From: Pigmentiphaga sp. NML080357
Lineage (GTDB): Bacteria; Pseudomonadota; Gammaproteobacteria; Burkholderiales; Burkholderiaceae_B
Length of the DNA stretch: 64,000 nt
NCBI RefSeq assembly: GCF_002188465.1
Contig: NZ_NINW01000048.1
Location: 62,001 to 126,000 of the forward strand
Reading direction: 5' to 3'
The translations under genes and the position numbers were made by a program. The notes beneath the pieces are model-generated. The model saw only the letters and a program-made list of their open reading frames with translations, was not told where the DNA came from and made no database searches. The stretch's first letter is position 1, and every line of letters starts with the position of its first letter. Below, piece by piece: positions 1 through 64,000 of this stretch.

Positions 1-783
1 TGCCACGCGCATGACCGCGGGCTCCACCAGCGGATGAGGATGGCGGCGAAGGTGGGCCGCCAGCGCGATGCCGGACACGGCGCTGGCGGCGATCAGGCCC
101 GTCCCCAGTTGCCAGTGCCCGCCGTATCCCAGCATCTCGACGCCCACCATCAGCGCGCTCAGGGCCAGGCCGCTGAGCGCGAAACCGGCCGTATCGAGCG
201 GCCGCCGGGGCTGCGGCGGGGATTCGGGGATGTAGGCGCGTATCAGGAAGATGCCGGCTACGCCCAGCGGCACGTTCAGGATGAATATCCACTGCCAGCT
301 CAGATACGTCGCCAGGAAACCGCCCAGCGGCGGCCCGATCACCGGGGCGATCAGCCCCGGCCAGACGATGAAGGCCATGGCGCGGACCAGGTCTTCCTTG
401 CCGGTGTTGCGCAGCACCGCCAGCCGGCCCACCGGCACCATCATTGCCCCGGCCATGCCCTGGAACACCCGTGCCGCCGTGAACTGGGCGACGCTGGTGC
501 TGAGCGCGCACAACACCGATGCGACGGTGAACGCCGCGACCGCCCAGGCGAAGACGCGGCGGGTGCCGAGCCTGTCCGCGACCCAGCCGCTGATCGGGAT
601 GAAGACCGCGAGCGCCACCAGATAGGAGGTCATGCCTATGCTGAGATTGACGGGATTGGTGCCGAAGGTGGCGGCCATCTGTGGCAGCGCGGTGGCGATG
701 ACCGTGCCGTCCAGCGTCTCCATGAAGAAGGCGGCGGCGACGATCAGCCAGATGATGTTGGGCTTGGACGGGGTGGCGGTCAT
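1..783 (-). CDS. MFS drug transporter, DHA2/EmrB-QacA type (3' end cut by window edge)
   Basis: An open frame of 261 codons runs leftward from an ATG at 783 and off the window edge. Its product has the layout of a 14-helix major facilitator: a first membrane segment with FMETLDGTVIATALPQM (the D in TM1 and the LDxTVvNvALP-like signature of DHA2 proteins), then a cytoplasmic loop DRLGTRR (motif A), the helix ARVFQGMAGAMMVPVGR, and a motif C-like APVIGPPLGGF. This family exports drugs or other amphipathic compounds by proton antiport across the inner membrane. The substrate cannot be told. It is transcribed divergently from the next transporter with about 135 bp between them. The family call is firm; only the C-terminal half is missing, outside the window. 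Confidence 0.88.
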   Translation of the reverse strand, partial: MTATPSKPNIIWLIVAAAFFMETLDGTVIATALPQMAATFGTNPVNLSIGMTSYLVALAVFIPISGWVADRLGTRRVFAWAVAAFTVASVLCALSTSVAQFTAARVFQGMAGAMMVPVGRLAVLRNTGKEDLVRAMAFIVWPGLIAPVIGPPLGGFLATYLSWQWIFILNVPLGVAGIFLIRAYIPESPPQPRRPLDTAGFALSGLALSALMVGVEMLGYGGHWQLGTGLIAASAVSGIALAAHLRRHPHPLVEPAVMRVA

Positions 784-919
784 GGGGCGGCGCGGGTCGC
801 ATGCCGGAAAAGGCCGGGGCAGTATATCTCCGTCTCCCTGTTGCCCGGCGGGTTGTTCGATGGCGCGGCAGGTAAATAACCTAGAATCATAAGAAGTGCG
901 GATGGCAGGCCGGGGAGGC

Positions 920-2125
920 ATGAAGCAAAGCATGGAAGGATTGACCGAGAAAGCGGTGCGGCGCAACGCGCTGGTGCTCAGTTGCGCGCAGGCGCTTGGC
1001 GGCGCGAGTCCGGCCATCGTCATATCGCTCGGCGGGCTGGTGGGACAGACCCTGGCGGAAGACAAGGCGCTGGCGACCTTGCCGGTGAGCCTCTATAACC
1101 TCGGCCTTGCCCTGGGCACCATTCCCGCCGCGATGCTCATGCGCCGTCTCGGCCGGCGCGCGGCCTACATGCTGGGCGCGGCCATCGGCGTGGTGGCCGG
1201 CCTGCTGGGCGCCCACAGCATCACGTCCGGCGCCTTCGCCCTGTTCTGCGTCGCCACCGCCATCGCCGGCCTCTACGGTTCATGCGTGCAGAGCTATCGC
1301 TTCGGCGCCACCGACGGCGCCGATCCGGCCTTTCGGGCGCGTGCCATTTCCTGGGTCATGGTGGGCGGCCTCGTGGGCGCCGTCGTGGGCCCGCAAACCG
1401 TCATCTGGACCCGCGACGCCATCGCCGGCATCCCGTTCGCCGGCAGTTTCGTGGGCCAGGCCGCGCTCGCCTTGCTGGCGATCCCGGTGCTGATGATGCT
1501 GCGCGGATCGGTACGTCCGGCGGCCGAGCAGAGCGGCGGCCGCTCCCTGCGCGAGATCGCGTCGTCCGGCCGCTTCGTCGTGGCGGTGATCGCCGGCATC
1601 GTGTCGTTCGGCATGATGAGCTTCGTGATGACCGCCGCGCCGATCGCGATGGTGGCTTGCGGGCACACGGTGGGTGAGGCTGCGATGGGCATCCAGTGGC
1701 ACGTGCTGGCGATGTATGCGCCGAGTTTCTTCACCGGCAGGCTGATCACGCGCTATGGCAAGGAGCGCGTCACCATGGCGGGACTCCTGTTGATGGCGGT
1801 CTCGGGCACGATCGCGCTGGCGGGGCTGACCGTGGCGCATTTCTGGCTGTCGCTGGTCTTCCTCGGCGTGGGGTGGAATCTCGGTTTCATCGGCGCGACC
1901 GCGATGGTCACCGACTGCTACCGGCCCGAGGAACGAACCAAGGTGCAGGCCCTGAACGACTTCCTGGTGTTCGGGTCGGTGGCGCTGGCTTCGTTCTCCT
2001 CGGGCAAGCTGCTCAATGCCGCCGGCTGGGAAACGATCAATTGGCTGCTGTACCCCGCCGTGGCCGCGGTGCTCGTGCCGCTGCTGTGGCAGTGGGGGCG
2101 CACCGCCCGCCGCCAGGCTGCCTGA
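920..2125 (+). CDS. MFS transporter, 12-helix
   Basis: The product of about 401 residues is a polytopic membrane protein with two six-helix halves. Motif A-like RRLGRR follows the second helix, and the N-terminal helix is ALVLSCAQALGGASPAIVISLGG. This resembles a widespread proteobacterial MFS group of unknown substrate. The start is uncertain: the frame is open from a GTG at 896, with ATGs at 902, 920 and 932. I chose 920, although the purine-rich stretch just before it (912-918) is closer than usual, and 932 is equally possible. Both flanking genes point away or towards it (divergent MFS upstream, convergent ankyrin gene downstream), so it is probably a single-gene unit. Confidence 0.8.
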   Translation: MKQSMEGLTEKAVRRNALVLSCAQALGGASPAIVISLGGLVGQTLAEDKALATLPVSLYNLGLALGTIPAAMLMRRLGRRAAYMLGAAIGVVAGLLGAHSITSGAFALFCVATAIAGLYGSCVQSYRFGATDGADPAFRARAISWVMVGGLVGAVVGPQTVIWTRDAIAGIPFAGSFVGQAALALLAIPVLMMLRGSVRPAAEQSGGRSLREIASSGRFVVAVIAGIVSFGMMSFVMTAAPIAMVACGHTVGEAAMGIQWHVLAMYAPSFFTGRLITRYGKERVTMAGLLLMAVSGTIALAGLTVAHFWLSLVFLGVGWNLGFIGATAMVTDCYRPEERTKVQALNDFLVFGSVALASFSSGKLLNAAGWETINWLLYPAVAAVLVPLLWQWGRTARRQAA

Positions 2126-2143
2126 CGCCGCGCCTCAGGCGTC
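2120..2143. terminator. Short hairpin over the two convergent stop codons
   Basis: GCCTGA at 2120-2125 pairs with TCAGGC at 2135-2140, and GACGCC at 2124-2129 pairs with GGCGTC at 2138-2143, so two alternative small hairpins overlap the stops of the convergent MFS and ankyrin genes. There is no T tract. A role in termination is inference only. Confidence 0.3.
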
Positions 2144-2530
2144 GCCGAGCAGCCCGGTCCGGCCGAACATGCGCGCGGTATCGCGCGCCGAAGGCGTGCC
2201 CAGTTCGGGATCGGCGCCGCCTTCCAGCAGCGTACGCACGACTTCGTCGCTGCCCTTGAACACCGCCCCGGCCAGGGGGCTCTGGCCGCGGTCGTTGACC
2301 CGGTTGGGGTCGGCACCGTGCTGCAGCAGCTTCTTAACCGTGTCCACATGGCCGTAGTAGGCCGCCAGCATGATGAGACTGTCGCCCTTGTCATTGGTAA
2401 GGTCGGCGGGAGCGCCTGCCTGCAGGTAGGCGGCCAGCTGCTCCGTCTGCCCCTCCCGTGCCATGTCGAATAGCTTGCCGGCCAAGGCCAGCACGGATTC
2501 GCTGGGTTTGTAAGCGTCGGTTGGGCTCAT
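2135..2530 (-). CDS. Small ankyrin-repeat protein
   Basis: This 131-residue protein consists mostly of ankyrin repeats. The unit around residues 45-75 (DKGDSLIMLAAYYGHVDTVKKLL) and the next (NDRGQSPLAGAVFKGSDEVVRTLLEGGADPE) show the typical TxLxxAxxxGhxxvvxxLLxxGADpn pattern. There is no signal peptide or membrane segment, so it is probably cytoplasmic and acts by protein-protein contact. The partner is unknown. It is convergent with the MFS gene, and its ATG faces the glgA leader across about 324 bp. Confidence 0.85.
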   Translation of the reverse strand: MSPTDAYKPSESVLALAGKLFDMAREGQTEQLAAYLQAGAPADLTNDKGDSLIMLAAYYGHVDTVKKLLQHGADPNRVNDRGQSPLAGAVFKGSDEVVRTLLEGGADPELGTPSARDTARMFGRTGLLGDA

Positions 2531-2854
2531 GATTTCTCTTCGTGATCAAAGACTTCCGCCGGCGAGTCCGGGAAGGAAGTCGTTACAAACTTGGCGCTCG
2601 CTGCCAACAGCCTGACGCACTATGGCATGCATATTGCCCTAGTCGCTGCAAGGGATACAAATCCCGGGGAATCGGCCCGCCGGACGTGTACATCTTACTC
2701 ATGGCGGTAATTTTTATCGGCGAGGATGAAATCTCCTCCGCCGGCGGCCTGAGCTCCTCGGCGATGCGAAAGAATGATCCCCCGCGTATTGAACACCCTT
2801 GATTCTCACTCACCCCGCTGCCCATGGGGAAGCGTCTTTTGCCGGAGAAAAATC
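2531..2854 (+). promoter_or_regulatory. Leader and promoter region of the glucan/trehalose cluster
   Basis: No convincing gene lies in this 324-bp gap between the ankyrin gene and glgA. A possible sigma-70-type promoter is TTGCCC at 2634-2639, a 16-bp spacer and TACAAA at 2656-2661, which would give a leader of roughly 190 nt. Within that leader a purine-rich stretch, GGCGAGGATGAAATCTCC around 2720, can pair with the CCGCCGGCGG that follows. This is the only plausible promoter region ahead of the eight-gene cluster. The promoter assignment is made by eye. Confidence 0.35.
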
Positions 2855-4396
2855 TTGCTGCCGAGAGTCATGCTAGTAACGTCAGAAGCTTTGCCACTTG
2901 CGAAAACCGGGGGATTGGGTGACGCGGTGAGCGGCTTGGCGCGCGCCCTGCGCGACGCGCATGTGGATGCCACCGTGTTCATGCCCGCCTACGAAAGCGC
3001 GATGGATGCGGCCTGCGATCTCGAGGAAGTGGCCGAGCTGCCGGGGTTGGCCGGCGGCGATGCCACCGTATGGGCCGGGTGGGTGGCCGATACCGAGATC
3101 CCCGTCCTGCTGTTGCGCAACGATCGCCTGTACGTGCGCCCCGGCAATCCTTACCTGGACGCGAACGGGAAGGAGTTTCCCGACAACGGAATCCGCTTTG
3201 CCGCGCTGGCCCAGGCAGCAAAGCGGATTTCGGTTGGCGAGACACCCATACGCGTACCGCACGTGGTGCATGCGCACGACTGGCATGCCGGCCTGACGCC
3301 GCTGTACCTGCACGCTGCGGGCGTCAAGCGCCCCAAAACCGTGCTGACCATCCATAACCTGGCATTCCAGGGCAACTTTCCGCTGCACCTGGCCGACGAG
3401 CTTGGGATCCCGCCCGCCTATCGGGGCAGCGAGGGGGCCGAGTTCTGGGGCCACCTCAATTTCATGAAGGCGGGGCTGCGCTATGCGGATCGGCTTACCA
3501 CCGTAAGCGCCACCTACGCGCGCGAAATCCTGACGCCCGAGTTCGGCCACGGGCTGGACGGCGTGTTGCGCGAGCGTGCCCACGAATTGCACGCGATTCC
3601 CAACGGCATCGATACCGAGGTCTGGGACCCGAGCACCGATCCTTTCCTGCCCGAGCATTTCTCGGCGCTCGACATGCGCGGCAAGGTGCGCAACAAGCTC
3701 GAGATGCAACAGGCCTTCGGCTTGCCGACCGATCCCGAGGCGCCGCTGCTGGCAATGGGCAGCCGCCTGACCTCGCAGAAAATGGCGGACCTGGCGGTAG
3801 AGGTCTTTCCCCGGCTGCTGGCCGCGCATCCGCGGCTGCAGATCGCCGTGCTCGGCTGCGGCGAACGAGCGATCGAAGAGGCGCTGCGAGCCGTGGCCGA
3901 GCGCTATCCGCGCAATCTGGGCGTGCACATCGGTTACGACGAGCGGCGCGGACACCTGCTTCATGCGGGCGCGGACATGCTGCTGCACGGCAGCCGCTTC
4001 GAGCCTTTCGGCCTGACGCCCCTGTACTCGATGCTGTACGGGACCGTGCCGATCGCTTCCCGCGTGGGCGGGCTGGCCGACAGCATCGTCGGCCTGTCGC
4101 CCGAGCCGGGCGCGGAGGTCGGCTCGGCCACCGGCATCTTGTTCGATGGCGACACGCCGGACGACATGCAGAAGGCAGTGGAGCGGGCGCTGGACGTATT
4201 CGCGCAGCCACAGAAATGGTCGGCCTTGCAGAAGAACGGCATGACCACGCATTTCGGCTGGGAAGCTTCCGCCGCCCAGTATGTCGAGCTGTATCGCATG
4301 CTCGCTCCGGTTGCGCCGGTCGGCGCGCCCATGGTTGCACGCCGGCCCGAGACGGCCAGCATCCCGGCCGCGACGGCAGTACGGAAACGGGCCTGA
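2855..4396 (+). CDS. glgA: Glycogen synthase GlgA (ADP-glucose, GT5 family)
   Basis: GlgA extends alpha-1,4-glucan chains from ADP-glucose. The product has two Rossmann-like halves. The N-terminal KTGGL nucleotide-sugar motif is in LPLAKTGGLGDAV near residue 16. The C-terminal donor-site region reads GSRFEPFGLTPLYSMLYGT, where the cysteine of the common SRFEPCGL motif is replaced by F. I place the start at a TTG (2855) because GGAG at 2844-2847 lies seven bases upstream and the product then begins with the family-typical MLPRVMLVTSE. An ATG at 2870 is the alternative. The result is 513 residues, a little longer than the usual ~480. It opens the cluster; its stop overlaps the next ATG (TGATG). 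Confidence 0.93.
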   Translation: MLPRVMLVTSEALPLAKTGGLGDAVSGLARALRDAHVDATVFMPAYESAMDAACDLEEVAELPGLAGGDATVWAGWVADTEIPVLLLRNDRLYVRPGNPYLDANGKEFPDNGIRFAALAQAAKRISVGETPIRVPHVVHAHDWHAGLTPLYLHAAGVKRPKTVLTIHNLAFQGNFPLHLADELGIPPAYRGSEGAEFWGHLNFMKAGLRYADRLTTVSATYAREILTPEFGHGLDGVLRERAHELHAIPNGIDTEVWDPSTDPFLPEHFSALDMRGKVRNKLEMQQAFGLPTDPEAPLLAMGSRLTSQKMADLAVEVFPRLLAAHPRLQIAVLGCGERAIEEALRAVAERYPRNLGVHIGYDERRGHLLHAGADMLLHGSRFEPFGLTPLYSMLYGTVPIASRVGGLADSIVGLSPEPGAEVGSATGILFDGDTPDDMQKAVERALDVFAQPQKWSALQKNGMTTHFGWEASAAQYVELYRMLAPVAPVGAPMVARRPETASIPAATAVRKRA

Positions 4397-7300
4397 TGGC
4401 GGCGGCGCGACGGAGTCCGCTCCGGATCTATCAGGCGCGTGCCGCGGTCCTGGGCCCCGTGCTCGACGAGGCGGGGCAATTGGCCGCGGCGTGGCGCGGC
4501 CTTCTGGAGACCGCGGCCGCTTTGGGGTTCGGACAGGTGTTGACGGACGCGCGCGTCGTCGATGTCGAGGCAGCGTGCTCCGCATTGGTGCGCGCCGCCT
4601 CGCGTCGCCGCCTGGCGCTTTACCTGGACTGCCACGTGGGCGAGGCGGGGACCGCCATCTCTTCCGGCCAGGGTGGTGCCGGGCATGCGCTGGATCCGCG
4701 CGTATTGGCGCCTGCCGCGCCGCATGGCGGAGAGGAAGCGGTCGACTGGAGCGCACGGGCGCCGGCCTGGCGCAAGTGGGGCGTGAGCGGTCTCTTGTTG
4801 CGCGGGCTGCGGGACGTGCCGCCCGACAAGCTGCGCGAGCGGCTCGCCCCGCTGCGCGACGGTGAACAGGACCTGGACCTGCTGGCCTGGACACCGGGGC
4901 TGTCGCGCGAAGCGGTCCGGGGCCTGCGCGGCCTGGGGTTCTCGCACGTCTTTTCTTCCCTTGCCTGGTGGGACTTCCACAGCGCCTGGCTCATGGACGA
5001 GCGGCACGCGCTGGACCAAGCCGCCGACGTACTGGCTTTTCCCGCGGATCCATACGGGCCCGGCGCGACCGGCGTCGGCGTACCGGACGTCGAGGTTCGC
5101 CGCCGGGCCGCGACACGGGCGCTGTGGGCCGCCGTATCGACGGGGTCGGGCTGGCTGGCTCCCATGGGATTCGAGCGATACGGCCTGGACGGCGCGCCCC
5201 ACGACCAGCTGGACCTGAGCGCCGACATCCGGGCCGCCAATCGCTGGCTGGCCGGCGTGCCCGCCGCCGGCGTGGAGCTGTTGCCGCTGGGCGGAACCGA
5301 TGCCATCGTGGCCGCGTTGCTGCGCAGGGCGCGAGGGCCGCGCGGCTGGCGCAATCATCTGCTGCTTTTCAATCCCGACTTGCTGGCTTCCACGGCGGTC
5401 GACTGGGACGCCATTCAAGCCCGGCTGCCAGATCGCGTGCAGCGCGCCGTGCGGGTGCGGGAAGATGCCGTCGATGCGCTGCATGCCGGCGTGCCCGCGT
5501 GCCTCGAGCCGGGGGCCGCCGCGATCGTGGAGCTCGGGCCCGCGCCGCCAGTCCTCGGGGGGCCGCCGCGGCGCCGTTCGCTGACGGCGGCCATGGCCGC
5601 GCCACGGGTGTCGATCGAGGCCGTCGCCCCGGTGATCGAAGGCGGCCGTTTCGCCGTCAAGCGCACGCCCGGCGAAGCCTTGCGCGTGCAGGCCGACATA
5701 TTCATGGATGGCCACGACAAGCTGGCCGCGCACCTGTTGTGGCGGGCGGCGGACGAGGACGCGTGGACGCGCATCCCGATGAGGCACGTGGACAACGACA
5801 GATGGGAAGCAGTGTGCCGTCCCGAACGAGTGGGCATGGGCTGCTACGCGATCGAGGCCTGGCGCGACACGTTTTCCACTTATCTCGACGAGTTGCGCAA
5901 GAAGATCGAGGCGGGCCTGGATGTGGGCCTCGAGGTCGAGGAAGTCAGGGCCTGGATCATGAAGGTCCTGGCGGCGCGCGGCACGCACGCCGACGAGGAC
6001 GTGCGCGCCCGCGCCGACGAGGCCGCGCAGCGCCTGCCCGGCCTGGCCGCCGACGCCTGCCTGGAATGGATACGCTCCGCACAGGCCGCCGAGCTGATGC
6101 AGGCGCTGGATCCGAGGGAGTTTGCCTCCCGCTCGCCCGAGTTTCCGGTCCGGGTAGAGCGGCGCGCCGCGCAGTTCGCGAGCTGGTACGAACTCTTTCC
6201 CCGTTCGCAGAGCGGCGATGCGCGCCGGCACGGGACCTTCGCCGACGTGGCGGCCAGGTTGCCGGCCATCCGCGACATGGGATTCGACGTGCTGTACTTC
6301 CCGCCCATCCATCCCATCGGGCGCAAGAACAGGAAGGGGCGCAACAACAGCCTGGTGGCGGGCCCCGACGATCCGGGCAGTCCTTATGCCATCGGCGCGC
6401 AGGAGGGCGGCCACGATGCCATCCATCCGGAACTGGGCACGCTGGACGATTTCCGCCGGCTGGTCGAGGCTGCGGCCCGGCACGGACTGGAGATCGCGCT
6501 CGATTTCGCCATCCAGTGTTCGCCCGACCATCCCTGGCTGACCGAGCACCCGGAATGGTTCGCCTGGCGCGCGGACGGCTCGCTGCGCTATGCCGAAAAC
6601 CCGCCCAAGAAATACGAGGACATCGTCAACGTCGATTTCTATGCCCGCGGGCCGGGCGGCCGCGACGCCGCCTCCGGGCTCTGGCTGGCGCTGCTGGACG
6701 TGGTGCTGTTCTGGGCGAACGAGGGCGTGCGGATCTTCCGCGTCGACAATCCCCATACCAAGCCGCTGCCCTTCTGGGAATGGCTGATCGCGCAGGTGCA
6801 TGCCCGGCATCCCGACGTGGTGTTCCTGTCGGAAGCGTTCACCCGGCCCAAGATGATGTACCGGCTCGCCAAGCTGGGTTTCTCGCAGTCGTATACCTAT
6901 TTCACCTGGCGCGAGAGCAAGTGGGAACTGGCCGCGTACCTCGACGAAATTTCTCGGCCGCCGGTTTCCGATTTCTTCCGTCCCAATTTCTTCGTCAATA
7001 CTCCCGACATCAATCCGCGCTACCTGCATTCGTCCGGCCGTCCGGGGTTTCTCATCCGGGCGGCGCTGGCGGCAACCATGTCCGGTTCCTGGGGCATGTA
7101 CAACGGGTTCGAGCTGTGCGAGGCGGCGCCGGTCCCAGGCAAGGAGGAATACCTGGATTCGGAGAAGTACGAGATCCGGGCCTGGGACTGGAACCGTCCC
7201 GGCAATATCGTGGCCGAGATCGGCATGCTCAATCGCATCCGGCGCGACAACCCCGCGTTGCATATCCATACAGGCATACGCTTTCTCAATACCGATAATG

Positions 7301-7557
7301 ACCGGGTGCTGGCCTATACCAAGGCCACGCCGGAGCGCGACAACGTGGTCCTGGTGGTGGTGAGCCTGGACCCCCATGCCGGGCAGGGGGCCCATATCGA
7401 ACTGCCGCTGTGGGAGTTCGGCCTGCCGGACAACGGCACCCTGCATGCCGAGGACCTGTTGCACGGCTATCGCTTCGACTGGCGGGGAAAGATGCAATAC
7501 GTCCGCCTCGAACCCCACGGTCCGTACGCGATATGGCGGATCTCCCGGCGGTTCTAG
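4396..7557 (+). CDS. glgE: Maltose-1-phosphate maltosyltransferase GlgE with long N-terminal extension
   Basis: GlgE (GH13 subfamily 3) transfers maltose from alpha-maltose-1-phosphate to the end of a glucan chain. The family core begins near residue 403 (RVSIEAVAPVIEGGRF). The catalytic barrel has its nucleophile in RVDNPHTKP (D784), the acid/base in LSEAFTRPKMM (E813) and the third acid in NTPDINPRYL (D871). Canonical GlgE is about 660 residues; this protein is 1053. The first ~400 residues form an extra domain that looks like a degenerate sugar-enzyme fold (for example WLAPMGFERYGLDGAPH) without a visible catalytic triad. The ATG overlaps the glgA stop by one base. treS/mak, which supplies maltose-1-phosphate, follows after 23 bp. 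Confidence 0.93.
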   Translation: MAAARRSPLRIYQARAAVLGPVLDEAGQLAAAWRGLLETAAALGFGQVLTDARVVDVEAACSALVRAASRRRLALYLDCHVGEAGTAISSGQGGAGHALDPRVLAPAAPHGGEEAVDWSARAPAWRKWGVSGLLLRGLRDVPPDKLRERLAPLRDGEQDLDLLAWTPGLSREAVRGLRGLGFSHVFSSLAWWDFHSAWLMDERHALDQAADVLAFPADPYGPGATGVGVPDVEVRRRAATRALWAAVSTGSGWLAPMGFERYGLDGAPHDQLDLSADIRAANRWLAGVPAAGVELLPLGGTDAIVAALLRRARGPRGWRNHLLLFNPDLLASTAVDWDAIQARLPDRVQRAVRVREDAVDALHAGVPACLEPGAAAIVELGPAPPVLGGPPRRRSLTAAMAAPRVSIEAVAPVIEGGRFAVKRTPGEALRVQADIFMDGHDKLAAHLLWRAADEDAWTRIPMRHVDNDRWEAVCRPERVGMGCYAIEAWRDTFSTYLDELRKKIEAGLDVGLEVEEVRAWIMKVLAARGTHADEDVRARADEAAQRLPGLAADACLEWIRSAQAAELMQALDPREFASRSPEFPVRVERRAAQFASWYELFPRSQSGDARRHGTFADVAARLPAIRDMGFDVLYFPPIHPIGRKNRKGRNNSLVAGPDDPGSPYAIGAQEGGHDAIHPELGTLDDFRRLVEAAARHGLEIALDFAIQCSPDHPWLTEHPEWFAWRADGSLRYAENPPKKYEDIVNVDFYARGPGGRDAASGLWLALLDVVLFWANEGVRIFRVDNPHTKPLPFWEWLIAQVHARHPDVVFLSEAFTRPKMMYRLAKLGFSQSYTYFTWRESKWELAAYLDEISRPPVSDFFRPNFFVNTPDINPRYLHSSGRPGFLIRAALAATMSGSWGMYNGFELCEAAPVPGKEEYLDSEKYEIRAWDWNRPGNIVAEIGMLNRIRRDNPALHIHTGIRFLNTDNDRVLAYTKATPERDNVVLVVVSLDPHAGQGAHIELPLWEFGLPDNGTLHAEDLLHGYRFDWRGKMQYVRLEPHGPYAIWRISRRF

Positions 7558-7580
7558 GGACCTATCGGCAGCGAGGACGC

Positions 7581-10935
<3,355 letters not shown>

Positions 10936-10952
<17 letters not shown>

Positions 10953-13131
10953 CAGCGGGATCGGCCCCGCGGATATAGACGCCCTGGCGGCCGGCCGGCA
11001 TGCCGACCCTTTCGCCGTGCTGGGGCCGCACCGCAAGGGCGATGGAATCTGCATACGGGCGTTTCTGCCCGGCGCGGTGACCGTCGAGGCGGTGTCGGAC
11101 ACGGGCGGCGTGCTGGCCCTGCAACCCTTGCGCGACGGCGTGTTCGAGGGATGCGCCGACGCCGGTTTCCTTCCCACCCGGACCGGATATCGGCTGCGCA
11201 TCCAATGGCCGGGCTCTTTCCAGGAAACCGAGGATCCCTACGCGTTCGGGCTCATACTGGGTGAGGAAGACCTCGCCCTGATCGCGCAGGGCGCCCACGA
11301 GGCCGTGGACGACTGCCTGGGCGGCCATTGCGCCGAAATCGAGGGCGTGCCGGGCGTGCGCTTCGCGGTCTGGGCGCCCAATGCCCGGCGAGTGTCGGTG
11401 GTGGGCAACTTCAACGCCTGGGACGGCCGGCGCCATCCCATGCGGCTGCGCTATGCGGCGGGAGTCTGGGAGCTGTTCGTGCCCCGGCTCACGCATGGCG
11501 AGGCCTACAAGTACGAGCTGATCGGCGCCGACGGCAGGCTGCTGCCGCAAAAGGCCGATCCCTATGCGCGCCAGGCCGAGCTGGCGCCGGCCTCGGCTTC
11601 GGTAGTAGCCGATCCCGAGCCGTTCGGCTGGACCGACCAGGCCTGGATGGCCGGCCGCGCCGCGCGCCACGCCCCCGACGCCCCCATCTCGGTCTACGAG
11701 GTGCATGTCGGCTCGTGGCTGCGGCGCGACGACGGCGGAAACTGGAACTGGCAGGAACTGGCCGACCGGCTGATCCCGTATGCGCGGGAGATGGGGTTTA
11801 CCCATCTCGAGCTCATGCCCATCATGGAACACCCGTTCGGCGGATCCTGGGGCTACCAGCCGCTGGGGCTGTTCGCACCGACCGCGCGCTACGGTTCGCC
11901 GCGGGATTTCGCCGCGTTCGTCGACCGCTGCCACGGCGCGGGGCTGGGCGTGATCCTGGACTGGGTGCCCGCGCATTTTCCCTCCGACGTCTACGGGCTT
12001 GCCCGCTTCGACGGCACGGCGTTGTACGAATACGAGGATCCGCGCGAAGGCTTCCACCAGGATTGGAACACCTACATCTACAACCTGGGCCGCAACGAGG
12101 TCCGCAATTTCGTGCGGGCCAGCGGACTTGCCTGGTTGAGGCGCTATCACGTGGACGGCTTGCGGGTGGATGCGGTCGCCTCGATGCTGTATCGGGACTA
12201 CAGCCGCCGCGAAGGGGAATGGATACCGAATTACTACGGGGGACGCGAGAACCTCGAAGCCATTTCCTTCCTGCGCGAACTGAACGAGCAGGTGCGCCGC
12301 CATGTGCCGGACGCGATGATGATCGCCGAAGAATCGACCGCCTGGCCCGGCGTGACCACGCCGGTGGGCGAAGGCGGGCTGGGGTTCCACTACAAGTGGA
12401 ACATGGGGTGGATGCACGATACCTTGCGGTACATGCACGATGATCCCTTGTTCCGGCACTATCATCATCACGACATGACTTTCGGCATGGTCTATGCCTA
12501 TTCCGAGAAGTTCATGCTGCCGCTCTCGCACGACGAAGTGGTGCACGGCAAGGGCTCGCTGATCGGCAAAATGCCCGGCGACCGCTGGCAGCGCTTCGCC
12601 AATCTGCGCGCCTACTTCGGCTTCATGTGGAGTCACCCGGGCAAGAAGCTGCTTTTCATGGGCGGGGAGATCGCGCAAGAGCGGGAGTGGAACCACGACG
12701 CGCAGCTCGATTGGGACGCGCTGGCCGATCCGCTGCACGCCGGGATGCAGCGCCTGGTCCGGGACCTGAACCATGCGTATGCCGCCGTTTCCGCGCTGCA
12801 CAGGCTCGACGCCGATTCCGCGGGCTTCCGGTGGATCGTCGGCGACGACGATCGCAACAGCGTTTTCGCCTACCTGCGCAGCGACGGCGATCGCCACGTG
12901 CTCGCGGTCTGCAACATGACTCCCGTGCCGCGCCATGAATACCTGCTGGGCGTTCCGCGCGGCGGACGCTGGAGGGAGATCGTCAATACCGACGCGGCCG
13001 ACTATGGCGGCTCCGGCATGGGCAACGGCGGTGGCGTCGAGGCCCGCCACGAGGCTTCCCACGGCCTGCCGCATGCGCTTGCGCTGACGCTGCCTCCGCT
13101 GGCGACCTTGCTGCTCGAGCCACAGGAGTAG
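10936..13131 (+). CDS. glgB: 1,4-alpha-glucan branching enzyme GlgB
   Basis: GlgB cuts alpha-1,4 chains and rejoins them by alpha-1,6 bonds. The product of 731 residues is of normal length, with the two N-terminal CBM48 modules ([12 protein letters not shown] near residue 20; [20 protein letters not shown] near 140). The catalytic residues are in [22 protein letters not shown] (D412), [12 protein letters not shown] (E465) and [13 protein letters not shown] (D533). The start is a TTG (10936) preceded by GGAAGGAAGAG, so the ribosome site lies inside the end of treS. It works on the chains made by GlgE and GlgA. glgX starts three bases after its stop. Confidence 0.96.
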
Positions 13132-13134
13132 CGC

Positions 13135-15222
13135 ATGCAGACGATCGCCGATCGATTGCTGCCCGGCCGGCCGTTTCCGCTCGGGGCGCAGTGCGACGGA
13201 ATGGGAGTGAATTTCGCGGTGTTCTCGGCGAACGCCACCCGGATCGAGCTGTGTCTGTTCGACGAGTCGGGACGCAAGGAACTCCAGCGCATGCCGCTGC
13301 CCGAATGCACCAACGAGGTCTGGCACGGCTACCTTCCGCGCGCGGGCCCGGGCCTGGTCTATGGCTACCGCGCCTTCGGCCCTTACGAGCCACAGCACGG
13401 GCACCGCTTCAACCCCCACAAGCTGCTGCTGGATCCCTATGCGCGCAAGCTTATAGGGACGCTGCGCTGGACCGATGCCTTGAACGGCTATCGGGGAGAA
13501 GACCGGGGCATGGATCGCCGCGACAGCGCGGCCGCGATGCCCAAGTGCGTCGTGGTGGACGACGCCTTCGACTGGCACGGCGACCAGCGGCCCGAATGGC
13601 CGTGGGGCCAGACCATGATCTATGAGGCCCACGTGCGCGGCCTGTCCATGCTGCGCGAGGATCTGCGGCCCATCGAGCGCGGTACCTTCCAGGCCCTCAC
13701 GGACCGCAAGCTCATCGATCATCTGCTGGCGCTGGGCGTGACGTCCATCGAACTGCTGCCCATCCACGCGCACGTCAACGACCGCTTCCTGGTCGAACGC
13801 GGCCTGCGCAACTATTGGGGCTACAGCACCCTGGGCTTCTTCGCGCCCGAGGCCTCCTACCTGTCCCGAAACAACCTCGACGAGATCCGCGTGGCGGTCC
13901 GGAACCTCCACGCCGCCGGCATAGAGGTCATTCTCGACGTGGTCTACAACCATACGTGCGAAGCCAGCGAAACAGGACCCACCTTGTCCTGGCGCGGCCT
14001 CGACAACGCCAGCTATTACCGCCTGGTGCCCGGCGACGAACGCCACTACATCAACGACACCGGCTGCGGCAACACCCTCAACCTGTCGCATCCGCGCGTG
14101 CTGCAGATGGTCATGGACTCCCTGCGCTACTGGGCCAATGCGTTCCACGTGGATGGCTTCCGGTTCGACCTTGGGGTGACGCTGGGACGGGAGGAGGGCG
14201 GGTTCGACCCGGGTGCGGGGTTCTTCGATGCCTTGCTGCAGGACCCGGTGCTGTCGCGGCTGAAGCTGATTTCCGAACCCTGGGACATCGGGCCCGACGG
14301 CTATCACGTAGGGCACCATCCACCGGGATTCGCCGAATGGAACGACCGCTTCCGCGACGCGGTGCGCCGGTTCTGGCGTGGCGACGAAGGGCAGCGGCCC
14401 GATCTGGCCACCCGGCTGGCCGGCTCGGGCGATCTTTTCAACCGGCGCCACCGCAAGACCTGGGCTTCGGTGAACTTCGTCACCGCGCACGACGGTTTCA
14501 CGCTGGCGGACCTGGTCAGCTACGCGCACAAGCACAACGAGGCCAACGGCGAAGAGGGCCGCGACGGGCACAACGAGAACTACAGCAGCAACTGGGGCGT
14601 GGAGGGGCCGACGTCCGATCCGGCGGTCCTCGCCACCCGCGCGGCCGTGGCCCGCGCCATGCTGCTGACCCTATTCTGTTCGCACGGCACGCCGATGCTG
14701 CTGGGCGGCGACGAGTTCGGCCGCACCCAGCTCGGCAACAACAACGCCTATTGCCAGGACAACGAAGTGTCGTGGCTGGACTGGCGGCTGGCCGAATCGG
14801 AAGCGGGCAGGGCGATGGCCGCGTTCGTGTCGCGGCTGGCCGCGCTGCGCCACGATTACCCCTCCCTGCGCCATGAGCGTTTCATGGTGAACAATCATTT
14901 CGTCGCCGAAGACCTGCCCGAGATCGCCTGGTTCGACGAGCACGGGGAACATATCTGGGACGACGCCTGGAACGATCCGCACCGCCGCACCCTGGTACTG
15001 CGCCGGGCGGTGCGGCAGAACGAGACGATCGAGGCAACGCTGCTCATGATCAATGGCAACGGGCACGCCGTTGCCTTCGCGTTGCCGCCTTCGACCATGC
15101 GCTGGCGCATGCTGATCGATAGTGCGCGGCCCGATTTGCCCGAAGCGGATTTGACCCGGCAATCGATCGAGCTCGAGCCCCGCAGCGCGGTATTGCTGGG
15201 ATGCAGGATGGACGCACCATGA
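13135..15222 (+). CDS. glgX: Glycogen debranching enzyme GlgX
   Basis: GlgX hydrolyses alpha-1,6 branches of phosphorylase-trimmed or short-branched glucan. The 695-residue product has an N-terminal CBM48 module (GVNFAVFSANATRIELCLFD) and a GH13 barrel. Its nucleophile is in DGFRFDLGVTLGRE (D345), the acid/base in LISEPWDIGPDGYHVG (E381) and the third acid in VTAHDGFTLADLVSY (D453). The long KHNEANGEEGRDGHNENYSSN stretch is typical of isoamylase/GlgX proteins. Its products are linear malto-oligosaccharides, the substrate of TreY further down the cluster. A repeat-bearing spacer of 166 bp separates it from treZ. Confidence 0.95.
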   Translation: MQTIADRLLPGRPFPLGAQCDGMGVNFAVFSANATRIELCLFDESGRKELQRMPLPECTNEVWHGYLPRAGPGLVYGYRAFGPYEPQHGHRFNPHKLLLDPYARKLIGTLRWTDALNGYRGEDRGMDRRDSAAAMPKCVVVDDAFDWHGDQRPEWPWGQTMIYEAHVRGLSMLREDLRPIERGTFQALTDRKLIDHLLALGVTSIELLPIHAHVNDRFLVERGLRNYWGYSTLGFFAPEASYLSRNNLDEIRVAVRNLHAAGIEVILDVVYNHTCEASETGPTLSWRGLDNASYYRLVPGDERHYINDTGCGNTLNLSHPRVLQMVMDSLRYWANAFHVDGFRFDLGVTLGREEGGFDPGAGFFDALLQDPVLSRLKLISEPWDIGPDGYHVGHHPPGFAEWNDRFRDAVRRFWRGDEGQRPDLATRLAGSGDLFNRRHRKTWASVNFVTAHDGFTLADLVSYAHKHNEANGEEGRDGHNENYSSNWGVEGPTSDPAVLATRAAVARAMLLTLFCSHGTPMLLGGDEFGRTQLGNNNAYCQDNEVSWLDWRLAESEAGRAMAAFVSRLAALRHDYPSLRHERFMVNNHFVAEDLPEIAWFDEHGEHIWDDAWNDPHRRTLVLRRAVRQNETIEATLLMINGNGHAVAFALPPSTMRWRMLIDSARPDLPEADLTRQSIELEPRSAVLLGCRMDAP

Positions 15223-15235
15223 AGAATTACCCTCT

Positions 15236-15391
15236 CACGCTCCGCCCACTTCGTGGGGTCGCTGCCCCCCGGGGGGGCGTTTTTTATCTTGGGACGGCCC
15301 GGCGATGGGGAATCGCCCCCACGCTCCGCCCACTTCGTGGGGTCGCTGCCCCCCGGGGGGGCGTTTTTCATCTTGGGACGGCCCGGCGATG
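15236..15391 (+). repeat. Tandem direct repeat (2 x ~72 bp, period 84) between glgX and treZ
   Basis: Copies at 15236-15307 and 15320-15391 differ by a single base (T6A versus T5CA in the T run). Each carries CACTTCGTGGGGTCGCTG, then the near-perfect palindrome C6G7 followed by CGTTTTT, then ATCTTGGGACGGCCCGGCGATG. The second copy ends in the ATG used by treZ. The GC palindrome plus T run looks like an intrinsic terminator, but both copies sit inside an otherwise tightly packed cluster. The sequence resembles GC-rich intergenic repeats common in this bacterial group. Confidence 0.85.
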
Positions 15392-17179
15392 AAAAAAAAC
15401 CTTCCCGATAAATTCGGTGCCCGCCTGCTCCGGCCGGACCGTACCCGTTTCAGGCTGTGGGCGCCGGGCCGGAAGGAGGCATACGTGGAGCTGGAGCCGG
15501 GTCGCGCCGACGCCACCCGGATACCCATGCAGGCCAAGAAGGAAGGCTGGTTCGAGGCCGAAGCCGCGTGCGGCGCCGGCACCCGCTATCGCTATTGCTT
15601 CGAAGACGGCCTGTCCGTTCCCGACCCCGCCTCGCGCATGCAGGACGGCGATGTACACGATGCCAGCGTGGTGGTCGACCCATCCGCCTACCGTTGGCGG
15701 CATACCCGCTGGCGGGGACGGCCGTGGAGCGAGGCGGTCATTTACGAGCTGCACGCCGGCGCGCTGGGTGGCTTCGAGGGAGTGCGCGCGCAATTGCCGC
15801 GGCTTGCCAAGCTGGGCATTACCGCGGTCGAGCTCATGCCCATCGCCGATTTCCCGGGAGGGAGGAATTGGGGCTACGACGGCGTGCTGCCCTATGCGCC
15901 GGATCGCGCCTATGGCAGCCCCGAAGCGCTCAAGGCCTTGATCGACGATGCCCATGGCCTGGGCCTGATGGTATTCCTGGACGTGGTCTACAACCATTTC
16001 GGCCCCGACGGCAATTACCTGCACGCCTATGCCCCGTCCTTTTTCCGCGAGGATGTACAGACGCCGTGGGGGCCGGCCATAGATTTCCGGCGCAGGCCGG
16101 TGCGTGAATTCTTTACCGGCAATGCCATGTACTGGTTGCACGAATTCCGCTTCGACGGCTTGCGCCTGGATGCCGTGCATGCGATTTCCGAGCAGGATTG
16201 GCTGGAGGAAATGGCGAGCGATGTGCGCCAGGCCATAGACCGGCAGCGGCAGGTGCACCTGGTGATCGAGCATGACGGCAACGCCGTGTCGCTGCTCGAG
16301 CACGAGTTCGACGCCCAGTGGAACGACGATGGCCATCACGTGCTGCACCGGCTGCTGACCGACGAGAACCAGGGCTATTACCGCGACTACGACGACCAGC
16401 CGGCGGCGTTGCTGGCGCGGTGCCTCGCGGAAGGATTCGTCTACCAGGGCGAGCCGTCGGCCCATCGCGATGGCAAGCCGCGCGGCAAGCCGTCGGCCCA
16501 CCTGCCGCCCACCAGTTTCGTGCTGTTCCTGCAGAACCATGACCAGATCGGTAATCGCGCGCTGGGCGAACGCCTCCGAACATTGGCTCGCGTGCGCGGA
16601 CGGACGCAGGCGTTGAGGGCGGCGATCGCGCTGGTCCTGCTGTCGCCGCAAATACCGTTGATTTTCATGGGCGAGGAGTACGGCGTGGAAACGCCGTTCC
16701 TGTATTTCACCAGCCACGGTCCGGAGCTGGCGCAGGCGGTCAGGGAAGGGCGGCGCAAGGAGTTCGCCAGTTTCGAAGCCTTCGCGGACGGTACGGGCGC
16801 GGAGATCCCCGATCCCAACGAAGCGTCCACCTTCGAGGCGTCCCGCGAGGGATTGTTCGAGGCCGAGGGCGATTGGCATGCTTATTACCAGGCGTTGTTG
16901 CGCTGCCGGCGCGAGGCCCTCATGCCGCACCTGGATGCCGCGCGCGCGATCGGGGCGCGCGCGCTGGGGCCGCAGGCCGTGGAGGCGCGCTGGAGCCTGG
17001 GCGACGGCCGGACACTGGCGATCCATGCCAATTTCGGCGAACAGGCGGTGGCAGCCACCGCTCCGGCCGACTCGGCCGGCCTGCTGTTCGAGAGCCGGCC
17101 GGACGCGGCACGCCGCTTGCGGGAGGGCTGGCTGGACCCGGCATGCACGGTCGCATGGATGGAGGCAGGAACGCCATGA
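15389..17179 (+). CDS. treZ: Malto-oligosyltrehalose trehalohydrolase TreZ
   Basis: TreZ releases trehalose from the maltooligosyl-trehalose made by TreY. The product of 596 residues has an N-terminal CBM48-like module (RTRFRLWAPGRKEAYVELE) and a GH13 barrel: YNHFGPDGNYL, nucleophile region DGLRLDAVHAI (D261), HLVIEHDGN (E294) and LQNHDQIGNRA (D385). The start at 15389 gives MKKNLPDKFG and lies at the end of the second tandem repeat. The open frame continues upstream through the repeat, but that part has no family similarity, so I exclude it. Its 3' end overlaps malQ by 4 bp (ATGA). Confidence 0.94.
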   Translation: MKKNLPDKFGARLLRPDRTRFRLWAPGRKEAYVELEPGRADATRIPMQAKKEGWFEAEAACGAGTRYRYCFEDGLSVPDPASRMQDGDVHDASVVVDPSAYRWRHTRWRGRPWSEAVIYELHAGALGGFEGVRAQLPRLAKLGITAVELMPIADFPGGRNWGYDGVLPYAPDRAYGSPEALKALIDDAHGLGLMVFLDVVYNHFGPDGNYLHAYAPSFFREDVQTPWGPAIDFRRRPVREFFTGNAMYWLHEFRFDGLRLDAVHAISEQDWLEEMASDVRQAIDRQRQVHLVIEHDGNAVSLLEHEFDAQWNDDGHHVLHRLLTDENQGYYRDYDDQPAALLARCLAEGFVYQGEPSAHRDGKPRGKPSAHLPPTSFVLFLQNHDQIGNRALGERLRTLARVRGRTQALRAAIALVLLSPQIPLIFMGEEYGVETPFLYFTSHGPELAQAVREGRRKEFASFEAFADGTGAEIPDPNEASTFEASREGLFEAEGDWHAYYQALLRCRREALMPHLDAARAIGARALGPQAVEARWSLGDGRTLAIHANFGEQAVAATAPADSAGLLFESRPDAARRLREGWLDPACTVAWMEAGTP

Positions 17180-19284
17180 GCTCGCCCGATCACGACCTCG
17201 AACGCTTGGCCGGCGCCGCCGGCATCGCGGTGCATTGGAAAGACGCCATGGGGCGGCACCACGCCGTGGCGCCCGACGTGTTGCGTACCATGCTGACCGA
17301 GTTCGGCCTGGAAGCCGACACGCCGGCCCAGATCTCGGCAAGCCTCGCCTTTCTTACGGGGCCCGGGAACGAGGAGACGCCCGCCCTGAAGACGGCGTTG
17401 CAAGGCGAGGCCATCGAGCTGCCATGGCCCGGTGCCGAGCCGGAAATGCCCTTTCGCCTGGTGTTCGAGGACGGCGCCGGTTGCGACGGGGTGGCTCGCC
17501 GCGGACATGCCGGTGTCCTGACGCTGCCCGGCATCGCGCGGCCCGGCTATCACACTTTGCTGATCGGTGGCGCCACCTGCACGGTGGCGGTCGCGCCGCG
17601 GCGGTGCTTTGCGGCCGGCGACGCGCTGCACCGCGAGCATGGACGGATCTGGGCGCTGGGGGCGCAGCTCTACAGCCTGCGGCGCGAGGCCGCAGCGGCG
17701 GGAGCGGGTTTCGGCGATTTCACGGCCCTGCAGCGGCTTGCCGAGCAAGCCGCGGCGCAAGGCGCAGCCGCGGTGGCCGTCAGCCCGATGCATGCGATGT
17801 TCAGCGCCGACCCGACCCGCTACAGTCCCTACGCACCGTCGAGCCGGTTGTTCCTGAACGTGTTGTACGTCGATCCGGCCGCAGTCTTCGGCGCACACGC
17901 GCTGGCCGCCGTGACCGCCAAGGGGCTGGGCGACGAACTGGCCCGCCTGGCCGACCTGGACCTGGTCGACTGGCCCGCCGCCGGCCGGGCCAAGCTCGCG
18001 ATATTGCACGCCTTGTTCGACGACTTCCCGCGCAATGTGGATGCCCGGGCCTACGAGGATTTTCTGGCGTTCGAGCGCGAGGGCGGGCCATCGCTGCAGG
18101 CGCATGCGCGTTTCGAGGCCGTCCATGCCTGGCGAGTGGCCGAGACCGGCGACCGCGCCGGATGGCGCCACTGGCCCGCGGCATTCCGGTCGCCGGACAG
18201 TCCCGACGTGGAGCGGTTCGCCCGGCACCACGAGCGCGAAGTGCGCTTTCATCTGTTCCTCCAGTGGCTGGCGGCGCGCGGCTTGGCGGGCGCCCAGTCC
18301 GCGGCGCGGGCCGCCGGCATGCCCATAGGCCTGATCTCCGATCTGGCCGTCGGGACGGATCCCTCGGGCAGCCATGCCTGGACGCGGCAGGAGGAAGTAC
18401 TCTCGAGGCTGTCGCCAGGTGCTCCTCCCGACGTCTTCAACCCCAAGGGCCAGGCCTGGGGGCTGACGGCTTTCTCGCCGCGCGCGCTGCGGGCCCGGGG
18501 CTATCGCGCCTTCATCGAACTGCTGCGCGCGAGCCTGGCGCACGCCGGCGGGGTGCGCATCGACCACGCGCTGGGGCTGTCGCGGATGTGGCTGGTGCCC
18601 GAGGGCGCGTCCCCGGCCGAAGGGGCGTACGTGAGCTATCCGTTCGAGGACATGATGCGCCTGATCGCGCTGGAGTCGTGGCGTTATCGCGCCATCGTCG
18701 TCGGCGAGAACCTGGGCACGGTTCCCGAGGGCTTCAATGCGCAGATCGAGGAGGCAGGCATGCTCGGCATGGACGTGCTGTGGTTCACGCGCGAAGGCGA
18801 TTGGCCCGGCGCGCCGTTCCGGCTGCCGGCGGACTGGTCTTCGCATGCGCTCGCCACCACCACCACGCACGACCTGCCGACGGTGGCCGGGTGGTGGCGC
18901 GGCACGGACATCCATTGGCGCGAGCGGCTGGGCCTGTTGGCCGAAGGCAGCAGCGGCGACTCGCAGATGGCCGAGCGCACCCTGGACCGGTCGCGGTTGT
19001 GGCAGGACCTCCACCGCGCCGGACTGGTCGGAGCAGAGGAGCCGGTTCCCGAGCAGGCGCCCGTGGCGGCGGTGCTCGGCTTCGTGGCCGCGACCCCCGC
19101 ACCCTTGCTGCTGGTGCCGCTGGAAGACATGCTGGCGCTGGAAGACCAGCCCAACCTGCCGGGCACCATCGACGCCCATCCGAACTGGCGGCGGCGGATG
19201 CCGGTATCCGTGGAGTCCATGTTCGCGCAGCCCGAGGTGGCCGAGCGCGTGGCCGCGCTGACGCGGGCCAGGGGGGCGGCATGA
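17176..19284 (+). CDS. malQ: 4-alpha-glucanotransferase MalQ (amylomaltase)
   Basis: MalQ (GH77) disproportionates malto-oligosaccharides by moving glucan segments, lengthening short products for TreY and releasing glucose. The 702-residue length matches proteobacterial MalQ, which carry an N-terminal extension. Catalytic elements are VRIDHALGLSRMWLVP (D463), VVGENLGTVPEGF (E511) and TTHDLPTVAGWW (D566). The ATG overlaps the treZ stop and the gene's own stop overlaps the treY start (both ATGA), so translation of the three is probably coupled. Confidence 0.95.
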   Translation: MSSPDHDLERLAGAAGIAVHWKDAMGRHHAVAPDVLRTMLTEFGLEADTPAQISASLAFLTGPGNEETPALKTALQGEAIELPWPGAEPEMPFRLVFEDGAGCDGVARRGHAGVLTLPGIARPGYHTLLIGGATCTVAVAPRRCFAAGDALHREHGRIWALGAQLYSLRREAAAAGAGFGDFTALQRLAEQAAAQGAAAVAVSPMHAMFSADPTRYSPYAPSSRLFLNVLYVDPAAVFGAHALAAVTAKGLGDELARLADLDLVDWPAAGRAKLAILHALFDDFPRNVDARAYEDFLAFEREGGPSLQAHARFEAVHAWRVAETGDRAGWRHWPAAFRSPDSPDVERFARHHEREVRFHLFLQWLAARGLAGAQSAARAAGMPIGLISDLAVGTDPSGSHAWTRQEEVLSRLSPGAPPDVFNPKGQAWGLTAFSPRALRARGYRAFIELLRASLAHAGGVRIDHALGLSRMWLVPEGASPAEGAYVSYPFEDMMRLIALESWRYRAIVVGENLGTVPEGFNAQIEEAGMLGMDVLWFTREGDWPGAPFRLPADWSSHALATTTTHDLPTVAGWWRGTDIHWRERLGLLAEGSSGDSQMAERTLDRSRLWQDLHRAGLVGAEEPVPEQAPVAAVLGFVAATPAPLLLVPLEDMLALEDQPNLPGTIDAHPNWRRRMPVSVESMFAQPEVAERVAALTRARGAA

Positions 19285-21971
19285 CCCGGCCCGCCGCATC
19301 GCGGCGGAGCGCTCCTTCCGCCGCCGTGGCGCCGGGTGTGCCGCGCGCCACCGCGCGATTGCAGTTCCACGCCGGCTTCCCCTTCGAGGCCGCCATCGAG
19401 CAGGTCGATTACTTCGACGCCCTCGGCGTCAGTCACATCTATGCCTCGCCGATCACCCGCGCGCGGCCAGGGTCCATGCACGGCTACGACACCGTGGACT
19501 ACGAGACGGTGAGCCCCGAGCTGGGCGGCGAAGAGGGGTTGCGCCGCCTGGTGGAGCGGCTGCGCGCGCATGGCATGGGACTGATCATCGACGTGGTGCC
19601 CAACCACATGGGCGTGAGCCCCCACAACGCCTGGTGGTGGAGTGTGCTGCGGCTGGGGCGCCGCAGCCCCTATGCCGAGTTCTTCGACATCGATTGGGAA
19701 CCCGCCGACGCGGCGCTGTGCGGCAAGGTGCTGGCGCCGTTTCTGGGCGACCAGTACGGCCAGGTGCTCGCGGCCGGCCAGTTGTCTCTGCAGCGCGACG
19801 ACGAGACGGGCGAGTACGTCATTGCCTACTTTGACGCGCGCTTTCCGGTGGCGCCCGAATTCTCGGACGAGATCGCCGCCCAGCCGCCGGATGCCTACGA
19901 CGCATCGCAACTGCAGGGCCGGGCGCGCCTGCACGCGCTGCTCGAGCGCCAGCATTACCGGCTTGCCTGGTGGCGCACCGCAGCCGAGGAAATCAATTGG
20001 CGGCGGTTCTTCGAGATCAGCGACCTGATCGGCGTGCGGGTCGAGCGGGACGACACCCGCGAAGCCATCCACCGCCTGCCGTTCCGCTTGTATGCCGAGG
20101 GCCTGATCGACGGCATCCGCGTGGATCACATCGACGGGCTGGCCGACCCGGAGGGATATTGCCGCTATCTGCGCGAGAACCTGACCGCCCTCAATCCGCA
20201 ACGGCCTGCGGGCTGCCCGCGCGACGTGCCGTACATCGTGGTCGAGAAGATACTTGCCGCGGACGAACACTTGCCGGCCTCATGGCGTGTGCATGGCACC
20301 ACGGGCTACGACTTCATGAACGAAGTGGGCGCCTTGCTGCACGACCCGCAGGGCGAGCCGCGCCTGACGAGCCTGTGGCAATCCGTCTCGGGCGAGTCGC
20401 GGGGATTCCGTTCTCTCGTCCTGGAAGTGCGGCGCAAGCTCGTGGCGCAGAATTTCGCCGGCGAGTGCGACGCGCTCGTGTGCGTCCTGCACCGGATTGC
20501 GCGTGCCGACCTCGGCACGCGCGACTGGGGGCCACCCGCCATCAGAAGGGTACTGACCGAGCTGCTGGTGCATTTTCCCGTCTACCGCACCTATGTGGGC
20601 GGAACCTCGCCGCTCGCCGCCGACGAGGTGGCCATGAGCATTGCCTGCAAAGGCGCACGCCAGGCGCTCAGGCGGGCCGATCTCGGACTGCTGGAGCTGC
20701 TCGCGCAATGGCTGGGACATGCGCCGGATCCGGCCACCACGCCGGCGCTGCGGACGTGGCGCCGGGAGGCGATACGCCGCTTCCAGCAACTGACTGCCCC
20801 GTTGGCGGCCAAGTCGGTGGAGGACACGGGTTTCTATCGCTATGGACGGTTGTTGTCGCGCAACGAGGTCGGCGGCGATCCTGGCATGTTCTCGCTGGAC
20901 CTCGAGGGTTTCCACCGCAAGGTGCTGGCACGCGCCGCCCGACTGCCCGACGCCATGCTGGCGACTGCCACGCACGATCACAAGCGCGGCGAAGACACCC
21001 GGGCGCGTCTGGCGGTGCTCAGCGAGCTTGGCGATGAATGGCAGCGGCAGGTCGAGGTGTGGATGCGCCGGCACGAGGCGCTCAAGGCCAAGGAAGGGCC
21101 GCGTCCTGCAGCGGCGGACGAATACATGCTGTATCAGACGCTGTTCGGCGTCTGGCCGCTCGACCTGTTCATCGGCGACGAGGCGGGCGTCGCGTCGCTG
21201 GCGGAGCGGGTGGCCGAATGGCAAACCAAGTCGCTGCGCGAAGCCAAGCTGCGTTCGAGCTGGGTAACGCCCGCCGACGAGTACGAACAGGCCTGCGAGG
21301 CCTTCCTGCGCGCCGTGCTCGATCCGCGGCGCAACGGCCGCACGCTGCTGGAGCTGTCGGCCTTCGTCGCGCGCGCGGGCGCGGCCGGCGCCTTGAACAG
21401 CCTGGTCCAGGCCCTGTTGCGCCTGACCACGCCGGGCGTGCCCGACCTGTACCAAGGCACGGAATTCTGGGACTTCAGCCTGGTCGATCCCGACAACCGG
21501 CGGCCGGTGGACTACGAGCGTCGGCGCGCCGCGCTGCGGGGCGCCGCTGACAATGCCGACCTGATCGCCCGCTGGCGCGACGGCTGCATCAAGTTCGAGT
21601 TGATTCGCCGCGTATTGGCGCTGCGCCGGCGCGATCCCGAGCTTTTCCGCCGCGGCGACTATCTGCCGCTCGCGGTCCGCGGCGATGCCGAGGGGGCCGT
21701 GCTGGCCTACGTCCGCCGCTACCAGGACCGCATTGCGCTGGTGGTGGCACCGCATTGCGCCGCGGCGCTTGTGCTGGCGGCTTCGGGCTCTTCGCCGGTT
21801 CCCCACGTGCCGCCTCAGGCCTGGGGAGATACCGCGATCGACGTGTCCGGATTGGCGGTGGGCGACGCGCTGCGCAATGCGCTCGGCGGCCCCGATTGCA
21901 GCGTCGAGGGCGGCGCCGTCCGCGTGTCCGAAGCCCTGGCCGCTTTTCCTGTCGCCCTGATGTACGCCTGA
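19281..21971 (+). CDS. treY: Malto-oligosyltrehalose synthase TreY
   Basis: TreY isomerises the reducing-end alpha-1,4 bond of a maltodextrin to an alpha-1,1 bond, the first step of the TreY/TreZ trehalose route. The 896-residue protein starts with the family signature TARLQFHAGFPFEAAIEQVDYF (shown in part) and SPITRARPGSMHGYD. The barrel motifs are IIDVVPNHMGV, GIRVDHIDGLADP (D282), VVEKILAADEHLP (E322) and ATHDHKRGEDTRARL (D566). It is the last gene of the cluster; a 136-bp gap follows before the permease. Confidence 0.95.
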   Translation: MTRPAASRRSAPSAAVAPGVPRATARLQFHAGFPFEAAIEQVDYFDALGVSHIYASPITRARPGSMHGYDTVDYETVSPELGGEEGLRRLVERLRAHGMGLIIDVVPNHMGVSPHNAWWWSVLRLGRRSPYAEFFDIDWEPADAALCGKVLAPFLGDQYGQVLAAGQLSLQRDDETGEYVIAYFDARFPVAPEFSDEIAAQPPDAYDASQLQGRARLHALLERQHYRLAWWRTAAEEINWRRFFEISDLIGVRVERDDTREAIHRLPFRLYAEGLIDGIRVDHIDGLADPEGYCRYLRENLTALNPQRPAGCPRDVPYIVVEKILAADEHLPASWRVHGTTGYDFMNEVGALLHDPQGEPRLTSLWQSVSGESRGFRSLVLEVRRKLVAQNFAGECDALVCVLHRIARADLGTRDWGPPAIRRVLTELLVHFPVYRTYVGGTSPLAADEVAMSIACKGARQALRRADLGLLELLAQWLGHAPDPATTPALRTWRREAIRRFQQLTAPLAAKSVEDTGFYRYGRLLSRNEVGGDPGMFSLDLEGFHRKVLARAARLPDAMLATATHDHKRGEDTRARLAVLSELGDEWQRQVEVWMRRHEALKAKEGPRPAAADEYMLYQTLFGVWPLDLFIGDEAGVASLAERVAEWQTKSLREAKLRSSWVTPADEYEQACEAFLRAVLDPRRNGRTLLELSAFVARAGAAGALNSLVQALLRLTTPGVPDLYQGTEFWDFSLVDPDNRRPVDYERRRAALRGAADNADLIARWRDGCIKFELIRRVLALRRRDPELFRRGDYLPLAVRGDAEGAVLAYVRRYQDRIALVVAPHCAAALVLAASGSSPVPHVPPQAWGDTAIDVSGLAVGDALRNALGGPDCSVEGGAVRVSEALAAFPVALMYA

Positions 21972-22107
21972 GGCGGTCCGCCCCGCCTTCCCGGCTCGCT
22001 CCCCGTTTTTGCCGCCGTTGGCGCAAGACCACCCGCCACGCGGGCGGAACCTCTAAACTTGCGCTGCTTCACGTGGGCAAAATCAAATAATGCGAGGGAG
22101 TGTATCT

Positions 22108-23406
22108 ATGGCGGGTTCCTATTTTCCGGCCTGGCGCGAGCAGGCCGGCAGCTTGCAGCAGGGGCGGGTCATCGCGCCCGACGAACGACTGCCCTGGCCG
22201 CCGATGCTGGCCATGGGCGTGCAGCACGTGGTCGCCATGTTCGGGTCCACGGTGCTTGCTCCTCTCCTGATGGGCTTCGATCCGAACCTGGCGATTTTCA
22301 TGTCGGGCATCGGCACGCTGCTCTTTTTCCTGGTGGTGGGAGGCAGGGTGCCGAGCTACCTGGGTTCGAGCTTCGCCTTCATCGGCCTCGTCATCGCCGT
22401 GACCGGATACGGCGGATCCGGCCTGAACGGCAATATTGCCGTGGCGCTGGGCGGCATCATCGCCTGCGGCGTGCTCTACGCCCTGATCGGGCTGGTGGTG
22501 ATGGCGGCGGGAACGGGGTGGATCGAGCGGCTCATGCCGCCGGTGGTCACGGGCGCCGTGGTGGCCGTGATCGGCCTGAACCTGGCGCCGATCGCGGTCA
22601 AGGGCGTCTCGGCCAATGGCTTCGACGGGTGGATGGCCCTGGCGACCGTGCTGTGCGTGGGCGGTGTTGCGGTGTTTACGCGTGGCATGTTGCAGCGCCT
22701 CTTGATCCTGGTCGGCCTGCTGCTTGCCTACGCGGTGTATGCCGTACTGACCAACGGCATGGGCCTGGGCAAGCCCATCGACTTCGCGCCGGTCGCGCAG
22801 GCCGCGTGGTTCGGGCTGCCCAGCTTCACGGCGCCCGTCTTCAAGCTGGATGCGATGGTGCTGATCGCCCCGGTGGCGGTGATCCTGGTGGCCGAGAACC
22901 TTGGCCACATCAAGGCGGTAAGCGCCATGACCGGCTACAACCTCGACCGCTACGTCGGCCGCGCCTTCGTCGGAGACGGGCTGGCCACCATGCTGTCGGG
23001 CAGCGTCGGCGGAACCGGGCTGACCACCTATGCCGAGAACATCGGCGTCATGGCGGTCACCCGCATCTATTCGACGCTGGTGTTCGTCATTGCCGCGCTG
23101 ATCGCCATCCTGCTGGGCTTTTCACCGAAATTCGGCGCGGTCATCCTGACCATCCCGGCGGCGGTGCTGGGTGGCGTGTCGATCGTGGTGTTCGGGTTGA
23201 TCGCGATAGCGGGGGCCCGCATCTGGGTCGAAAACCGGGTCGATTTCTCCGACAATCGCAACCTGATCGTGGCCGCGGTCACGCTGGTCCTGGGCGCGGG
23301 CGACTTCACGCTGCATTTCGGCGGCTTCGCGCTGGGCGGGATAGGTACCGCCACTTTCGGCGCCATCCTGCTCAACGCCTTGCTGGCGGGACGCGGCAAG
23401 GACTGA
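22108..23406 (+). CDS. rutG: NCS2-family uracil/pyrimidine permease, RutG-like
   Basis: This is a 432-residue inner-membrane nucleobase:cation symporter of the NCS2 family with about 14 membrane segments. Signature stretches are QHVVAMFGSTVLAPLLMGFDPN, GGRVPSYLGSSFAFIG, LIAPVAVILVAENLGHIKAV (with the substrate-site E) and GGTGLTTYAENIGVMAVT (each quoted in part). From memory these match RutG/UraA more closely than xanthine carriers. The start at 22108 is preferred over the ATG at 22090 because GAGGGAG (22094-22100) lies seven bases before it. No rut catabolic genes are nearby, so uracil uptake for salvage is the safer reading. Confidence 0.85.
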   Translation: MAGSYFPAWREQAGSLQQGRVIAPDERLPWPPMLAMGVQHVVAMFGSTVLAPLLMGFDPNLAIFMSGIGTLLFFLVVGGRVPSYLGSSFAFIGLVIAVTGYGGSGLNGNIAVALGGIIACGVLYALIGLVVMAAGTGWIERLMPPVVTGAVVAVIGLNLAPIAVKGVSANGFDGWMALATVLCVGGVAVFTRGMLQRLLILVGLLLAYAVYAVLTNGMGLGKPIDFAPVAQAAWFGLPSFTAPVFKLDAMVLIAPVAVILVAENLGHIKAVSAMTGYNLDRYVGRAFVGDGLATMLSGSVGGTGLTTYAENIGVMAVTRIYSTLVFVIAALIAILLGFSPKFGAVILTIPAAVLGGVSIVVFGLIAIAGARIWVENRVDFSDNRNLIVAAVTLVLGAGDFTLHFGGFALGGIGTATFGAILLNALLAGRGKD

Positions 23407-23413
23407 GGCAGGC

Positions 23414-23440
23414 GGCCGGCTGGCGCCTTGCCAGCCGGCC
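23414..23440. terminator. Bidirectional hairpin between convergent genes
   Basis: GGCCGGCTGGC at 23414-23424 and GCCAGCCGGCC at 23430-23440 form a perfect 11-bp stem with a five-base loop, between the stops of the permease (23406) and the small secreted protein (23447). There is no long T tract on either side. The position between convergent genes supports a transcription barrier. Confidence 0.6.
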
Positions 23441-23446
23441 GGCGCG

Positions 23447-23788
23447 TCACGATGCCGGCAGCCGGGCCTCCCAACGGCCTCCCTGCTGATAGAACTCGTA
23501 GCGGTGCTTGCCCTCGCGCCGGTTGCCCTTCACATCGGCGCTGGTGGTGACATCGCAGGTCACGCTCTGGCTTGCGGGCGTGCAGTTGTCCAGGGACTTG
23601 ACCTCTAGCGAGCGCGCCATGTTGGTGGCGGCCGGGCCATCGAACCCCTGTTGGTTGTTCATCGACTGGATTTCCCGATGCATCGCGTTCTGCAAGGCCT
23701 GGGTGGCCTGTTCCCGCGTGGGGGCCTGCTGGGCGTATGCGGCGGCGCAACAACCGGCCAGACCGATAGCCAAGACGAGCTTTTTCAT
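23447..23788 (-). CDS. Small secreted protein of unknown function
   Basis: The product has 113 residues. A clear Sec signal peptide (MKKLVLAIGLAGCCAAAYAQQ) with cleavage expected after AYA leaves a mature periplasmic protein of about 93 residues. The remainder is hydrophilic, with two cysteines (SLDNCTPASQSVTCDVTT) spaced for a disulphide and a C-terminal KHRYEFYQQGGRWEARL segment that looks like a beta-hairpin. I do not recognise the family. It lies 103 bp downstream of the gamma-glutamyltransferase on the same strand; the spacing leaves co-transcription open. Confidence 0.75.
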   Translation of the reverse strand: MKKLVLAIGLAGCCAAAYAQQAPTREQATQALQNAMHREIQSMNNQQGFDGPAATNMARSLEVKSLDNCTPASQSVTCDVTTSADVKGNRREGKHRYEFYQQGGRWEARLPAS

Positions 23789-23891
23789 TGCGTACTCCTT
23801 GGTAACGAAAACGCCACGCCTTTCAATCTAGTCGGCTTTGCGCCCCGGCTGTGTAAGGTTTTACGTGGAATCTTGTCGTTTGGTAATCGGG

Positions 23892-25508
23892 CTACCAGGC
23901 CGCCACGGCGCCGTCGCTGCGTGGATCCGCGCCGCCCTCGAGCGTACCGTCCGGATGCCGCAGGATCGCGCCGGCATGTCCCATGGTTTCGTCATACGGA
24001 CGCAGGATCTCCACCTCGTGGCCACGGCCGCGCAGCGCGTCGGCCACCCCTGGCGCGAAGCGCGACTCGAGCTTGAGCGTATCGGAGGTCTGGCCCCAGG
24101 TGCGGCCCAGGAGCCAGCGCGGCGCATCCACCGCCGCCTGGGGATTCATGCCGAATTGCACGATGCGGGTGAATACCGCGCTTTGCGATTGCGGCTGGCC
24201 GTCGCCCCCCATGTTGCCGTAGACCAGCGTGCGGCCGTCGTCTAGATGAGCCATGGCCGGGTTCAGGGTGTGGAAGGGCTTGCGGCCAGGCATGAGCGGG
24301 TTGCGGCTGCCAGGGTCGAGCGAAAAGCTGCACCCCCGGTTCTGCCAGTTGATGCCCGATTCGGCCAGCACCACGCCGCTGCCGAATTCGTGGTAGATGC
24401 TCTGGATGAAGCTGACCGCAACGCCATGCGCGTCGACGGCACCCATCCACACCGTGTCGGCCGGCCCCTTGCCCTTGCCCCAGGGCGCGGCGCGGTCCCT
24501 CGAGATCTTGGCGGCCATTGCATCGAGCCGCCCGGCATCCAGCAGCGATTGCGGATCGACGTCCATGTGCGCGGGGTCGGTGATGTGGGCGTCGCGGATG
24601 CCGAACGCGAGCTTGGTTGCTTCGGTGCAGAGGTGGACGTAGTCGGCGCCCGTGGGGTCGGCTACCGCTTCCAGCAGGCGATCGAGCTGGCCCAGGATCA
24701 GCAGAGACACCAGGCCCTGGGTGGGCGGGGGGACGTTGTAGACCTTGCCGCGGGAGTGTTCCAGTACCAGGGCTTTTTTCCACACTGGCCGGTGCGCGGC
24801 CAGGTCGGACGCTGTCAGGGGGCTGCCCGCCGTGGCCAGGTCGCGCGCCAGGACTTGCGCGAGGTCGCCGCGGTAGAAGTCGTCCAGGCCCGCCCGCGCG
24901 AGCTGCTCCAGCGTGACGGCCAGCCTCGGCTGGCGGAAGAGGGCGCCCGGCGCGGGCGCCTGGCCGTCGACCAGGAACGTTTCGGCAAAGCCGGGGACGG
25001 CCAGCAGGTCCTCCCGCTTGGTCGAAGTGCATGCCGCCTGGCTGGTCGTGACAGGCATGCCGCGCCGCGCATAGTCGATCGCGTCGCCCAGCAGCCGTTG
25101 CAGCGGCAGGCGTCCGCCGAGGTTTTCGCGCGACCAGGCGTAGGCGGCGTCCCAGCCGGAAACGGTGCCGGCGACGGTGTTGGCCGCCAGGCCGCCGCGG
25201 AACGGGATCGCCTCGAGCCCGCGGGTGCGATAGGCGCCGATATCGGCCGCCGCCGCGGCGGCGCCGCAGGCTTCAAGCGCCAGGGGCGGGTGCCCGGGGC
25301 GGCTCACCAGCCAGAAACCGTCGCCGCCCATGCTGTTCATGTGGGGATAGACGACGGCGATGGTGGCGGCGGCCGCGATCATCGCCTCGACCGCGTTGCC
25401 GCCTTCGCGCATGACCGCCAGCGCGCTTTGCGAGGCGAGCGCATGGGGGGCGACTGCCATGGCGCGGCTGCCGCGGACGGGATTGGGAGTGAACGGGGAG
25501 GATGGCAT
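23892..25508 (-). CDS. Gamma-glutamyltransferase-family Ntn hydrolase
   Basis: The 538-residue protein has the GGT fold: an N-terminal SQSALAVMREGGNAVEAMIAAAATI segment (quoted in part), PHMNSMGGDGFWLV, and GGLAANTVAGTVSGWDAAY. The probable autocatalytic cleavage site and nucleophile is the threonine of PADTVWMGAVDAHG (about T352), followed by PLMPGRKPFHTLNPAM and YGNMGGDGQPQSQS. Such enzymes cut gamma-glutamyl or related amide bonds. The N-terminus has no clear signal peptide, unlike classical periplasmic Ggt, so a cytoplasmic acylase-like role is possible. It is divergent from gshA, an intriguing pairing in glutathione metabolism, but a functional link is inference. Confidence 0.85.
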   Translation of the reverse strand: MPSSPFTPNPVRGSRAMAVAPHALASQSALAVMREGGNAVEAMIAAAATIAVVYPHMNSMGGDGFWLVSRPGHPPLALEACGAAAAAADIGAYRTRGLEAIPFRGGLAANTVAGTVSGWDAAYAWSRENLGGRLPLQRLLGDAIDYARRGMPVTTSQAACTSTKREDLLAVPGFAETFLVDGQAPAPGALFRQPRLAVTLEQLARAGLDDFYRGDLAQVLARDLATAGSPLTASDLAAHRPVWKKALVLEHSRGKVYNVPPPTQGLVSLLILGQLDRLLEAVADPTGADYVHLCTEATKLAFGIRDAHITDPAHMDVDPQSLLDAGRLDAMAAKISRDRAAPWGKGKGPADTVWMGAVDAHGVAVSFIQSIYHEFGSGVVLAESGINWQNRGCSFSLDPGSRNPLMPGRKPFHTLNPAMAHLDDGRTLVYGNMGGDGQPQSQSAVFTRIVQFGMNPQAAVDAPRWLLGRTWGQTSDTLKLESRFAPGVADALRGRGHEVEILRPYDETMGHAGAILRHPDGTLEGGADPRSDGAVAAW

Positions 25509-25671
25509 GGGCGCGATCCGGGCGGGTGGAAAGCCCGATTGTGGCCCAGACTCGGCCCGCGGTCATGTCCCTCGCGTAAGGCCGGGGCGCGGCGAGGTAT
25601 GCTGTACGGCGAGCCATGCCGAATTGAACGAGGTCATGTAAGGGAATTCCGGGCCCGGGCGGACCGCCACC

Positions 25672-25677
25672 TATAAT
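25672..25677 (+). promoter_or_regulatory. Consensus -10 box upstream of gshA
   Basis: A perfect TATAAT lies at 25672-25677, about 100 bp before the gshA start, inside the 268-bp region between the divergent GGT and gshA genes. No good -35 hexamer is visible at the right distance. The remainder of this region shows nothing else I can name. Confidence 0.35.
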
Positions 25678-25776
25678 GTGCCGCCTTGCGGCGTAGGCGC
25701 GTGGGCCGCAATTGGGATATAAACACGCCCATACCGGCGCGCGCCGTAGCGCCGCCGCGCGAATTCAAGGATATCC

Positions 25777-27363
25777 GTGAGTGATCTGTTAGACAGCCGC
25801 CTGGCGTTGCTCGACCAGCCCGCGCACCGCGCGGTGCTGGCGCGCCGACTGCATGGCATAGAAAAAGAAAGCCTGCGGGTCGACGCCGAAGGGCATCTGG
25901 CGATGACGCCGCATCCCGCCGGCCTCGGTGCCGCCCTGACGCATTCCAGCATCACCACCGATTACTCCGAAGCCTTGATCGAGCTGATCACGGCTACTCA
26001 TGCCGGCCATGAATCGCTGCTCGGCGAGCTGCGGGACATCCACCGTTTCGTCTACAGCGAGCTCGATCGCGAAATGCTGTGGAACCAGTCCATGCCCTGT
26101 GGGCTGCCGCCCGAAAAGGACATACCGATCGCATGGTTCGGATCGTCCAACATCGGCATGCTCAAGCACGTGTATCGGCGCGGCCTGGCCTATCGCTATG
26201 GCAAGGCCATGCAGTGCATCGCCGGCATTCACTACAACTTCTCGTTCGCCGAGGACTTCTGGCCGCTGCTGGCCGATCCCGGCGAGCCGGCGGGCATGTC
26301 CTCCAAGGACCGGCAGTCGGCCAAGTACGTGGCGCTGATCCGCAACTTCAACCGCTACAGCTGGCTGCTGATGTATCTGTTCGGCGCGTCGCCCGCGCTA
26401 TCGGTGGATTTCCTCCAGGGGCGCGCGCACCAGCTCGAACGCCTGGACGACAGCACGCTATACCTGCCGTACGCCACCAGCCTGCGCATGAGCGACCTGG
26501 GGTACCAGAACAAGGCGCAGGCCGGGCTCAAGCCGTGCTACAACGATTTGTCGACCTATGTGGCGCGTCTGTACGAGGCGGTCAGCACGCCGTGGCCGGA
26601 GTACGAGAAGATCGGCACCGTGCGCGACGGGCAGTGGGTGCAGCTCAACACCAACATCCTGCAGATCGAGAACGAATACTATTCGAGCATCCGGCCCAAG
26701 CGCGTGGCCCGCAGCGGCGAGCGGCCGTTGCGGGCGCTTGCCGAGCGGGGCGTGCAGTATGTCGAAGTGCGCTGCATGGACATCGACCCCTTCCAGCCGG
26801 TGGGCATAGACGAGACCACCAGCCGCTTCCTCGACGCGTTCCTGCTGTATTGCACCCTGGAAGACAGTCCGCTGTTCGCCGAGGGCGGGCATTGCTCGCG
26901 CAGCGCCGACAATTTCCTCACCGTGGTCAAGCGCGGACGCCAGCCCGGATTGACGTTGAATCGCGACGGCAATGCAATCCCCTTGCGCGCGTGGGCGGAG
27001 GAATTGCTCGATCGTATCGCCGACTGCGCGGGGCTGCTCGACCGCGTCCACGGCGAGACCGGCTATTCGGCGTCGATTGCGCCGCAGCGGGCCAAGGTCG
27101 AGGCGCCGGAGCTCACGCCGTCGGCACGCGTGCTGGAATCCTTGCGTACGAGCGGGATGACGTTCCAGGCCTTCATGCTCGACCTGAGCCGCCGCCATGC
27201 CGAGCATTTCCGCAGCCAGCCCTGCGCCGGCGAGCAACTCGCCCGGTTCCGGCGCCTGGCCGCCGAGTCGCTGGCCGAGCAGCGCGAGCTGGAACGGATG
27301 CAGACGGGCGACTTCGGGGAGTTCGTGGCTGCCTACCAGGCAGGTCTCCTGGGGCGCCAATAG
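25777..27363 (+). CDS. gshA: Glutamate-cysteine ligase GshA (type 1)
   Basis: GshA joins L-glutamate and L-cysteine with ATP, the first and limiting step of glutathione synthesis. The 528-residue product is close to the E. coli-type enzyme (518). Family stretches are [13 protein letters not shown] near residue 28, [17 protein letters not shown] (Mg/ATP site acids), [19 protein letters not shown], and [14 protein letters not shown]. The start is a GTG with AAGGA seven bases upstream. The gene is followed by an antiporter 31 bp downstream and may be co-transcribed with it. Confidence 0.96.
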
Positions 27364-27394
27364 GCGCCAGGAAGAGGCCGAGGCGCGGAAGCCC

Positions 27395-29056
27395 ATGCAA
27401 ATCGTCTTCACCGTACTCGTCCTGCTGCTGGCCGTGGCGATGTCGGGGGTGCTGTCCAGGCTTTCGCCGGTCCGGCTGCCGCTGCCCCTGTTCCAGATCG
27501 CGATCGGCGCGCTGCTTGCGGCACCGGCCTTCGGCCTGAAGGTGAGGTTCGATCCCGAGCTGTTCCTGCTGCTCTTCATTCCGCCCTTGCTCTTCGTGGA
27601 CGGCTGGCGGATCCCCAAGCGCCAGCTGTATCAGCTGCGCGGCCCGATCCTGGCGCTTGCCCTGGGACTGGTGCTCTTTACAGTGGTCGGCGTGGGGTAT
27701 TTCATCCACTGGCTGATCCCCGCCATTTCCCTGCCGGTGGCGTTCGCCCTGGGCGCGGTGCTGTCGCCGACCGACGCGGTGGCGGTATCGGCCATCGTCG
27801 GCAAGAACCGCTTGCCGCCCAAATTGCAGCATGTGCTGGAAGGCGAGAGCCTGATGAATGACGCATCGGGCCTGGTGGCGTTCAAGTTCGCCATCGCCGC
27901 GGTGCTTACCGGGTCGTTCTCGCTGTGGCAGGCGAGCCTGAGCTTCGTCATCATCGCCGTCGGCGGGCTGGCGGTGGGCGCGGCCCTGGCCTGGGTGCTG
28001 AGCCTGGGGCGCAAGCTGGTGGCGCAATGGACCGACGACGAACCCGCCATCCAGGTCGTCCTGTTGCTGTTGACGCCATTTGCGGCCTACCTCGTGGCCG
28101 AGCATTTCGGGGTCTCGGGCATCCTCTCGGCCGTGGCCGCGGGCATCGCCATGACCTACACCGATTCGGGGCAGGGATCCTCGGCCATGCGCCTGCAGAG
28201 CAACAGCGTGTGGTCCATGCTCGAGTTCGTATTCAATGGCATGACCTTCATCCTGCTGGGGCTGCAGTTGCCCAGCGTGGTCGGCCTTGCGCAGGTCGAT
28301 GCGCAGGCGGCCGGCAACGTCCCGGTGTGGCACCTGTTCGTCTACGTGGCGGCGATCACGCTGGTGCTGATCGCCTTGCGCTTCCTGTGGGTCTGGGTGA
28401 CCTACCATCTGAAGAGCTTCCGGATGCTGCTGCAAGGGTCGCCCGTGCGCCCCGTCAATGCCTGGGTGCTGCTGGTGACCTCGCTGTCCGGGGTGCGCGG
28501 CTCGATCACGATGGCCGGCGTGCTGACCGTACCGCTGGAAATCTCGGCCGGCACGCCGTTTCCCGGCCGCGACCTGCTGATCTTCCTCGCCACGGGCGTC
28601 ATCCTTTGTTCGCTCTTGGTGGGGAGCACGCTGCTTCCCCTGGTACTGCCCAAGGTTCCTACGCCTGCCGAGACCATGAAAGACAAAGAAGAGCGCGCGG
28701 CGCGGCTGCGGCTGGCGCACGCGGCGCTCGACGGCCTGGAACAGGCGCAGATGCGGATGCGCCAGGGGCTGAACGAGGAATCCCTGGCCGTACTGGCCGA
28801 AGTCGGCGCCGACCTGGCGAAGGTCTATCGCAATCGCATCGATGCCGAGAGCGATACGACCGAAATTGCCGCGCGAGCCAACCTGCATCGCAACTTCGAG
28901 CGCGACCTGCGCATGGCGGCCATCTATGCGCAACGCACCGAGCTGCATCGGCTGCGCGACGCCCACCTGATCGACGACGACGTGTTCACGGTATTGCTGC
29001 GCGACGTGGATCTGGCCGAGAGCTGGCTGGCGGGGCCGCTGGTCAGCAAGCATTGA
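27395..29056 (+). CDS. Na+/H+ antiporter, CPA1 family
   Basis: The 553-residue inner-membrane protein has about 12 membrane segments and a soluble C-terminal tail of roughly 130 residues rich in charged helices. The ion-binding helices are ALGAVLSPTDAVAVSAIVG and LEGESLMNDASGLVAFK, the characteristic paired acidic motifs of CPA1 exchangers, and SLSGVRGSITMAGVLTVPL supplies the conserved arginine helix. It should exchange cytoplasmic sodium or potassium for external protons. The start is the first ATG after a short gap from gshA; the open frame extends upstream through gshA but is not similar to the family there. Confidence 0.9.
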   Translation: MQIVFTVLVLLLAVAMSGVLSRLSPVRLPLPLFQIAIGALLAAPAFGLKVRFDPELFLLLFIPPLLFVDGWRIPKRQLYQLRGPILALALGLVLFTVVGVGYFIHWLIPAISLPVAFALGAVLSPTDAVAVSAIVGKNRLPPKLQHVLEGESLMNDASGLVAFKFAIAAVLTGSFSLWQASLSFVIIAVGGLAVGAALAWVLSLGRKLVAQWTDDEPAIQVVLLLLTPFAAYLVAEHFGVSGILSAVAAGIAMTYTDSGQGSSAMRLQSNSVWSMLEFVFNGMTFILLGLQLPSVVGLAQVDAQAAGNVPVWHLFVYVAAITLVLIALRFLWVWVTYHLKSFRMLLQGSPVRPVNAWVLLVTSLSGVRGSITMAGVLTVPLEISAGTPFPGRDLLIFLATGVILCSLLVGSTLLPLVLPKVPTPAETMKDKEERAARLRLAHAALDGLEQAQMRMRQGLNEESLAVLAEVGADLAKVYRNRIDAESDTTEIAARANLHRNFERDLRMAAIYAQRTELHRLRDAHLIDDDVFTVLLRDVDLAESWLAGPLVSKH

Positions 29057-29238
29057 ACAGGCCCTAGAGGCGGGGCGTGATTCATGTCGGGGTTTTGGTC
29101 CCTAACACGGCCCCGGCGTACCGCGCAAGACCTGCACCGTTAGGCATGCAGATCAATGGATTTCAGTGCGGTCGTTTTGTCGAATTGGATGGAACCTCGC
29201 CGTATCCCATCTGGCGATCGTCGCTCATCACCGCCGTA

Positions 29239-29484
29239 GTCCTTGGCCGGTGTGGTGGGGCGGCCCGCTCTCGGGGCGCATTCGGAGCCGCCGGAGTTGG
29301 CGCGGTCGGCGGGGAAGCAAGGGCGTGCATGTCTGAGCGCGGCAGTAGGGACAGTCCGGGGGACTGTCCCCGCGCGAGTTCACGCCCGCCCCGCCGACCG
29401 CGCCAACTCCGGGAAGTCCCGGCAAAGCCGGGGCCGGCTTCGCTGCGCCCCGATAGGGGGCGCCCCGCCACACCGGCCAAGGAC
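29239..29484. repeat. 246-bp nested inverted repeat
   Basis: Three tiers of arms share a common centre. The outer arms are at 29239-29262 and 29461-29484 (24 bp, one mismatch). Perfect 24-bp inner arms are at 29291-29314 and 29389-29412, and a 10-bp central hairpin GGGACAGTCC/GGACTGTCCC is at 29348-29370. It fills most of the 464-bp space between the convergent antiporter and cardiolipin synthase genes; 29057-29238 holds nothing I recognise. No open frame for a transposase is present, so it is either a non-autonomous repeat element or a large transcription-blocking structure. Confidence 0.85.
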
Positions 29485-29520
29485 GGATCAAGAACTCAAC
29501 TCTCCAGCAATTGACCCCCC

Positions 29521-30960
29521 CTAGAGCATGGGCGAAAACAGCCGTGCGAAGGAATCGAACAGCCGGCGGGGGAAGGGGGTTTCCCGGTCCTTGGCGACGC
29601 GCGCTGCCTGGCGCAAGTCCAGCTCGAACTGGCGGCCCAGCTGGCGCGCCATGGTTTCGCCATAGACCAGGGCCATGACCTCGAAGTTCAGCTCGAAGCT
29701 GCGGTTGTCGAAATTGGCGGTGCCGATGAACGAATAAGTGTCGTCGACCAGGAGTGTCTTGGAGTGCAGCATCCTGTCCTGGTATTCCCAGACCTTGACG
29801 CCGGCCTCGAGCAATTCGTCGAAATAAGAGCGCGAGGCCGCCGTCACCACCAGCGAGTCGCTGCGGCGCGGGACCAGCAGGCGAACGTCCACGCCTTTCT
29901 GGGCGGCGCTGGTCAGGCTCATCAGGGCCGGTTCGCTAGGGACGAAATAGGCCGTGGTCAGCCACACCCGCTCGGTGGCCGCATGGATGGCCGCGACTTG
30001 CATGCGGTGGATCGCCTGGCGGGGGTCGTCGGGGCCCGACGTCAATATCTGCACATGATGCTCGCCAGGCGGCATCTCGGGCAGCAGCGCGTCCAACTCC
30101 CGGTCGTCGGTGCGCTGCTTGGTGGCGTAGGCCCAATCCTCCAGGAACACCATCTGCAGCCAGCGCACGGCGCCGCCTTCGATGCGCAAGTGCACGTCGT
30201 GATAGGCGTCCGGTCGCGTGCGCTCGTCCTCGTCGTCGGTGACGTTCAGGCCGCCCGTGAAGCCCAGCTTGCCGTCGCAGATCAGTATCTTGCGGTGGTT
30301 TCGATAGTTGGTGACCGGCCGCCAGCGCCGGCCGATCCGCACATTGTGGAAAAAACCGACCTGCGCGCCCGCCTCGCGCAGCGGCGCGAGGAAGCGCCGG
30401 CCCAGCCGGTCCGATCCCAGCGCATCCACCAGCAGCCGCACGGCCACGCCCTGGCGCGCCTTTTCGGCCAGGAGGTCGCGGATGGCGGTGCCGATGCGGT
30501 CGGGATCGAAAATGTAGAACTCGACGTGGATGTGCTCGCGCGCGGCGCAGATCGCTTCCACGAAAGCGTCGTAGGTCTGCGCGCCGCCCACCAGGAGGCG
30601 CACGTCGGTAGCCGAGGAAAGCGGAATGTCGCAGGCGGTTCGCCCCAGCGCCGCCATGCGCGCCACCGTCGGGGGGATTTGGTGCTCGTGTTCGCGCAGC
30701 AGTGCGCGCTCGGTCTGGCTGGCGATCAGCAGGCGGCTGCGCAGGCGCTTGATGCGGCGGCGCTTCAGGCGCTGGGGCCCGAGGAAGTAGTAGACGATAT
30801 AGCCGACGTAAGGCAGCAGGGCCAGCACCAGGATCCACAGTACGGTGGACAGCGGCGGGCGCCGCTGCAGCACGATCCAGACGGTGACGGTGCCGATATA
30901 GAGCGCCCAGCCCACGGACCAGGCATTGACCAAGTGGTGCTGGAGCTCGGCATTGGCCAT
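29521..30960 (-). CDS. cls: Cardiolipin synthase (phospholipase D family)
   Basis: The enzyme condenses phosphatidylglycerol into cardiolipin at the inner membrane. The 479-residue product has two N-terminal membrane helices (VGWALYIGTVTVWIVL and ILVLALLPYVGYIVYYFLG) and two HxKx4D(x6)G catalytic motifs: NYRNHRKILICDGKLGFTGG and LHSKTLLVDDTYSFIGTANFD. The length fits ClsA (486 in E. coli). It follows ribA by nine bases on the same strand, so uppP-ribA-cls is probably one transcript. Confidence 0.94.
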   Translation of the reverse strand: MANAELQHHLVNAWSVGWALYIGTVTVWIVLQRRPPLSTVLWILVLALLPYVGYIVYYFLGPQRLKRRRIKRLRSRLLIASQTERALLREHEHQIPPTVARMAALGRTACDIPLSSATDVRLLVGGAQTYDAFVEAICAAREHIHVEFYIFDPDRIGTAIRDLLAEKARQGVAVRLLVDALGSDRLGRRFLAPLREAGAQVGFFHNVRIGRRWRPVTNYRNHRKILICDGKLGFTGGLNVTDDEDERTRPDAYHDVHLRIEGGAVRWLQMVFLEDWAYATKQRTDDRELDALLPEMPPGEHHVQILTSGPDDPRQAIHRMQVAAIHAATERVWLTTAYFVPSEPALMSLTSAAQKGVDVRLLVPRRSDSLVVTAASRSYFDELLEAGVKVWEYQDRMLHSKTLLVDDTYSFIGTANFDNRSFELNFEVMALVYGETMARQLGRQFELDLRQAARVAKDRETPFPRRLFDSFARLFSPML

Positions 30961-30969
30961 CGCGCGCGC

Positions 30970-31557
<588 letters not shown>

Positions 31558-31568
31558 GGTTGTTCCGA

Positions 31569-32381
31569 TCAGACCAGCATCCAGACGACGATGACCAGTC
31601 CCAAGGCGATACGATACCAGCCGAATACCCGGTACGAGTGGTTCGCGACGAACCGCATCAAGGCCCGCACCACGAGCAGCGCCGCGACGAACGCCGCCAG
31701 GAAGCCGATGGCGATGGCCGTGACATCGTTGCTGGTGAGGGATTCGTGGTTCTTCCAGGCATCGTAGACCGATGCGGCCAGCATCGTGGGCATGGCAAGG
31801 AAGAACGAGAACTCGGTGGCGGTAGTGCGCTTGAGTCCGGCGGCCATGCCGCCGATGATGGTGGCGCCCGAGCGCGAGGTGCCCGGGATCATCGCGACGC
31901 ATTGCGCCAGGCCCACCATCAGCGCCTGGAACCAGGTGATCTCGCCGATGTTCGGCGTCTTGACTTCCGACTGCGGCTTGCGTTCCACCCACAGGATGAT
32001 GAAGCCGCCGATGATCAGGGTCGTGGCCACCACGCCCGGATTGAAGAGGACGGTCTTGATCTCTTTCAGGAACGTCACGCCGACGATGGCGGCGGGAAGG
32101 AAGGCGATCAAGATGTTGCGGGCGAACTTCAGCGAGAACTTGTCGCCGGTGAGTATGCCGCCCAGGATGTGCGCGACCTTTTCGCGGAAGATCCAGATGA
32201 CCGCCAGGATGGCGCCGAATTGGATGACGACCTCGAATACCTTGGCATCCCCCGAGAAGAACTGGATCCAGTCGCCGACCAGGATCAGGTGCCCCGTGCT
32301 GGAAACGGGCAGGAATTCGGTGAGGCCCTCGATGATGCCGAGGAAGAAAGCTTTGAGCAGGTAAAGCGAGTTTTCGGTCAT
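31569..32381 (-). CDS. uppP: Undecaprenyl-diphosphatase UppP/BacA
   Basis: UppP dephosphorylates undecaprenyl diphosphate so that the lipid carrier of peptidoglycan and LPS synthesis can be reused; overproduction gives bacitracin resistance. The 270-residue polytopic protein has the two family motifs: [20 protein letters not shown] near the N-terminus and [20 protein letters not shown] in the middle, which carry the catalytic glutamates, serine and arginine. It is the first gene of a likely uppP-ribA-cls operon. A 148-bp gap separates it from suhB. Confidence 0.96.
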
Positions 32382-32529
32382 GAGTATCGGCGTCCGGGGG
32401 CGGACGGTGTGGACGGGAGCGGCTCGCCGTCGAGCCGACGCGCAGCCGGCGGGAGACGCCGACCCGCGCGGAAGGCGCGCGAAGCCGGTGCCATTGTAGA
32501 GCTAACGGGGAACCATCCCCGGCAGGGGA

Positions 32530-33345
32530 TCAGTCGCGGGCTTCCTTGAGCGGCTCGAGCAGGGTCAGGAGCTGCGGAAAGACCTTGGGCGTGGCGGCAA
32601 CCACCTCGCCGCTCTGCATCCAGCCCTGTTCGCCGTCGAAATCCCCGATCAGGCCGCCCGCCTCGAGCACCAGCAGGCTGGCGGCGGCGAGGTCCCAGGG
32701 CTTCAGGCCGCAGCCGTAGTAGCCGTCGAGCCGGCCGGCGGCGACGTTGGCCAGTTCCAGCACCGACGAGCCCTGGCGGCGCACGCCGGAGGTCGTGGCC
32801 GAGATCTGGCCGAAGGTCTTGGTCCACAAGGCGAGCCGCTTGCCGCTGGGGTCGGGCGCGAAACTGGTGCCGATCAGGGTCTCGGGCATGCGGGTGCGGC
32901 GCGACACGCGGATGCGGCGGTCGTTCAGGAATGCGCCGGCACCGCGCGTGGCGGTGAAGAGTTCGTTGCGGGAGGGATCGAAGATGCAGGCCTGGGTGAC
33001 CTGGCCGCGCTGCATCAGCGCGATCGAGACGGCGTAGATCGGCATGCCATGGATGAAATTGGTGGTGCCGTCCAGCGGATCGATGATCCAGAGGTTCTCC
33101 TGCTGGCCTTTGGCGTCGGCCGCGCCCGGGGTTTCGCCGGACTCTTCGGCTAGAATTCCGTGTTCGGGGTAGGCTGTCTTCAAAATGTCAACGATGGCTG
33201 CTTCCGCGGCCTTGTCGACTTCGGTCACGAAATCGCCCGGTCCCTTCTGAGACACCTTGACCAGATCCAGGTCCAGGCTGGCGCGATTGATGATGGCGCC
33301 TGCGCGCCGGGCCGCCTTGACAGCGGTGTTGAGCATGGGATGCAT
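32530..33345 (-). CDS. suhB: Inositol monophosphatase-family protein SuhB
   Basis: The 271-residue protein has the full metal-dependent phosphatase signature: DFVTEVDKAAEAAI, GILAEESGE, WIIDPLDGTTNFIHGMP and, near the C-terminus, LKPWDLAAASLLVLEAGG. In enterobacteria SuhB both hydrolyses inositol phosphates and joins the rRNA antitermination complex. Which role dominates here is not visible. It is divergent from trmJ with only 53 bp between their starts, so the promoters face each other in a very short region. Confidence 0.93.
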   Translation of the reverse strand: MHPMLNTAVKAARRAGAIINRASLDLDLVKVSQKGPGDFVTEVDKAAEAAIVDILKTAYPEHGILAEESGETPGAADAKGQQENLWIIDPLDGTTNFIHGMPIYAVSIALMQRGQVTQACIFDPSRNELFTATRGAGAFLNDRRIRVSRRTRMPETLIGTSFAPDPSGKRLALWTKTFGQISATTSGVRRQGSSVLELANVAAGRLDGYYGCGLKPWDLAAASLLVLEAGGLIGDFDGEQGWMQSGEVVAATPKVFPQLLTLLEPLKEARD

Positions 33346-33398
33346 AAGGAGGCCGATGGGCTAGGAATATGGTGAAACCCCTCTAGTTTAAAGGACAC

Positions 33399-34157
33399 AT
33401 GCTTTCCCTAGTCAGTTTCGTCATGGTCGAGCCCAGCCACCCCGGAAATGTGGGCTCGGCGGCACGGGCGCTCAAGACCATGGGGTTCTCGCGCCTGGTG
33501 CTGGTCAATCCCCGCGTGGCCGATGCCGCGAACCATCCGGAGGCGCTCGCGCTGGCCAGCGGCGCCACCGACGTGCTGGCGGCCGCGCGGGTCTGCGCCA
33601 CGCTGGAAGAGGCCCTGGCGCCCGTGACCATGGCCTTCGCGATGACCGCCCGCCTGCGTGATCTGGGCCCGCCGGCCTGCGACATGCGGCAGGCCGCCGA
33701 GCTGGTCCGCGACCATCTCGCCGGCCATGCCGGCGCGCAGGCCGCCGTGGTGCTGGGCACCGAACGCTCGGGCCTGACCAACGAGCAGGTGGCCTTGTGC
33801 CACCGGATCTGCCACATTCCGGCCAATCCCGAGTACTCGTCGCTCAACGTTGCCCAGGCGCTGCAGCTGGCCGCCTACGAGTTGCGCTATGCGCTGCTCG
33901 GCGCCGAGCAACTGGCCGTCGCCGGCCCCCGCGCCGAGCCCGCTTCCGGCGAGGCCGTCGAGGCCCTGCTGGCGCACTGGGAAGAGGCGCTCATCGCCGT
34001 GGGCTACCTCGATCCCCGGCATCCCAAGAAACTCATGCCGCGGATGCGGCACCTTTTTGCGCGGGCGGGCCTCAGCCGGGAGGAAACCGACCTGTTGCGC
34101 GGTGTTTGCACCGCGATGATCGCGCAGTCCCGAAAGATTTCCCATGGCAGTTCTTAA
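33399..34157 (+). CDS. trmJ: tRNA (cytidine/uridine-32-2'-O)-methyltransferase TrmJ
   Basis: TrmJ 2'-O-methylates position 32 of several tRNAs using S-adenosylmethionine. The 252-residue product has the SPOUT knot sequence blocks: MVEPSHPGNVGSAARALKTM at the N-terminus, AVVLGTERSGLTNEQV, and IPANPEYSSLNVAQALQ. A C-terminal helical extension (GEAVEALLAHWEEALIAVGYL) is typical of TrmJ rather than TrmH or TrmL. Its last 14 bases overlap prpF. Confidence 0.94.
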   Translation: MLSLVSFVMVEPSHPGNVGSAARALKTMGFSRLVLVNPRVADAANHPEALALASGATDVLAAARVCATLEEALAPVTMAFAMTARLRDLGPPACDMRQAAELVRDHLAGHAGAQAAVVLGTERSGLTNEQVALCHRICHIPANPEYSSLNVAQALQLAAYELRYALLGAEQLAVAGPRAEPASGEAVEALLAHWEEALIAVGYLDPRHPKKLMPRMRHLFARAGLSREETDLLRGVCTAMIAQSRKISHGSS

Positions 34158-35292
34158 GATTCCCGCCGTCTACATGCGTGGCGGAACCAGCAAGGGCGTA
34201 TTTTTCAATGCCCGGGACCTGCCGCGCGATCCGGAGCAGCGCGACCGGGTCCTGTTGCGCGTGCTGGGCAGCCCGGATCCCTATTCGCGCCAGGCCGACG
34301 GCATGGGCGGGGCCAGCCCGTCCACCAGCAAGGTCGTGGTGGTCGACGCCTCCAGCCGCGACGATTGCGACGTGGAGTACCGGTGCGGCCAGGTGGCCAT
34401 CGACCGTCCGGTCATCGACTGGTCCGCCAACGGGGGCAGCCTGGCGGTAGCCGTGGGCCCGTACGCCATCCAGCAGGGCCTGGTAGCGCCGCGCGAAGGG
34501 ACGACGGTGGTCCGGATCTGGCAGCCGCATCCAGGCCGCTGGCTGGCCGCGCATGTCGAGGTGCGCGGCGGCGAAGTGATGGAGGACGGCGTTTTCACCG
34601 AGGACGGCGTGCCATTCCCGGCGGCCGAGGTGCGGCTGGATTTCATCGATGACGGATCCACTAGCCTGCTGCCCACCGGCCGAGTCCAGGACACGCTCGA
34701 GATCGACGGCGTCGGCGCGTTGCCCGTGAGCCTGATCCGCACCGACGAAGCCACCATCTTCGTGCGGGCCTCGGACCTGGGCCTGAACGGCCGCGAAAAG
34801 CCCGATGCGTTCAACCGCGACGCCAAGACGCTGGCGCGGCTGGAAACCGTGCGGATCGAAGGCGCCGTCGCGATGGGACTGATGTCCCGGGCGCGGGCCG
34901 AGAAGGCCGGCGCGCCTCTGCCCAGGCTGGTGTGGGTGGCGCCGCCGATGTCCTACAAGAGCGCCAGCGGGGGGGACATTCCGCGCGACAGCATCGACGT
35001 GCTGGCGCGCGGCATCGCCGACGGCCACATGCAGCGGGGCTTCGGCACGCGAAGCGCCATCTCGCTGGCGGTCGCGGCCGCGGTGCCGGGCTCGGTCGTG
35101 TCCCAGGTGGCCCGCACGTTGCCCGGCGTGGCGACCCGTATCGGCCATGCCAGCGGCGTGCAGGCGGCCTGGGCGACGGTGGTGCCCAAGGGAGCGGGGT
35201 GGGGGCTGGAGCGCGCCACCGTCTCGCGCACGGCGCGCTGCCTGATGAGCGGCTGGGTCCATGTGCCCGCCGGGCCGGGACGGCTGTGCTGA
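34144..35292 (+). CDS. PrpF-family aconitate isomerase / oxalomesaconate tautomerase
   Basis: The 382-residue protein belongs to the PrpF family (double hotdog-like/diaminopimelate epimerase fold). It opens with IPAVYMRGGTSKGVFFNARDLP, the family hallmark, and carries DPYSRQADGMGGASPSTSKV and WVAPPMSYKSASG. Members include PrpF (2-methylaconitate cis-trans isomerase, partner of AcnD in propionate breakdown) and GalD (4-oxalomesaconate tautomerase in gallate breakdown). Neither acnD/prpC nor gallate genes are adjacent, so the substrate is open. The start lies inside trmJ, which suggests translational coupling between unrelated functions. Confidence 0.87.
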   Translation: MAVLKIPAVYMRGGTSKGVFFNARDLPRDPEQRDRVLLRVLGSPDPYSRQADGMGGASPSTSKVVVVDASSRDDCDVEYRCGQVAIDRPVIDWSANGGSLAVAVGPYAIQQGLVAPREGTTVVRIWQPHPGRWLAAHVEVRGGEVMEDGVFTEDGVPFPAAEVRLDFIDDGSTSLLPTGRVQDTLEIDGVGALPVSLIRTDEATIFVRASDLGLNGREKPDAFNRDAKTLARLETVRIEGAVAMGLMSRARAEKAGAPLPRLVWVAPPMSYKSASGGDIPRDSIDVLARGIADGHMQRGFGTRSAISLAVAAAVPGSVVSQVARTLPGVATRIGHASGVQAAWATVVPKGAGWGLERATVSRTARCLMSGWVHVPAGPGRLC

Positions 35293-35314
35293 TTGCCCGG
35301 CGCGGGCCGGCGTA

Positions 35315-36124
35315 TCAGGCGTCCAGCGCGATGTCGTGATAGGCCGGGCCGTCCCGGTCGATTGCGAGCCAGCCGCCGCGCGGATCGGCCGCATCGTCCA
35401 GGTCCCAGTCCGGCAGCACCCAGCGTTCGCACCGGCGGCCGTCCATCTCGAACACCTCGCGGCCGGGACGATGGGTATGGCCATGGATCATGCGCGTGAC
35501 GCCGTGCGCGGCGAGCGCCCCTTCCACGGCCTGCCGGTTCACGTCCATGATGTCGGCGGCCTTGCGGCTTTTCTCGGCCATGCTGCGTTCGCGCAGCTGG
35601 CGCGCGATGGCTTGCCGCGCCGCCAGCGGCTGGGCGAGGAACTGCGCCTGCCATTGCGGGTTGCGGACCATCGCGCGGAATTGCTGGTACTCCACGTCGT
35701 CGGTACAGAAGGCGTCGCCGTGCGAGAGCAGGAATTCGCCGGCGTCGGTGCGGATGGTTACCGGTTCGGCCAGCCGATGGGTGCCGGTGGCCTCGGCCAG
35801 TTGGTCGCCCATCAGGAAATCGCGGTTGCCGGGGCCCAGGTAGACGGGAATGCGGGAGGAGGCGGCGCGCAGGCCGGCGACGACCTCCTGCAGCCAGGGT
35901 GCGGGCGCGTCGAGCTCGTCGTCGCCGACCCAGGCGTCGAAGATGTCGCCGGGCAGCAGCAGCGCCGCGGCGCCTTCGGCGGCGGCCTGCAGAAACGCCA
36001 GGAATGCTTCGCGCGTAGCCGGGCCGTCAGGGCCCAGGTGCATGTCGGAGGCCAGCCAGACAGGGCCGGCGAAGGAAAGCGCGGGGTGGGAAGCGGGCGT
36101 CCCGGAAAGCGGGGAACCGGACAC
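35315..36124 (-). CDS. lpxH: UDP-2,3-diacylglucosamine diphosphatase LpxH
   Basis: LpxH cuts UDP-2,3-diacylglucosamine to lipid X in lipid A synthesis at the inner-membrane surface. The calcineurin-like metal ligands are in SDMHLG, LPGDIFDAWVGDDEL, LGPGNRDFLMG, LLSHGDAFCTDD and IHGHTHRPG. The product is 269 residues from a GTG start, about 25 longer than E. coli LpxH because of the N-terminal segment; a shorter start near SFAGPVWLASD is possible. It is the last gene of the TPR-ppiA-ppiB-lpxH strand group, 85 bp after ppiB. Confidence 0.93.
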   Translation of the reverse strand: MSGSPLSGTPASHPALSFAGPVWLASDMHLGPDGPATREAFLAFLQAAAEGAAALLLPGDIFDAWVGDDELDAPAPWLQEVVAGLRAASSRIPVYLGPGNRDFLMGDQLAEATGTHRLAEPVTIRTDAGEFLLSHGDAFCTDDVEYQQFRAMVRNPQWQAQFLAQPLAARQAIARQLRERSMAEKSRKAADIMDVNRQAVEGALAAHGVTRMIHGHTHRPGREVFEMDGRRCERWVLPDWDLDDAADPRGGWLAIDRDGPAYHDIALDA

Positions 36125-36209
36125 GGAAATCCTCGAAGGGGTGCGTGGACCGCCTCGCGCGCCGGCGCGGGACGCGGACGTCCCGGCGTGCCGGCTGCGC
36201 CGGCGGCGT

Positions 36210-36713
36210 TTACTGAACGACTTCTGCCTTGGTGATGACGACGTCCTCGACCGGCACGTCCTGGTGGCCGGCGCGGCTGCCGGTCTTCACGCCCTTGATC
36301 TTGTCGACCACGTCCTCGCCTTCCACGACCTTGCCGAAGACGGCATAGCCCCAGCCCTGGGGCGTGGGCGAGCTGAAGTTGAGGAAATCGTTGTCGGCGA
36401 CGTTGATGAAGAACTGCGCGGTGGCCGAGTGGGGGGCGTTGGTACGCGCCATGGCGATGGTGTAGCGGTTGTTCTTCAGGCCGTTGGCGGCTTCGTTTTC
36501 GATCGGGGCTTGCGTGGGCTTTTGCGACATGCCGGGCTCGAAGCCGCCGCCCTGGATCATGAAGCCGTTGATGACGCGGTGGAAGATGGTGTTGTCGTAG
36601 TGGCCGCCGTTCACGTAGGCGACGAAGTTCTCGACGGTCTTGGGCGCTTTCTCGGCGTCCAGTTCCAGGCCGATCAGGCCCTGGGAGGTATGCAGGTTGA
36701 CGCGGGTAGTCAT
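36210..36713 (-). CDS. ppiB: Cytoplasmic peptidyl-prolyl cis-trans isomerase (cyclophilin) PpiB
   Basis: The 167-residue cyclophilin has no signal peptide, so it acts in the cytoplasm. Active-site elements [31 protein letters not shown] and [18 protein letters not shown] are all present. Its ATG overlaps the stop of ppiA by four bases. The two proteins are closely similar, which points to a tandem duplication followed by specialisation to two compartments. Confidence 0.95.
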
Positions 36714-37276
36714 TTGTTCAAAACCTCTGCTTTTTCGATCACGATGGGTTGGACCGGGACGTTCTCGTAGGGGCCCCGGGTGGTGGTGGGCGCGGTCTTG
36801 ATCTTGTCGACCACTTCCTTGCCCTGGATCACCTTGCCGAACACCGCATAGCCCCAGCCGCTGGGGGTGGGCCCACGATAGTTCAGGAAGTCATTGTCGG
36901 CGACGTTGATGAAGAATTGCGCCGATGCCGAATGCGGGTCCGGCGTACGGGCCATGCTCACGGTATAGGCGGCGTTTTTCAAGCCATTTGAGGCTTCGTT
37001 ACGTATGGGCGAGCGGGTGGGTTTTTCCCGCATGTCGGAGGTGAAACCGCCGCCCTGGATCATGAAGCCGTTGATGACGCGGTGGAACACAGTCCCGTTG
37101 TAGTGGCCGTCGCGCACATACTGGAGGAAGTTGGCGACGGTGCCGGGTGCCCGGCCGTCGTCCAGTTCGAGCACGATGCGGCCGGCGGTGGTTTGCAGCG
37201 CGACTTGCGGCGCGGCGAGCGCGGCCGGGGCGGCCAGCGCGCATGCCAGCGCCAGGCTGGGGAAAAGCAGTTTCAT
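36710..37276 (-). CDS. ppiA: Periplasmic peptidyl-prolyl cis-trans isomerase PpiA
   Basis: This cyclophilin of 188 residues starts with a Sec signal peptide, [21 protein letters not shown], cleaved probably before APQVALQ, so it folds proteins in the periplasm. The active-site blocks [19 protein letters not shown] and [18 protein letters not shown] match ppiB. The open frame extends far upstream but only the part from 37276 is cyclophilin. The start codon shares a base with the stop of the TPR gene (TGATG), and the stop overlaps ppiB. Confidence 0.94.
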
Positions 37277-38004
37277 CAGGGCGTCCGGGGTTGGGATTCG
37301 GGGGAGGGCGAGGGTTCCAGCAGCTTGCGGGTCTCGGTGCCTTTCTGGCGGGCGGCGTCTTCGCCGGGGTTGAGCTTGCCGGCGGCGTCGTAGGAGCGCG
37401 CCGCCAGCATGATATACAAATCGCCCAGGTTTTCGCGCGCGACGGCATAGTCGGGCGCGGTGCGTATGGCCATCTCCAGGGCCACCTTGGCCTGGTCGAG
37501 CCGGCCGTCGGCGACCTCGAGCGCGGCCAGGTTGTTCCAGGGCTCGGGCAGCTCGGGAAAGCGCTGGGTCATGTCCCGGTAGATGGCCTTGGCCTCTTCG
37601 CGCCGATCCAGCTGGTTGAGCGCCCGAGCCTTCAGGAAAAGCAACTGCGCATTGGTGGTGTCGGGCGATTTCTGCGTGTCGGCGGCCAGGCGCTCGTCGA
37701 TCTCGGCCAGTGTCTCGGCGGCCTTGCCTTCGTTGAGCTGGCGCTCCAGCCTTTCGGTCATGGCCCGGGTCGATTCCGGCAGGCTGGTGTCCACGCCGGG
37801 CTTGAGCGCCTCCAGCAGATTGCTCAACCAGGGGATGTCCCCGGCCGACGACGGAGCCAGCACCGGTGGCGTGGCCGTGGTAGTCTGGGCGGGCAACGGG
37901 GCGGGCGCCAGCGCGGCGAATACCGCGAGGGCGGCGGCCAGGGCCGCCGGGCGGGCCCGGCGGGCGCCGCGCAAGGCGGAAAGGAAAGCTTTGGTCGTGG
38001 CCAA
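37276..38004 (-). CDS. Exported TPR-repeat protein
   Basis: The 242-residue protein has a basic N-terminus and a long hydrophobic signal segment (ARPAALAAALAVFAALAPAPLPAQ). Tetratricopeptide repeats follow from about residue 115 to 215: DTTNAQLLFLKARALNQLDR, EEAKAIYRDMTQRFPELPEPWNNLA and QAKVALEMAIRTAPDYAVARENLGDLY (each quoted in part). TPR proteins of this kind serve as periplasmic scaffolds; the partner is unknown. Translation is probably coupled to ppiA. It is divergent from cysS, with 134 bp between them. Confidence 0.85.
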   Translation of the reverse strand: MATTKAFLSALRGARRARPAALAAALAVFAALAPAPLPAQTTTATPPVLAPSSAGDIPWLSNLLEALKPGVDTSLPESTRAMTERLERQLNEGKAAETLAEIDERLAADTQKSPDTTNAQLLFLKARALNQLDRREEAKAIYRDMTQRFPELPEPWNNLAALEVADGRLDQAKVALEMAIRTAPDYAVARENLGDLYIMLAARSYDAAGKLNPGEDAARQKGTETRKLLEPSPSPESQPRTP

Positions 38005-38063
38005 ACGGTTCTGCCTGAATGTGGAAGGGGATGCCGTCCGCGCGGACCGGCATTCCCGGTTGA

Positions 38064-38116
38064 TATAATCTGACCGATTTTAGCCCCGGTAGTGGTCAAT
38101 CCAGCCGGGGCTTCCC
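38064..38116 (+). promoter_or_regulatory. Promoter and leader hairpin ahead of cysS
   Basis: TATAAT lies at 38064-38069. About 12 bp later an eight-base stem, AGCCCCGG (38082-38089) with CCGGGGCT (38105-38112), is followed by TCCCGTTTT. If transcription starts near 38076, the hairpin forms at the very 5' end of the cysS mRNA and resembles a terminator/attenuator. No -35 hexamer is obvious. Confidence 0.35.
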
Positions 38117-38138
38117 GTTTTCAGCCTGTAACTCGCTC

Positions 38139-39515
38139 ATGCTCCATATCTACAATACGCTCGCTCGTGCCAAGCAACCCTTCCAGCCTGTGGAGCCGGG
38201 ATGCGTGCGCATGTATGTCTGCGGCATGACGGTGTACGACTACTGCCATCTGGGCCATGCCCGGATGCTGATCAGCTTCGACGTGGTCCAGCGCTGGCTG
38301 CGCGCCAGCGGCTACCGGGTCACCTACGTGCGCAATATTACCGACATCGACGACAAAATCATCCGCAAGGCGGTCGATACCGGCAAGCGCATTTCCGAGG
38401 TTACCGGCTTTTTCATCGATGCCATGCACGAGGATGAAAAGGCCCTCGGCGTGGAGCCGCCGGATTTCGAGCCGCGCGCCACCGAGCACGTGGGCAGGAT
38501 GCTGGAGATCGTGCGCCTGCTCGAGCAGAAGGGCCTGGCCTACCGCTCCGGCGACGGCGACGTCAATTACGCGGTGCGCCGGTTCCCGGGCTACGGCAAG
38601 CTGTCGGGCAAGTCGCTGGACGACTTGCGGGCGGGCGAGCGGGTGCAGGTGGATATCTCCAAGCGCGATCCGCTCGATTTCGTGCTCTGGAAGGCCGCCA
38701 AGCCGACCGAGCCGGCCGAGTCCCGCTGGGAGTCCGAATACGGGCCCGGCCGGCCCGGCTGGCACATCGAATGCTCGGCCATGAGCCGGGAACTGCTGGG
38801 CATGCCGCTCGACATCCACGGCGGCGGGCCCGACCTGAAATTTCCCCACCACGAGAACGAGATCGCGCAAAGCGAGGGCGCCTACGGCGGCACCCTGGCC
38901 AATACCTGGATGCACTGCGGGCCGCTCATGGTGGATGCCGAGAAGATGTCCAAGTCGCTCGGCAACTTCTTTACCGTTCGCGATACGCTCGCGCACTACG
39001 ATGCCGAGGTGGTCCGCTTTTTCGTCGTGCGCAGCCACTACCGAAGCCCCCAGAACTACGCGGCCGACAACCTGGCCGACGCCCGGGCGGCCCTGACGCG
39101 CCTGTATACCGCGCTGGGCAATGCCGAGCCCGACGGTCTGGGCATCGATTGGAACGACCCGTCGGGCCAGGCCTTCAAGGCGGCGATGGACGACGATTTC
39201 AACACGCCGGAAGCCGTCGCCGTGCTGTTCGACCTCGCCGCCGAAGTCAACAAGACCGGCTCCGCCCGCGCCGCGGGCCAGCTCAAGGGCCTGGGCGGGT
39301 TGCTGGGATTGCTCCAGCAGGAGCCGCGAGCTTTCCTGCAGGGCAAGGCTGCCGACGAGGGCGCGGCAGGCATCGAGGCCCGTATCGCCGAACGGGCGCA
39401 AGCCAAGAAGAACAAGGATTTCGCGACGGCCGACCGCATCCGGGCCGAGCTGCTGGCCGACGGCATTGTCCTGGAGGACAAGCCCGGTGGCGTGACCCTT
39501 TGGCGTCGCGCCTGA
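38139..39515 (+). CDS. cysS: Cysteinyl-tRNA synthetase
   Basis: CysS charges tRNA-Cys. The 458-residue product is the normal length for this class I monomer. The HIGH-like motif is in [14 protein letters not shown], the KMSKS motif in [13 protein letters not shown], and zinc ligands in [17 protein letters not shown] and [15 protein letters not shown]-terminal [22 protein letters not shown] (quoted in part) is the tRNA-binding DALR-like helix. A DNA glycosylase gene follows 35 bp downstream. Confidence 0.97.
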
Positions 39516-39550
39516 GTGCCGCGATCCGCTGAATACCTTTGGTTTTGGAA

Positions 39551-40216
39551 ATGAAGTCTCAAGTCATGGCCGAGACCGGCGAGCACGCGCCCGCGGCGCC
39601 GTTCGACGGTACCGAAAAACCCGCTTACTGGGATGCCGCGGTGGCCCACCTGGTCAAGCGCGATCGCATCCTGAAAAAGCTGATTCCGCAGCATCCCGAG
39701 GTCCATTTGCTGACGCGGGACGAGCCGTTCGTCACATTGGCCCGGGCTATCATCGGCCAGCAGATCTCCACCCGCGCCGCCGCCGATGCGCTGTGGGAAC
39801 GCTGCCTGGGCGCCTGCGGCCGCCGGGTGACACCCGGGGCGGTGGGCAGGCTGGGCCTGGCGGGGCTGCGGGCGGCGGGATTGTCCCAGCGCAAGTCCGA
39901 GTACCTGGTGGATCTTGCCGCCCATTTCCAAGAGCGCCGGGTGCATCCCGCGCAATGGGAGCAGATGGACGACGAAGCCGTCATCGGCGAGTTGACCGCC
40001 ATACGCGGCATCGGACGCTGGACAGCGGAGATGTTCCTGATTTTTAATCTGCGGCGGCCGGATATTCTGCCGCTGGACGACCCGGGCCTCTTGCGCGCCA
40101 TTTCGTTGCACTATTTCAGCGGCGAACCCGTGTCCCGTTTCGAGGCGCGGGAAGTGGCCCAGGCCTGGAAGCCCTGGTGTACCGTTGCGACGTGGTATTT
40201 GTGGCGGAGTTTATGA
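39551..40216 (+). CDS. AlkA-type DNA-3-methyladenine glycosylase (HhH-GPD)
   Basis: The 221-residue protein removes alkylated bases from DNA. It has the helix-hairpin-helix plus GPD signature ELTAIRGIGRWTAEMFLI followed by ILPLDDPGLLRA with the catalytic aspartate, and the N-terminal FVTLARAIIGQQISTRAA helix. There is no iron-sulphur cluster cysteine set, so it belongs with AlkA/MagA rather than Nth/MutY. Starts at 39539 (TTG), 39551 (ATG) and 39566 (ATG) are all possible; none has a strong ribosome site. Confidence 0.9.
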   Translation: MKSQVMAETGEHAPAAPFDGTEKPAYWDAAVAHLVKRDRILKKLIPQHPEVHLLTRDEPFVTLARAIIGQQISTRAAADALWERCLGACGRRVTPGAVGRLGLAGLRAAGLSQRKSEYLVDLAAHFQERRVHPAQWEQMDDEAVIGELTAIRGIGRWTAEMFLIFNLRRPDILPLDDPGLLRAISLHYFSGEPVSRFEAREVAQAWKPWCTVATWYLWRSL

Positions 40217-40294
40217 CCCCCCCTACGCGCTGCGCGCGCCCCCCAGGGGGGCGGCACTGGCGGACCGGCGGAGCCGGATCCGCGGTGCCCCGGG
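40217..40294 (+). repeat. GC-rich intergenic repeat, copy A
   Basis: This begins right after the glycosylase stop: a C run, then TACGCGCTGCGCGCG, a C6AG6 palindrome, CGGCACTGGCGGACC and GGCGGAGCCGGATCCGCGG. An almost identical copy lies inverted at 56586-56664. It contains several overlapping palindromes and no gene. The remainder of the 202-bp space to accA (40295-40418) holds no recognisable feature apart from the accA ribosome site. Confidence 0.85.
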
Positions 40295-40418
40295 GTTACT
40301 CCGCGACTGGATGGCTGGACAGGAATTGGGCGTTGCGGGTGGCTGCGGCGCGATGGAGTGATGAATTGTTGATGAAACGAGCCGAACGCCTGGCGTTCAC
40401 TGCCCCTCGGGAGGCCTG

Positions 40419-41387
40419 ATGCGCAACGCATTTCTTGAATTCGAACAACCGCTGGCCGACCTCGAGGGCAAGATCGAGGAGTTGCGCTTCGTGCAAGCCG
40501 ACTCCGCCGTCGATATTTCCGAGGAAATCAGCCGGTTGCAGCAGAAGAGCCAGGCGCTGGCCAAGGAAATCTATTCGAAGCTGACGCCGTGGCAGACCGC
40601 CCTCGTGGCGCGCCATCCCCAGCGGCCTTACACGCTGGACTACGTGCGCGAGATCTTCACCGACTTCCACGAACTGCACGGCGATCGCATGTTCGCCGAT
40701 GACCGCTCCATCGTGGGCGGCATGGCGCGGTTCAATGGCATGCCGTGCATGGTGATCGGCCACCAGAAAGGCCGGGACACCAAAGAGCGCGCCGCGCGCA
40801 ATTTCGGCATGCCGCGCCCGGAAGGCTATCGCAAGGCCTTGCGCCTGATGCGCCTGGCCGAGAAGTTCGGGCTGCCGGTCTTCACCTTCGTCGATACCCC
40901 GGGCGCCTACCCGGGCATCGACGCCGAGGCGCGCGGCCAGTCGGAAGCCATCGGCCACAATCTTTACGCCATGGCCGAATTGCAGGTTCCCATCATCACC
41001 ACCATCATCGGCGAAGGCGGTTCGGGCGGCGCGCTTGCCATCGCCGTGGCCGATTGCGTGCTGATGCTGCAGTACGCCACCTATTCGGTCATCTCGCCCG
41101 AGGGCTGCGCTTCCATCCTGTGGCGCAGCCAGGACAAGGCGTCGGAAGCCGCGGAGGTGCTGGGCATCACCGCGCATCGCCTGAAGGCGCTCGGCCTGGT
41201 CGACAAGATCGTCAACGAGCCGGTCGGCGGCGCCCATCGCGATCCCAAGCACATGGCGCAGTTGCTGCGGCGTGCCCTGGCCGACGCCCTGCGCCAGTTC
41301 CAGGGCGTGAAGGCCGGCGACCTGGTCACCACGCGCCTCGAACGGATCATGGCCTATGGCCGCTTCAAGGAAACCGTCCAGGCCTGA
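40419..41387 (+). CDS. accA: Acetyl-CoA carboxylase carboxyltransferase alpha subunit
   Basis: AccA is half of the carboxyltransferase that makes malonyl-CoA for fatty acid synthesis. The 322-residue product is of standard length. It begins with [19 protein letters not shown] and contains the crotonase-fold blocks [39 protein letters not shown] and [16 protein letters not shown]. The 3' end overlaps tilS by 32 bp, an overlap that suggests coupled expression. Downstream spacing and lack of a terminator link it to tilS. Confidence 0.97.
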
Positions 41388-42792
41388 TCCCGGCACGGAC
41401 GTAGCGGCGTTGCACGCGTCCGAGCTGCTGGACCGGGCGCTGGACGATCTGCCGCAGGTGGACGGCCAAGCCGGGGTGGCCCTCAGCGCCGGCCCGGATT
41501 CGGCCGCGCTGGCCGTCAAGGCGGCCGAATGGGCGCAGCGGCGCGGCCTGCAGCTCTGGCTGTTCCACGTTCACCACGGGCTGCACGCAAACGCCGACGC
41601 ATGGACCGAGCGCGCGTATGAACTCGCGCAGCGCCTCGGCCTGCCGCTTGCGATGCGCAAGGTACATGTCGACCCCGATGACCCGGCTGGCATCGAAGCC
41701 GCCGCGCGCGAGGCGCGCTACCGCGCGCTCGCCGAAATGGCCGTCGAGACGGGAGTGGACGCCGTCCTGCTGGCGCATCACCTCGACGACCAGGCCGAGA
41801 CCGTGCTGCTGCGCCTGCTGCGCGGCGCGGGACCGGACGGCATGGGCGCCATGGCACGCGAGACCCGCAAGGATGGGATTCGTTACCTTCGCCCCTGGCT
41901 AGCCCTGCCTAGAAGTCGGATACTTGCATTCATGCACGCCTATTCGGCGCGCACCGGTTTCGAGGCCGTTCAGGACCCCAGCAACCTCGATGCCCGCTAC
42001 GCCCGAGGCATCCTGCGTGCGCAAGTCCTGCCGGCCATCGAGCGCCATTGGCCGGGGTATCGTTCTACGCTCGACCGCTATGCGCGCCGGTCCGCCGAAG
42101 CGGCGGCCTTGCTGCGGGAAGTGGCGCAGGCCGACCTGGAGGCGATCCAGGAACCGCGTCCTCCCTACGGCAACGCGCTGCGCCTGTCCGGGCTGAACCG
42201 GCTGGCGCCCGCGCGCAGGGCGATGGTGCTGCGGCTCTGGCTGGCCGGACACGACGTGGCCGCTCCGCCGGAAGCCCGCTTGCGGGAAATGGTCAGGCAA
42301 TTGCAGGACGCGGCGCAAGACAGGCAACTGTTGCTGCGCCACGGCGACAGGCAGGTGCGCCGCTATCGGGATCACGTGATCGTGGACAGCAGGGACAGCG
42401 CGCCGCCCGCGGTACAGGCGGCCGGCGTCGAATTCAGATGGGCCGGCGAACCGTCCATCCGGCTGGAGGCCATGGACGGGACGCTGGTGTTCGCCACCGA
42501 GGAATCGGGCATCGACCCGGCGTGGCTGCGCAATACGGGGCTGACGATGCGCCGCCGCCGCGGCCGGGAGCGGCTGCAAGTATCGGCGCAAGGCCCCAGC
42601 CGCAGCCTGAAGAATCTCTACCAGGAGCGCGGCATCCCCAGTTGGGAGCGCGAGCGCCTGCCGCTCCTGTACCGCGGCGACGTCCTGGTCTACGCGGCCG
42701 GTCTGGGGGCGGACGCGCGCCTGCCGCAGGCCTCGCCCGGCATACGCCTGGAGTGGCGGCCGGACCACCCCGGTGCGACGGTGATGCTTTGA
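41356..42792 (+). CDS. tilS: tRNA(Ile)-lysidine synthase TilS
   Basis: TilS puts lysine on the wobble cytidine of tRNA-Ile(CAU), changing its decoding from Met to Ile. The 478-residue product has the PP-loop ATP site as [16 protein letters not shown] near residue 41 (the usual SGGxDS reads SAGPDS), followed by [15 protein letters not shown] and [18 protein letters not shown]. The C-terminal substrate domain contains [25 protein letters not shown]. The start overlaps accA. The G-to-A change in the PP loop is a mild departure from the family motif. Confidence 0.95.
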
Positions 42793-42964
42793 CGACATAA
42801 GCCGGCGTGCCCCCGTCGCTGCTCCGAAGGTTTTTTCCCGGGCGCCACAAGGAAAGAACGTCATTTTGCGAACTCGAACAAGGTGGGCTACCATCTATGG
42901 TTAGCCTTTTTCCCGGGCCGGATCGCGCCCGGGGCCTTCGGGCCTGTAAACAAGCGACAAGACA

Positions 42965-44224
42965 ATGGCACTAATCGTTCACAAGTATGGCGGTACGTCG
43001 ATGGGCTCGGTCGAGCGCATCAAGAACGTGGCGCGGCGCGTGGCCAAATGGCGCGCCGCCGGCCACCAGGTCGTGGTGGTTCCCTCGGCCATGTCGGGCG
43101 AGACCAACCGGCTCATCGGCCTTGCCAAGGAAATCCAGGAACAGCCCGACCCGCGCGAACTCGACATGATCGCCTCCACCGGCGAACAGGTCAGCGTCGG
43201 GCTCCTGGCCCTGGCGCTCAAGGCCCAGGGCGTGGATGCCCGCAGCTATGCCGGCTGGCAGGTTCCCGTGCGCACCGATTCCGCCTACACCAAGGCCCGC
43301 ATCTCCTCGATCGACGACGCCCGCATCCGCGCCGACCTGGACGCCGGCAGGGTCGTCATCGTCACGGGGTTCCAGGGCGTGGACGACGACGGCAACATCA
43401 CCACCCTCGGCCGGGGCGGATCCGACACCTCGGCCGTGGCCGTGGCGGCCGCGCTCAAGGCGGCCGAATGCCTGATCTACACCGACGTGGACGGTGTCTA
43501 CACCACCGACCCGCGCGTGGTGCCCGAGGCGCGCCGCCTGAACGTCGTGTCGTTCGAGGAAATGCTGGAAATGGCCTCGCTGGGTTCCAAGGTCCTGCAG
43601 ATCCGCTCGGTCGAGTTCGCCGGCAAGTACCGCGTGCCCACCCGCGTGCTGTCGTCGCTGACCGACCCGATGATCCCGCTCGACGAAGAAATGAAGTCGG
43701 GCACCCTGATTACTTTTGAGGAAGACGAGAAAATGGAAGCCGCCGTTGTTTCCGGCATCGCATTCAGCCGGGACGAAGCCAAGATCACGGTCGTGGCCGT
43801 GCCGGACAAGCCCGGGGTCGCCTTCTCCATCCTGGGACCCGTTGCCGATGCCAACATCGACGTCGACATGATCGTCCAGAATCAGTCCGTCGCCGGCACC
43901 ACCGACTTCTCCTTCACCGTCCACCGCAACGAGTTCAAGAAGGCGCTGGACGTCCTCAACAATCAGGTCGTCAAGGCCATCGGCGCCCGCGAGGTGGTGT
44001 CCGACGACAAGGTGTGCAAGGTCTCCATCGTCGGCATCGGCATGCGCTCGCACGCCGGCATCGCGAGCCTGATGTTCAAGACCTTGTCGGAAGAGGGCAT
44101 CAACATCCAGATGATCAGCACGAGCGAGATCAAGACCTCGGTGGTCATCGAGGACAAATACATGGAACTGGCCGTGCGCGCATTGCACAAGGCCTTCGGC
44201 CTCGACCAGATGCCCGAGCAATAA
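42965..44224 (+). CDS. lysC: Aspartate kinase LysC
   Basis: LysC phosphorylates aspartate at the head of the lysine/threonine/methionine pathway. The 419-residue product has the kinase N-terminus ALIVHKYGGTSMGSVERI, FQGVDDDGNITTLGRGGSDTSA and VYTTDPRVVPEARRL, followed by two ACT regulatory domains from about residue 265 (ITVVAVPDKPGVAFSIL; VSIVGIGMRSHAGIASLMF). A methionine at 43733 (MEAAVVSGIAFSRDEAKITV) has a purine-rich GAGGAAGACGAG upstream and sits where the separate beta subunit starts in Bacillus and Corynebacterium enzymes. The upstream 172-bp gap has GC hairpins but no recognised riboswitch. Confidence 0.96.
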   Translation: MALIVHKYGGTSMGSVERIKNVARRVAKWRAAGHQVVVVPSAMSGETNRLIGLAKEIQEQPDPRELDMIASTGEQVSVGLLALALKAQGVDARSYAGWQVPVRTDSAYTKARISSIDDARIRADLDAGRVVIVTGFQGVDDDGNITTLGRGGSDTSAVAVAAALKAAECLIYTDVDGVYTTDPRVVPEARRLNVVSFEEMLEMASLGSKVLQIRSVEFAGKYRVPTRVLSSLTDPMIPLDEEMKSGTLITFEEDEKMEAAVVSGIAFSRDEAKITVVAVPDKPGVAFSILGPVADANIDVDMIVQNQSVAGTTDFSFTVHRNEFKKALDVLNNQVVKAIGAREVVSDDKVCKVSIVGIGMRSHAGIASLMFKTLSEEGINIQMISTSEIKTSVVIEDKYMELAVRALHKAFGLDQMPEQ

Positions 44225-44282
44225 TTTTCCGGCCGTTCGAGGCCGAATCACCCTCGGGGCGTGGTACACTGCTCCCCGTTTC

Positions 44283-44374
44283 GGAAGCGTGCCCGAGAGG
44301 CCGAAGGGGCTCCCCTGCTAAGGGAGTATGCGGCTAAAACTGCATCGTGGGTTCGAATCCCACCGCTTCCGCCA
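44283..44374 (+). tRNA. tRNA-Ser (anticodon GCU)
   Basis: The 92-nt sequence folds as a long-variable-arm tRNA. The acceptor stem GGAAGCG pairs with CGCTTCC, the anticodon stem-loop CTCCCCTGCTAAGGGAG has GCT at 44317-44319, the T arm is GTGGGTTCGAATCCCAC, and an encoded CCA end follows the discriminator G. It reads AGC/AGU serine codons. A possible -10 box TACACT lies about 20 bp upstream. Confidence 0.97.
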
Positions 44375-44381
44375 GATACGA

Positions 44382-44417
44382 CCCCTCGATTTCCTCAGTG
44401 GAATCAAGGGGTTTTTT
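44382..44417 (+). terminator. Intrinsic terminator after tRNA-Ser
   Basis: CCCCTCGATTTCC at 44382-44394 pairs with GGAATCAAGGGG at 44400-44411 and is followed directly by six T. This is the cleanest Rho-independent terminator in the window. The 199 bp from here to the tannase gene are less GC-rich than the surroundings and contain a small CCTGCA/TGCAGG hairpin near 44457-44479, without a gene. Confidence 0.88.
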
Positions 44418-44616
44418 GTTGGCGCTTTCCCTTGCACAACAAGAATGGCGTTGCCCTGCATTGCAGCGCGTTGCAGGACAGGGAATTCGTCACCTCTTTG
44501 TCTTTGCCGTCAGGACTAACCCTATCCGCGTAAGTCTCAGTTTTATGTAAGGTTTTTTTATATCAGCATACCTTATAAATTTGCCAGCGTAGGCACCAAC
44601 GAAGGGGGACCGCACT

Positions 44617-46353
44617 GTGCATGCACCAGGTAGATGTCTGGCTGTGGGGTGGGGCGCTGTAAGTCTGGCGGCGGTTCTGGCGGTTGCCGGATGTGGCGGA
44701 TCGGGGGCGGTGCCTGAGTCCCAGGCCCTGACCGGAGAGGCGGCCTGTGCGGCAGTCAAGGATTTCAGCGGCACGGAGCATAAAGGTGTCATCACCAGCG
44801 CCACATGGGTGCCGGCTGGCACGGAGAAGTCCGCGCCGACTGCGGCAACGTTTCTGCCCGCTCACTGTGTGGTCAGAGGCTCTCTCGAGCCCCGGACGGG
44901 GGTTGACGGAAAGAGTTACGCGACAAAGTTCGAGCTTCGCCTGCCTCTCGATTGGAACCAGCGCTTCTTCTTTCAAGGCGGCAGCGGACTCGAGGGCATC
45001 CTGCCTCCCGCGTATGGCCCGACGGGTGGCGAGAAGACGGCTCTGGAGCAAGGTTTCGCGGTGGTTTCCCAGAACGGAGGCCACGACAATGCAGACCTGC
45101 CGGCGCCCGAGGCCTTCGGCTTCGATCCCCAGGCGAGGGTGGATTTCGGCTACGGATCCATCATCAAGACGTCCAGGGCCGCCAAAAGCCTGATCGCCGA
45201 TTACTATGGCGACGCGATCGAGCGGTCATATTTCGACGGATGCTCCACGGGCGGGCGGCAGGGCATGGTTTTCGCCCAACGTTTTCCGGACGAGTTCGAC
45301 GGCATCGTCGCGGGTGCTCCGGTATTCGACTTCGGCCGGGTGGTGGCGGCCCGGATCTGGGGCTGGCAGCAGGCCGCCGCGGTGGTGTCTCGAGAGCCGA
45401 CCGGCATGCCCCGCTTTCACGAGGCGATGCCCCAGGCAGATCGCCAGTTGTTCCAGCGCGAGCTTCTGGCCGCCTGCGACGCGCAAGATGGAGTAGTCGA
45501 TGGCATGTTGAGCAACGTGGCCGCATGTACTTTCCGTCCCAAGGCGTTGCTCTGCGCCGGAGAAAAGACCTCGGAATGCCTGTCGGCGGAGCAGGTGCGC
45601 ATTTGGGAAGCCGTGCTGGATGGGCCGGTCGACTCCGCGGGCGCGGCATTCAAGGTGCCTGGCTATCGATCGCCCGGAGAGGTTCCAGTCCGCGGATACC
45701 GCATCGACGCCGCGTGGATGACGTCCGCCGGCCAGGCAGCACGTATCACGGGGCAGGGGCCGATTCTGGATATTCAATGGAAACTGAATATCGACCCGAC
45801 CCCCATCCTGTTCATGACACCGCCCCAGCCGGGATTTCGGCCTCTCGACGATGTCAATTGGGCTACCTGGGGCCGCTCGATGACCGTCAATGCGCCGTGG
45901 CTGGCGTCAGATCCTGATCTGGGCCGATATCGTGACAGAGGAGGCAAGATAATCTTCTATCACGGTACCGGAGACAGCGGACCGAACGCCGTCGACACGA
46001 TCGACTACTATGAATCCGTCGTGGCACTCAATTCGAGTCGTGAGCAAACGGGCAAGTTCGCCAGGCTTTTCCTCGTGCCGGGCATGGGCCATTGCCGAGG
46101 GGGGCCCAGCACCGACACCTTCGATCGCCTGGTGCCGATCATGGATTGGGTCGAGCGCGGCAAGGCGCCCGATTTCATCGTGGCACAGGCAGCGCCGGGT
46201 AACGCCGACCTCGCCGCAGTGACGCCTGCGATTCCGGCCAACCGGACACGTCCGCTTTGCCCGCATCCCACGTACGCACGTTATGACGGAACCGGGTCGA
46301 TAGACGACGCCGCCAGCTTCAAGTGCACGCCCCCTGAGGCCGATCCGACGTAA
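44617..46353 (+). CDS. Tannase/feruloyl esterase-family lipoprotein
   Basis: The 578-residue protein starts at a GTG with GAAGGGGGA upstream. It carries a lipoprotein signal ending in the lipobox VAGC (residues around 26), so it is probably anchored in the outer membrane or periplasmic face. The tannase family signature is FDGCSTGGRQGMVFAQRFP, containing the nucleophile serine and one of the paired cysteines, and the histidine region is VPGMGHCRGGPSTDTFD. Members hydrolyse gallate, ferulate or terephthalate-type aromatic esters; the substrate here is unknown. It is alone on its strand, next to a divergent-looking catabolic block, and may feed it. Confidence 0.88.
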   Translation: MHAPGRCLAVGWGAVSLAAVLAVAGCGGSGAVPESQALTGEAACAAVKDFSGTEHKGVITSATWVPAGTEKSAPTAATFLPAHCVVRGSLEPRTGVDGKSYATKFELRLPLDWNQRFFFQGGSGLEGILPPAYGPTGGEKTALEQGFAVVSQNGGHDNADLPAPEAFGFDPQARVDFGYGSIIKTSRAAKSLIADYYGDAIERSYFDGCSTGGRQGMVFAQRFPDEFDGIVAGAPVFDFGRVVAARIWGWQQAAAVVSREPTGMPRFHEAMPQADRQLFQRELLAACDAQDGVVDGMLSNVAACTFRPKALLCAGEKTSECLSAEQVRIWEAVLDGPVDSAGAAFKVPGYRSPGEVPVRGYRIDAAWMTSAGQAARITGQGPILDIQWKLNIDPTPILFMTPPQPGFRPLDDVNWATWGRSMTVNAPWLASDPDLGRYRDRGGKIIFYHGTGDSGPNAVDTIDYYESVVALNSSREQTGKFARLFLVPGMGHCRGGPSTDTFDRLVPIMDWVERGKAPDFIVAQAAPGNADLAAVTPAIPANRTRPLCPHPTYARYDGTGSIDDAASFKCTPPEADPT

Positions 46354-46416
46354 TACATGCACGAGCGGCGGGGTCGCCTTCACGGCCGCCCTGCCGGTGT
46401 CGATCGCGGTTTTACC

Positions 46417-46845
46417 TCACACTCCCATTTCCGCGAACACCTCCAGCATTACCCGCTGCCCATCCAGCGCAGCCGGCACGCCGCAGTAGATGGCGGCTTG
46501 CAGGAACACCTCGTTGATCTCCTCCTTGGTCAGGCCATTGTTGATCGCGCCGCGCACGTGCAGCCGCAGTTCGTGCGGGCGGTTCAGCGCCGTGATCATG
46601 GCGAGGTTGAGGAAGCTGCGCGTGCGGCGATCGAGCCCCGGCCGATTCCAGACGTCGCCCCAGCAATGCTGGGTGACCAGCTGCTGCAGCTCCATGCGCA
46701 GCGGATCTTCCGCTGCCTTGGCCAATGACGCGTCGACGTATTCGCGGCCGAGCACTTCCCGGCGCGTGGCCAGGCCTTTCTCGAACAGGGCCTCGTTGAA
46801 GCTGCCGCCGAGCGCGGTTTGCGTAGGTGAGGGGGATTGCGCCAT
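46417..46845 (-). CDS. Carboxymuconolactone decarboxylase-family protein (PcaC-like)
   Basis: The 142-residue protein is an all-helical member of the AhpD/CMD family. EKGLATRREVLGREYVDASLA and LNLAMITALNRPHELRLHVRGAINNGLTKEEINEVFLQAAIYCGVPAAL (quoted across its length) correspond closely to PcaC-type gamma-carboxymuconolactone decarboxylase. The peroxidase CxxC of AhpD is absent, which favours a decarboxylase or related lactone enzyme. No other beta-ketoadipate genes are adjacent. It is downstream of the hydrolase/Bug genes on the same strand, but a strong hairpin lies in between. Confidence 0.85.
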   Translation of the reverse strand: MAQSPSPTQTALGGSFNEALFEKGLATRREVLGREYVDASLAKAAEDPLRMELQQLVTQHCWGDVWNRPGLDRRTRSFLNLAMITALNRPHELRLHVRGAINNGLTKEEINEVFLQAAIYCGVPAALDGQRVMLEVFAEMGV

Positions 46846-46888
46846 GCTTGTCTCCTGGATGGGGAACCAGCAGGGAGCATAACGTGAC

Positions 46889-46921
46889 GCGAGCCGGCCA
46901 CGCGAATCGCGGCCGGCTCGC
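46889..46921 (-). terminator. Strong hairpin downstream of the CocE-type gene
   Basis: GCGAGCCGGCC at 46889-46899 and GGCCGGCTCGC at 46911-46921 form a perfect 11-bp stem with an 11-base loop, just after the stop of the hydrolase gene. There is no T run. It could end or attenuate the Bug-hydrolase transcript before the PcaC-like gene. Confidence 0.5.
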
Positions 46922-46929
46922 GCCGGCGC

Positions 46930-48637
46930 TCAGTTGCGTGTTGGAATCAGCGGCATGAGCAGATGACTGGCCCTGTCGCCGCCCGTGTAGACGGTGCTGG
47001 TCCCGCCGAACTCTTCCACCGGCCTGTCTTGCGGATGATCGTGCCGCATTCTTCCCGGCGCATCGACGATGAAGTCGTGCCCTTGCACCGTGAGGACGAG
47101 CCGCCAGCCGCGGGGAAACACCATGCAGGTAGGCCAGATCTCCACGTCCAGCGCATAGACGTCATTGGGCACGAGCTTCTGCACTTCGTCGTGCGGGTGC
47201 CAGGGCCGATAGGGCAGGCTGCGCCGCGGATCGGTTTTCCTGTGCGAGGCCCGCAGCCATCCCAGCGCCATCGGCACGCGCTCGTGCGCGCCGATGAAGG
47301 TCGCCTCGCGGCCTTCGGGATCGAAGACCCGCAGTACCGCGAAGATGTCCATGTCGCGCGTGGACGAGGACACCCATAGCCGGAGGCTGGCCGGTCCGGT
47401 GAACTCGACCTCGTGTTCGAACGGCGGCGTGGAGAAGCTGAGGCCGTCCTTCATCGCGACGAAGGAAGCCTGCCCCCCGCGCGCAGGAGCCTCGAGGCCG
47501 AGCGACCCGGACTCGGCGTCGAGGTAATAGGGTGTCCATGCCGTCCGGGCCAGCGGCCATTCGTGTTCCTTGCGCAGTTGTGCCGTGCCGTCGGGACGGC
47601 GGATGGCCAGTTGCACGCGCGCTTCCTTTTCCCAGCCGTTGTCTTCGCCGCGCAGATAGTGGTTGAAGAAGCGCTTCTGCAAGGCGACGCAATGCGGCAG
47701 GTAAAAGCTCTCGTAATGCGTCCCGATGTGCGCAAACAGCCACTTCTCTTCCGATCCCGCATTGAGGAAGCCTTCGACGTTGCCGCGCAGGTGCATGCCC
47801 GGCCCCCCCCCAGTTGGCGGCCGAGAGCACGGGCACCCGGATGGCGGCGAGGTCGGGCGCGAGCGCCTGGTTCCAGGCATCGTCGAGCGGATGTTCGAGC
47901 CTGTCCCGCGGGTGATCGGCGCGGCTGCCTTTCAATATCTCTTCGGGCAGGTCGGGACCGGTGGTGCGCTCGCCGGTGAGCCGGTCGCGATGGATGCTGG
48001 CGCCGCTGCCGTACTGGTTGGAGAGGACCTGGCGCGGCCACCATGCCTCGGTGAAGCTGTTGCTCAGTATGCCGCCGTGGTAGCTGCCGTCGCGGTAGAG
48101 ATCGCTCGAGCCTTCCCACGGGACGATGGCGGCAAGATGCGGGGGCCGCAGCGCGGCGACCTGCCATTGCTTGATGGCGAGGTACGACACGCCGATGAGC
48201 CCGACCTTGCCGTTGGACCAGGGCTGTACGCCGGCCCACTCTATCCATTCATGGAAATCGCGGGTTTCAACGGGGCCGAAGGGATCCAGGTAGCCTTCGG
48301 AGCGGCCCGTTCCGCGCGAATCGACCTGGATCACGACAAAGCCGTCAGGCACCCAGCGCTCGGGGTCGACCACCTCCCACCGCAGATAGCGGCCGGTCGT
48401 TCCGTCCGTGTCCAGCCCGGGATAGATCTTCTTCAGGTTCTGCCATTGCGGATTGAAGGCATCCTCGAAATGCACGTCCTTGCCGTAGGCGCCCATGGCC
48501 ATGACGACGGGGTACCGGCCGGCGGCCTCGGGCCGGAAAACGTTCGCGCGCAGGATCGCGCCATCGGCCATCGCGAGCGCGACGTCGCGCTCGAAGATCA
48601 TGCCGTTTTCGACGGTGGTCTGTGTCTGGATCATCAT
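46930..48637 (-). pseudogene. CocE/NonD-family hydrolase, reading frame broken at a G9 tract
   Basis: Read from ATG 48637, the first ~275 codons encode an X-Pro dipeptidyl-peptidase/CocE-type alpha/beta hydrolase (MAMGAYGKDVHFEDAFNPQW; VQVDSRGTGRSEGYLDPF-like; GLIGVSYLAIKQW with the nucleophile serine). The family sequence then stops making sense at a run of nine G on the coding strand (47803-47811) and resumes in another frame (GPGMHLRGNVEGFLNAG to the stop at 46930, with the C-terminal jelly-roll domain). Removing one G restores a 568-residue protein, AANWGGPGMHLRGN. It is therefore a recent frameshift, a phase-variable gene in the off state, or a sequencing error. Such enzymes hydrolyse acyl esters or peptides. 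Confidence 0.85.
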
Positions 48638-48645
48638 GGGGCCTT

Positions 48646-49626
48646 CTACTGCATGGGAACGTTGGCAAGCTTGACGATGCGGGCGAACTTGTCCATTTCG
48701 GCACGGAAAAAGCGCCCGAATTCTTCCGGGGTGTGGGTGGCCGGCGGGCTGTCCCAGGAGATCATCTTGTCCTTGACCTCCGGCACCTGCATGGCCTTGC
48801 TGATTTCCGAGTACAGCCGCGCGACGACGGGCGGCGGGGTCTTGCCCGGCGCGAAGATGCCCACCCATCCGCCGTTGTAGTCCATGTCGGGAACGCCGTT
48901 CTCGGCCATGGTCGGCACGTCGGGAAAGGCCGCGATGCGCTGGCGGCTGGTGACCGCCAGCGGCCGCACCTGGCCGGCCTTGACGGCGATCGTGGCGGCG
49001 GTCGTGCTGAGAAAGCACGCGCTGACGTCGCCCGCGATGACGGCATTGAGGGCCGGCGCGCCGCCCTTGTACGGCACGTGCAGCATGTGGGTGCCCGCGG
49101 TGGCGTTGAGCAGTTCTCCCACGAGATGCAGCGTGTTGCCTGTGCCGGGCGAGCCGAAAGTGATCTTGCTGTCGGGTTTGCGCGCCATCTCCAGGAAATC
49201 CTTGAAGGTCTTGCCGGGAAAGCCGGGATTGACCACCAGCGTCAGCGCCGGCGCCACCGTCAGCAGGCTGACCGGTGCGAAATCGCGCAGGGTGTCGTAC
49301 GGCAGCTTGCGGTAGATGCTGGGGTTGATGGCCTGCGAACCCGTGGTGACGAGCAGCGTATAGCCGTCGGGGGCGGCATTGGCGGTGGCTTCGGCCGCGA
49401 TGATCCCGTTGGCGCCGGCCCGGTTCTCCACGACCACGCTCTGGCCGGTTTGCTTGCCGACCTGGTTGCCCACCAGGCGCGCGAGCAGGTCGGGGCTGCC
49501 GCCGGCCGAGAACGGCACGAGCAGCCTGATGGGCCGCGAAGGAAAGTCGCCCTGGGCGCGGGCCGGGACGGCGGCCGCCAGGGGCAGCGAGCCGAGCAGC
49601 GCAAGGCATTGTCTACGATCGGGCAT
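48646..49626 (-). CDS. Bug/TctC-family periplasmic solute-binding protein
   Basis: The 326-residue protein has an export signal (residues 1-25, ending PARAQ) and the Bug fold. Conserved elements are FPSRPIRLLVPFSAGGSPDLLARLV, VVENRAGANGIIAAEATANAAPDGYTLLV and HVPYKGGAPALNAVIAGDV (each quoted in part). The bridging-water loops that bind carboxylate ligands fall in these regions. Bug proteins are greatly expanded in Bordetella and relatives and usually lack an adjacent transporter, as here. It ends nine bases before the hydrolase start, so the two are probably one transcript. Confidence 0.93.
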   Translation of the reverse strand: MPDRRQCLALLGSLPLAAAVPARAQGDFPSRPIRLLVPFSAGGSPDLLARLVGNQVGKQTGQSVVVENRAGANGIIAAEATANAAPDGYTLLVTTGSQAINPSIYRKLPYDTLRDFAPVSLLTVAPALTLVVNPGFPGKTFKDFLEMARKPDSKITFGSPGTGNTLHLVGELLNATAGTHMLHVPYKGGAPALNAVIAGDVSACFLSTTAATIAVKAGQVRPLAVTSRQRIAAFPDVPTMAENGVPDMDYNGGWVGIFAPGKTPPPVVARLYSEISKAMQVPEVKDKMISWDSPPATHTPEEFGRFFRAEMDKFARIVKLANVPMQ

Positions 49627-49747
49627 GAGGGGGGTCTCCTATTGTTCTTCCAAGGGGGCTCCTATGCGGAACCTGAGGCGGTGGGCCGCCGCTCCGGTCT
49701 CCAAGGGCGCGCGGTCCGGTCTTGGGGCGGCCCGGCGGCGCCTGGTC

Positions 49748-50719
49748 CTAGTTCACTTGCGCGCCCGTCTCCTTCACGACCTTGGCCCATTTGGCCAATT
49801 CGCCGTGAAGGTAGCGCTTGGCCTCGGCCAGCGTGCCGCCCAGCGGTTCGAAGCCGGTCGCGGCCAGCCTGGCCTGGAACTCGGGGTCGCGCTGGATGCG
49901 GGCGATCTCCGTGTTCAGGCGTTGCAGAACCGCCTCGGGCGTCTTGGCGGGCGCGAACACGCCTACCCAGGTCACGTCCTCGAACCCCGGGAAGCCGGAT
50001 TCGGCCACCGTCGGCACGTCGGGCAACGCCGACGACCGCTTGCTGCCGGTCACCACCAGCCCGCGAACCTTGCCGGCCTTCACCAGTTCGACCGCCGCCG
50101 GCAGGGCCACGCTGGCGAGCTGGGTCTGGCCGGCCGCGGCGGCGGTGAGCGCGGGGCCGGCGCCTTGGTAGGGGACGTGCGTGACAGGGGTCTTCGCCAG
50201 TACCTTGAACAGGTATTCCGCCGTCAGGTGCGGCGTGGTGCCCGCTCCCGCGGTGCCGTAGTTGTAGTCACCCGACTTGGCGTCCGCGATGACTTCTTTC
50301 AGCGTCTTCGCCTTCAGGTTGGGCGCGGTCACGATGAGGTTGGGGCTGGAGGCCACCAGGGCGGCCAGTACCAGGTCTTTCTCCGCGTCGAAGCCGAGAT
50401 TGCGCTGCATCGCCGGATTGACGGCGTACGAACTGGTATTGATCATCAAGGTGTAGCCGTCGGGGTCGGCGCGCGCGACTGCCGCCGACGCCACGGATCC
50501 GCCAGCGCCGGGCCGGTTCTCGACCACCACGCTCTGGCCCAGGGCTTCGCCCAGGCGGTGTCCCAGTAGGCGGGCAATGATGTCGGCCGGACCGGCGGGC
50601 GCGAACGCAACCACGAAACGAACGGGCTTGGCCGGCCATGCGGCCTCGGCCTGCGCCAGGGCCGGGGACGCCAGGCCGCAGGCGGCCAGCAGGGCCGCGC
50701 CCATGCGGGGCATTGTCAT
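49748..50719 (-). CDS. Bug/TctC-family periplasmic solute-binding protein
   Basis: This second Bug protein has 323 residues, a Sec signal (MTMPRMGAALLAACGLASPA, cleaved near ALAQA), and the family blocks WPAKPVRFVVAFAPAGPADI, SVVVENRPGAGGSVASAAVA and HVPYQGAGPALTAAAAG. It differs enough from its neighbour to bind another ligand. It lies between the NodB-like gene (28 bp upstream) and the first Bug gene (121 bp downstream), all on the same strand. Confidence 0.93.
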   Translation of the reverse strand: MTMPRMGAALLAACGLASPALAQAEAAWPAKPVRFVVAFAPAGPADIIARLLGHRLGEALGQSVVVENRPGAGGSVASAAVARADPDGYTLMINTSSYAVNPAMQRNLGFDAEKDLVLAALVASSPNLIVTAPNLKAKTLKEVIADAKSGDYNYGTAGAGTTPHLTAEYLFKVLAKTPVTHVPYQGAGPALTAAAAGQTQLASVALPAAVELVKAGKVRGLVVTGSKRSSALPDVPTVAESGFPGFEDVTWVGVFAPAKTPEAVLQRLNTEIARIQRDPEFQARLAATGFEPLGGTLAEAKRYLHGELAKWAKVVKETGAQVN

Positions 50720-50746
50720 GTTGTCTCCTCCATGCGCGGTGCGCTG

Positions 50747-51616
50747 TTAAATCGTGTCCAGGACGTAGCGGGCCATCTCCTGCCGGGTGCAGATCCAGAC
50801 GTCGTCGGCCTGGCTGACGCGGCCCATGATCTCGTCGTACACCCATGCGCCGGACGGTCGGCCCATGACGTGCGTATGTGCCGTCACGTCCAGCATCAGC
50901 GGCGCGGTCTCGCGTTCGCGGAACGCCTCGAAGCAATCGGCGAAAGTGTCCAGCATGTGGCGCGGACCCTGTCCGTAGCGGATGCAGGTGGGCAGGTCGT
51001 TGACGTCCATGGTCAGGGGGATGGCGACGATGCGGTGCTTGTCGAACGTCATGACGTATGGCCGGTCGTCGTCGTTCATGTCGCCGTGGTGCAGGTAGCC
51101 GGCTTCTGCCAGCAGACGGGAGCTGATCAGGCTTCCCGTGCCGCGCGGGCTGATCCAGCCGGTGGGCGCGATGCCCGCCGTGCTTGTCAGGAGCTGGTGG
51201 TTGCGCTGCAGGTTCTGGCGCTCGGCCGCCTCGTCCAGGTAGACGGGAATGACGTCCATGCCCCACGAGTGATTGACGATCTCGTGCCCGAGTTCGGCAA
51301 TGCGCCGTACGGTGGCAGGATCGCGTTCGCAGATGACGCCGTTCACCATGACGCTGGTCTTCACGCCATGTTTCTCGGCGATGCCGATCAGGCGATGGAT
51401 GCCGCGGTTGATGCCGAAAGCCGCCCAGGAGTGCGCATTGGTATCGAAGTACCCGGGCTTGAGCACGTTGCCCATGGGGCCGATGCCCGGCGCTTGTCCA
51501 TCCGACCAGGCCTCGAACGCGATGTTGAAGATCACCGCGATGCGCTTGCCGCCTGGCCAGCGGAAATCGTCCGGCAGGCGCGCGATGTGCGGGGTAACTG
51601 CTGCGGGGGCGGTCAT
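50747..51616 (-). CDS. Polysaccharide deacetylase (NodB-fold) family protein, PuuE-like
   Basis: The 289-residue protein is cytoplasmic by appearance. The NodB homology region runs from RIAVIFNIAFEAW through HGVKTSVMVNGVICERDP, ELGHEIVNHSWGMDVIP (the metal-binding NHSW replaces the usual HTxxH), TGWISPRGTGS and MLDVTAHTHVMGRPSG. The pattern is closer to the allantoinase PuuE group and other deacetylase-like hydrolases acting on small amides than to chitin deacetylases. Its ATG overlaps the FAH gene stop by four bases, so it is translated together with that gene. Confidence 0.85.
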   Translation of the reverse strand: MTAPAAVTPHIARLPDDFRWPGGKRIAVIFNIAFEAWSDGQAPGIGPMGNVLKPGYFDTNAHSWAAFGINRGIHRLIGIAEKHGVKTSVMVNGVICERDPATVRRIAELGHEIVNHSWGMDVIPVYLDEAAERQNLQRNHQLLTSTAGIAPTGWISPRGTGSLISSRLLAEAGYLHHGDMNDDDRPYVMTFDKHRIVAIPLTMDVNDLPTCIRYGQGPRHMLDTFADCFEAFRERETAPLMLDVTAHTHVMGRPSGAWVYDEIMGRVSQADDVWICTRQEMARYVLDTI

Positions 51617-52488
51617 GCTTCCTCCTGCACGGTGTTGGCGAGGATTCCGATGCCTTCGATTTCTATCTCGATGCGGTCGCCGGGCTGCATCCACACGGGG
51701 GGCGTGCGCGCATAGCCCACGCCGGCGGGCGTGCCCATTGCGATGACGTCGCCCGGTTCGAGCGTGATGGCCTCGGTGAGCAGGCACAGGGTTTCGGCCA
51801 CCGGAAACAGCATGTTGGCCGTGTTGTCGCTCTGCATGACGCGGCCGTTGAGGCGGGATTCGATCTTCAGCCCCGCGGCCCCCGGGGCCACGCCGGCGGC
51901 GGGCACCAGCCACGGGCCGAAAGCGCCGGTGCCGTCGAAGTTCTTGCCTATGGTCCATTGCGCCGTCCTGCGCTGGTAGTCGCGCAGGGTGGCGTCGTTG
52001 AAGCACGCATATCCCGCCACCGCGGAAAGCGCGTCGGCCTGCGCGAGATGGCGGGCGCGGCGGCCGATGACGACTGCCAGTTCCGCCTCGAAGTCGAGCT
52101 TGGCCGAGACCCGGGGGCGCAGCAGCGGCGCGTCGTGGCCGATGAGAGAGGTGGCGCCGCGCATGAAGAAGCTGGGGTACGAGGGCTTGGCGTTGCCGCC
52201 TTCGGCGGCGTGGTCGGCATAGTTCAGGCCAAGGCAGATGATCTTGCCCGGGCGCGGAATGGGCGGGAGCAGGCGGACGCCCGACAGAGGCACCCGGTTG
52301 CCGGTGGCGACGGCCCGGGCGGCGGCCTCGCGCATGGCCCGCGGGCCCAGGGCGAGCAGCGCGGCGAGGGCCCCGGGCATGAACGAATGGTCGGGCGCCG
52401 CTACTTCGGCGACGCTTTCGTCCACCACGACGCCGATGCGGACTTCGGCTTGTCCCGGCAGCGAAAAGGAAACGAATCGATCTGACAT
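51613..52488 (-). CDS. Fumarylacetoacetate hydrolase-family protein
   Basis: The 291-residue protein has the FAH C-terminal fold: IICLGLNYADHAAEGG, PSYPSFFMRGATSLIGHDAP, KLDFEAELAVVIGRRAR (metal-binding E-x-E and the following D region) and GDVIAMGTPAGVGYAR. Members hydrate or cleave C-C bonds of 2-hydroxy-dienoates or acylpyruvates in aromatic breakdown. The start at 52488 (MSDRFVSFSLPG) is chosen because the longer frame upstream runs through the AT-rich operator region. It is the first gene of the minus-strand operon and faces the GntR gene. Confidence 0.88.
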   Translation of the reverse strand: MSDRFVSFSLPGQAEVRIGVVVDESVAEVAAPDHSFMPGALAALLALGPRAMREAAARAVATGNRVPLSGVRLLPPIPRPGKIICLGLNYADHAAEGGNAKPSYPSFFMRGATSLIGHDAPLLRPRVSAKLDFEAELAVVIGRRARHLAQADALSAVAGYACFNDATLRDYQRRTAQWTIGKNFDGTGAFGPWLVPAAGVAPGAAGLKIESRLNGRVMQSDNTANMLFPVAETLCLLTEAITLEPGDVIAMGTPAGVGYARTPPVWMQPGDRIEIEIEGIGILANTVQEEA

Positions 52489-52554
52489 TGTCGATAAAAT
52501 TCCATATGAATGAAAATATCGACAAAATTCTATCGAGCTAAAATAATATCGGTA
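52489..52554. promoter_or_regulatory. Operator/promoter between FAH operon and GntR regulator
   Basis: TGTCGATA at 52489-52496 and TATCGACA at 52517-52524 are a perfect inverted repeat with 20 bp between. GTCGATAAAATTC and ATCGACAAAATTC also read as direct repeats, and two further ATCG steps follow at 52532 and 52548. The region is sharply AT-rich compared with the coding DNA around it and lies between divergent starts. It is a natural site for the GntR protein to control both transcripts. Confidence 0.6.
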
Positions 52555-52573
52555 ACTTGAGGAAAACCCCCAC

Positions 52574-53239
52574 ATGCTCGACGCCGATACCGCACCCAGC
52601 ATGACCGTGCAGATCTACGAACGCCTGCGAGCGGATCTGCTCGATGGTTTATGGCCGCCAGGACAGAAGCTGCCGATGCACCGCCTGCGCGAGCACTATG
52701 CGATCGGCGCCAGTCCGCTGCGGGAGGCGCTCAGCCGTCTCGTGGCCGAGGGACTGGCCGTGCACAACGACCAGCGGGGTTTCTCGGCCGCGGCGGTGTC
52801 ACCGGCCGAACTGGACGACATCGTGCGCAACCGCATCGCGCTCGAATCCATCGCGCTCGAACAGGGGCTGGCGCGCCGCGGCCCCGAATGGGAAGAGGCG
52901 CTCCTGATTGCGTTCCACCGGCTGTCGCGCACGCCGCGTTCGGTGGACGCCGACAGCTATGAGGAAAATCCGGTCTGGGAACAGCAGCATCGTGCCTTTC
53001 ATTTCGCGCTGCTGTCCGCCTGCGGCTCGCCGCTGCTGATGGGGTTTTGCGAGCAACTGTACGACCGCGCTTACCGCTACCGCCAACTGGCGGCGCGCAA
53101 GGCCTACAAGCGGCGCAATGAGCTGGACGAGCACCGCGCCATTTTCGAGGCGGTCATGGCGGGCGACCTGGAGACCGCCAAGCAATTGCTGGCCCAGCAC
53201 TACCAGCGGACCGCTTCGCTGTCGGGCCAGCAGGGTTGA
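52574..53239 (+). CDS. GntR-family transcriptional regulator, FCD type
   Basis: The 221-residue protein has an N-terminal winged helix-turn-helix (IYERLRADLLDGLWPPGQKL, then HYAIGASPLREALSRLVAEGLAV) and a C-terminal helical FCD ligand-binding domain with metal-ligand histidines in FHRLSR and EHRAIFEAVMAGDLETA. FCD regulators sense organic acids and usually repress a neighbouring catabolic operon. The divergent FAH-deacetylase-Bug-Bug-hydrolase operon is the obvious target. Confidence 0.92.
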   Translation: MLDADTAPSMTVQIYERLRADLLDGLWPPGQKLPMHRLREHYAIGASPLREALSRLVAEGLAVHNDQRGFSAAAVSPAELDDIVRNRIALESIALEQGLARRGPEWEEALLIAFHRLSRTPRSVDADSYEENPVWEQQHRAFHFALLSACGSPLLMGFCEQLYDRAYRYRQLAARKAYKRRNELDEHRAIFEAVMAGDLETAKQLLAQHYQRTASLSGQQG

Positions 53240-53355
53240 CCGGCCCCGCTGGCCGCGCAACCGGTATTCGCATGTGAGCTGCCCATGGCGGATGATACTG
53301 AAGCGGTACCGCTTGCCGGCGGCGGCAGGACGTTCGTTCAAGTGCCCACGAATCT

Positions 53356-54201
53356 TCAGTTTCCCCGCGCCGATTCGATGGCGCGCAACGCCTCGAGCGC
53401 GCCCAGGGGCAGGCTGACGCCCGTCGAGAGCCCATGGATCCCCGGTTCGCGCGGATTGATGCGGATGACCGGGACGCCCCCGTCGAAGGCCAGTTGCTCG
53501 CTGAAGTGGCGCACCGTGGGAACGGCCTGGCCCGCGCCGATCTCGATCACCACGGGCCGCGATGCCCGTTGCAATTGCCGCTCCAGGCGCCGCGCCTGGG
53601 CTGCCGTACGGGCCTCGATCCAGTCCGCATCGCCGAACATCAGGACATTCGGGCGCGCGATGCCGCCGCAATGGGGGCAAGCGGGCAGCGCGTTGCGCAG
53701 CACGCAGCGTTCGTCATCGACGTCGGGAACGAAGCCGTCGGCCGGCCAGATGGCATCGCAGCAAGGTTCCAGGCACTGCAGGAAATGCAGCGAGCCGTGG
53801 CATTCGGTCACGATGTCTTCGCCAAAACCGGCACGCTGGAACTGCCCGTCGACGTTGCTCGTGAAAACCACGCATCCCGCGGGAAGGTCCCGCGACCAGT
53901 CGCGCAGCAGCGCGAAGCCGGGGTGGGGCACGGTGTCGCGATACAGCGCCAGGCGATGGCCATAGAACCCCCAGGCGAGCCGTGGATCGCGATGGAAGGC
54001 GCGCGGCGAGGCGATGGCGGTGAAGGCTATGCCGTGCCGGCCGAGGGCGGGGTAGGCGCGCCAGAACCCGTGCTGGCCTCGGAAGTCGGGCAGGCCCGAG
54101 TCGATGCCCATGCCGGCGCCGGCGGCGATGACGAGGCAGTCGGCCTCGTCGACGAGCCGGGCAGCGCGCTCGATATCAGGCAGGTGGATGGGCGATGCCA
54201 T
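53356..54201 (-). CDS. SIR2-family NAD-dependent deacetylase-like protein
   Basis: The 281-residue protein carries the sirtuin blocks in order: AAGAGMGIDSGLPDFRGQHG (NAD site, near residue 27), VVFTSNVDGQFQRAGF, TECHGSLHFLQC with the expected catalytic histidine, zinc-type cysteines in CLEPC and CPHC, and IEIGAGQAVPTVR. It departs from classical CobB (GAGxSxxSGIPxFR, TQNID), so it belongs to a less characterised bacterial branch and may not be a protein deacetylase. It starts 59 bp after ribB on the same strand with no terminator visible, which would place it under the FMN riboswitch. Confidence 0.85.
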   Translation of the reverse strand: MASPIHLPDIERAARLVDEADCLVIAAGAGMGIDSGLPDFRGQHGFWRAYPALGRHGIAFTAIASPRAFHRDPRLAWGFYGHRLALYRDTVPHPGFALLRDWSRDLPAGCVVFTSNVDGQFQRAGFGEDIVTECHGSLHFLQCLEPCCDAIWPADGFVPDVDDERCVLRNALPACPHCGGIARPNVLMFGDADWIEARTAAQARRLERQLQRASRPVVIEIGAGQAVPTVRHFSEQLAFDGGVPVIRINPREPGIHGLSTGVSLPLGALEALRAIESARGN

Positions 54202-54260
54202 GGGAAGGGGAAGCGAGGAGCTGCAATCATACTCGAGGCCGCCCGCCTCCCTGGCCGGGG

Positions 54261-54923
54261 TCAGGCCGCGATGGGCTCCGTCGTCGTCTCGGCACGGGTG
54301 CGCCAGGCCACGATGTCCTCGATCGTCAGCAGCGGCCAGTCGTTCCGGCGGGCATAGGCAAGGGCGGCGTCGCCGCGCATCATGGTGCCATCCTCGTGCA
54401 TCAGTTCGCACAGCAGGCCGGCCGGCGCGAACCCGGCCAGGCGGGCCAGGTCCACTGAGCCCTCGGTATGGCCGCGGCGGCCCAGCACGCCGCGCGGATC
54501 GGCTCGCAGCGGGAACATGTGTCCGGGGCTCACCAGCGCGGCCGGATCGCCGGATAGGGCCGCCCGGACGGTGGTGATGCGATCGGCGGCCGAGACCCCG
54601 GTGCTGACGCCATCGCGGGCCTCGATGCTGACGGTGAAGGCGGTGCCGTTGCGGCTGCGATTGCGCGAGGTCATTTGGGGCAGGCCCAGCGCATCGACCT
54701 GTTCGGGCGTCAGGCACAGGCACACGATGCCGCTGCAATCGCGGATCATCCGGGCCATGAGCGGTTCGGTGATGGATTCGGCGGCGATGATGAGGTCCGC
54801 CTCGTTCTCGCGGTCTTCGTCGTCCAGCAGGACGACAGGCTTGCCGAGCTTGATGGCGGCCAGGGCGGCGTGGAGGCGCTGCTCGGCCGTGGTGGTCTGG
54901 AAATACTGTTGCAGGGACTGCAT
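54261..54923 (-). CDS. ribB: 3,4-dihydroxy-2-butanone-4-phosphate synthase RibB
   Basis: RibB makes the four-carbon unit of riboflavin from ribulose-5-phosphate. The 220-residue product lacks a GTP cyclohydrolase domain, so it is the single-function form. The active site is in [20 protein letters not shown], with further blocks [46 protein letters not shown] (quoted in part) and [15 protein letters not shown]. An FMN riboswitch lies about 110 bp upstream, so expression should fall when flavin is plentiful. Confidence 0.96.
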
Positions 54924-55034
54924 GTAAACGCTCCGTAAGAATCCAGGAAGCGTTCAGGGCATGCGCTCGGGGAGCGCGTAGGATGCGCGCCGCGGCCGGC
55001 GTGCGCGAAGGCGCCGGCATGCGGAACGTGTTCC

Positions 55035-55182
55035 CGTCTTCTTTCATCCGGACTATGACCGTCGGCTCCGGCTTGGGACCGGATCTGCTGACCTTGCCGG
55101 CGGAGCCGGCAAGCGCTCGCGGGCTCGGTGCCGTACAGCACCCTACCGCCGGTGGGGATTTTCGCCCCGCCCTGAAGACGCA
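55035..55182 (-). promoter_or_regulatory. FMN riboswitch (RFN element) upstream of ribB
   Basis: On the minus strand the conserved blocks appear in order: CTTCAGGGCGGGGCGAAA, TCCCCACCGGCGGTA, GCCCGCGAGCGC, GGTCAGCAGATCCGGT, then AGCCGGAGCCGACGGTCA and TAGTCCGGATGAAAGAAG. These are the six-helix junction of the FMN aptamer. A GC-rich region between it and ribB (54924-55034, with GCGCGCCGCGGCCGGCGTGCGC) may form the expression platform that hides the start or ends transcription. Confidence 0.96.
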
Positions 55183-55291
55183 CCGCCCTGGAAGGCGGCA
55201 CCGGCAATGGTAGCAGAAGTGCGGGGAGGGCTCAGCCGCGGCCCTGGCGCGGGCTCAGGTATTCTTGTCGCTCGAGGAGACGAATCCATCC

Positions 55292-56527
55292 ATGCCGAGC
55301 GATACCCATCCGCGGCCGTCCGAGATCAGCGGGCGGCAATCCCTGTTGATCTTCGCCTGTTTTGCCGCCGCTTACTTCTTTTCCTATGGCCTGCGTTCGG
55401 TCAATGCCGCGCTGGCGCCTTTCATCACTGCCGACCTGGCGCTGAACAAATCCCAGCTCGGCTGGCTGTCCTCGGCGTTTTTCATTTCGCTCGCCGCCAT
55501 GCAGGCGCCGCTCGGCATCTGGCTGGACAGATACGGCGCCCGCCGAGTGGAGGCCTGCCTGCTTGCCATTGCCGCAGTGGGTTCGTTCGTCATGGTCTGG
55601 GCCGGAAACTTTGCCGCGACCTCGGCGGGGCGCATTCTCATCGGCGCCGGCGTGGCGGCCAGCCTCATGGCGCCGTTCTCGTACTTCCGCCGATGCTATC
55701 CGGTCGAAAAGCAGGCGCAACTGGGCCTGTGGCTGCTCGTGGCCGGCACCGGCGGGGCGGTGTTCTTCACTTCGCCCGCCGCGGCGCTGGCCAGCCATTT
55801 CGGATGGCGCAGCGTGCATCTGCTTTCCGGCATCTCGCTCGCGGTGGTCGCCGTCCTGCTCTGGCGCGTCGTGCCCGATCACGACGTCCTGATGCTCGAT
55901 ACCACTTCGCGCGCCGAGCAGGTCTCTTTATGGGGCTTGCTGCGCCACCCGGAGATATTGCGCGTGATGCCGCTGTCCGCGATCGGGCAGGGGGGCATTA
56001 TTGCCTTGCAGACCTTGTGGGCCGGCCCGTGGATGATCGACGTGCTGGGGATGAGCCCCACGCGCAGCGCCACGCTGCTCCTGGCCATGATGCTGGTGAT
56101 GACGCTGGGCTATGTGGTGATGGGGTTCGCCAGCCCGCCGCTGCAGCGCCGTTTCGGCTTGCGCAACGTGGCGTTGGCGGGCTATTTGTGCTGCTTCGTC
56201 GTGGTGTTCATGCTTGCCGTGGCGACGGGGCAGCTGGCCTGGCTGCTGTGGCTGGTCATGGCCGCGGCGGTCGCTCCCATCATGCTGATGCAGCCCTATC
56301 TTTCCACGCAGTTTCCGCGCGAGGCCGCGGGCCGGCTCGTCACGCTCTACAACATGTTCGTGTTCATCGGCGCCTTCGTCATCCAATGGGGAATCGGTGT
56401 CGTCGTCGACGGATTGGCGCAGGCCGGCATGGGCCGCGAAACGTCGTACGCGATCACGTTCGCCGGCCTGGGTGTGCTGCAGATCGCATCCCTGATCTGG
56501 TTCGCCAAGCGCCGCGAACCAGCTTGA
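55292..56527 (+). CDS. MFS transporter
   Basis: The product of about 411 residues has twelve membrane segments. TM1-TM2 and the loop are AYFFSYGLRSVNAALAPFI, LGWLSSAFFISLAAMQAPLG and LDRYGARRVEA (motif A). This pattern resembles the phthalate/hexuronate-type or ACS-like proteobacterial MFS carriers of organic anions, but the substrate is not determinable. The ATG at 55292 is preceded by GAGGAG, 12 bp upstream; a TTG at 55265 would give a longer form. It is divergent from ribB and its riboswitch. Confidence 0.88.
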   Translation: MPSDTHPRPSEISGRQSLLIFACFAAAYFFSYGLRSVNAALAPFITADLALNKSQLGWLSSAFFISLAAMQAPLGIWLDRYGARRVEACLLAIAAVGSFVMVWAGNFAATSAGRILIGAGVAASLMAPFSYFRRCYPVEKQAQLGLWLLVAGTGGAVFFTSPAAALASHFGWRSVHLLSGISLAVVAVLLWRVVPDHDVLMLDTTSRAEQVSLWGLLRHPEILRVMPLSAIGQGGIIALQTLWAGPWMIDVLGMSPTRSATLLLAMMLVMTLGYVVMGFASPPLQRRFGLRNVALAGYLCCFVVVFMLAVATGQLAWLLWLVMAAAVAPIMLMQPYLSTQFPREAAGRLVTLYNMFVFIGAFVIQWGIGVVVDGLAQAGMGRETSYAITFAGLGVLQIASLIWFAKRREPA

Positions 56528-56585
56528 CGCCCACTCGGATTCGGCAAGAACCCAGTGCGTCACACCGAGAAACCCTCCCCATACC

Positions 56586-56664
56586 CAGGGCACAGCGGAT
56601 CCGGCTCCGCCGGTCCGCCAGTGCCGCCCCCCGGGGGGCGCGCGCAAGCGCGTAGGGGGGGGGC
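56586..56664 (-). repeat. GC-rich intergenic repeat, copy B (inverted relative to copy A)
   Basis: The reverse complement of this stretch matches 40217-40294 almost base for base (C run, TACGCGCTTGCGCGCG, C6G6 palindrome, CGGCACTGGCGGACC, GGCGGAGCCGGATCCGC), with only a few changes. It sits in the 196 bp between the convergent MFS and MarR genes and has no coding content. One end carries a run of nine G. Confidence 0.85.
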
Positions 56665-56723
56665 CAAAAAGATGCCCGCATGAAGCGGGCTGATGGAGAA
56701 ACTCGCGGAGATCCGCGTCGGAC

Positions 56724-57320
56724 TCAGGAGCGCTTGTCCGCGGCCATATGGCGACGGTTCTCCACGTGCTGGGCGGTATTGCCATCGCCCAGCATGCCAA
56801 GTGCCTCGGTCTTCAGCGCATGAACGCATTGCGCCAGAAAACCATGCACGGCCGACAGCTGTTCGCGCTCGTAGCGGGCGCCGATGTGCGCGACGTCTTC
56901 AGCCACGGCACGCATGTGGCGTTCGATCTCCGCGCATTTTTCGGCCACCGGACGGATGACGACGATGCGCCGGTCCAGCGGGTGCTTGTCGCGTACCACG
57001 AAGCCGGTTGCCTCGAGCCTGTCGATGACGGCGGTCGTCCCGCCCGAGCTGATGCCAGCCAGGCAGGCCAACTGGCCGGTCGTGATGGGCTCGAACTCGA
57101 TGACGAGTTCGAGCGCCTTCACGTCGACCATGCCCAGCCCGAGTCGTTCGGCCAATGCTGTCTGGTACAGCGAGGTGTAGACCGTCAAGCGGCGTCCCAA
57201 CATCGTGACGATGTTGCTCAGCATCTCCTGGCTGTCCTCGTCCCGCTCCTCATGTTCCCGGGGTATCGGCCCGTGGGCCGAATGGCTCGAGGAACTCATT
57301 ACGTTCTCCCAGTGAAGCAT
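56724..57320 (-). CDS. MarR-family transcriptional regulator
   Basis: The 198-residue protein has the MarR winged helix around residues 75-125: ITTGQLACLAGISSGGTTAVIDRLEATGFVVRD (quoted in part), then HPLDRRIVVIRPV as the wing. The start at 57320 follows AAGGAG, which lies in the last codons and stop of the repetitive lipoprotein gene, so the two genes are translated from the same message. A MarR protein as last gene of a cell-surface operon suggests autoregulation by a small ligand; that is inference. Confidence 0.9.
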   Translation of the reverse strand: MLHWENVMSSSSHSAHGPIPREHEERDEDSQEMLSNIVTMLGRRLTVYTSLYQTALAERLGLGMVDVKALELVIEFEPITTGQLACLAGISSGGTTAVIDRLEATGFVVRDKHPLDRRIVVIRPVAEKCAEIERHMRAVAEDVAHIGARYEREQLSAVHGFLAQCVHALKTEALGMLGDGNTAQHVENRRHMAADKRS

Positions 57321-57331
57321 GGCCTCTCCTT

Positions 57332-59617
57332 TCAACGCTTGCCGGCGACGCCGCCGAGCAGGCCTCCCAACAGTCCCGTAACCGGCGAAAGCAGGCCGCC
57401 GTTGCCTTCGCCGCCGCCCAGGCCCGTGCCCTGGCCGACGCCTGCCGTCAGGCTGTTGACGGCGCCCGTGAGGTTGGTCAGGACGTTGCCCACCGGATTG
57501 GTGTTTTCCGGCGTGGCGTGTACCAGGCCGCCGACGCTGGAGACCGTCTGTCCCACACCGTTCAGCAGGCCGCCCACGCCGTTGCCTACGCCCGGCACGT
57601 TGCCGCCCAGGTCCGCGCCCACGCCGCTGATCGTGCTGCCCAGCGAGCCGAGCAGGCCGTTGACGGGTTCACCGAGGCCGGTGGCCGCGCCGAGGGTCTG
57701 GGTGGTGTTCGACACCGTGCCCGCCACGGGACTCACGATGGGATCGAGCGTGGCGCCGACGCCGCCGAGGGTGTCCTTGAGATTGAGCGGAGCCAGGTTG
57801 TCGACGGCTTGTCCCGTGTTGGCGAGGGCCGGTTGGAGGATGGGCTTGCCGTCCGCGCCGATGCCGCCCAGCAGGCCGCCGGCGATGGGGCCGAGGAGCC
57901 CGTCCGAATCCAGCAGGTGAGCGAGGTCGCCGGAGAGGATCGGGGCCAGCAGGCCACCATTCTCGCCGTTGCCGCCGCCGGTGACGCCGTTCAGGATGCC
58001 GGTGACGGGAGCCAGCACGCCGCCCTCGCCGCCAGTGACGCCGTTCAGGATGCCGGTGACGGGAGCCAGCACGCCGCCTTCGCCGCCGGTGACGCCGTTC
58101 AGGATGCCGGTGACGGGAGCCAGCACGCCGCCCTCGCCACCGGTGACGCCGTTCAGGATGCCGGTGACGGGAGCCAGCACGCCGCCTTCGCCGCCAGTGA
58201 CGCCGTTCAGGATGCCGGTGACGGGAGCCAGCACGCCGCCTTCGCCGCCCGTGGCGCCATTCAGCAAGCCGGTGACCGGAGCCAGGATGCCGCCGTCGCC
58301 ACCGGTGACGCCGTTCAGGATGCCGGTGACCGGGGCAAGGATGCCGCCGTCGCCGCCTGTGGCGGCCTTGGCGGAAGAGTCGCCGATGCCGACGGCCAAG
58401 CCGCCTTCGATGGTCAGCCCCAGGCCTTCGGTCAGGCTCTCGACCGAGCCCGTCAGGTTGGTCAGGACGTTGCCGACCGGGTTCTTGTTGGCATCGCTGG
58501 CATGTAGGATGCCGCCCGCGCTGGCGATGGTGTCGCCCAGACCGGAGACCAGGCCGCTGACGCCGGTGCCGGCCACGGGCAGGTTGGAGCCGAGGCTCTC
58601 GCCGAGGTTGGATACCGCGCCGCCTACCGAGGTGAGCAGGTCATTGACCGGCGCGCCCAGGCCCGTCTTGGCGCCGACTTCTTGCGTGACGCCCGTCACC
58701 GTGCCCACGACCGGGCTGACTGCCGGATCGAGGCCGGCGCCCAGTTGACCCAGCGTCTGGCCCAGGCCGAGGTCGACGACGTTGTCCACCGCGTCGCCGG
58801 TATTGGTGAGTGCCGGCTGCAGCACGGGGTTCTGGACCGCGCCGCCTTCGCCCAGGCCATTGAGCAACTGCGAGACCGGGCTCAGCAGCCCATCCTCGCC
58901 GGCCAGCGCGCCGGTCAGGCTGGAGACCGTGCCGGTGGCATTGTGAAGCACCGTGCCCAGCGGATTGGGGTTGTTTTCCGAGGCGTTGACCAGGCCGCCG
59001 ACGCTGGCGACCGTATCGCCCAGGCCCGCGACGACTTCGCCCAGGCCGAGGTTGACCGGCAGGCCCGTGTTGTCGAGGGTTTGGCCGAGGTCCTTCACCG
59101 TGCCGCCGACCGAGGCCAGCAGGTTGTCGACGGGCTCGCCCACGCCGGTCGCAGCGCCGACCTGTTGCGTCAGGCCCGTGACGGTATTGCCCACCGGGAC
59201 GACGATGCCGTCGAGTTTGGTGCCGACGTTGGTCAGCGTACCGGCCAGGCCGACGTCGACGATGTTGTCGCTCGCTTGGCCGACGTTGCCCAGGCTGGGA
59301 GCCAGAATGCCGCTGACAGGCGTGCCGGGGTTGCCGGGATTGCCGGGGTTATTGGGATTGCCCGGATTGTTGGGGTTGCCGGGGTTGTTGGGGTTGCCGG
59401 GGTTGTTGGGATTGTTCGGATCGCCCGGGTTGTTCGGATTGTTGGGGCTGTTCGGATCCCCGGGGTTGCCCGGGTTGCCGGGATTGGTGGGATCGGAACC
59501 GCCGCCGATTCCGGAGGTGATCGCCCCGGAGCCGGAACAACCGGCCAGCGTCGAAAGTGCGAGTACCACGGCTGCGACCAGGACGCGGGGGCCTGGCTTC
59601 GTTTGTTCTTGATGCAT
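57332..59617 (-). CDS. Large repetitive lipoprotein of unknown function
   Basis: The 761-residue protein begins with a lipoprotein signal and the lipobox LAGC (C27). A Pro/Asn/Gly linker of NPG and NPN triplets follows (about residues 42-100). The rest consists of three imperfect copies of a ~160-residue module that opens with (L/I)xPxLxNxGxAxDN and contains GTVTGLTQQVGAATGVGEPV and GGLVNASENNPNPLG (examples from copy 1). Seven 18-residue units of the type GGEGGVLAPVTGILNGVT are inserted between copies 2 and 3 (about residues 421-546). It is nearly free of aromatic residues and cysteines. I do not recognise a characterised family. It lies downstream of an FhaC-like transporter and upstream of a MarR gene, all on one strand, and is probably cell-surface. 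Confidence 0.88.
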   Translation of the reverse strand: MHQEQTKPGPRVLVAAVVLALSTLAGCSGSGAITSGIGGGSDPTNPGNPGNPGDPNSPNNPNNPGDPNNPNNPGNPNNPGNPNNPGNPNNPGNPGNPGTPVSGILAPSLGNVGQASDNIVDVGLAGTLTNVGTKLDGIVVPVGNTVTGLTQQVGAATGVGEPVDNLLASVGGTVKDLGQTLDNTGLPVNLGLGEVVAGLGDTVASVGGLVNASENNPNPLGTVLHNATGTVSSLTGALAGEDGLLSPVSQLLNGLGEGGAVQNPVLQPALTNTGDAVDNVVDLGLGQTLGQLGAGLDPAVSPVVGTVTGVTQEVGAKTGLGAPVNDLLTSVGGAVSNLGESLGSNLPVAGTGVSGLVSGLGDTIASAGGILHASDANKNPVGNVLTNLTGSVESLTEGLGLTIEGGLAVGIGDSSAKAATGGDGGILAPVTGILNGVTGGDGGILAPVTGLLNGATGGEGGVLAPVTGILNGVTGGEGGVLAPVTGILNGVTGGEGGVLAPVTGILNGVTGGEGGVLAPVTGILNGVTGGEGGVLAPVTGILNGVTGGGNGENGGLLAPILSGDLAHLLDSDGLLGPIAGGLLGGIGADGKPILQPALANTGQAVDNLAPLNLKDTLGGVGATLDPIVSPVAGTVSNTTQTLGAATGLGEPVNGLLGSLGSTISGVGADLGGNVPGVGNGVGGLLNGVGQTVSSVGGLVHATPENTNPVGNVLTNLTGAVNSLTAGVGQGTGLGGGEGNGGLLSPVTGLLGGLLGGVAGKR
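57979..58356 (-). repeat. 54-bp tandem repeat, seven units, in the lipoprotein gene
   Basis: Seven in-frame units of 54 bp encode 18 residues each. The five at 57979-58248 are almost identical at the DNA level; the two at 58249-58356 are diverged. Because the unit is a multiple of three, slippage or recombination would change protein length without breaking the frame. Confidence 0.92.
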
Positions 59618-59843
59618 GGTTTTTCCCCTATCGCTGAAGCGGCAAGACTGCCTGCTGCGGCCTATCGAGCAAAACCTGTGCCAATGTGTTGCACATGTTG
59701 CGAGACGAGGGCACGCAGAGCGGCGCGATCACCCGGAAAACCTTGCAAACAGGGGATAAATCGAAAACTCAGGGAATTCGTGCGGCTGAGACGATGCGCC
59801 GAAATCCCTGGGAAGGCGGGGGGCGTAGACCCCGGGAAGCGGG

Positions 59844-59885
59844 GCTTCGTTACGTAGCAACGGGGCCGGTGTTACGTAACGAAGC
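59844..59885. repeat. 13-bp perfect inverted repeat with internal palindrome
   Basis: GCTTCGTTACGTA (59844-59856) and TACGTAACGAAGC (59873-59885) pair perfectly around a 16-base loop. The right arm contains the palindrome GTTACGTAAC. It lies between the stop of the TpsB-like gene (59897) and the lipoprotein start, about 226 bp before the latter. A terminator/processing site or a protein-binding operator are both possible. The remaining part of this 279-bp gap has only the lipoprotein ribosome site, AGGGGAAA. Confidence 0.7.
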
Positions 59886-59896
59886 GGGGGAGGGGA

Positions 59897-61591
59897 TCAG
59901 TCGAAGCGCAACGAATAGTTGGCGTTGAGACGCAGCGGACGGTCGCTGCTATTGACAGGCTTGTCGCCGACAGGCTTGGCGATGTTGACGTCGAACGCAT
60001 AGTGGCGCTGGTCGGTAACCCGCAGACCCAGCGCGACCGAGGTCAGCCTGTCCGTCAGCAGCCTGTAGCGGCTGTCGTTGAGGCTGACGCGCGCGTAGTC
60101 CGCCAGCACATAGGGCGTGACGCTTTGCAGATAGGGCAGGCCCACAGTGAAGCGCCGGTTCAGCTCGATCGATGCGCCATAGCCTTTGTCGCCGCCCAGT
60201 TCGCCCGCGGGATAGCCGCGGCCGAAGCGCGGGCCGCCGAACGTGACCTGCTCCGTGGTCGGAAGGGAATCCGAGCTGTATTGCCCCAGTGCCGCCAGCG
60301 AAATGCCGAACTGATGGGGCAGCACGAAGTTCTGGTTGACCGCCAGCGTATAGCGGGTGAAGTCCAGGTCGTAGCTGCTGTTGGCGCTCTGTTCGGCGCC
60401 GAGTCCGTCCACGCCTTTGTAGATGGCCGCCGTGATGCGGCGCGACTGCTTGTCGCCGGTTTGAGCGTAGGTCAGCTCGCCGCGCATCACGCGCAGGTGA
60501 TTGGTCAGCGCGACCTGGTTGCCGGTGATGCGGCTGCTGTAGGTATCGTTGTTGCGCGAGGCATAGAAACCGGCGGTACCCGTCAACGATTCGCGATTCC
60601 GGAGAAGGAAGGGGTAGTTCACGCTCAGGCCCGCGCGCTGGTTGCGGACCCGCCGGTCGATGTTCTGCGCGTTGAGGCTGTCGTTCTCCGGATTGGCAGC
60701 GTAGCTATAGGCATCGGCGCGGACCGTCATGCCGTCGCTGCCGACCGGCACGGTGACGTTGGCGGCGTAGTACTCGAGATGGTCGCTGCCGCGCGGCACC
60801 GCCGTCGTGACCTGGACTTGCTCGGCCAGCGGCGTGAGGCTGTTGGCGGTCGCCGTCAGCATTGCGTGGACGCCGGTTCCCAGGTTGCCGATGCCCGTGT
60901 CCAGGCGGAACGCCTTGTGGCTGACGTTCAAGACCAGCTCCGTGGAGCCGTCGGCGCGTTTGGGCAGGCTCAATTCGGGTTTGACCGTGACGCCGGCCAC
61001 CGTGGTCATCAGGTTCAGGTAGCGCTCCAGCGTGGCGTTGGTCAGGGGCCGCTCGGCCTCGATGCGCGCGGCGTAGTCGCGAAGCTTGGCAGCTCCGGCG
61101 CCGGCATCGCCTTCGATGCGCGTATTGCCCACATAGCCTTCGACCACCGTTACCTTGACCAGTCCGCCGCTGAAGTCCTGCGACTGGATCAGCGCGAAGG
61201 AAAGCGCATAGCCGGCATCGCGATAGAGCTGCGTGATGGCATTGGAGCGCTGGATGAGGTCGCCGACGGTGATTTCTTTGCCCGCCAGCGGTTCGAGCAG
61301 ATCGATGACTTTCTGGAAGTCGATCGCGGTGACGCCGGACACATCGAACTGCGTGGGCACCAGGCGCTGGGACAGCACCGCCCGCAACGCCTCGTTCTGC
61401 GCGGGCACGGGAACGGCCACCTGCGGCGCGGGGGCGGGGGCGGGAGGGGGAACGGGCGGCAGCGATTCCGCCGGGTTTCCCCGAAGCGGGCTATCCGCCG
61501 ATTGCGCCGCTAAAGGAACCAAGCCCCAGGCCAGCAGAACGGCCAAATAAAGCCTGCGGGATTCGGGTTTACCCGATGAGTGCGAAGTCAT
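59897..61591 (-). CDS. Two-partner secretion transporter, FhaC/ShlB/TpsB family
   Basis: TpsB proteins are outer-membrane beta-barrels that secrete a partner. This product of 564 residues has an export signal (LYLAVLLAWGLVPLAAQSAD), a proline-rich linker, two POTRA domains (VTAIDFQKVIDLLEPLAGK; KVTVVEGYVGNTRIEGD) and a 16-strand barrel ending in NYSLRFD with the C-terminal aromatic. The L6 loop signature is FGGPRFGRGYPAGELGGDKG, including the VRGY-like tip. No haemagglutinin-type TpsA lies next to it; the nearest gene on the same strand is the repetitive lipoprotein. The ATG at 61591 has no strong ribosome site and a TTG at 61621 is an alternative. Confidence 0.92.
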   Translation of the reverse strand: MTSHSSGKPESRRLYLAVLLAWGLVPLAAQSADSPLRGNPAESLPPVPPPAPAPAPQVAVPVPAQNEALRAVLSQRLVPTQFDVSGVTAIDFQKVIDLLEPLAGKEITVGDLIQRSNAITQLYRDAGYALSFALIQSQDFSGGLVKVTVVEGYVGNTRIEGDAGAGAAKLRDYAARIEAERPLTNATLERYLNLMTTVAGVTVKPELSLPKRADGSTELVLNVSHKAFRLDTGIGNLGTGVHAMLTATANSLTPLAEQVQVTTAVPRGSDHLEYYAANVTVPVGSDGMTVRADAYSYAANPENDSLNAQNIDRRVRNQRAGLSVNYPFLLRNRESLTGTAGFYASRNNDTYSSRITGNQVALTNHLRVMRGELTYAQTGDKQSRRITAAIYKGVDGLGAEQSANSSYDLDFTRYTLAVNQNFVLPHQFGISLAALGQYSSDSLPTTEQVTFGGPRFGRGYPAGELGGDKGYGASIELNRRFTVGLPYLQSVTPYVLADYARVSLNDSRYRLLTDRLTSVALGLRVTDQRHYAFDVNIAKPVGDKPVNSSDRPLRLNANYSLRFD

Positions 61592-61893
61592 TGAGGAATA
61601 TGGGCCTGTAAACGTAAACAATCATCAGCTGGCGAAGTGTGCCATATCAAAACGGTCTCAGGATGCCTCGCGATATGGCTCCGAGCCAGTTTTGACGCCA
61701 TTTTTCGCAGTGGGACGTTTGTAGGACGTTACCGGAAGATACTAAAAAACTTTGTTAATAAGCCGGTTTTCGAATGTATCGAATATTCGCAAGGTTGCGA
61801 TTATCTGTCGATTATCGGAAAGGCAAGGCCAGAAAAGCGATTGCCCGGTTCGTGTTTTCATCCGATTAATAGAAATTCTTCGGAAAACGGATA

Positions 61894-61923
61894 TTGACAA
61901 GCTCGGAACGATACCTGTAGGGT
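61894..61923 (+). promoter_or_regulatory. Promoter and AT-rich control region ahead of the MHYT gene
   Basis: TTGACA (61894-61899) and TAGGGT (61918-61923) are separated by 18 bp, about 33 bp before the MHYT start. The whole gap 61592-61955 is AT-rich relative to the genome, holds the palindrome CGAATATTCG at 61780-61789 and several partial ATCG-containing repeats, and contains no gene. It lies between the divergent TpsB and MHYT genes and may serve both. Confidence 0.4.
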
Positions 61924-61955
61924 GTGCGTAACCGAGCGTTACATAAAGAGAGACT

Positions 61956-62753
61956 ATGCAGCCCGGAGATATTCTCCCTCTACGTTTCGACGCCAGCTTG
62001 GTCGCGCTGTCCTTTGTGATTTCGGCATTGGGCGCGTATGTGGCGTTATTGGCTGCCAGCCGTATCCGGACCATGGACGGGCGCGTCCACGCGGGGTACG
62101 TGATCGTCGCCGGCATCGCGCTGGGCGGCGTCGGTATATGGAGCATGCATTTCATCGGCATGCTCGCCCAAGTCATCCCGCTCGGGGTGGCGTACGGACT
62201 CTGGCTCAACCTGCTGAGCCTGGTGGTGGCGGTCGTCTTCGCCGGCGCTGCGCTGTGGTACGTCGGCAGCGCCCGGTTCTCGCTCGACCGCTGCGTGACG
62301 GGGGGCGTGCTGGCCGGATTCGGCGTGGCGGGCATGCATTACGTCGGCATGGGCTCCATGCGCATGGACGCCTTCTTCGACTGGAACGTCGGCCTGGTGC
62401 TGCTGTCGGTGGCGATCGCCGTCGCGGCGGCCACGGCGGCGATCTGGCTGGCCTTCAATCTCACTACCGAACTGCAGCGCGTCGCCGCCGCCGTGGTCAT
62501 GGCGCTGGCCGTCTGCGGCATGCACTACACGGGGGCGGCCGCCGGCACCATCGTCTGCTCGACGCCGCGCGCTTTTACCGGCTGGCAACTGGACGGCAAC
62601 GTGCTGCCTTATGCGGTATTCATGATTTCCATCGTGACGCTGGTCGTCATGCGTATCGAATTGCATCGCAGCTCGGAAGCCGTGCGCGCCAACGCCGCCC
62701 ACCGGGTCGATCACCTGATTTATTCCCGCCAACGGCCGGAAAACCGGAAATAA
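61956..62753 (+). CDS. Stand-alone MHYT-domain membrane sensor
   Basis: The 265-residue protein has seven predicted membrane helices. Its three MHYT-type motifs are IWSMHFIGMLAQV, VAGMHYVGMGSMRM and VCGMHYTGAAAGT, whose His and Met residues are proposed to bind a metal (copper) at the periplasmic face and sense oxygen, CO or NO. MHYT domains are usually fused to GGDEF/EAL, histidine-kinase or HTH output domains. Here the protein stops shortly after the last helix, so the output must be another protein. The flp pilin gene follows 135 bp downstream. Confidence 0.92.
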   Translation: MQPGDILPLRFDASLVALSFVISALGAYVALLAASRIRTMDGRVHAGYVIVAGIALGGVGIWSMHFIGMLAQVIPLGVAYGLWLNLLSLVVAVVFAGAALWYVGSARFSLDRCVTGGVLAGFGVAGMHYVGMGSMRMDAFFDWNVGLVLLSVAIAVAAATAAIWLAFNLTTELQRVAAAVVMALAVCGMHYTGAAAGTIVCSTPRAFTGWQLDGNVLPYAVFMISIVTLVVMRIELHRSSEAVRANAAHRVDHLIYSRQRPENRK

Positions 62754-62888
62754 CGCGGTTTCGTGATATTCGCTTTAGTGGGGTTATTTTGGGGAGGTGC
62801 TATCGATAAAACTGCTCAAAACCCGATTGATCGGCAATAGATAAGGCCGGTTTAATTGTTTCTGATTTTTTCAGCGATGGAGATTAAA

Positions 62889-63065
62889 ATGAATAAAGTG
62901 ATGAAGTTTTTGAAGGAAGAGGACGGCGCTACTGCTATCGAGTATGGGTTGATCGCAGGTTTGATCGCAGTGGGTATTATCCTGGCTCTTACCAACTTGG
63001 GTACCGATCTTTCGGAGTTGTTTGGCCGTATAGGGGCCAAATTGGATGGGGCGACGGGGACATAA
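62889..63065 (+). CDS. flp: Flp/Fap-type pilin
   Basis: The 58-residue prepilin has the short basic leader MNKVMKFLKEEDG, cleavage expected after G13, and the flp motif with E18-Y19 (GATAIEYGLIAGLIAVGI). A hydrophobic helix and a small hydrophilic tail follow. Flp pilins form the adhesive tight-adherence pilus. I start at the ATG after GGAGA rather than at an upstream TTG. The gene lies 28 bp before the TadV/CpaA peptidase gene. Confidence 0.93.
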   Translation: MNKVMKFLKEEDGATAIEYGLIAGLIAVGIILALTNLGTDLSELFGRIGAKLDGATGT

Positions 63066-63093
63066 TTCCGCTCACAATTGGCTGGAATAGGCG

Positions 63094-63633
63094 ATGCCCA
63101 GTATCAATTGGTTTTTCATGCTTTTTTGCGGAGCCGTATTTGTATCAGACATGCTGTTTCGCAGAGTCTTCAACTGGCTATTGATATTAGGCATCGCCGT
63201 TAAAACGCTGGCGTTGGCAATGGGGGCCGATGTGCCCGAGGGGTTCGCTCAGCAATGGCAGGCGGCCTTGGGCGGAGCGGCGGCGGGGCTGGTTTTCATG
63301 CTGGCGTTTTATGTATTTCGCGTCATGGGCGCCGGCGATGTGAAGTTTTTCGCGGTGCTAGGACTTTGGCTGGGAGTAGCGCCGTTGGTGCCAATCTGGG
63401 TCGGGGGCGGCGTCTTGGCTGGTATTCATTGTCTGGCCGTAGTGATCGGTCGCAACAATGTGATGGGACAGTGGTGGGCGTTGCAGCGGGTGCCCGTTCA
63501 AGAGGCGGCATGCCGGCTGCCGGGAATACAGAAAGCGGGGAAGTGGGTGTCTGACACGCGTGGAGGGCGGCGGGGTGTTCCCTATGCTGCTTATCTTGCC
63601 GTTGCCGCCGTTGTGGTGGCCCATTGGAATTAA
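63094..63633 (+). CDS. cpaA: Prepilin peptidase TadV/CpaA (A24 family)
   Basis: CpaA cleaves the Flp prepilin leader at the inner membrane. The 179-residue polytopic protein has the two catalytic aspartates in the A24 contexts VSDMLFRRVFN (D19) and VMGAGDVKFF (D82). It lacks the N-methyltransferase domain of PilD, as is normal for tad-locus peptidases. A soluble C-terminal stretch (about residues 125-160) before a final hydrophobic segment is less usual. CpaB follows after 18 bp. Confidence 0.92.
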   Translation: MPSINWFFMLFCGAVFVSDMLFRRVFNWLLILGIAVKTLALAMGADVPEGFAQQWQAALGGAAAGLVFMLAFYVFRVMGAGDVKFFAVLGLWLGVAPLVPIWVGGGVLAGIHCLAVVIGRNNVMGQWWALQRVPVQEAACRLPGIQKAGKWVSDTRGGRRGVPYAAYLAVAAVVVAHWN

Positions 63634-63651
63634 TCAGGATCTCTAGGTTAG

Positions 63652-64000
63652 GTGAACGAAGGCGAGCGCGCCGTGGCCGTGCCGGTGGATGAAGTGGTGG
63701 GCACCGGAAACCGTGTCGCACCCGGAGATTTCGTCGATGTGTTCTTCACGCTCAAGCAAAGCCAGGACGTCAACAAGACCCAGGCCCGGCTGCTGTTGTC
63801 GCGTCTGCGCGTGCTGACCTACGGCGCCGCTTCGGCCGCGGGCGATGCGCCGGCCGACGATGGCGCCACCGTCGTGCGAAGCAACAACCCGCCCCCGGCC
63901 GCGCGCACGGCGGTGCTGGCCGTTCCCACGGCCGATGTGAACCGTCTGCTGCTCGCTACGCAGAACGGCAAGCTGCAATTGGTGCTGCGCAATCCCACCG
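63652..64000 (+). CDS. cpaB: CpaB/RcpC-type Flp pilus assembly protein, N-terminus missing, 3' end beyond window
   Basis: The frame from a GTG at 63652 to the window edge reads VNEGERAVAVPVDEVVGTGN, VAPGDFVDVFFTLK and TAVLAVPTADVNRLLLATQNG. These match the middle and C-terminal part of CpaB, where GxRAVxVxVD opens the second half. Normal CpaB has roughly 110 residues before this point: a membrane anchor and an SAF domain. Here a TAG stop lies directly upstream in frame and the cpaA stop is 18 bp away, so that part is absent. It is either a truncated, probably inactive gene or an unusually short form. Confidence 0.8.
   Translation, partial: MNEGERAVAVPVDEVVGTGNRVAPGDFVDVFFTLKQSQDVNKTQARLLLSRLRVLTYGAASAAGDAPADDGATVVRSNNPPPAARTAVLAVPTADVNRLLLATQNGKLQLVLRNPT

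Follow-up and report, generated by a model that had tools for sequence, protein, structure and literature searches.

To our knowledge, the way in which lipoproteins cross the outer membrane has been worked out for few systems, of which Slam is one. The Slam translocon combines TPR and a DUF560 barrel. As described in excerpts of PMC9090332, this dedicated outer-membrane pore carries a lipoprotein to the cell surface, and the authors call the process akin to two-partner secretion. In two-partner secretion (type Vb), a TpsB transporter such as FhaC or CdiB, with a POTRA_2 domain and a ShlB barrel, is encoded beside its cargo. The locus described here resembles both systems in part. It pairs a POTRA_2/ShlB transporter with an adjoining gene for the proposed cargo, and this transporter is proposed to carry a lipoprotein to the surface. 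The locus differs from two-partner secretion in having a lipoprotein that lacks a TPS domain as its proposed cargo, and from Slam in that the transporter is of the ShlB/POTRA type.

The closest described proteins are the Bcc-CLPs BCAL1523 and BCAL1524, which are reported to be PF15984 lipoproteins with low-complexity regions adjoining an Flp pilus locus (PMC10224339, PMC10303873). BCAL1524 of Burkholderia cenocepacia, a member of the Collagen_mid family, is reported to be surface exposed, to promote autoaggregation, to occur in outer-membrane vesicles and to matter in Galleria, whereas its deletion left biofilm unchanged under the conditions tested (PMC10303873). BCAL1522 is listed as an outer-membrane “heme utilization-related” protein (1684863-1686548; PMC10224339, PMC10303873), and by place and length alone it would fit a TpsB transporter. 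The portions of these two accounts that were covered draw no connection to two-partner secretion or sigma-54.

A Collagen_mid lipoprotein built of nested repeats

The window (the whole 64,000-nucleotide stretch analyzed) contains an open reading frame of 761 codons starting with ATG (57332..59617, minus strand, as are all features below). Its product is matched in three stretches by the Pfam model PF15984, Collagen_mid (1e-41, 143.4 bits versus a cut-off of 31.1), and the best stretch spans profile positions 85-197 of 198. The protein is a member of this known but little-studied bacterial family. A preliminary description had placed it in no recognized family, which no longer holds given the match above the cut-off and the published phenotypes of its relative BCAL1524. 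Like the Bcc-CLPs, it has low-complexity regions, and Tad/Flp pilus genes adjoin its locus. In contrast to the GTS repeats of those proteins, it carries three modules, an 18-residue array and an NPG/NPN linker, and the order of TpsB gene followed by lipoprotein gene also differs from that of the Bcc-CLP locus (PMC10224339, PMC10303873, as far as covered).

The signal peptide ends in a lipobox (LSTLAGC, with the pattern LAGC) that places the mature N terminus at Cys27, with Ser at +2. There follow a low-complexity linker of the form [N/D]-P-[G/N] (residues about 41-99; 59321..59497) and module 1 (residues about 104-258; 58844..59308), which is predicted to be alpha-helical. Module 2 (residues about 265-420, profile match 265-440; 58298..58825) is 54% identical to module 1, and its last residues overlap the start of an array in which a 54-bp unit encoding the 18 residues GGEGGVLAPVTGILNGVT is present in 7.2 copies (57973..58361). 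This array is far beyond chance, since Tandem Repeats Finder (TRF) scores it at 624 against a threshold of 50, with 91% matches. Module 3, together with most of the C terminus (residues about 593-756; 57350..57841), is 52% identical to module 1, and the chain ends in LLGGLLGGVAGKR. By eye, the 18-residue unit is similar to the L-x-P-V-T/S-x-L-L segment that closes modules 1 and 3, and thus “nested repeats” is a fair wording. The copy number of the array differs between relatives. The mature chain of 735 residues is of low complexity, rich in V, L, G and T and poor in charged residues; it has four His and no F, W or Y. The lipid anchor, N/P/G linker, three modules of ∼160 residues and about seven 18-residue units of the preliminary description are therefore all borne out, and its near lack of aromatic residues proves to be complete in the mature protein.

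The same description had proposed an amyloid-like structure, which is not supported. Structure prediction gave an all-alpha fold of moderate confidence for a single module. The array was modeled as a beta-solenoid (block pLDDT 63-75), but this model is distrusted because AlphaFold2 is reported to give beta-solenoids for perfect repeats of random sequence (PMC11795689, in excerpt). Comparison of both models with solved folds found none similar at E≤0.001 (best values 0.21 and 0.24), and so no fold is claimed. Collagen itself was rejected: the linker is not Gly-X-Y, its third positions being Gly in 9 of 19 cases and Asn in 8 of 19, and no Pfam collagen-repeat model matches the lipoprotein at E≤1, Collagen_mid being the sole collagen-named match. 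Sequence matches to solved structures (inulosucrase at 2.7e-5 in the linker, reovirus sigma-1 at 0.0049 in module 3, as well as weaker matches) look composition-driven. An NCBIfam match to an IgA-binding protein, which reached 19.4 bits where the cut-off is 1700, was taken as a proline-rich chance match. A phage origin was set aside after a search of a phage collection gave no match.

Of 121 Collagen_mid open reading frames, 113 show the lipobox pattern; they lie in 80 named loci, which come from Burkholderia, Achromobacter, Bordetella and Cupriavidus, among others. Among the eight that lack the pattern, one reads LHGC by eye (L152), two from Alcaligenes carry an ordinary signal peptide, and the other five appear to be truncated, antisense or called from a wrong start.

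The adjoining TpsB transporter

Upstream of the lipoprotein gene, Pfam identifies a TpsB-type transporter with POTRA_2 and ShlB domains (59897..61621), the proposed partner of the lipoprotein. A profile of this transporter aligns to CdiB (6wim) and FhaC (4qky) over most of its length. Slam-type domains gave no Pfam match to it at E≤1, and a Pfam scan of the lipoprotein revealed no relation to TbpB-like lipoproteins.

The two genes travel together. A ShlB match lies on the contig of the lipoprotein in 70 of 72 Collagen_mid genomes, these being all the genomes tested that have a PF15984 match above the cut-off (G538 falls below it), and the gap is 507-2289 bp with a median of 738. In one exception (G571) the two genes sit at the ends of two contigs, and in the other (G436) the contig that carries the domain is 3.6 kb long and has no transporter. 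When named genomes were searched by the transporter alone, with 80 loci kept of 285 relatives, a Collagen_mid reading frame was present in 77 of the 80. Two of the three misses end ≤0.5 kb from the transporter; the third, from Pandoraea (L156), has no lipoprotein in the 9.97 kb examined, and its contig ends 1.3 kb beyond the transporter. Among 151 family genomes, the transporter profile matches 41, once each, and all 41 are Collagen_mid-positive, a result that runs in one direction only, from transporter to Collagen_mid. A tree places 36 paired transporters in a single group with support 100/100, separate from 17 other TpsBs, which were hand-picked rather than being all TpsBs of their genomes. 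A shortened transporter (L096) was omitted, three of the 20 control loci (L105, L121 and L123) gave no TpsB row, and the tree program warned of long branches among the controls.

Gene order in Alcaligenaceae is reversed relative to Burkholderia and Cupriavidus, and the pairing is kept. It also holds across Burkholderiales and, beyond them, in six genomes that belong to the same class but to other orders. A metagenome-assembled genome titled Burkholderiaceae (L163) has the gene order of the Alcaligenaceae type. Collagen_mid paralogues without an adjoining TpsB occur at eight places in four of the 72 genomes (G042, G316, G286 and G191); these could use a single transporter in trans, or none. The upstream transporter thus belongs to one TpsB clade inherited with the lipoprotein, a relationship that is new here. 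These data support the earlier suggestion of a dedicated system with an outer-membrane transporter. They do not extend it to the MarR-family regulator found by Pfam directly downstream (56724..57335), which the preliminary description had included. A relative of this gene is present at 34 of 80 loci, and we therefore regard it as a lineage neighbor outside the core system.

Classical cargo is absent from these loci. The lipoprotein has no Pfam match to the TPS domain (PF05860), and no open reading frame in 118 Collagen_mid/TpsB loci scored better than E 0.81 with a TPS-domain profile. That profile was rebuilt from 12 domains (leave-one-out recovers 12/12 controls) because an earlier one of six domains was too weak, finding three of six held-out control loci and missing L108, L116 and L119. 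Genome-wide, 50 of the 72 Collagen_mid genomes encode TPS-domain proteins somewhere and 22 have no PF05860 match. The paired transporter is present in 21 of these 22 and is the sole ShlB match of the genome in 18, where there is consequently no classical cargo. The adjoining lipoprotein is the likely cargo of the TpsB.

The transporter clade also differs in its motifs. In place of the VRGY/F and F/GxDxG reported for FhaC/CdiB-type TpsBs (PMC5422565, in excerpt), it has [G/A]-x-G-Y and xxDx[A/S]. Of 104 distinct clade sequences (117 rows with duplicates), 80 have Leu or Met in place of the Arg of VRGY and 16 keep the Arg, versus 16 of 17 controls; the transporter in the window retains it, with GRGY and xxDxA. 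Because this Arg is replaced in most members, the clade may work unlike FhaC.

A promoter-like site and its upstream element

Sigma-54 promoters have the consensus GG at −24 and GC at −12. A promoter-like site of this kind, TGGCACAGGTTTTGC, precedes the lipoprotein gene (59669..59683). Farther upstream, the paired sites GTTACGTAAC (59871-59880) and GCTACGTAAC (59849-59858) form a putative enhancer for a sigma-54 activator (59849..59880) within a longer inverted repeat (59844-59885). By sequence, the gene has both a −24 GG/−12 GC promoter-like site and a putative upstream activator site.

TGGCA-N6-TTGC occurs in 82 of 143 upstream regions versus 2.6 expected, and GTTACGTAAC occurs exactly in 91 of them versus 0.02 in shuffles, where the regions are distinct sequences that are not independent by descent and the shuffles keep base content only. 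This set left out the eight domain reading frames lacking the lipobox pattern and regions of <250 bases. The composite element was found at 16 sites in 10 of 268 family genomes, with 0 for the reversed control. All 16 are correctly oriented, 10 before a Collagen_mid lipoprotein gene and six before a trimeric autotransporter adhesin gene, which lies elsewhere in Pigmentiphaga genomes. The promoter-like site and the palindromic enhancer-like site are widespread in Burkholderiales. A search of the six gammaproteobacterial loci from other orders gave no exact copy of the element; one of these loci has a palindrome with one mismatch.

Across 13 genomes, GTTACGTAAC by itself was counted at 25 places, 13 of them at Collagen_mid loci by coordinates; two of the 12 genomes covered by one search have none. 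Some places away from Collagen_mid loci have no sigma-54 site nearby, so this sequence alone is not a safe marker. At the GTTACGTAAC site in G316 (L209), the promoter-like site is weaker and no gene stands out clearly. A simple scan for sigma-70 promoters found none before the lipoprotein gene and two before the TpsB gene. As RNA, the intergenic hairpin is predicted to fold stably (−28.3 kcal/mol, z −4.8). Protein binding accounts better than a mere terminator for the conservation and spacing of its palindromic halves and for the copy at a second locus. The lipoprotein gene probably depends on RpoN (sigma-54).

Proposed mechanism and alternatives

The explanation that we consider probable is that the protein is a Collagen_mid outer-membrane lipoprotein that acts as an adhesin or autoaggregation factor, is carried to the surface by its dedicated adjoining TpsB in a system like two-partner secretion whose cargo lacks a TPS domain, and belongs to an adhesin regulon under sigma-54 control. 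RpoN would start transcription at 59669-59683, with a putative enhancer-binding protein acting at the GTTACGTAAC sites about 190 bp upstream. After Sec export, the protein would be lipidated at Cys27 and, with Ser at +2, sorted by Lol to the outer membrane, where the TpsB barrel would pass the still unfolded, glycine-rich chain. Anchored by its lipid and a long flexible linker, which would lift the helical modules and the variable array off the membrane, the protein could then make cell-cell or cell-surface contacts. Surface exposure and adhesion of this protein would match the exposure and aggregation data for its relative BCAL1524 (PMC10303873, in excerpt).

Export can be read in another way. 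The lipoprotein might face the periplasm or take a general route (BAM or spontaneous flipping), with a TpsB that is merely co-regulated and exports cargo encoded elsewhere. Transport of the lipoprotein by TpsB has so far been read from sequence, Collagen_mid paralogues lie apart from any TpsB in some genomes, and the TPS-domain proteins in 50 genomes could supply other cargo. We nevertheless judge this reading unlikely in view of the genomes that retain the paired transporter without any TPS match, the separation of its clade from the other TpsBs tested, the Collagen_mid-positive status of all 41 transporter bearers, and the reported presence of BCAL1524 in outer-membrane vesicles (PMC10303873, in excerpt).

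Function can also be read differently. The same export pair could build a surface coat or shielding layer for protection or spacing, in keeping with a low-complexity chain that has few charged residues and lacks aromatic ones, and with an array that varies in copy number. The published autoaggregation by BCAL1524 (PMC10303873, in excerpt), the promoter element held in common with a trimeric autotransporter adhesin and the adjoining pilus genes make a non-adhesin quite improbable. Least probable is an amyloid-like or collagen-like matrix protein that polymerizes outside the cell. Its repeats, V/L/G/T-rich composition without aromatic residues and solenoid model would suit such a fiber, but the modules are predicted to be helical, the solenoid is of the kind reported as an artifact (PMC11795689, in excerpt), and neither Gly-X-Y repeats, a collagen-repeat match nor a similar solved fold was found at the thresholds given above.

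Taking the adhesin exported by its TpsB as the preferred explanation, we lean, with less assurance, toward a broader view in which a dedicated TpsB clade that exports TPS-less surface lipoproteins constitutes a distinct branch of two-partner secretion. This branch would extend over Burkholderiales as well as some of their gammaproteobacterial relatives. Within Burkholderiales, sigma-54 and the activator that binds GTTACGTAAC would switch it on jointly with other adhesins. If a TpsB does move a lipoprotein that lacks a TPS domain, the substrate rule for type Vb secretion would be widened, and the Collagen_mid family would acquire a regulator as well as a mechanism. The conserved enhancer offers a direct handle on that activator and its further target genes.

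The lipoprotein and its family

The open reading frame at 57332-59617 (minus strand) encodes a protein of 761 amino acids with a lipoprotein signal that ends in LSTLAGC at Cys27, and Ser occupies position +2. The signal is followed by a 59-residue linker of N/P/G composition. Three modules come next (residues 104-258, 265-420, and about 593-756), and an array of seven copies of an 18-residue unit separates module 2 from module 3. The mature protein is 23.9% Gly, has no Phe, Trp, or Tyr, and carries His at 4 of 735 positions. These features confirm the preliminary description, which had noted the linker, three modules, 18-residue units, and near absence of aromatic residues. However, its statement that the protein has no recognised family does not hold, because Pfam PF15984 (Collagen_mid) matches three stretches at 1e-41. 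Since Gly is found at only 9 of 19 third positions of the linker (Asn at 8), "Collagen" is a mere name for this lipoprotein. Linkers are Gly/Thr-rich (GGT) rather than NPG at L090-L092, which are loci from another order. Among the genus relatives examined, proteins carry 0-12 array units (pattern [LIVA]-x-P-V-[TS]-x-[LI]-[LIV]).

Matches to PF15984 were found in 60 of 200 genomes drawn from the same family (59 over the cut-off), 11 of 399 drawn from the order (10 over), and 18 of 398 drawn from the phylum (13 over). The family and an adhesin proposal for it are already known: Collagen_mid lipoproteins have been put forward as Burkholderia adhesins (PMC10224339). One member, BCAL1524, is described as present in outer-membrane vesicles, promoting autoaggregation, and mattering in Galleria, with no biofilm role seen under the conditions tested (PMC10303873). 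A Burkholderia gladioli protein is listed with PF15984 together with PF01391, the genuine collagen repeat (PMC12724388). In two Alcaligenes loci, a third and shorter module-matching ORF (L151:13626-14432 and L155:13705-14505) lies after both lipoprotein genes and encodes a signal peptide without a lipobox.

AlphaFold2, supplied with 72 module sequences, yielded six helices (mean pLDDT 69, pTM 0.53), and the module is thus predicted with moderate confidence to be all-alpha. For the C-terminal half, the array was modeled as a beta-solenoid (block pLDDT 63-75) and module 3 as helices at low confidence. We do not trust the solenoid because AlphaFold2 reportedly builds models of this kind when a random sequence is repeated perfectly (PMC11795689). 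No solved structure was similar to the module or C-terminal-half models at E≤0.001.

Pairing with a TpsB transporter

The gene upstream of the lipoprotein gene (59897-61621, minus strand) encodes a TpsB, with Pfam matches to POTRA_2 (5e-18) and ShlB (6e-20). A profile of its relatives aligns with CdiB and FhaC over most of the profile length. When ShlB was sought in each of the 72 genomes whose PF15984 match exceeded the cut-off, the two matches were on one contig in 70, separated by 507-2289 bp, including six genomes from other orders of the same class. In one remaining genome (G571) the two genes lie at the ends of different contigs; in the other (G436) PF15984 is on a 3.6-kb contig and there is no ShlB match. 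With the transporter as query, a Collagen_mid ORF was found in 77 of the 80 loci kept from named genomes, and the contigs of the three misses stop within 0.5 kb (L159, L164) or 1.3 kb beyond (L156). Among 151 family genomes, 41 carry the transporter at E≤1e-100, once each, and every one of these 41 is also positive for Collagen_mid. In Alcaligenaceae the TpsB gene comes before the lipoprotein gene, but the order is reversed in Burkholderia, Cupriavidus, Ralstonia, and Paraburkholderia, and therefore the pairing survives rearrangement. Counter to the pairing, four genomes contain a total of eight Collagen_mid places that lack an adjoining TpsB. At another locus (L096:4752-5708) the transporter ORF spans only 319 amino acids and is perhaps decayed, with the lipoprotein gene retained.

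A tree places 36 paired transporters in a single group (support 100/100) versus 17 other TpsBs, which were hand-picked from the same kinds of genomes and among which the program warns of long branches. The clade also departs in sequence from the textbook TpsB motifs, given as VRGY/F and F/GxDxG (PMC5422565). The residue preceding the loop Arg is G/A in 104 of 104 distinct clade sequences, whereas 16 of 17 controls have V/I there; the Arg itself is retained in 16 of 104 versus 16 of 17; and the final Gly of F/GxDxG is A/S in 104 of 104, compared with G in 13 of 17. Retention of the Arg is seen in the window transporter, nine Pigmentiphaga-like rows, and six gammaproteobacterial rows. The transporters at L090-L092 are among those that keep it.

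The classical TpsA cargo of such transporters is defined by an N-terminal TPS domain (PF05860). ORFs of at least 80 amino acids in 118 Collagen_mid/TpsB loci gave no match to a profile built from six such domains, which has weak sensitivity (3 of 6 held-out controls missed). A twelve-domain profile, which recovered 12 of 12 domains in leave-one-out trials (all E≤1e-30), gave a best match of E 0.81 in the same loci with HMMER filters off. PF05860 matches are absent from 22 of the 72 genomes, 21 of which have the paired transporter. In 18 of the 22 it is the sole ShlB match at E≤1e-6. In these genomes the transporter lacks a classical cargo.

Beyond the TpsB gene, on the opposite strand, lie a divergent gene for a 265-residue membrane protein, judged by eye to be MHYT-domain-like (61956-62753), and a Tad/Flp pilus operon (63094-63633 and L204:2595-9725) encoding a prepilin peptidase, RcpC/CpaB, secretin, a TadZ-like protein (below its cut-off), ATPase, and T2SSF. 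Within the examined flanks of the 80 named loci, relatives of the peptidase occur in 34, the MHYT-like protein in 32, and MarR in 34. The lipoprotein pair of Burkholderia cenocepacia is likewise reported to adjoin an flp operon (PMC10224339).

A sigma-54 promoter-like element and its second target

Between the TpsB and lipoprotein genes lies a sigma-54 promoter-like site, TGGCACAGGTTTTGC (59669-59683, minus strand). The palindrome GTTACGTAAC (59871-59880) is 187 bp upstream of it, and a second upstream site, GCTACGTAAC, is 22 bp on from GTTACGTAAC. Among 143 distinct regions upstream of Collagen_mid lipoprotein genes, 82 contain TGGCA-N6-TTGC (2.6 expected), 77 match at least 11 of 13 positions of a fuller sigma-54 consensus (shuffles 0.3, reverse strand 1), and 91 contain exact GTTACGTAAC (shuffles 0.02). 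The median palindrome-to-promoter distance is 164 bp, counting one-mismatch palindromes. Of the six gammaproteobacterial loci that belong to other orders, none has the promoter pattern or exact GTTACGTAAC, and one has a one-mismatch palindrome; the element was likewise not found at L090-L092. A block of ~35 bp between the putative enhancer and the promoter-like site (about 59732-59767) is nearly invariant in 7 of 7 Pigmentiphaga-like genomes and might bind a bending protein.

The whole 5.73-Mb genome has two copies of GTTACGTAAC, one at the lipoprotein locus and the other ahead of a sigma-54 site preceding a 1327-residue trimeric autotransporter adhesin (L208:7325-11308; contig C26), whose domains are ESPR and the YadA head, stalk, and anchor. 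The gene that follows encodes a BamE/OmpA-domain protein. Across 268 family genomes, the full composite element gave 16 sites in 10 genomes (reversed pattern, 0), 10 preceding the lipoprotein and 6 the trimeric autotransporter, with correct orientation in all. A shared element of this kind is the mark of a small regulon of adhesins under putative sigma-54 (RpoN) control.

A candidate export route

From the genes, motifs, pairing, and promoter-like element observed here, we infer a system for export, surface exposure, and adhesion. The lipoprotein would undergo Sec export and lipoprotein processing, be delivered by Lol, and pass through the adjoining TpsB. Its lipid and linker would then tether it, and the modules and array may mediate adhesion or aggregation. 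The nearest mechanism to such export is Slam, which its authors have compared to two-partner secretion (PMC9090332), and we file the system as two-partner secretion with a putative lipoprotein cargo. What appears to be new here is the link of a Collagen_mid lipoprotein with a dedicated TpsB clade, and perhaps also with a sigma-54 element that it has in common with a trimeric autotransporter; no earlier report of either was found in the portions of open-licence PubMed Central literature consulted.
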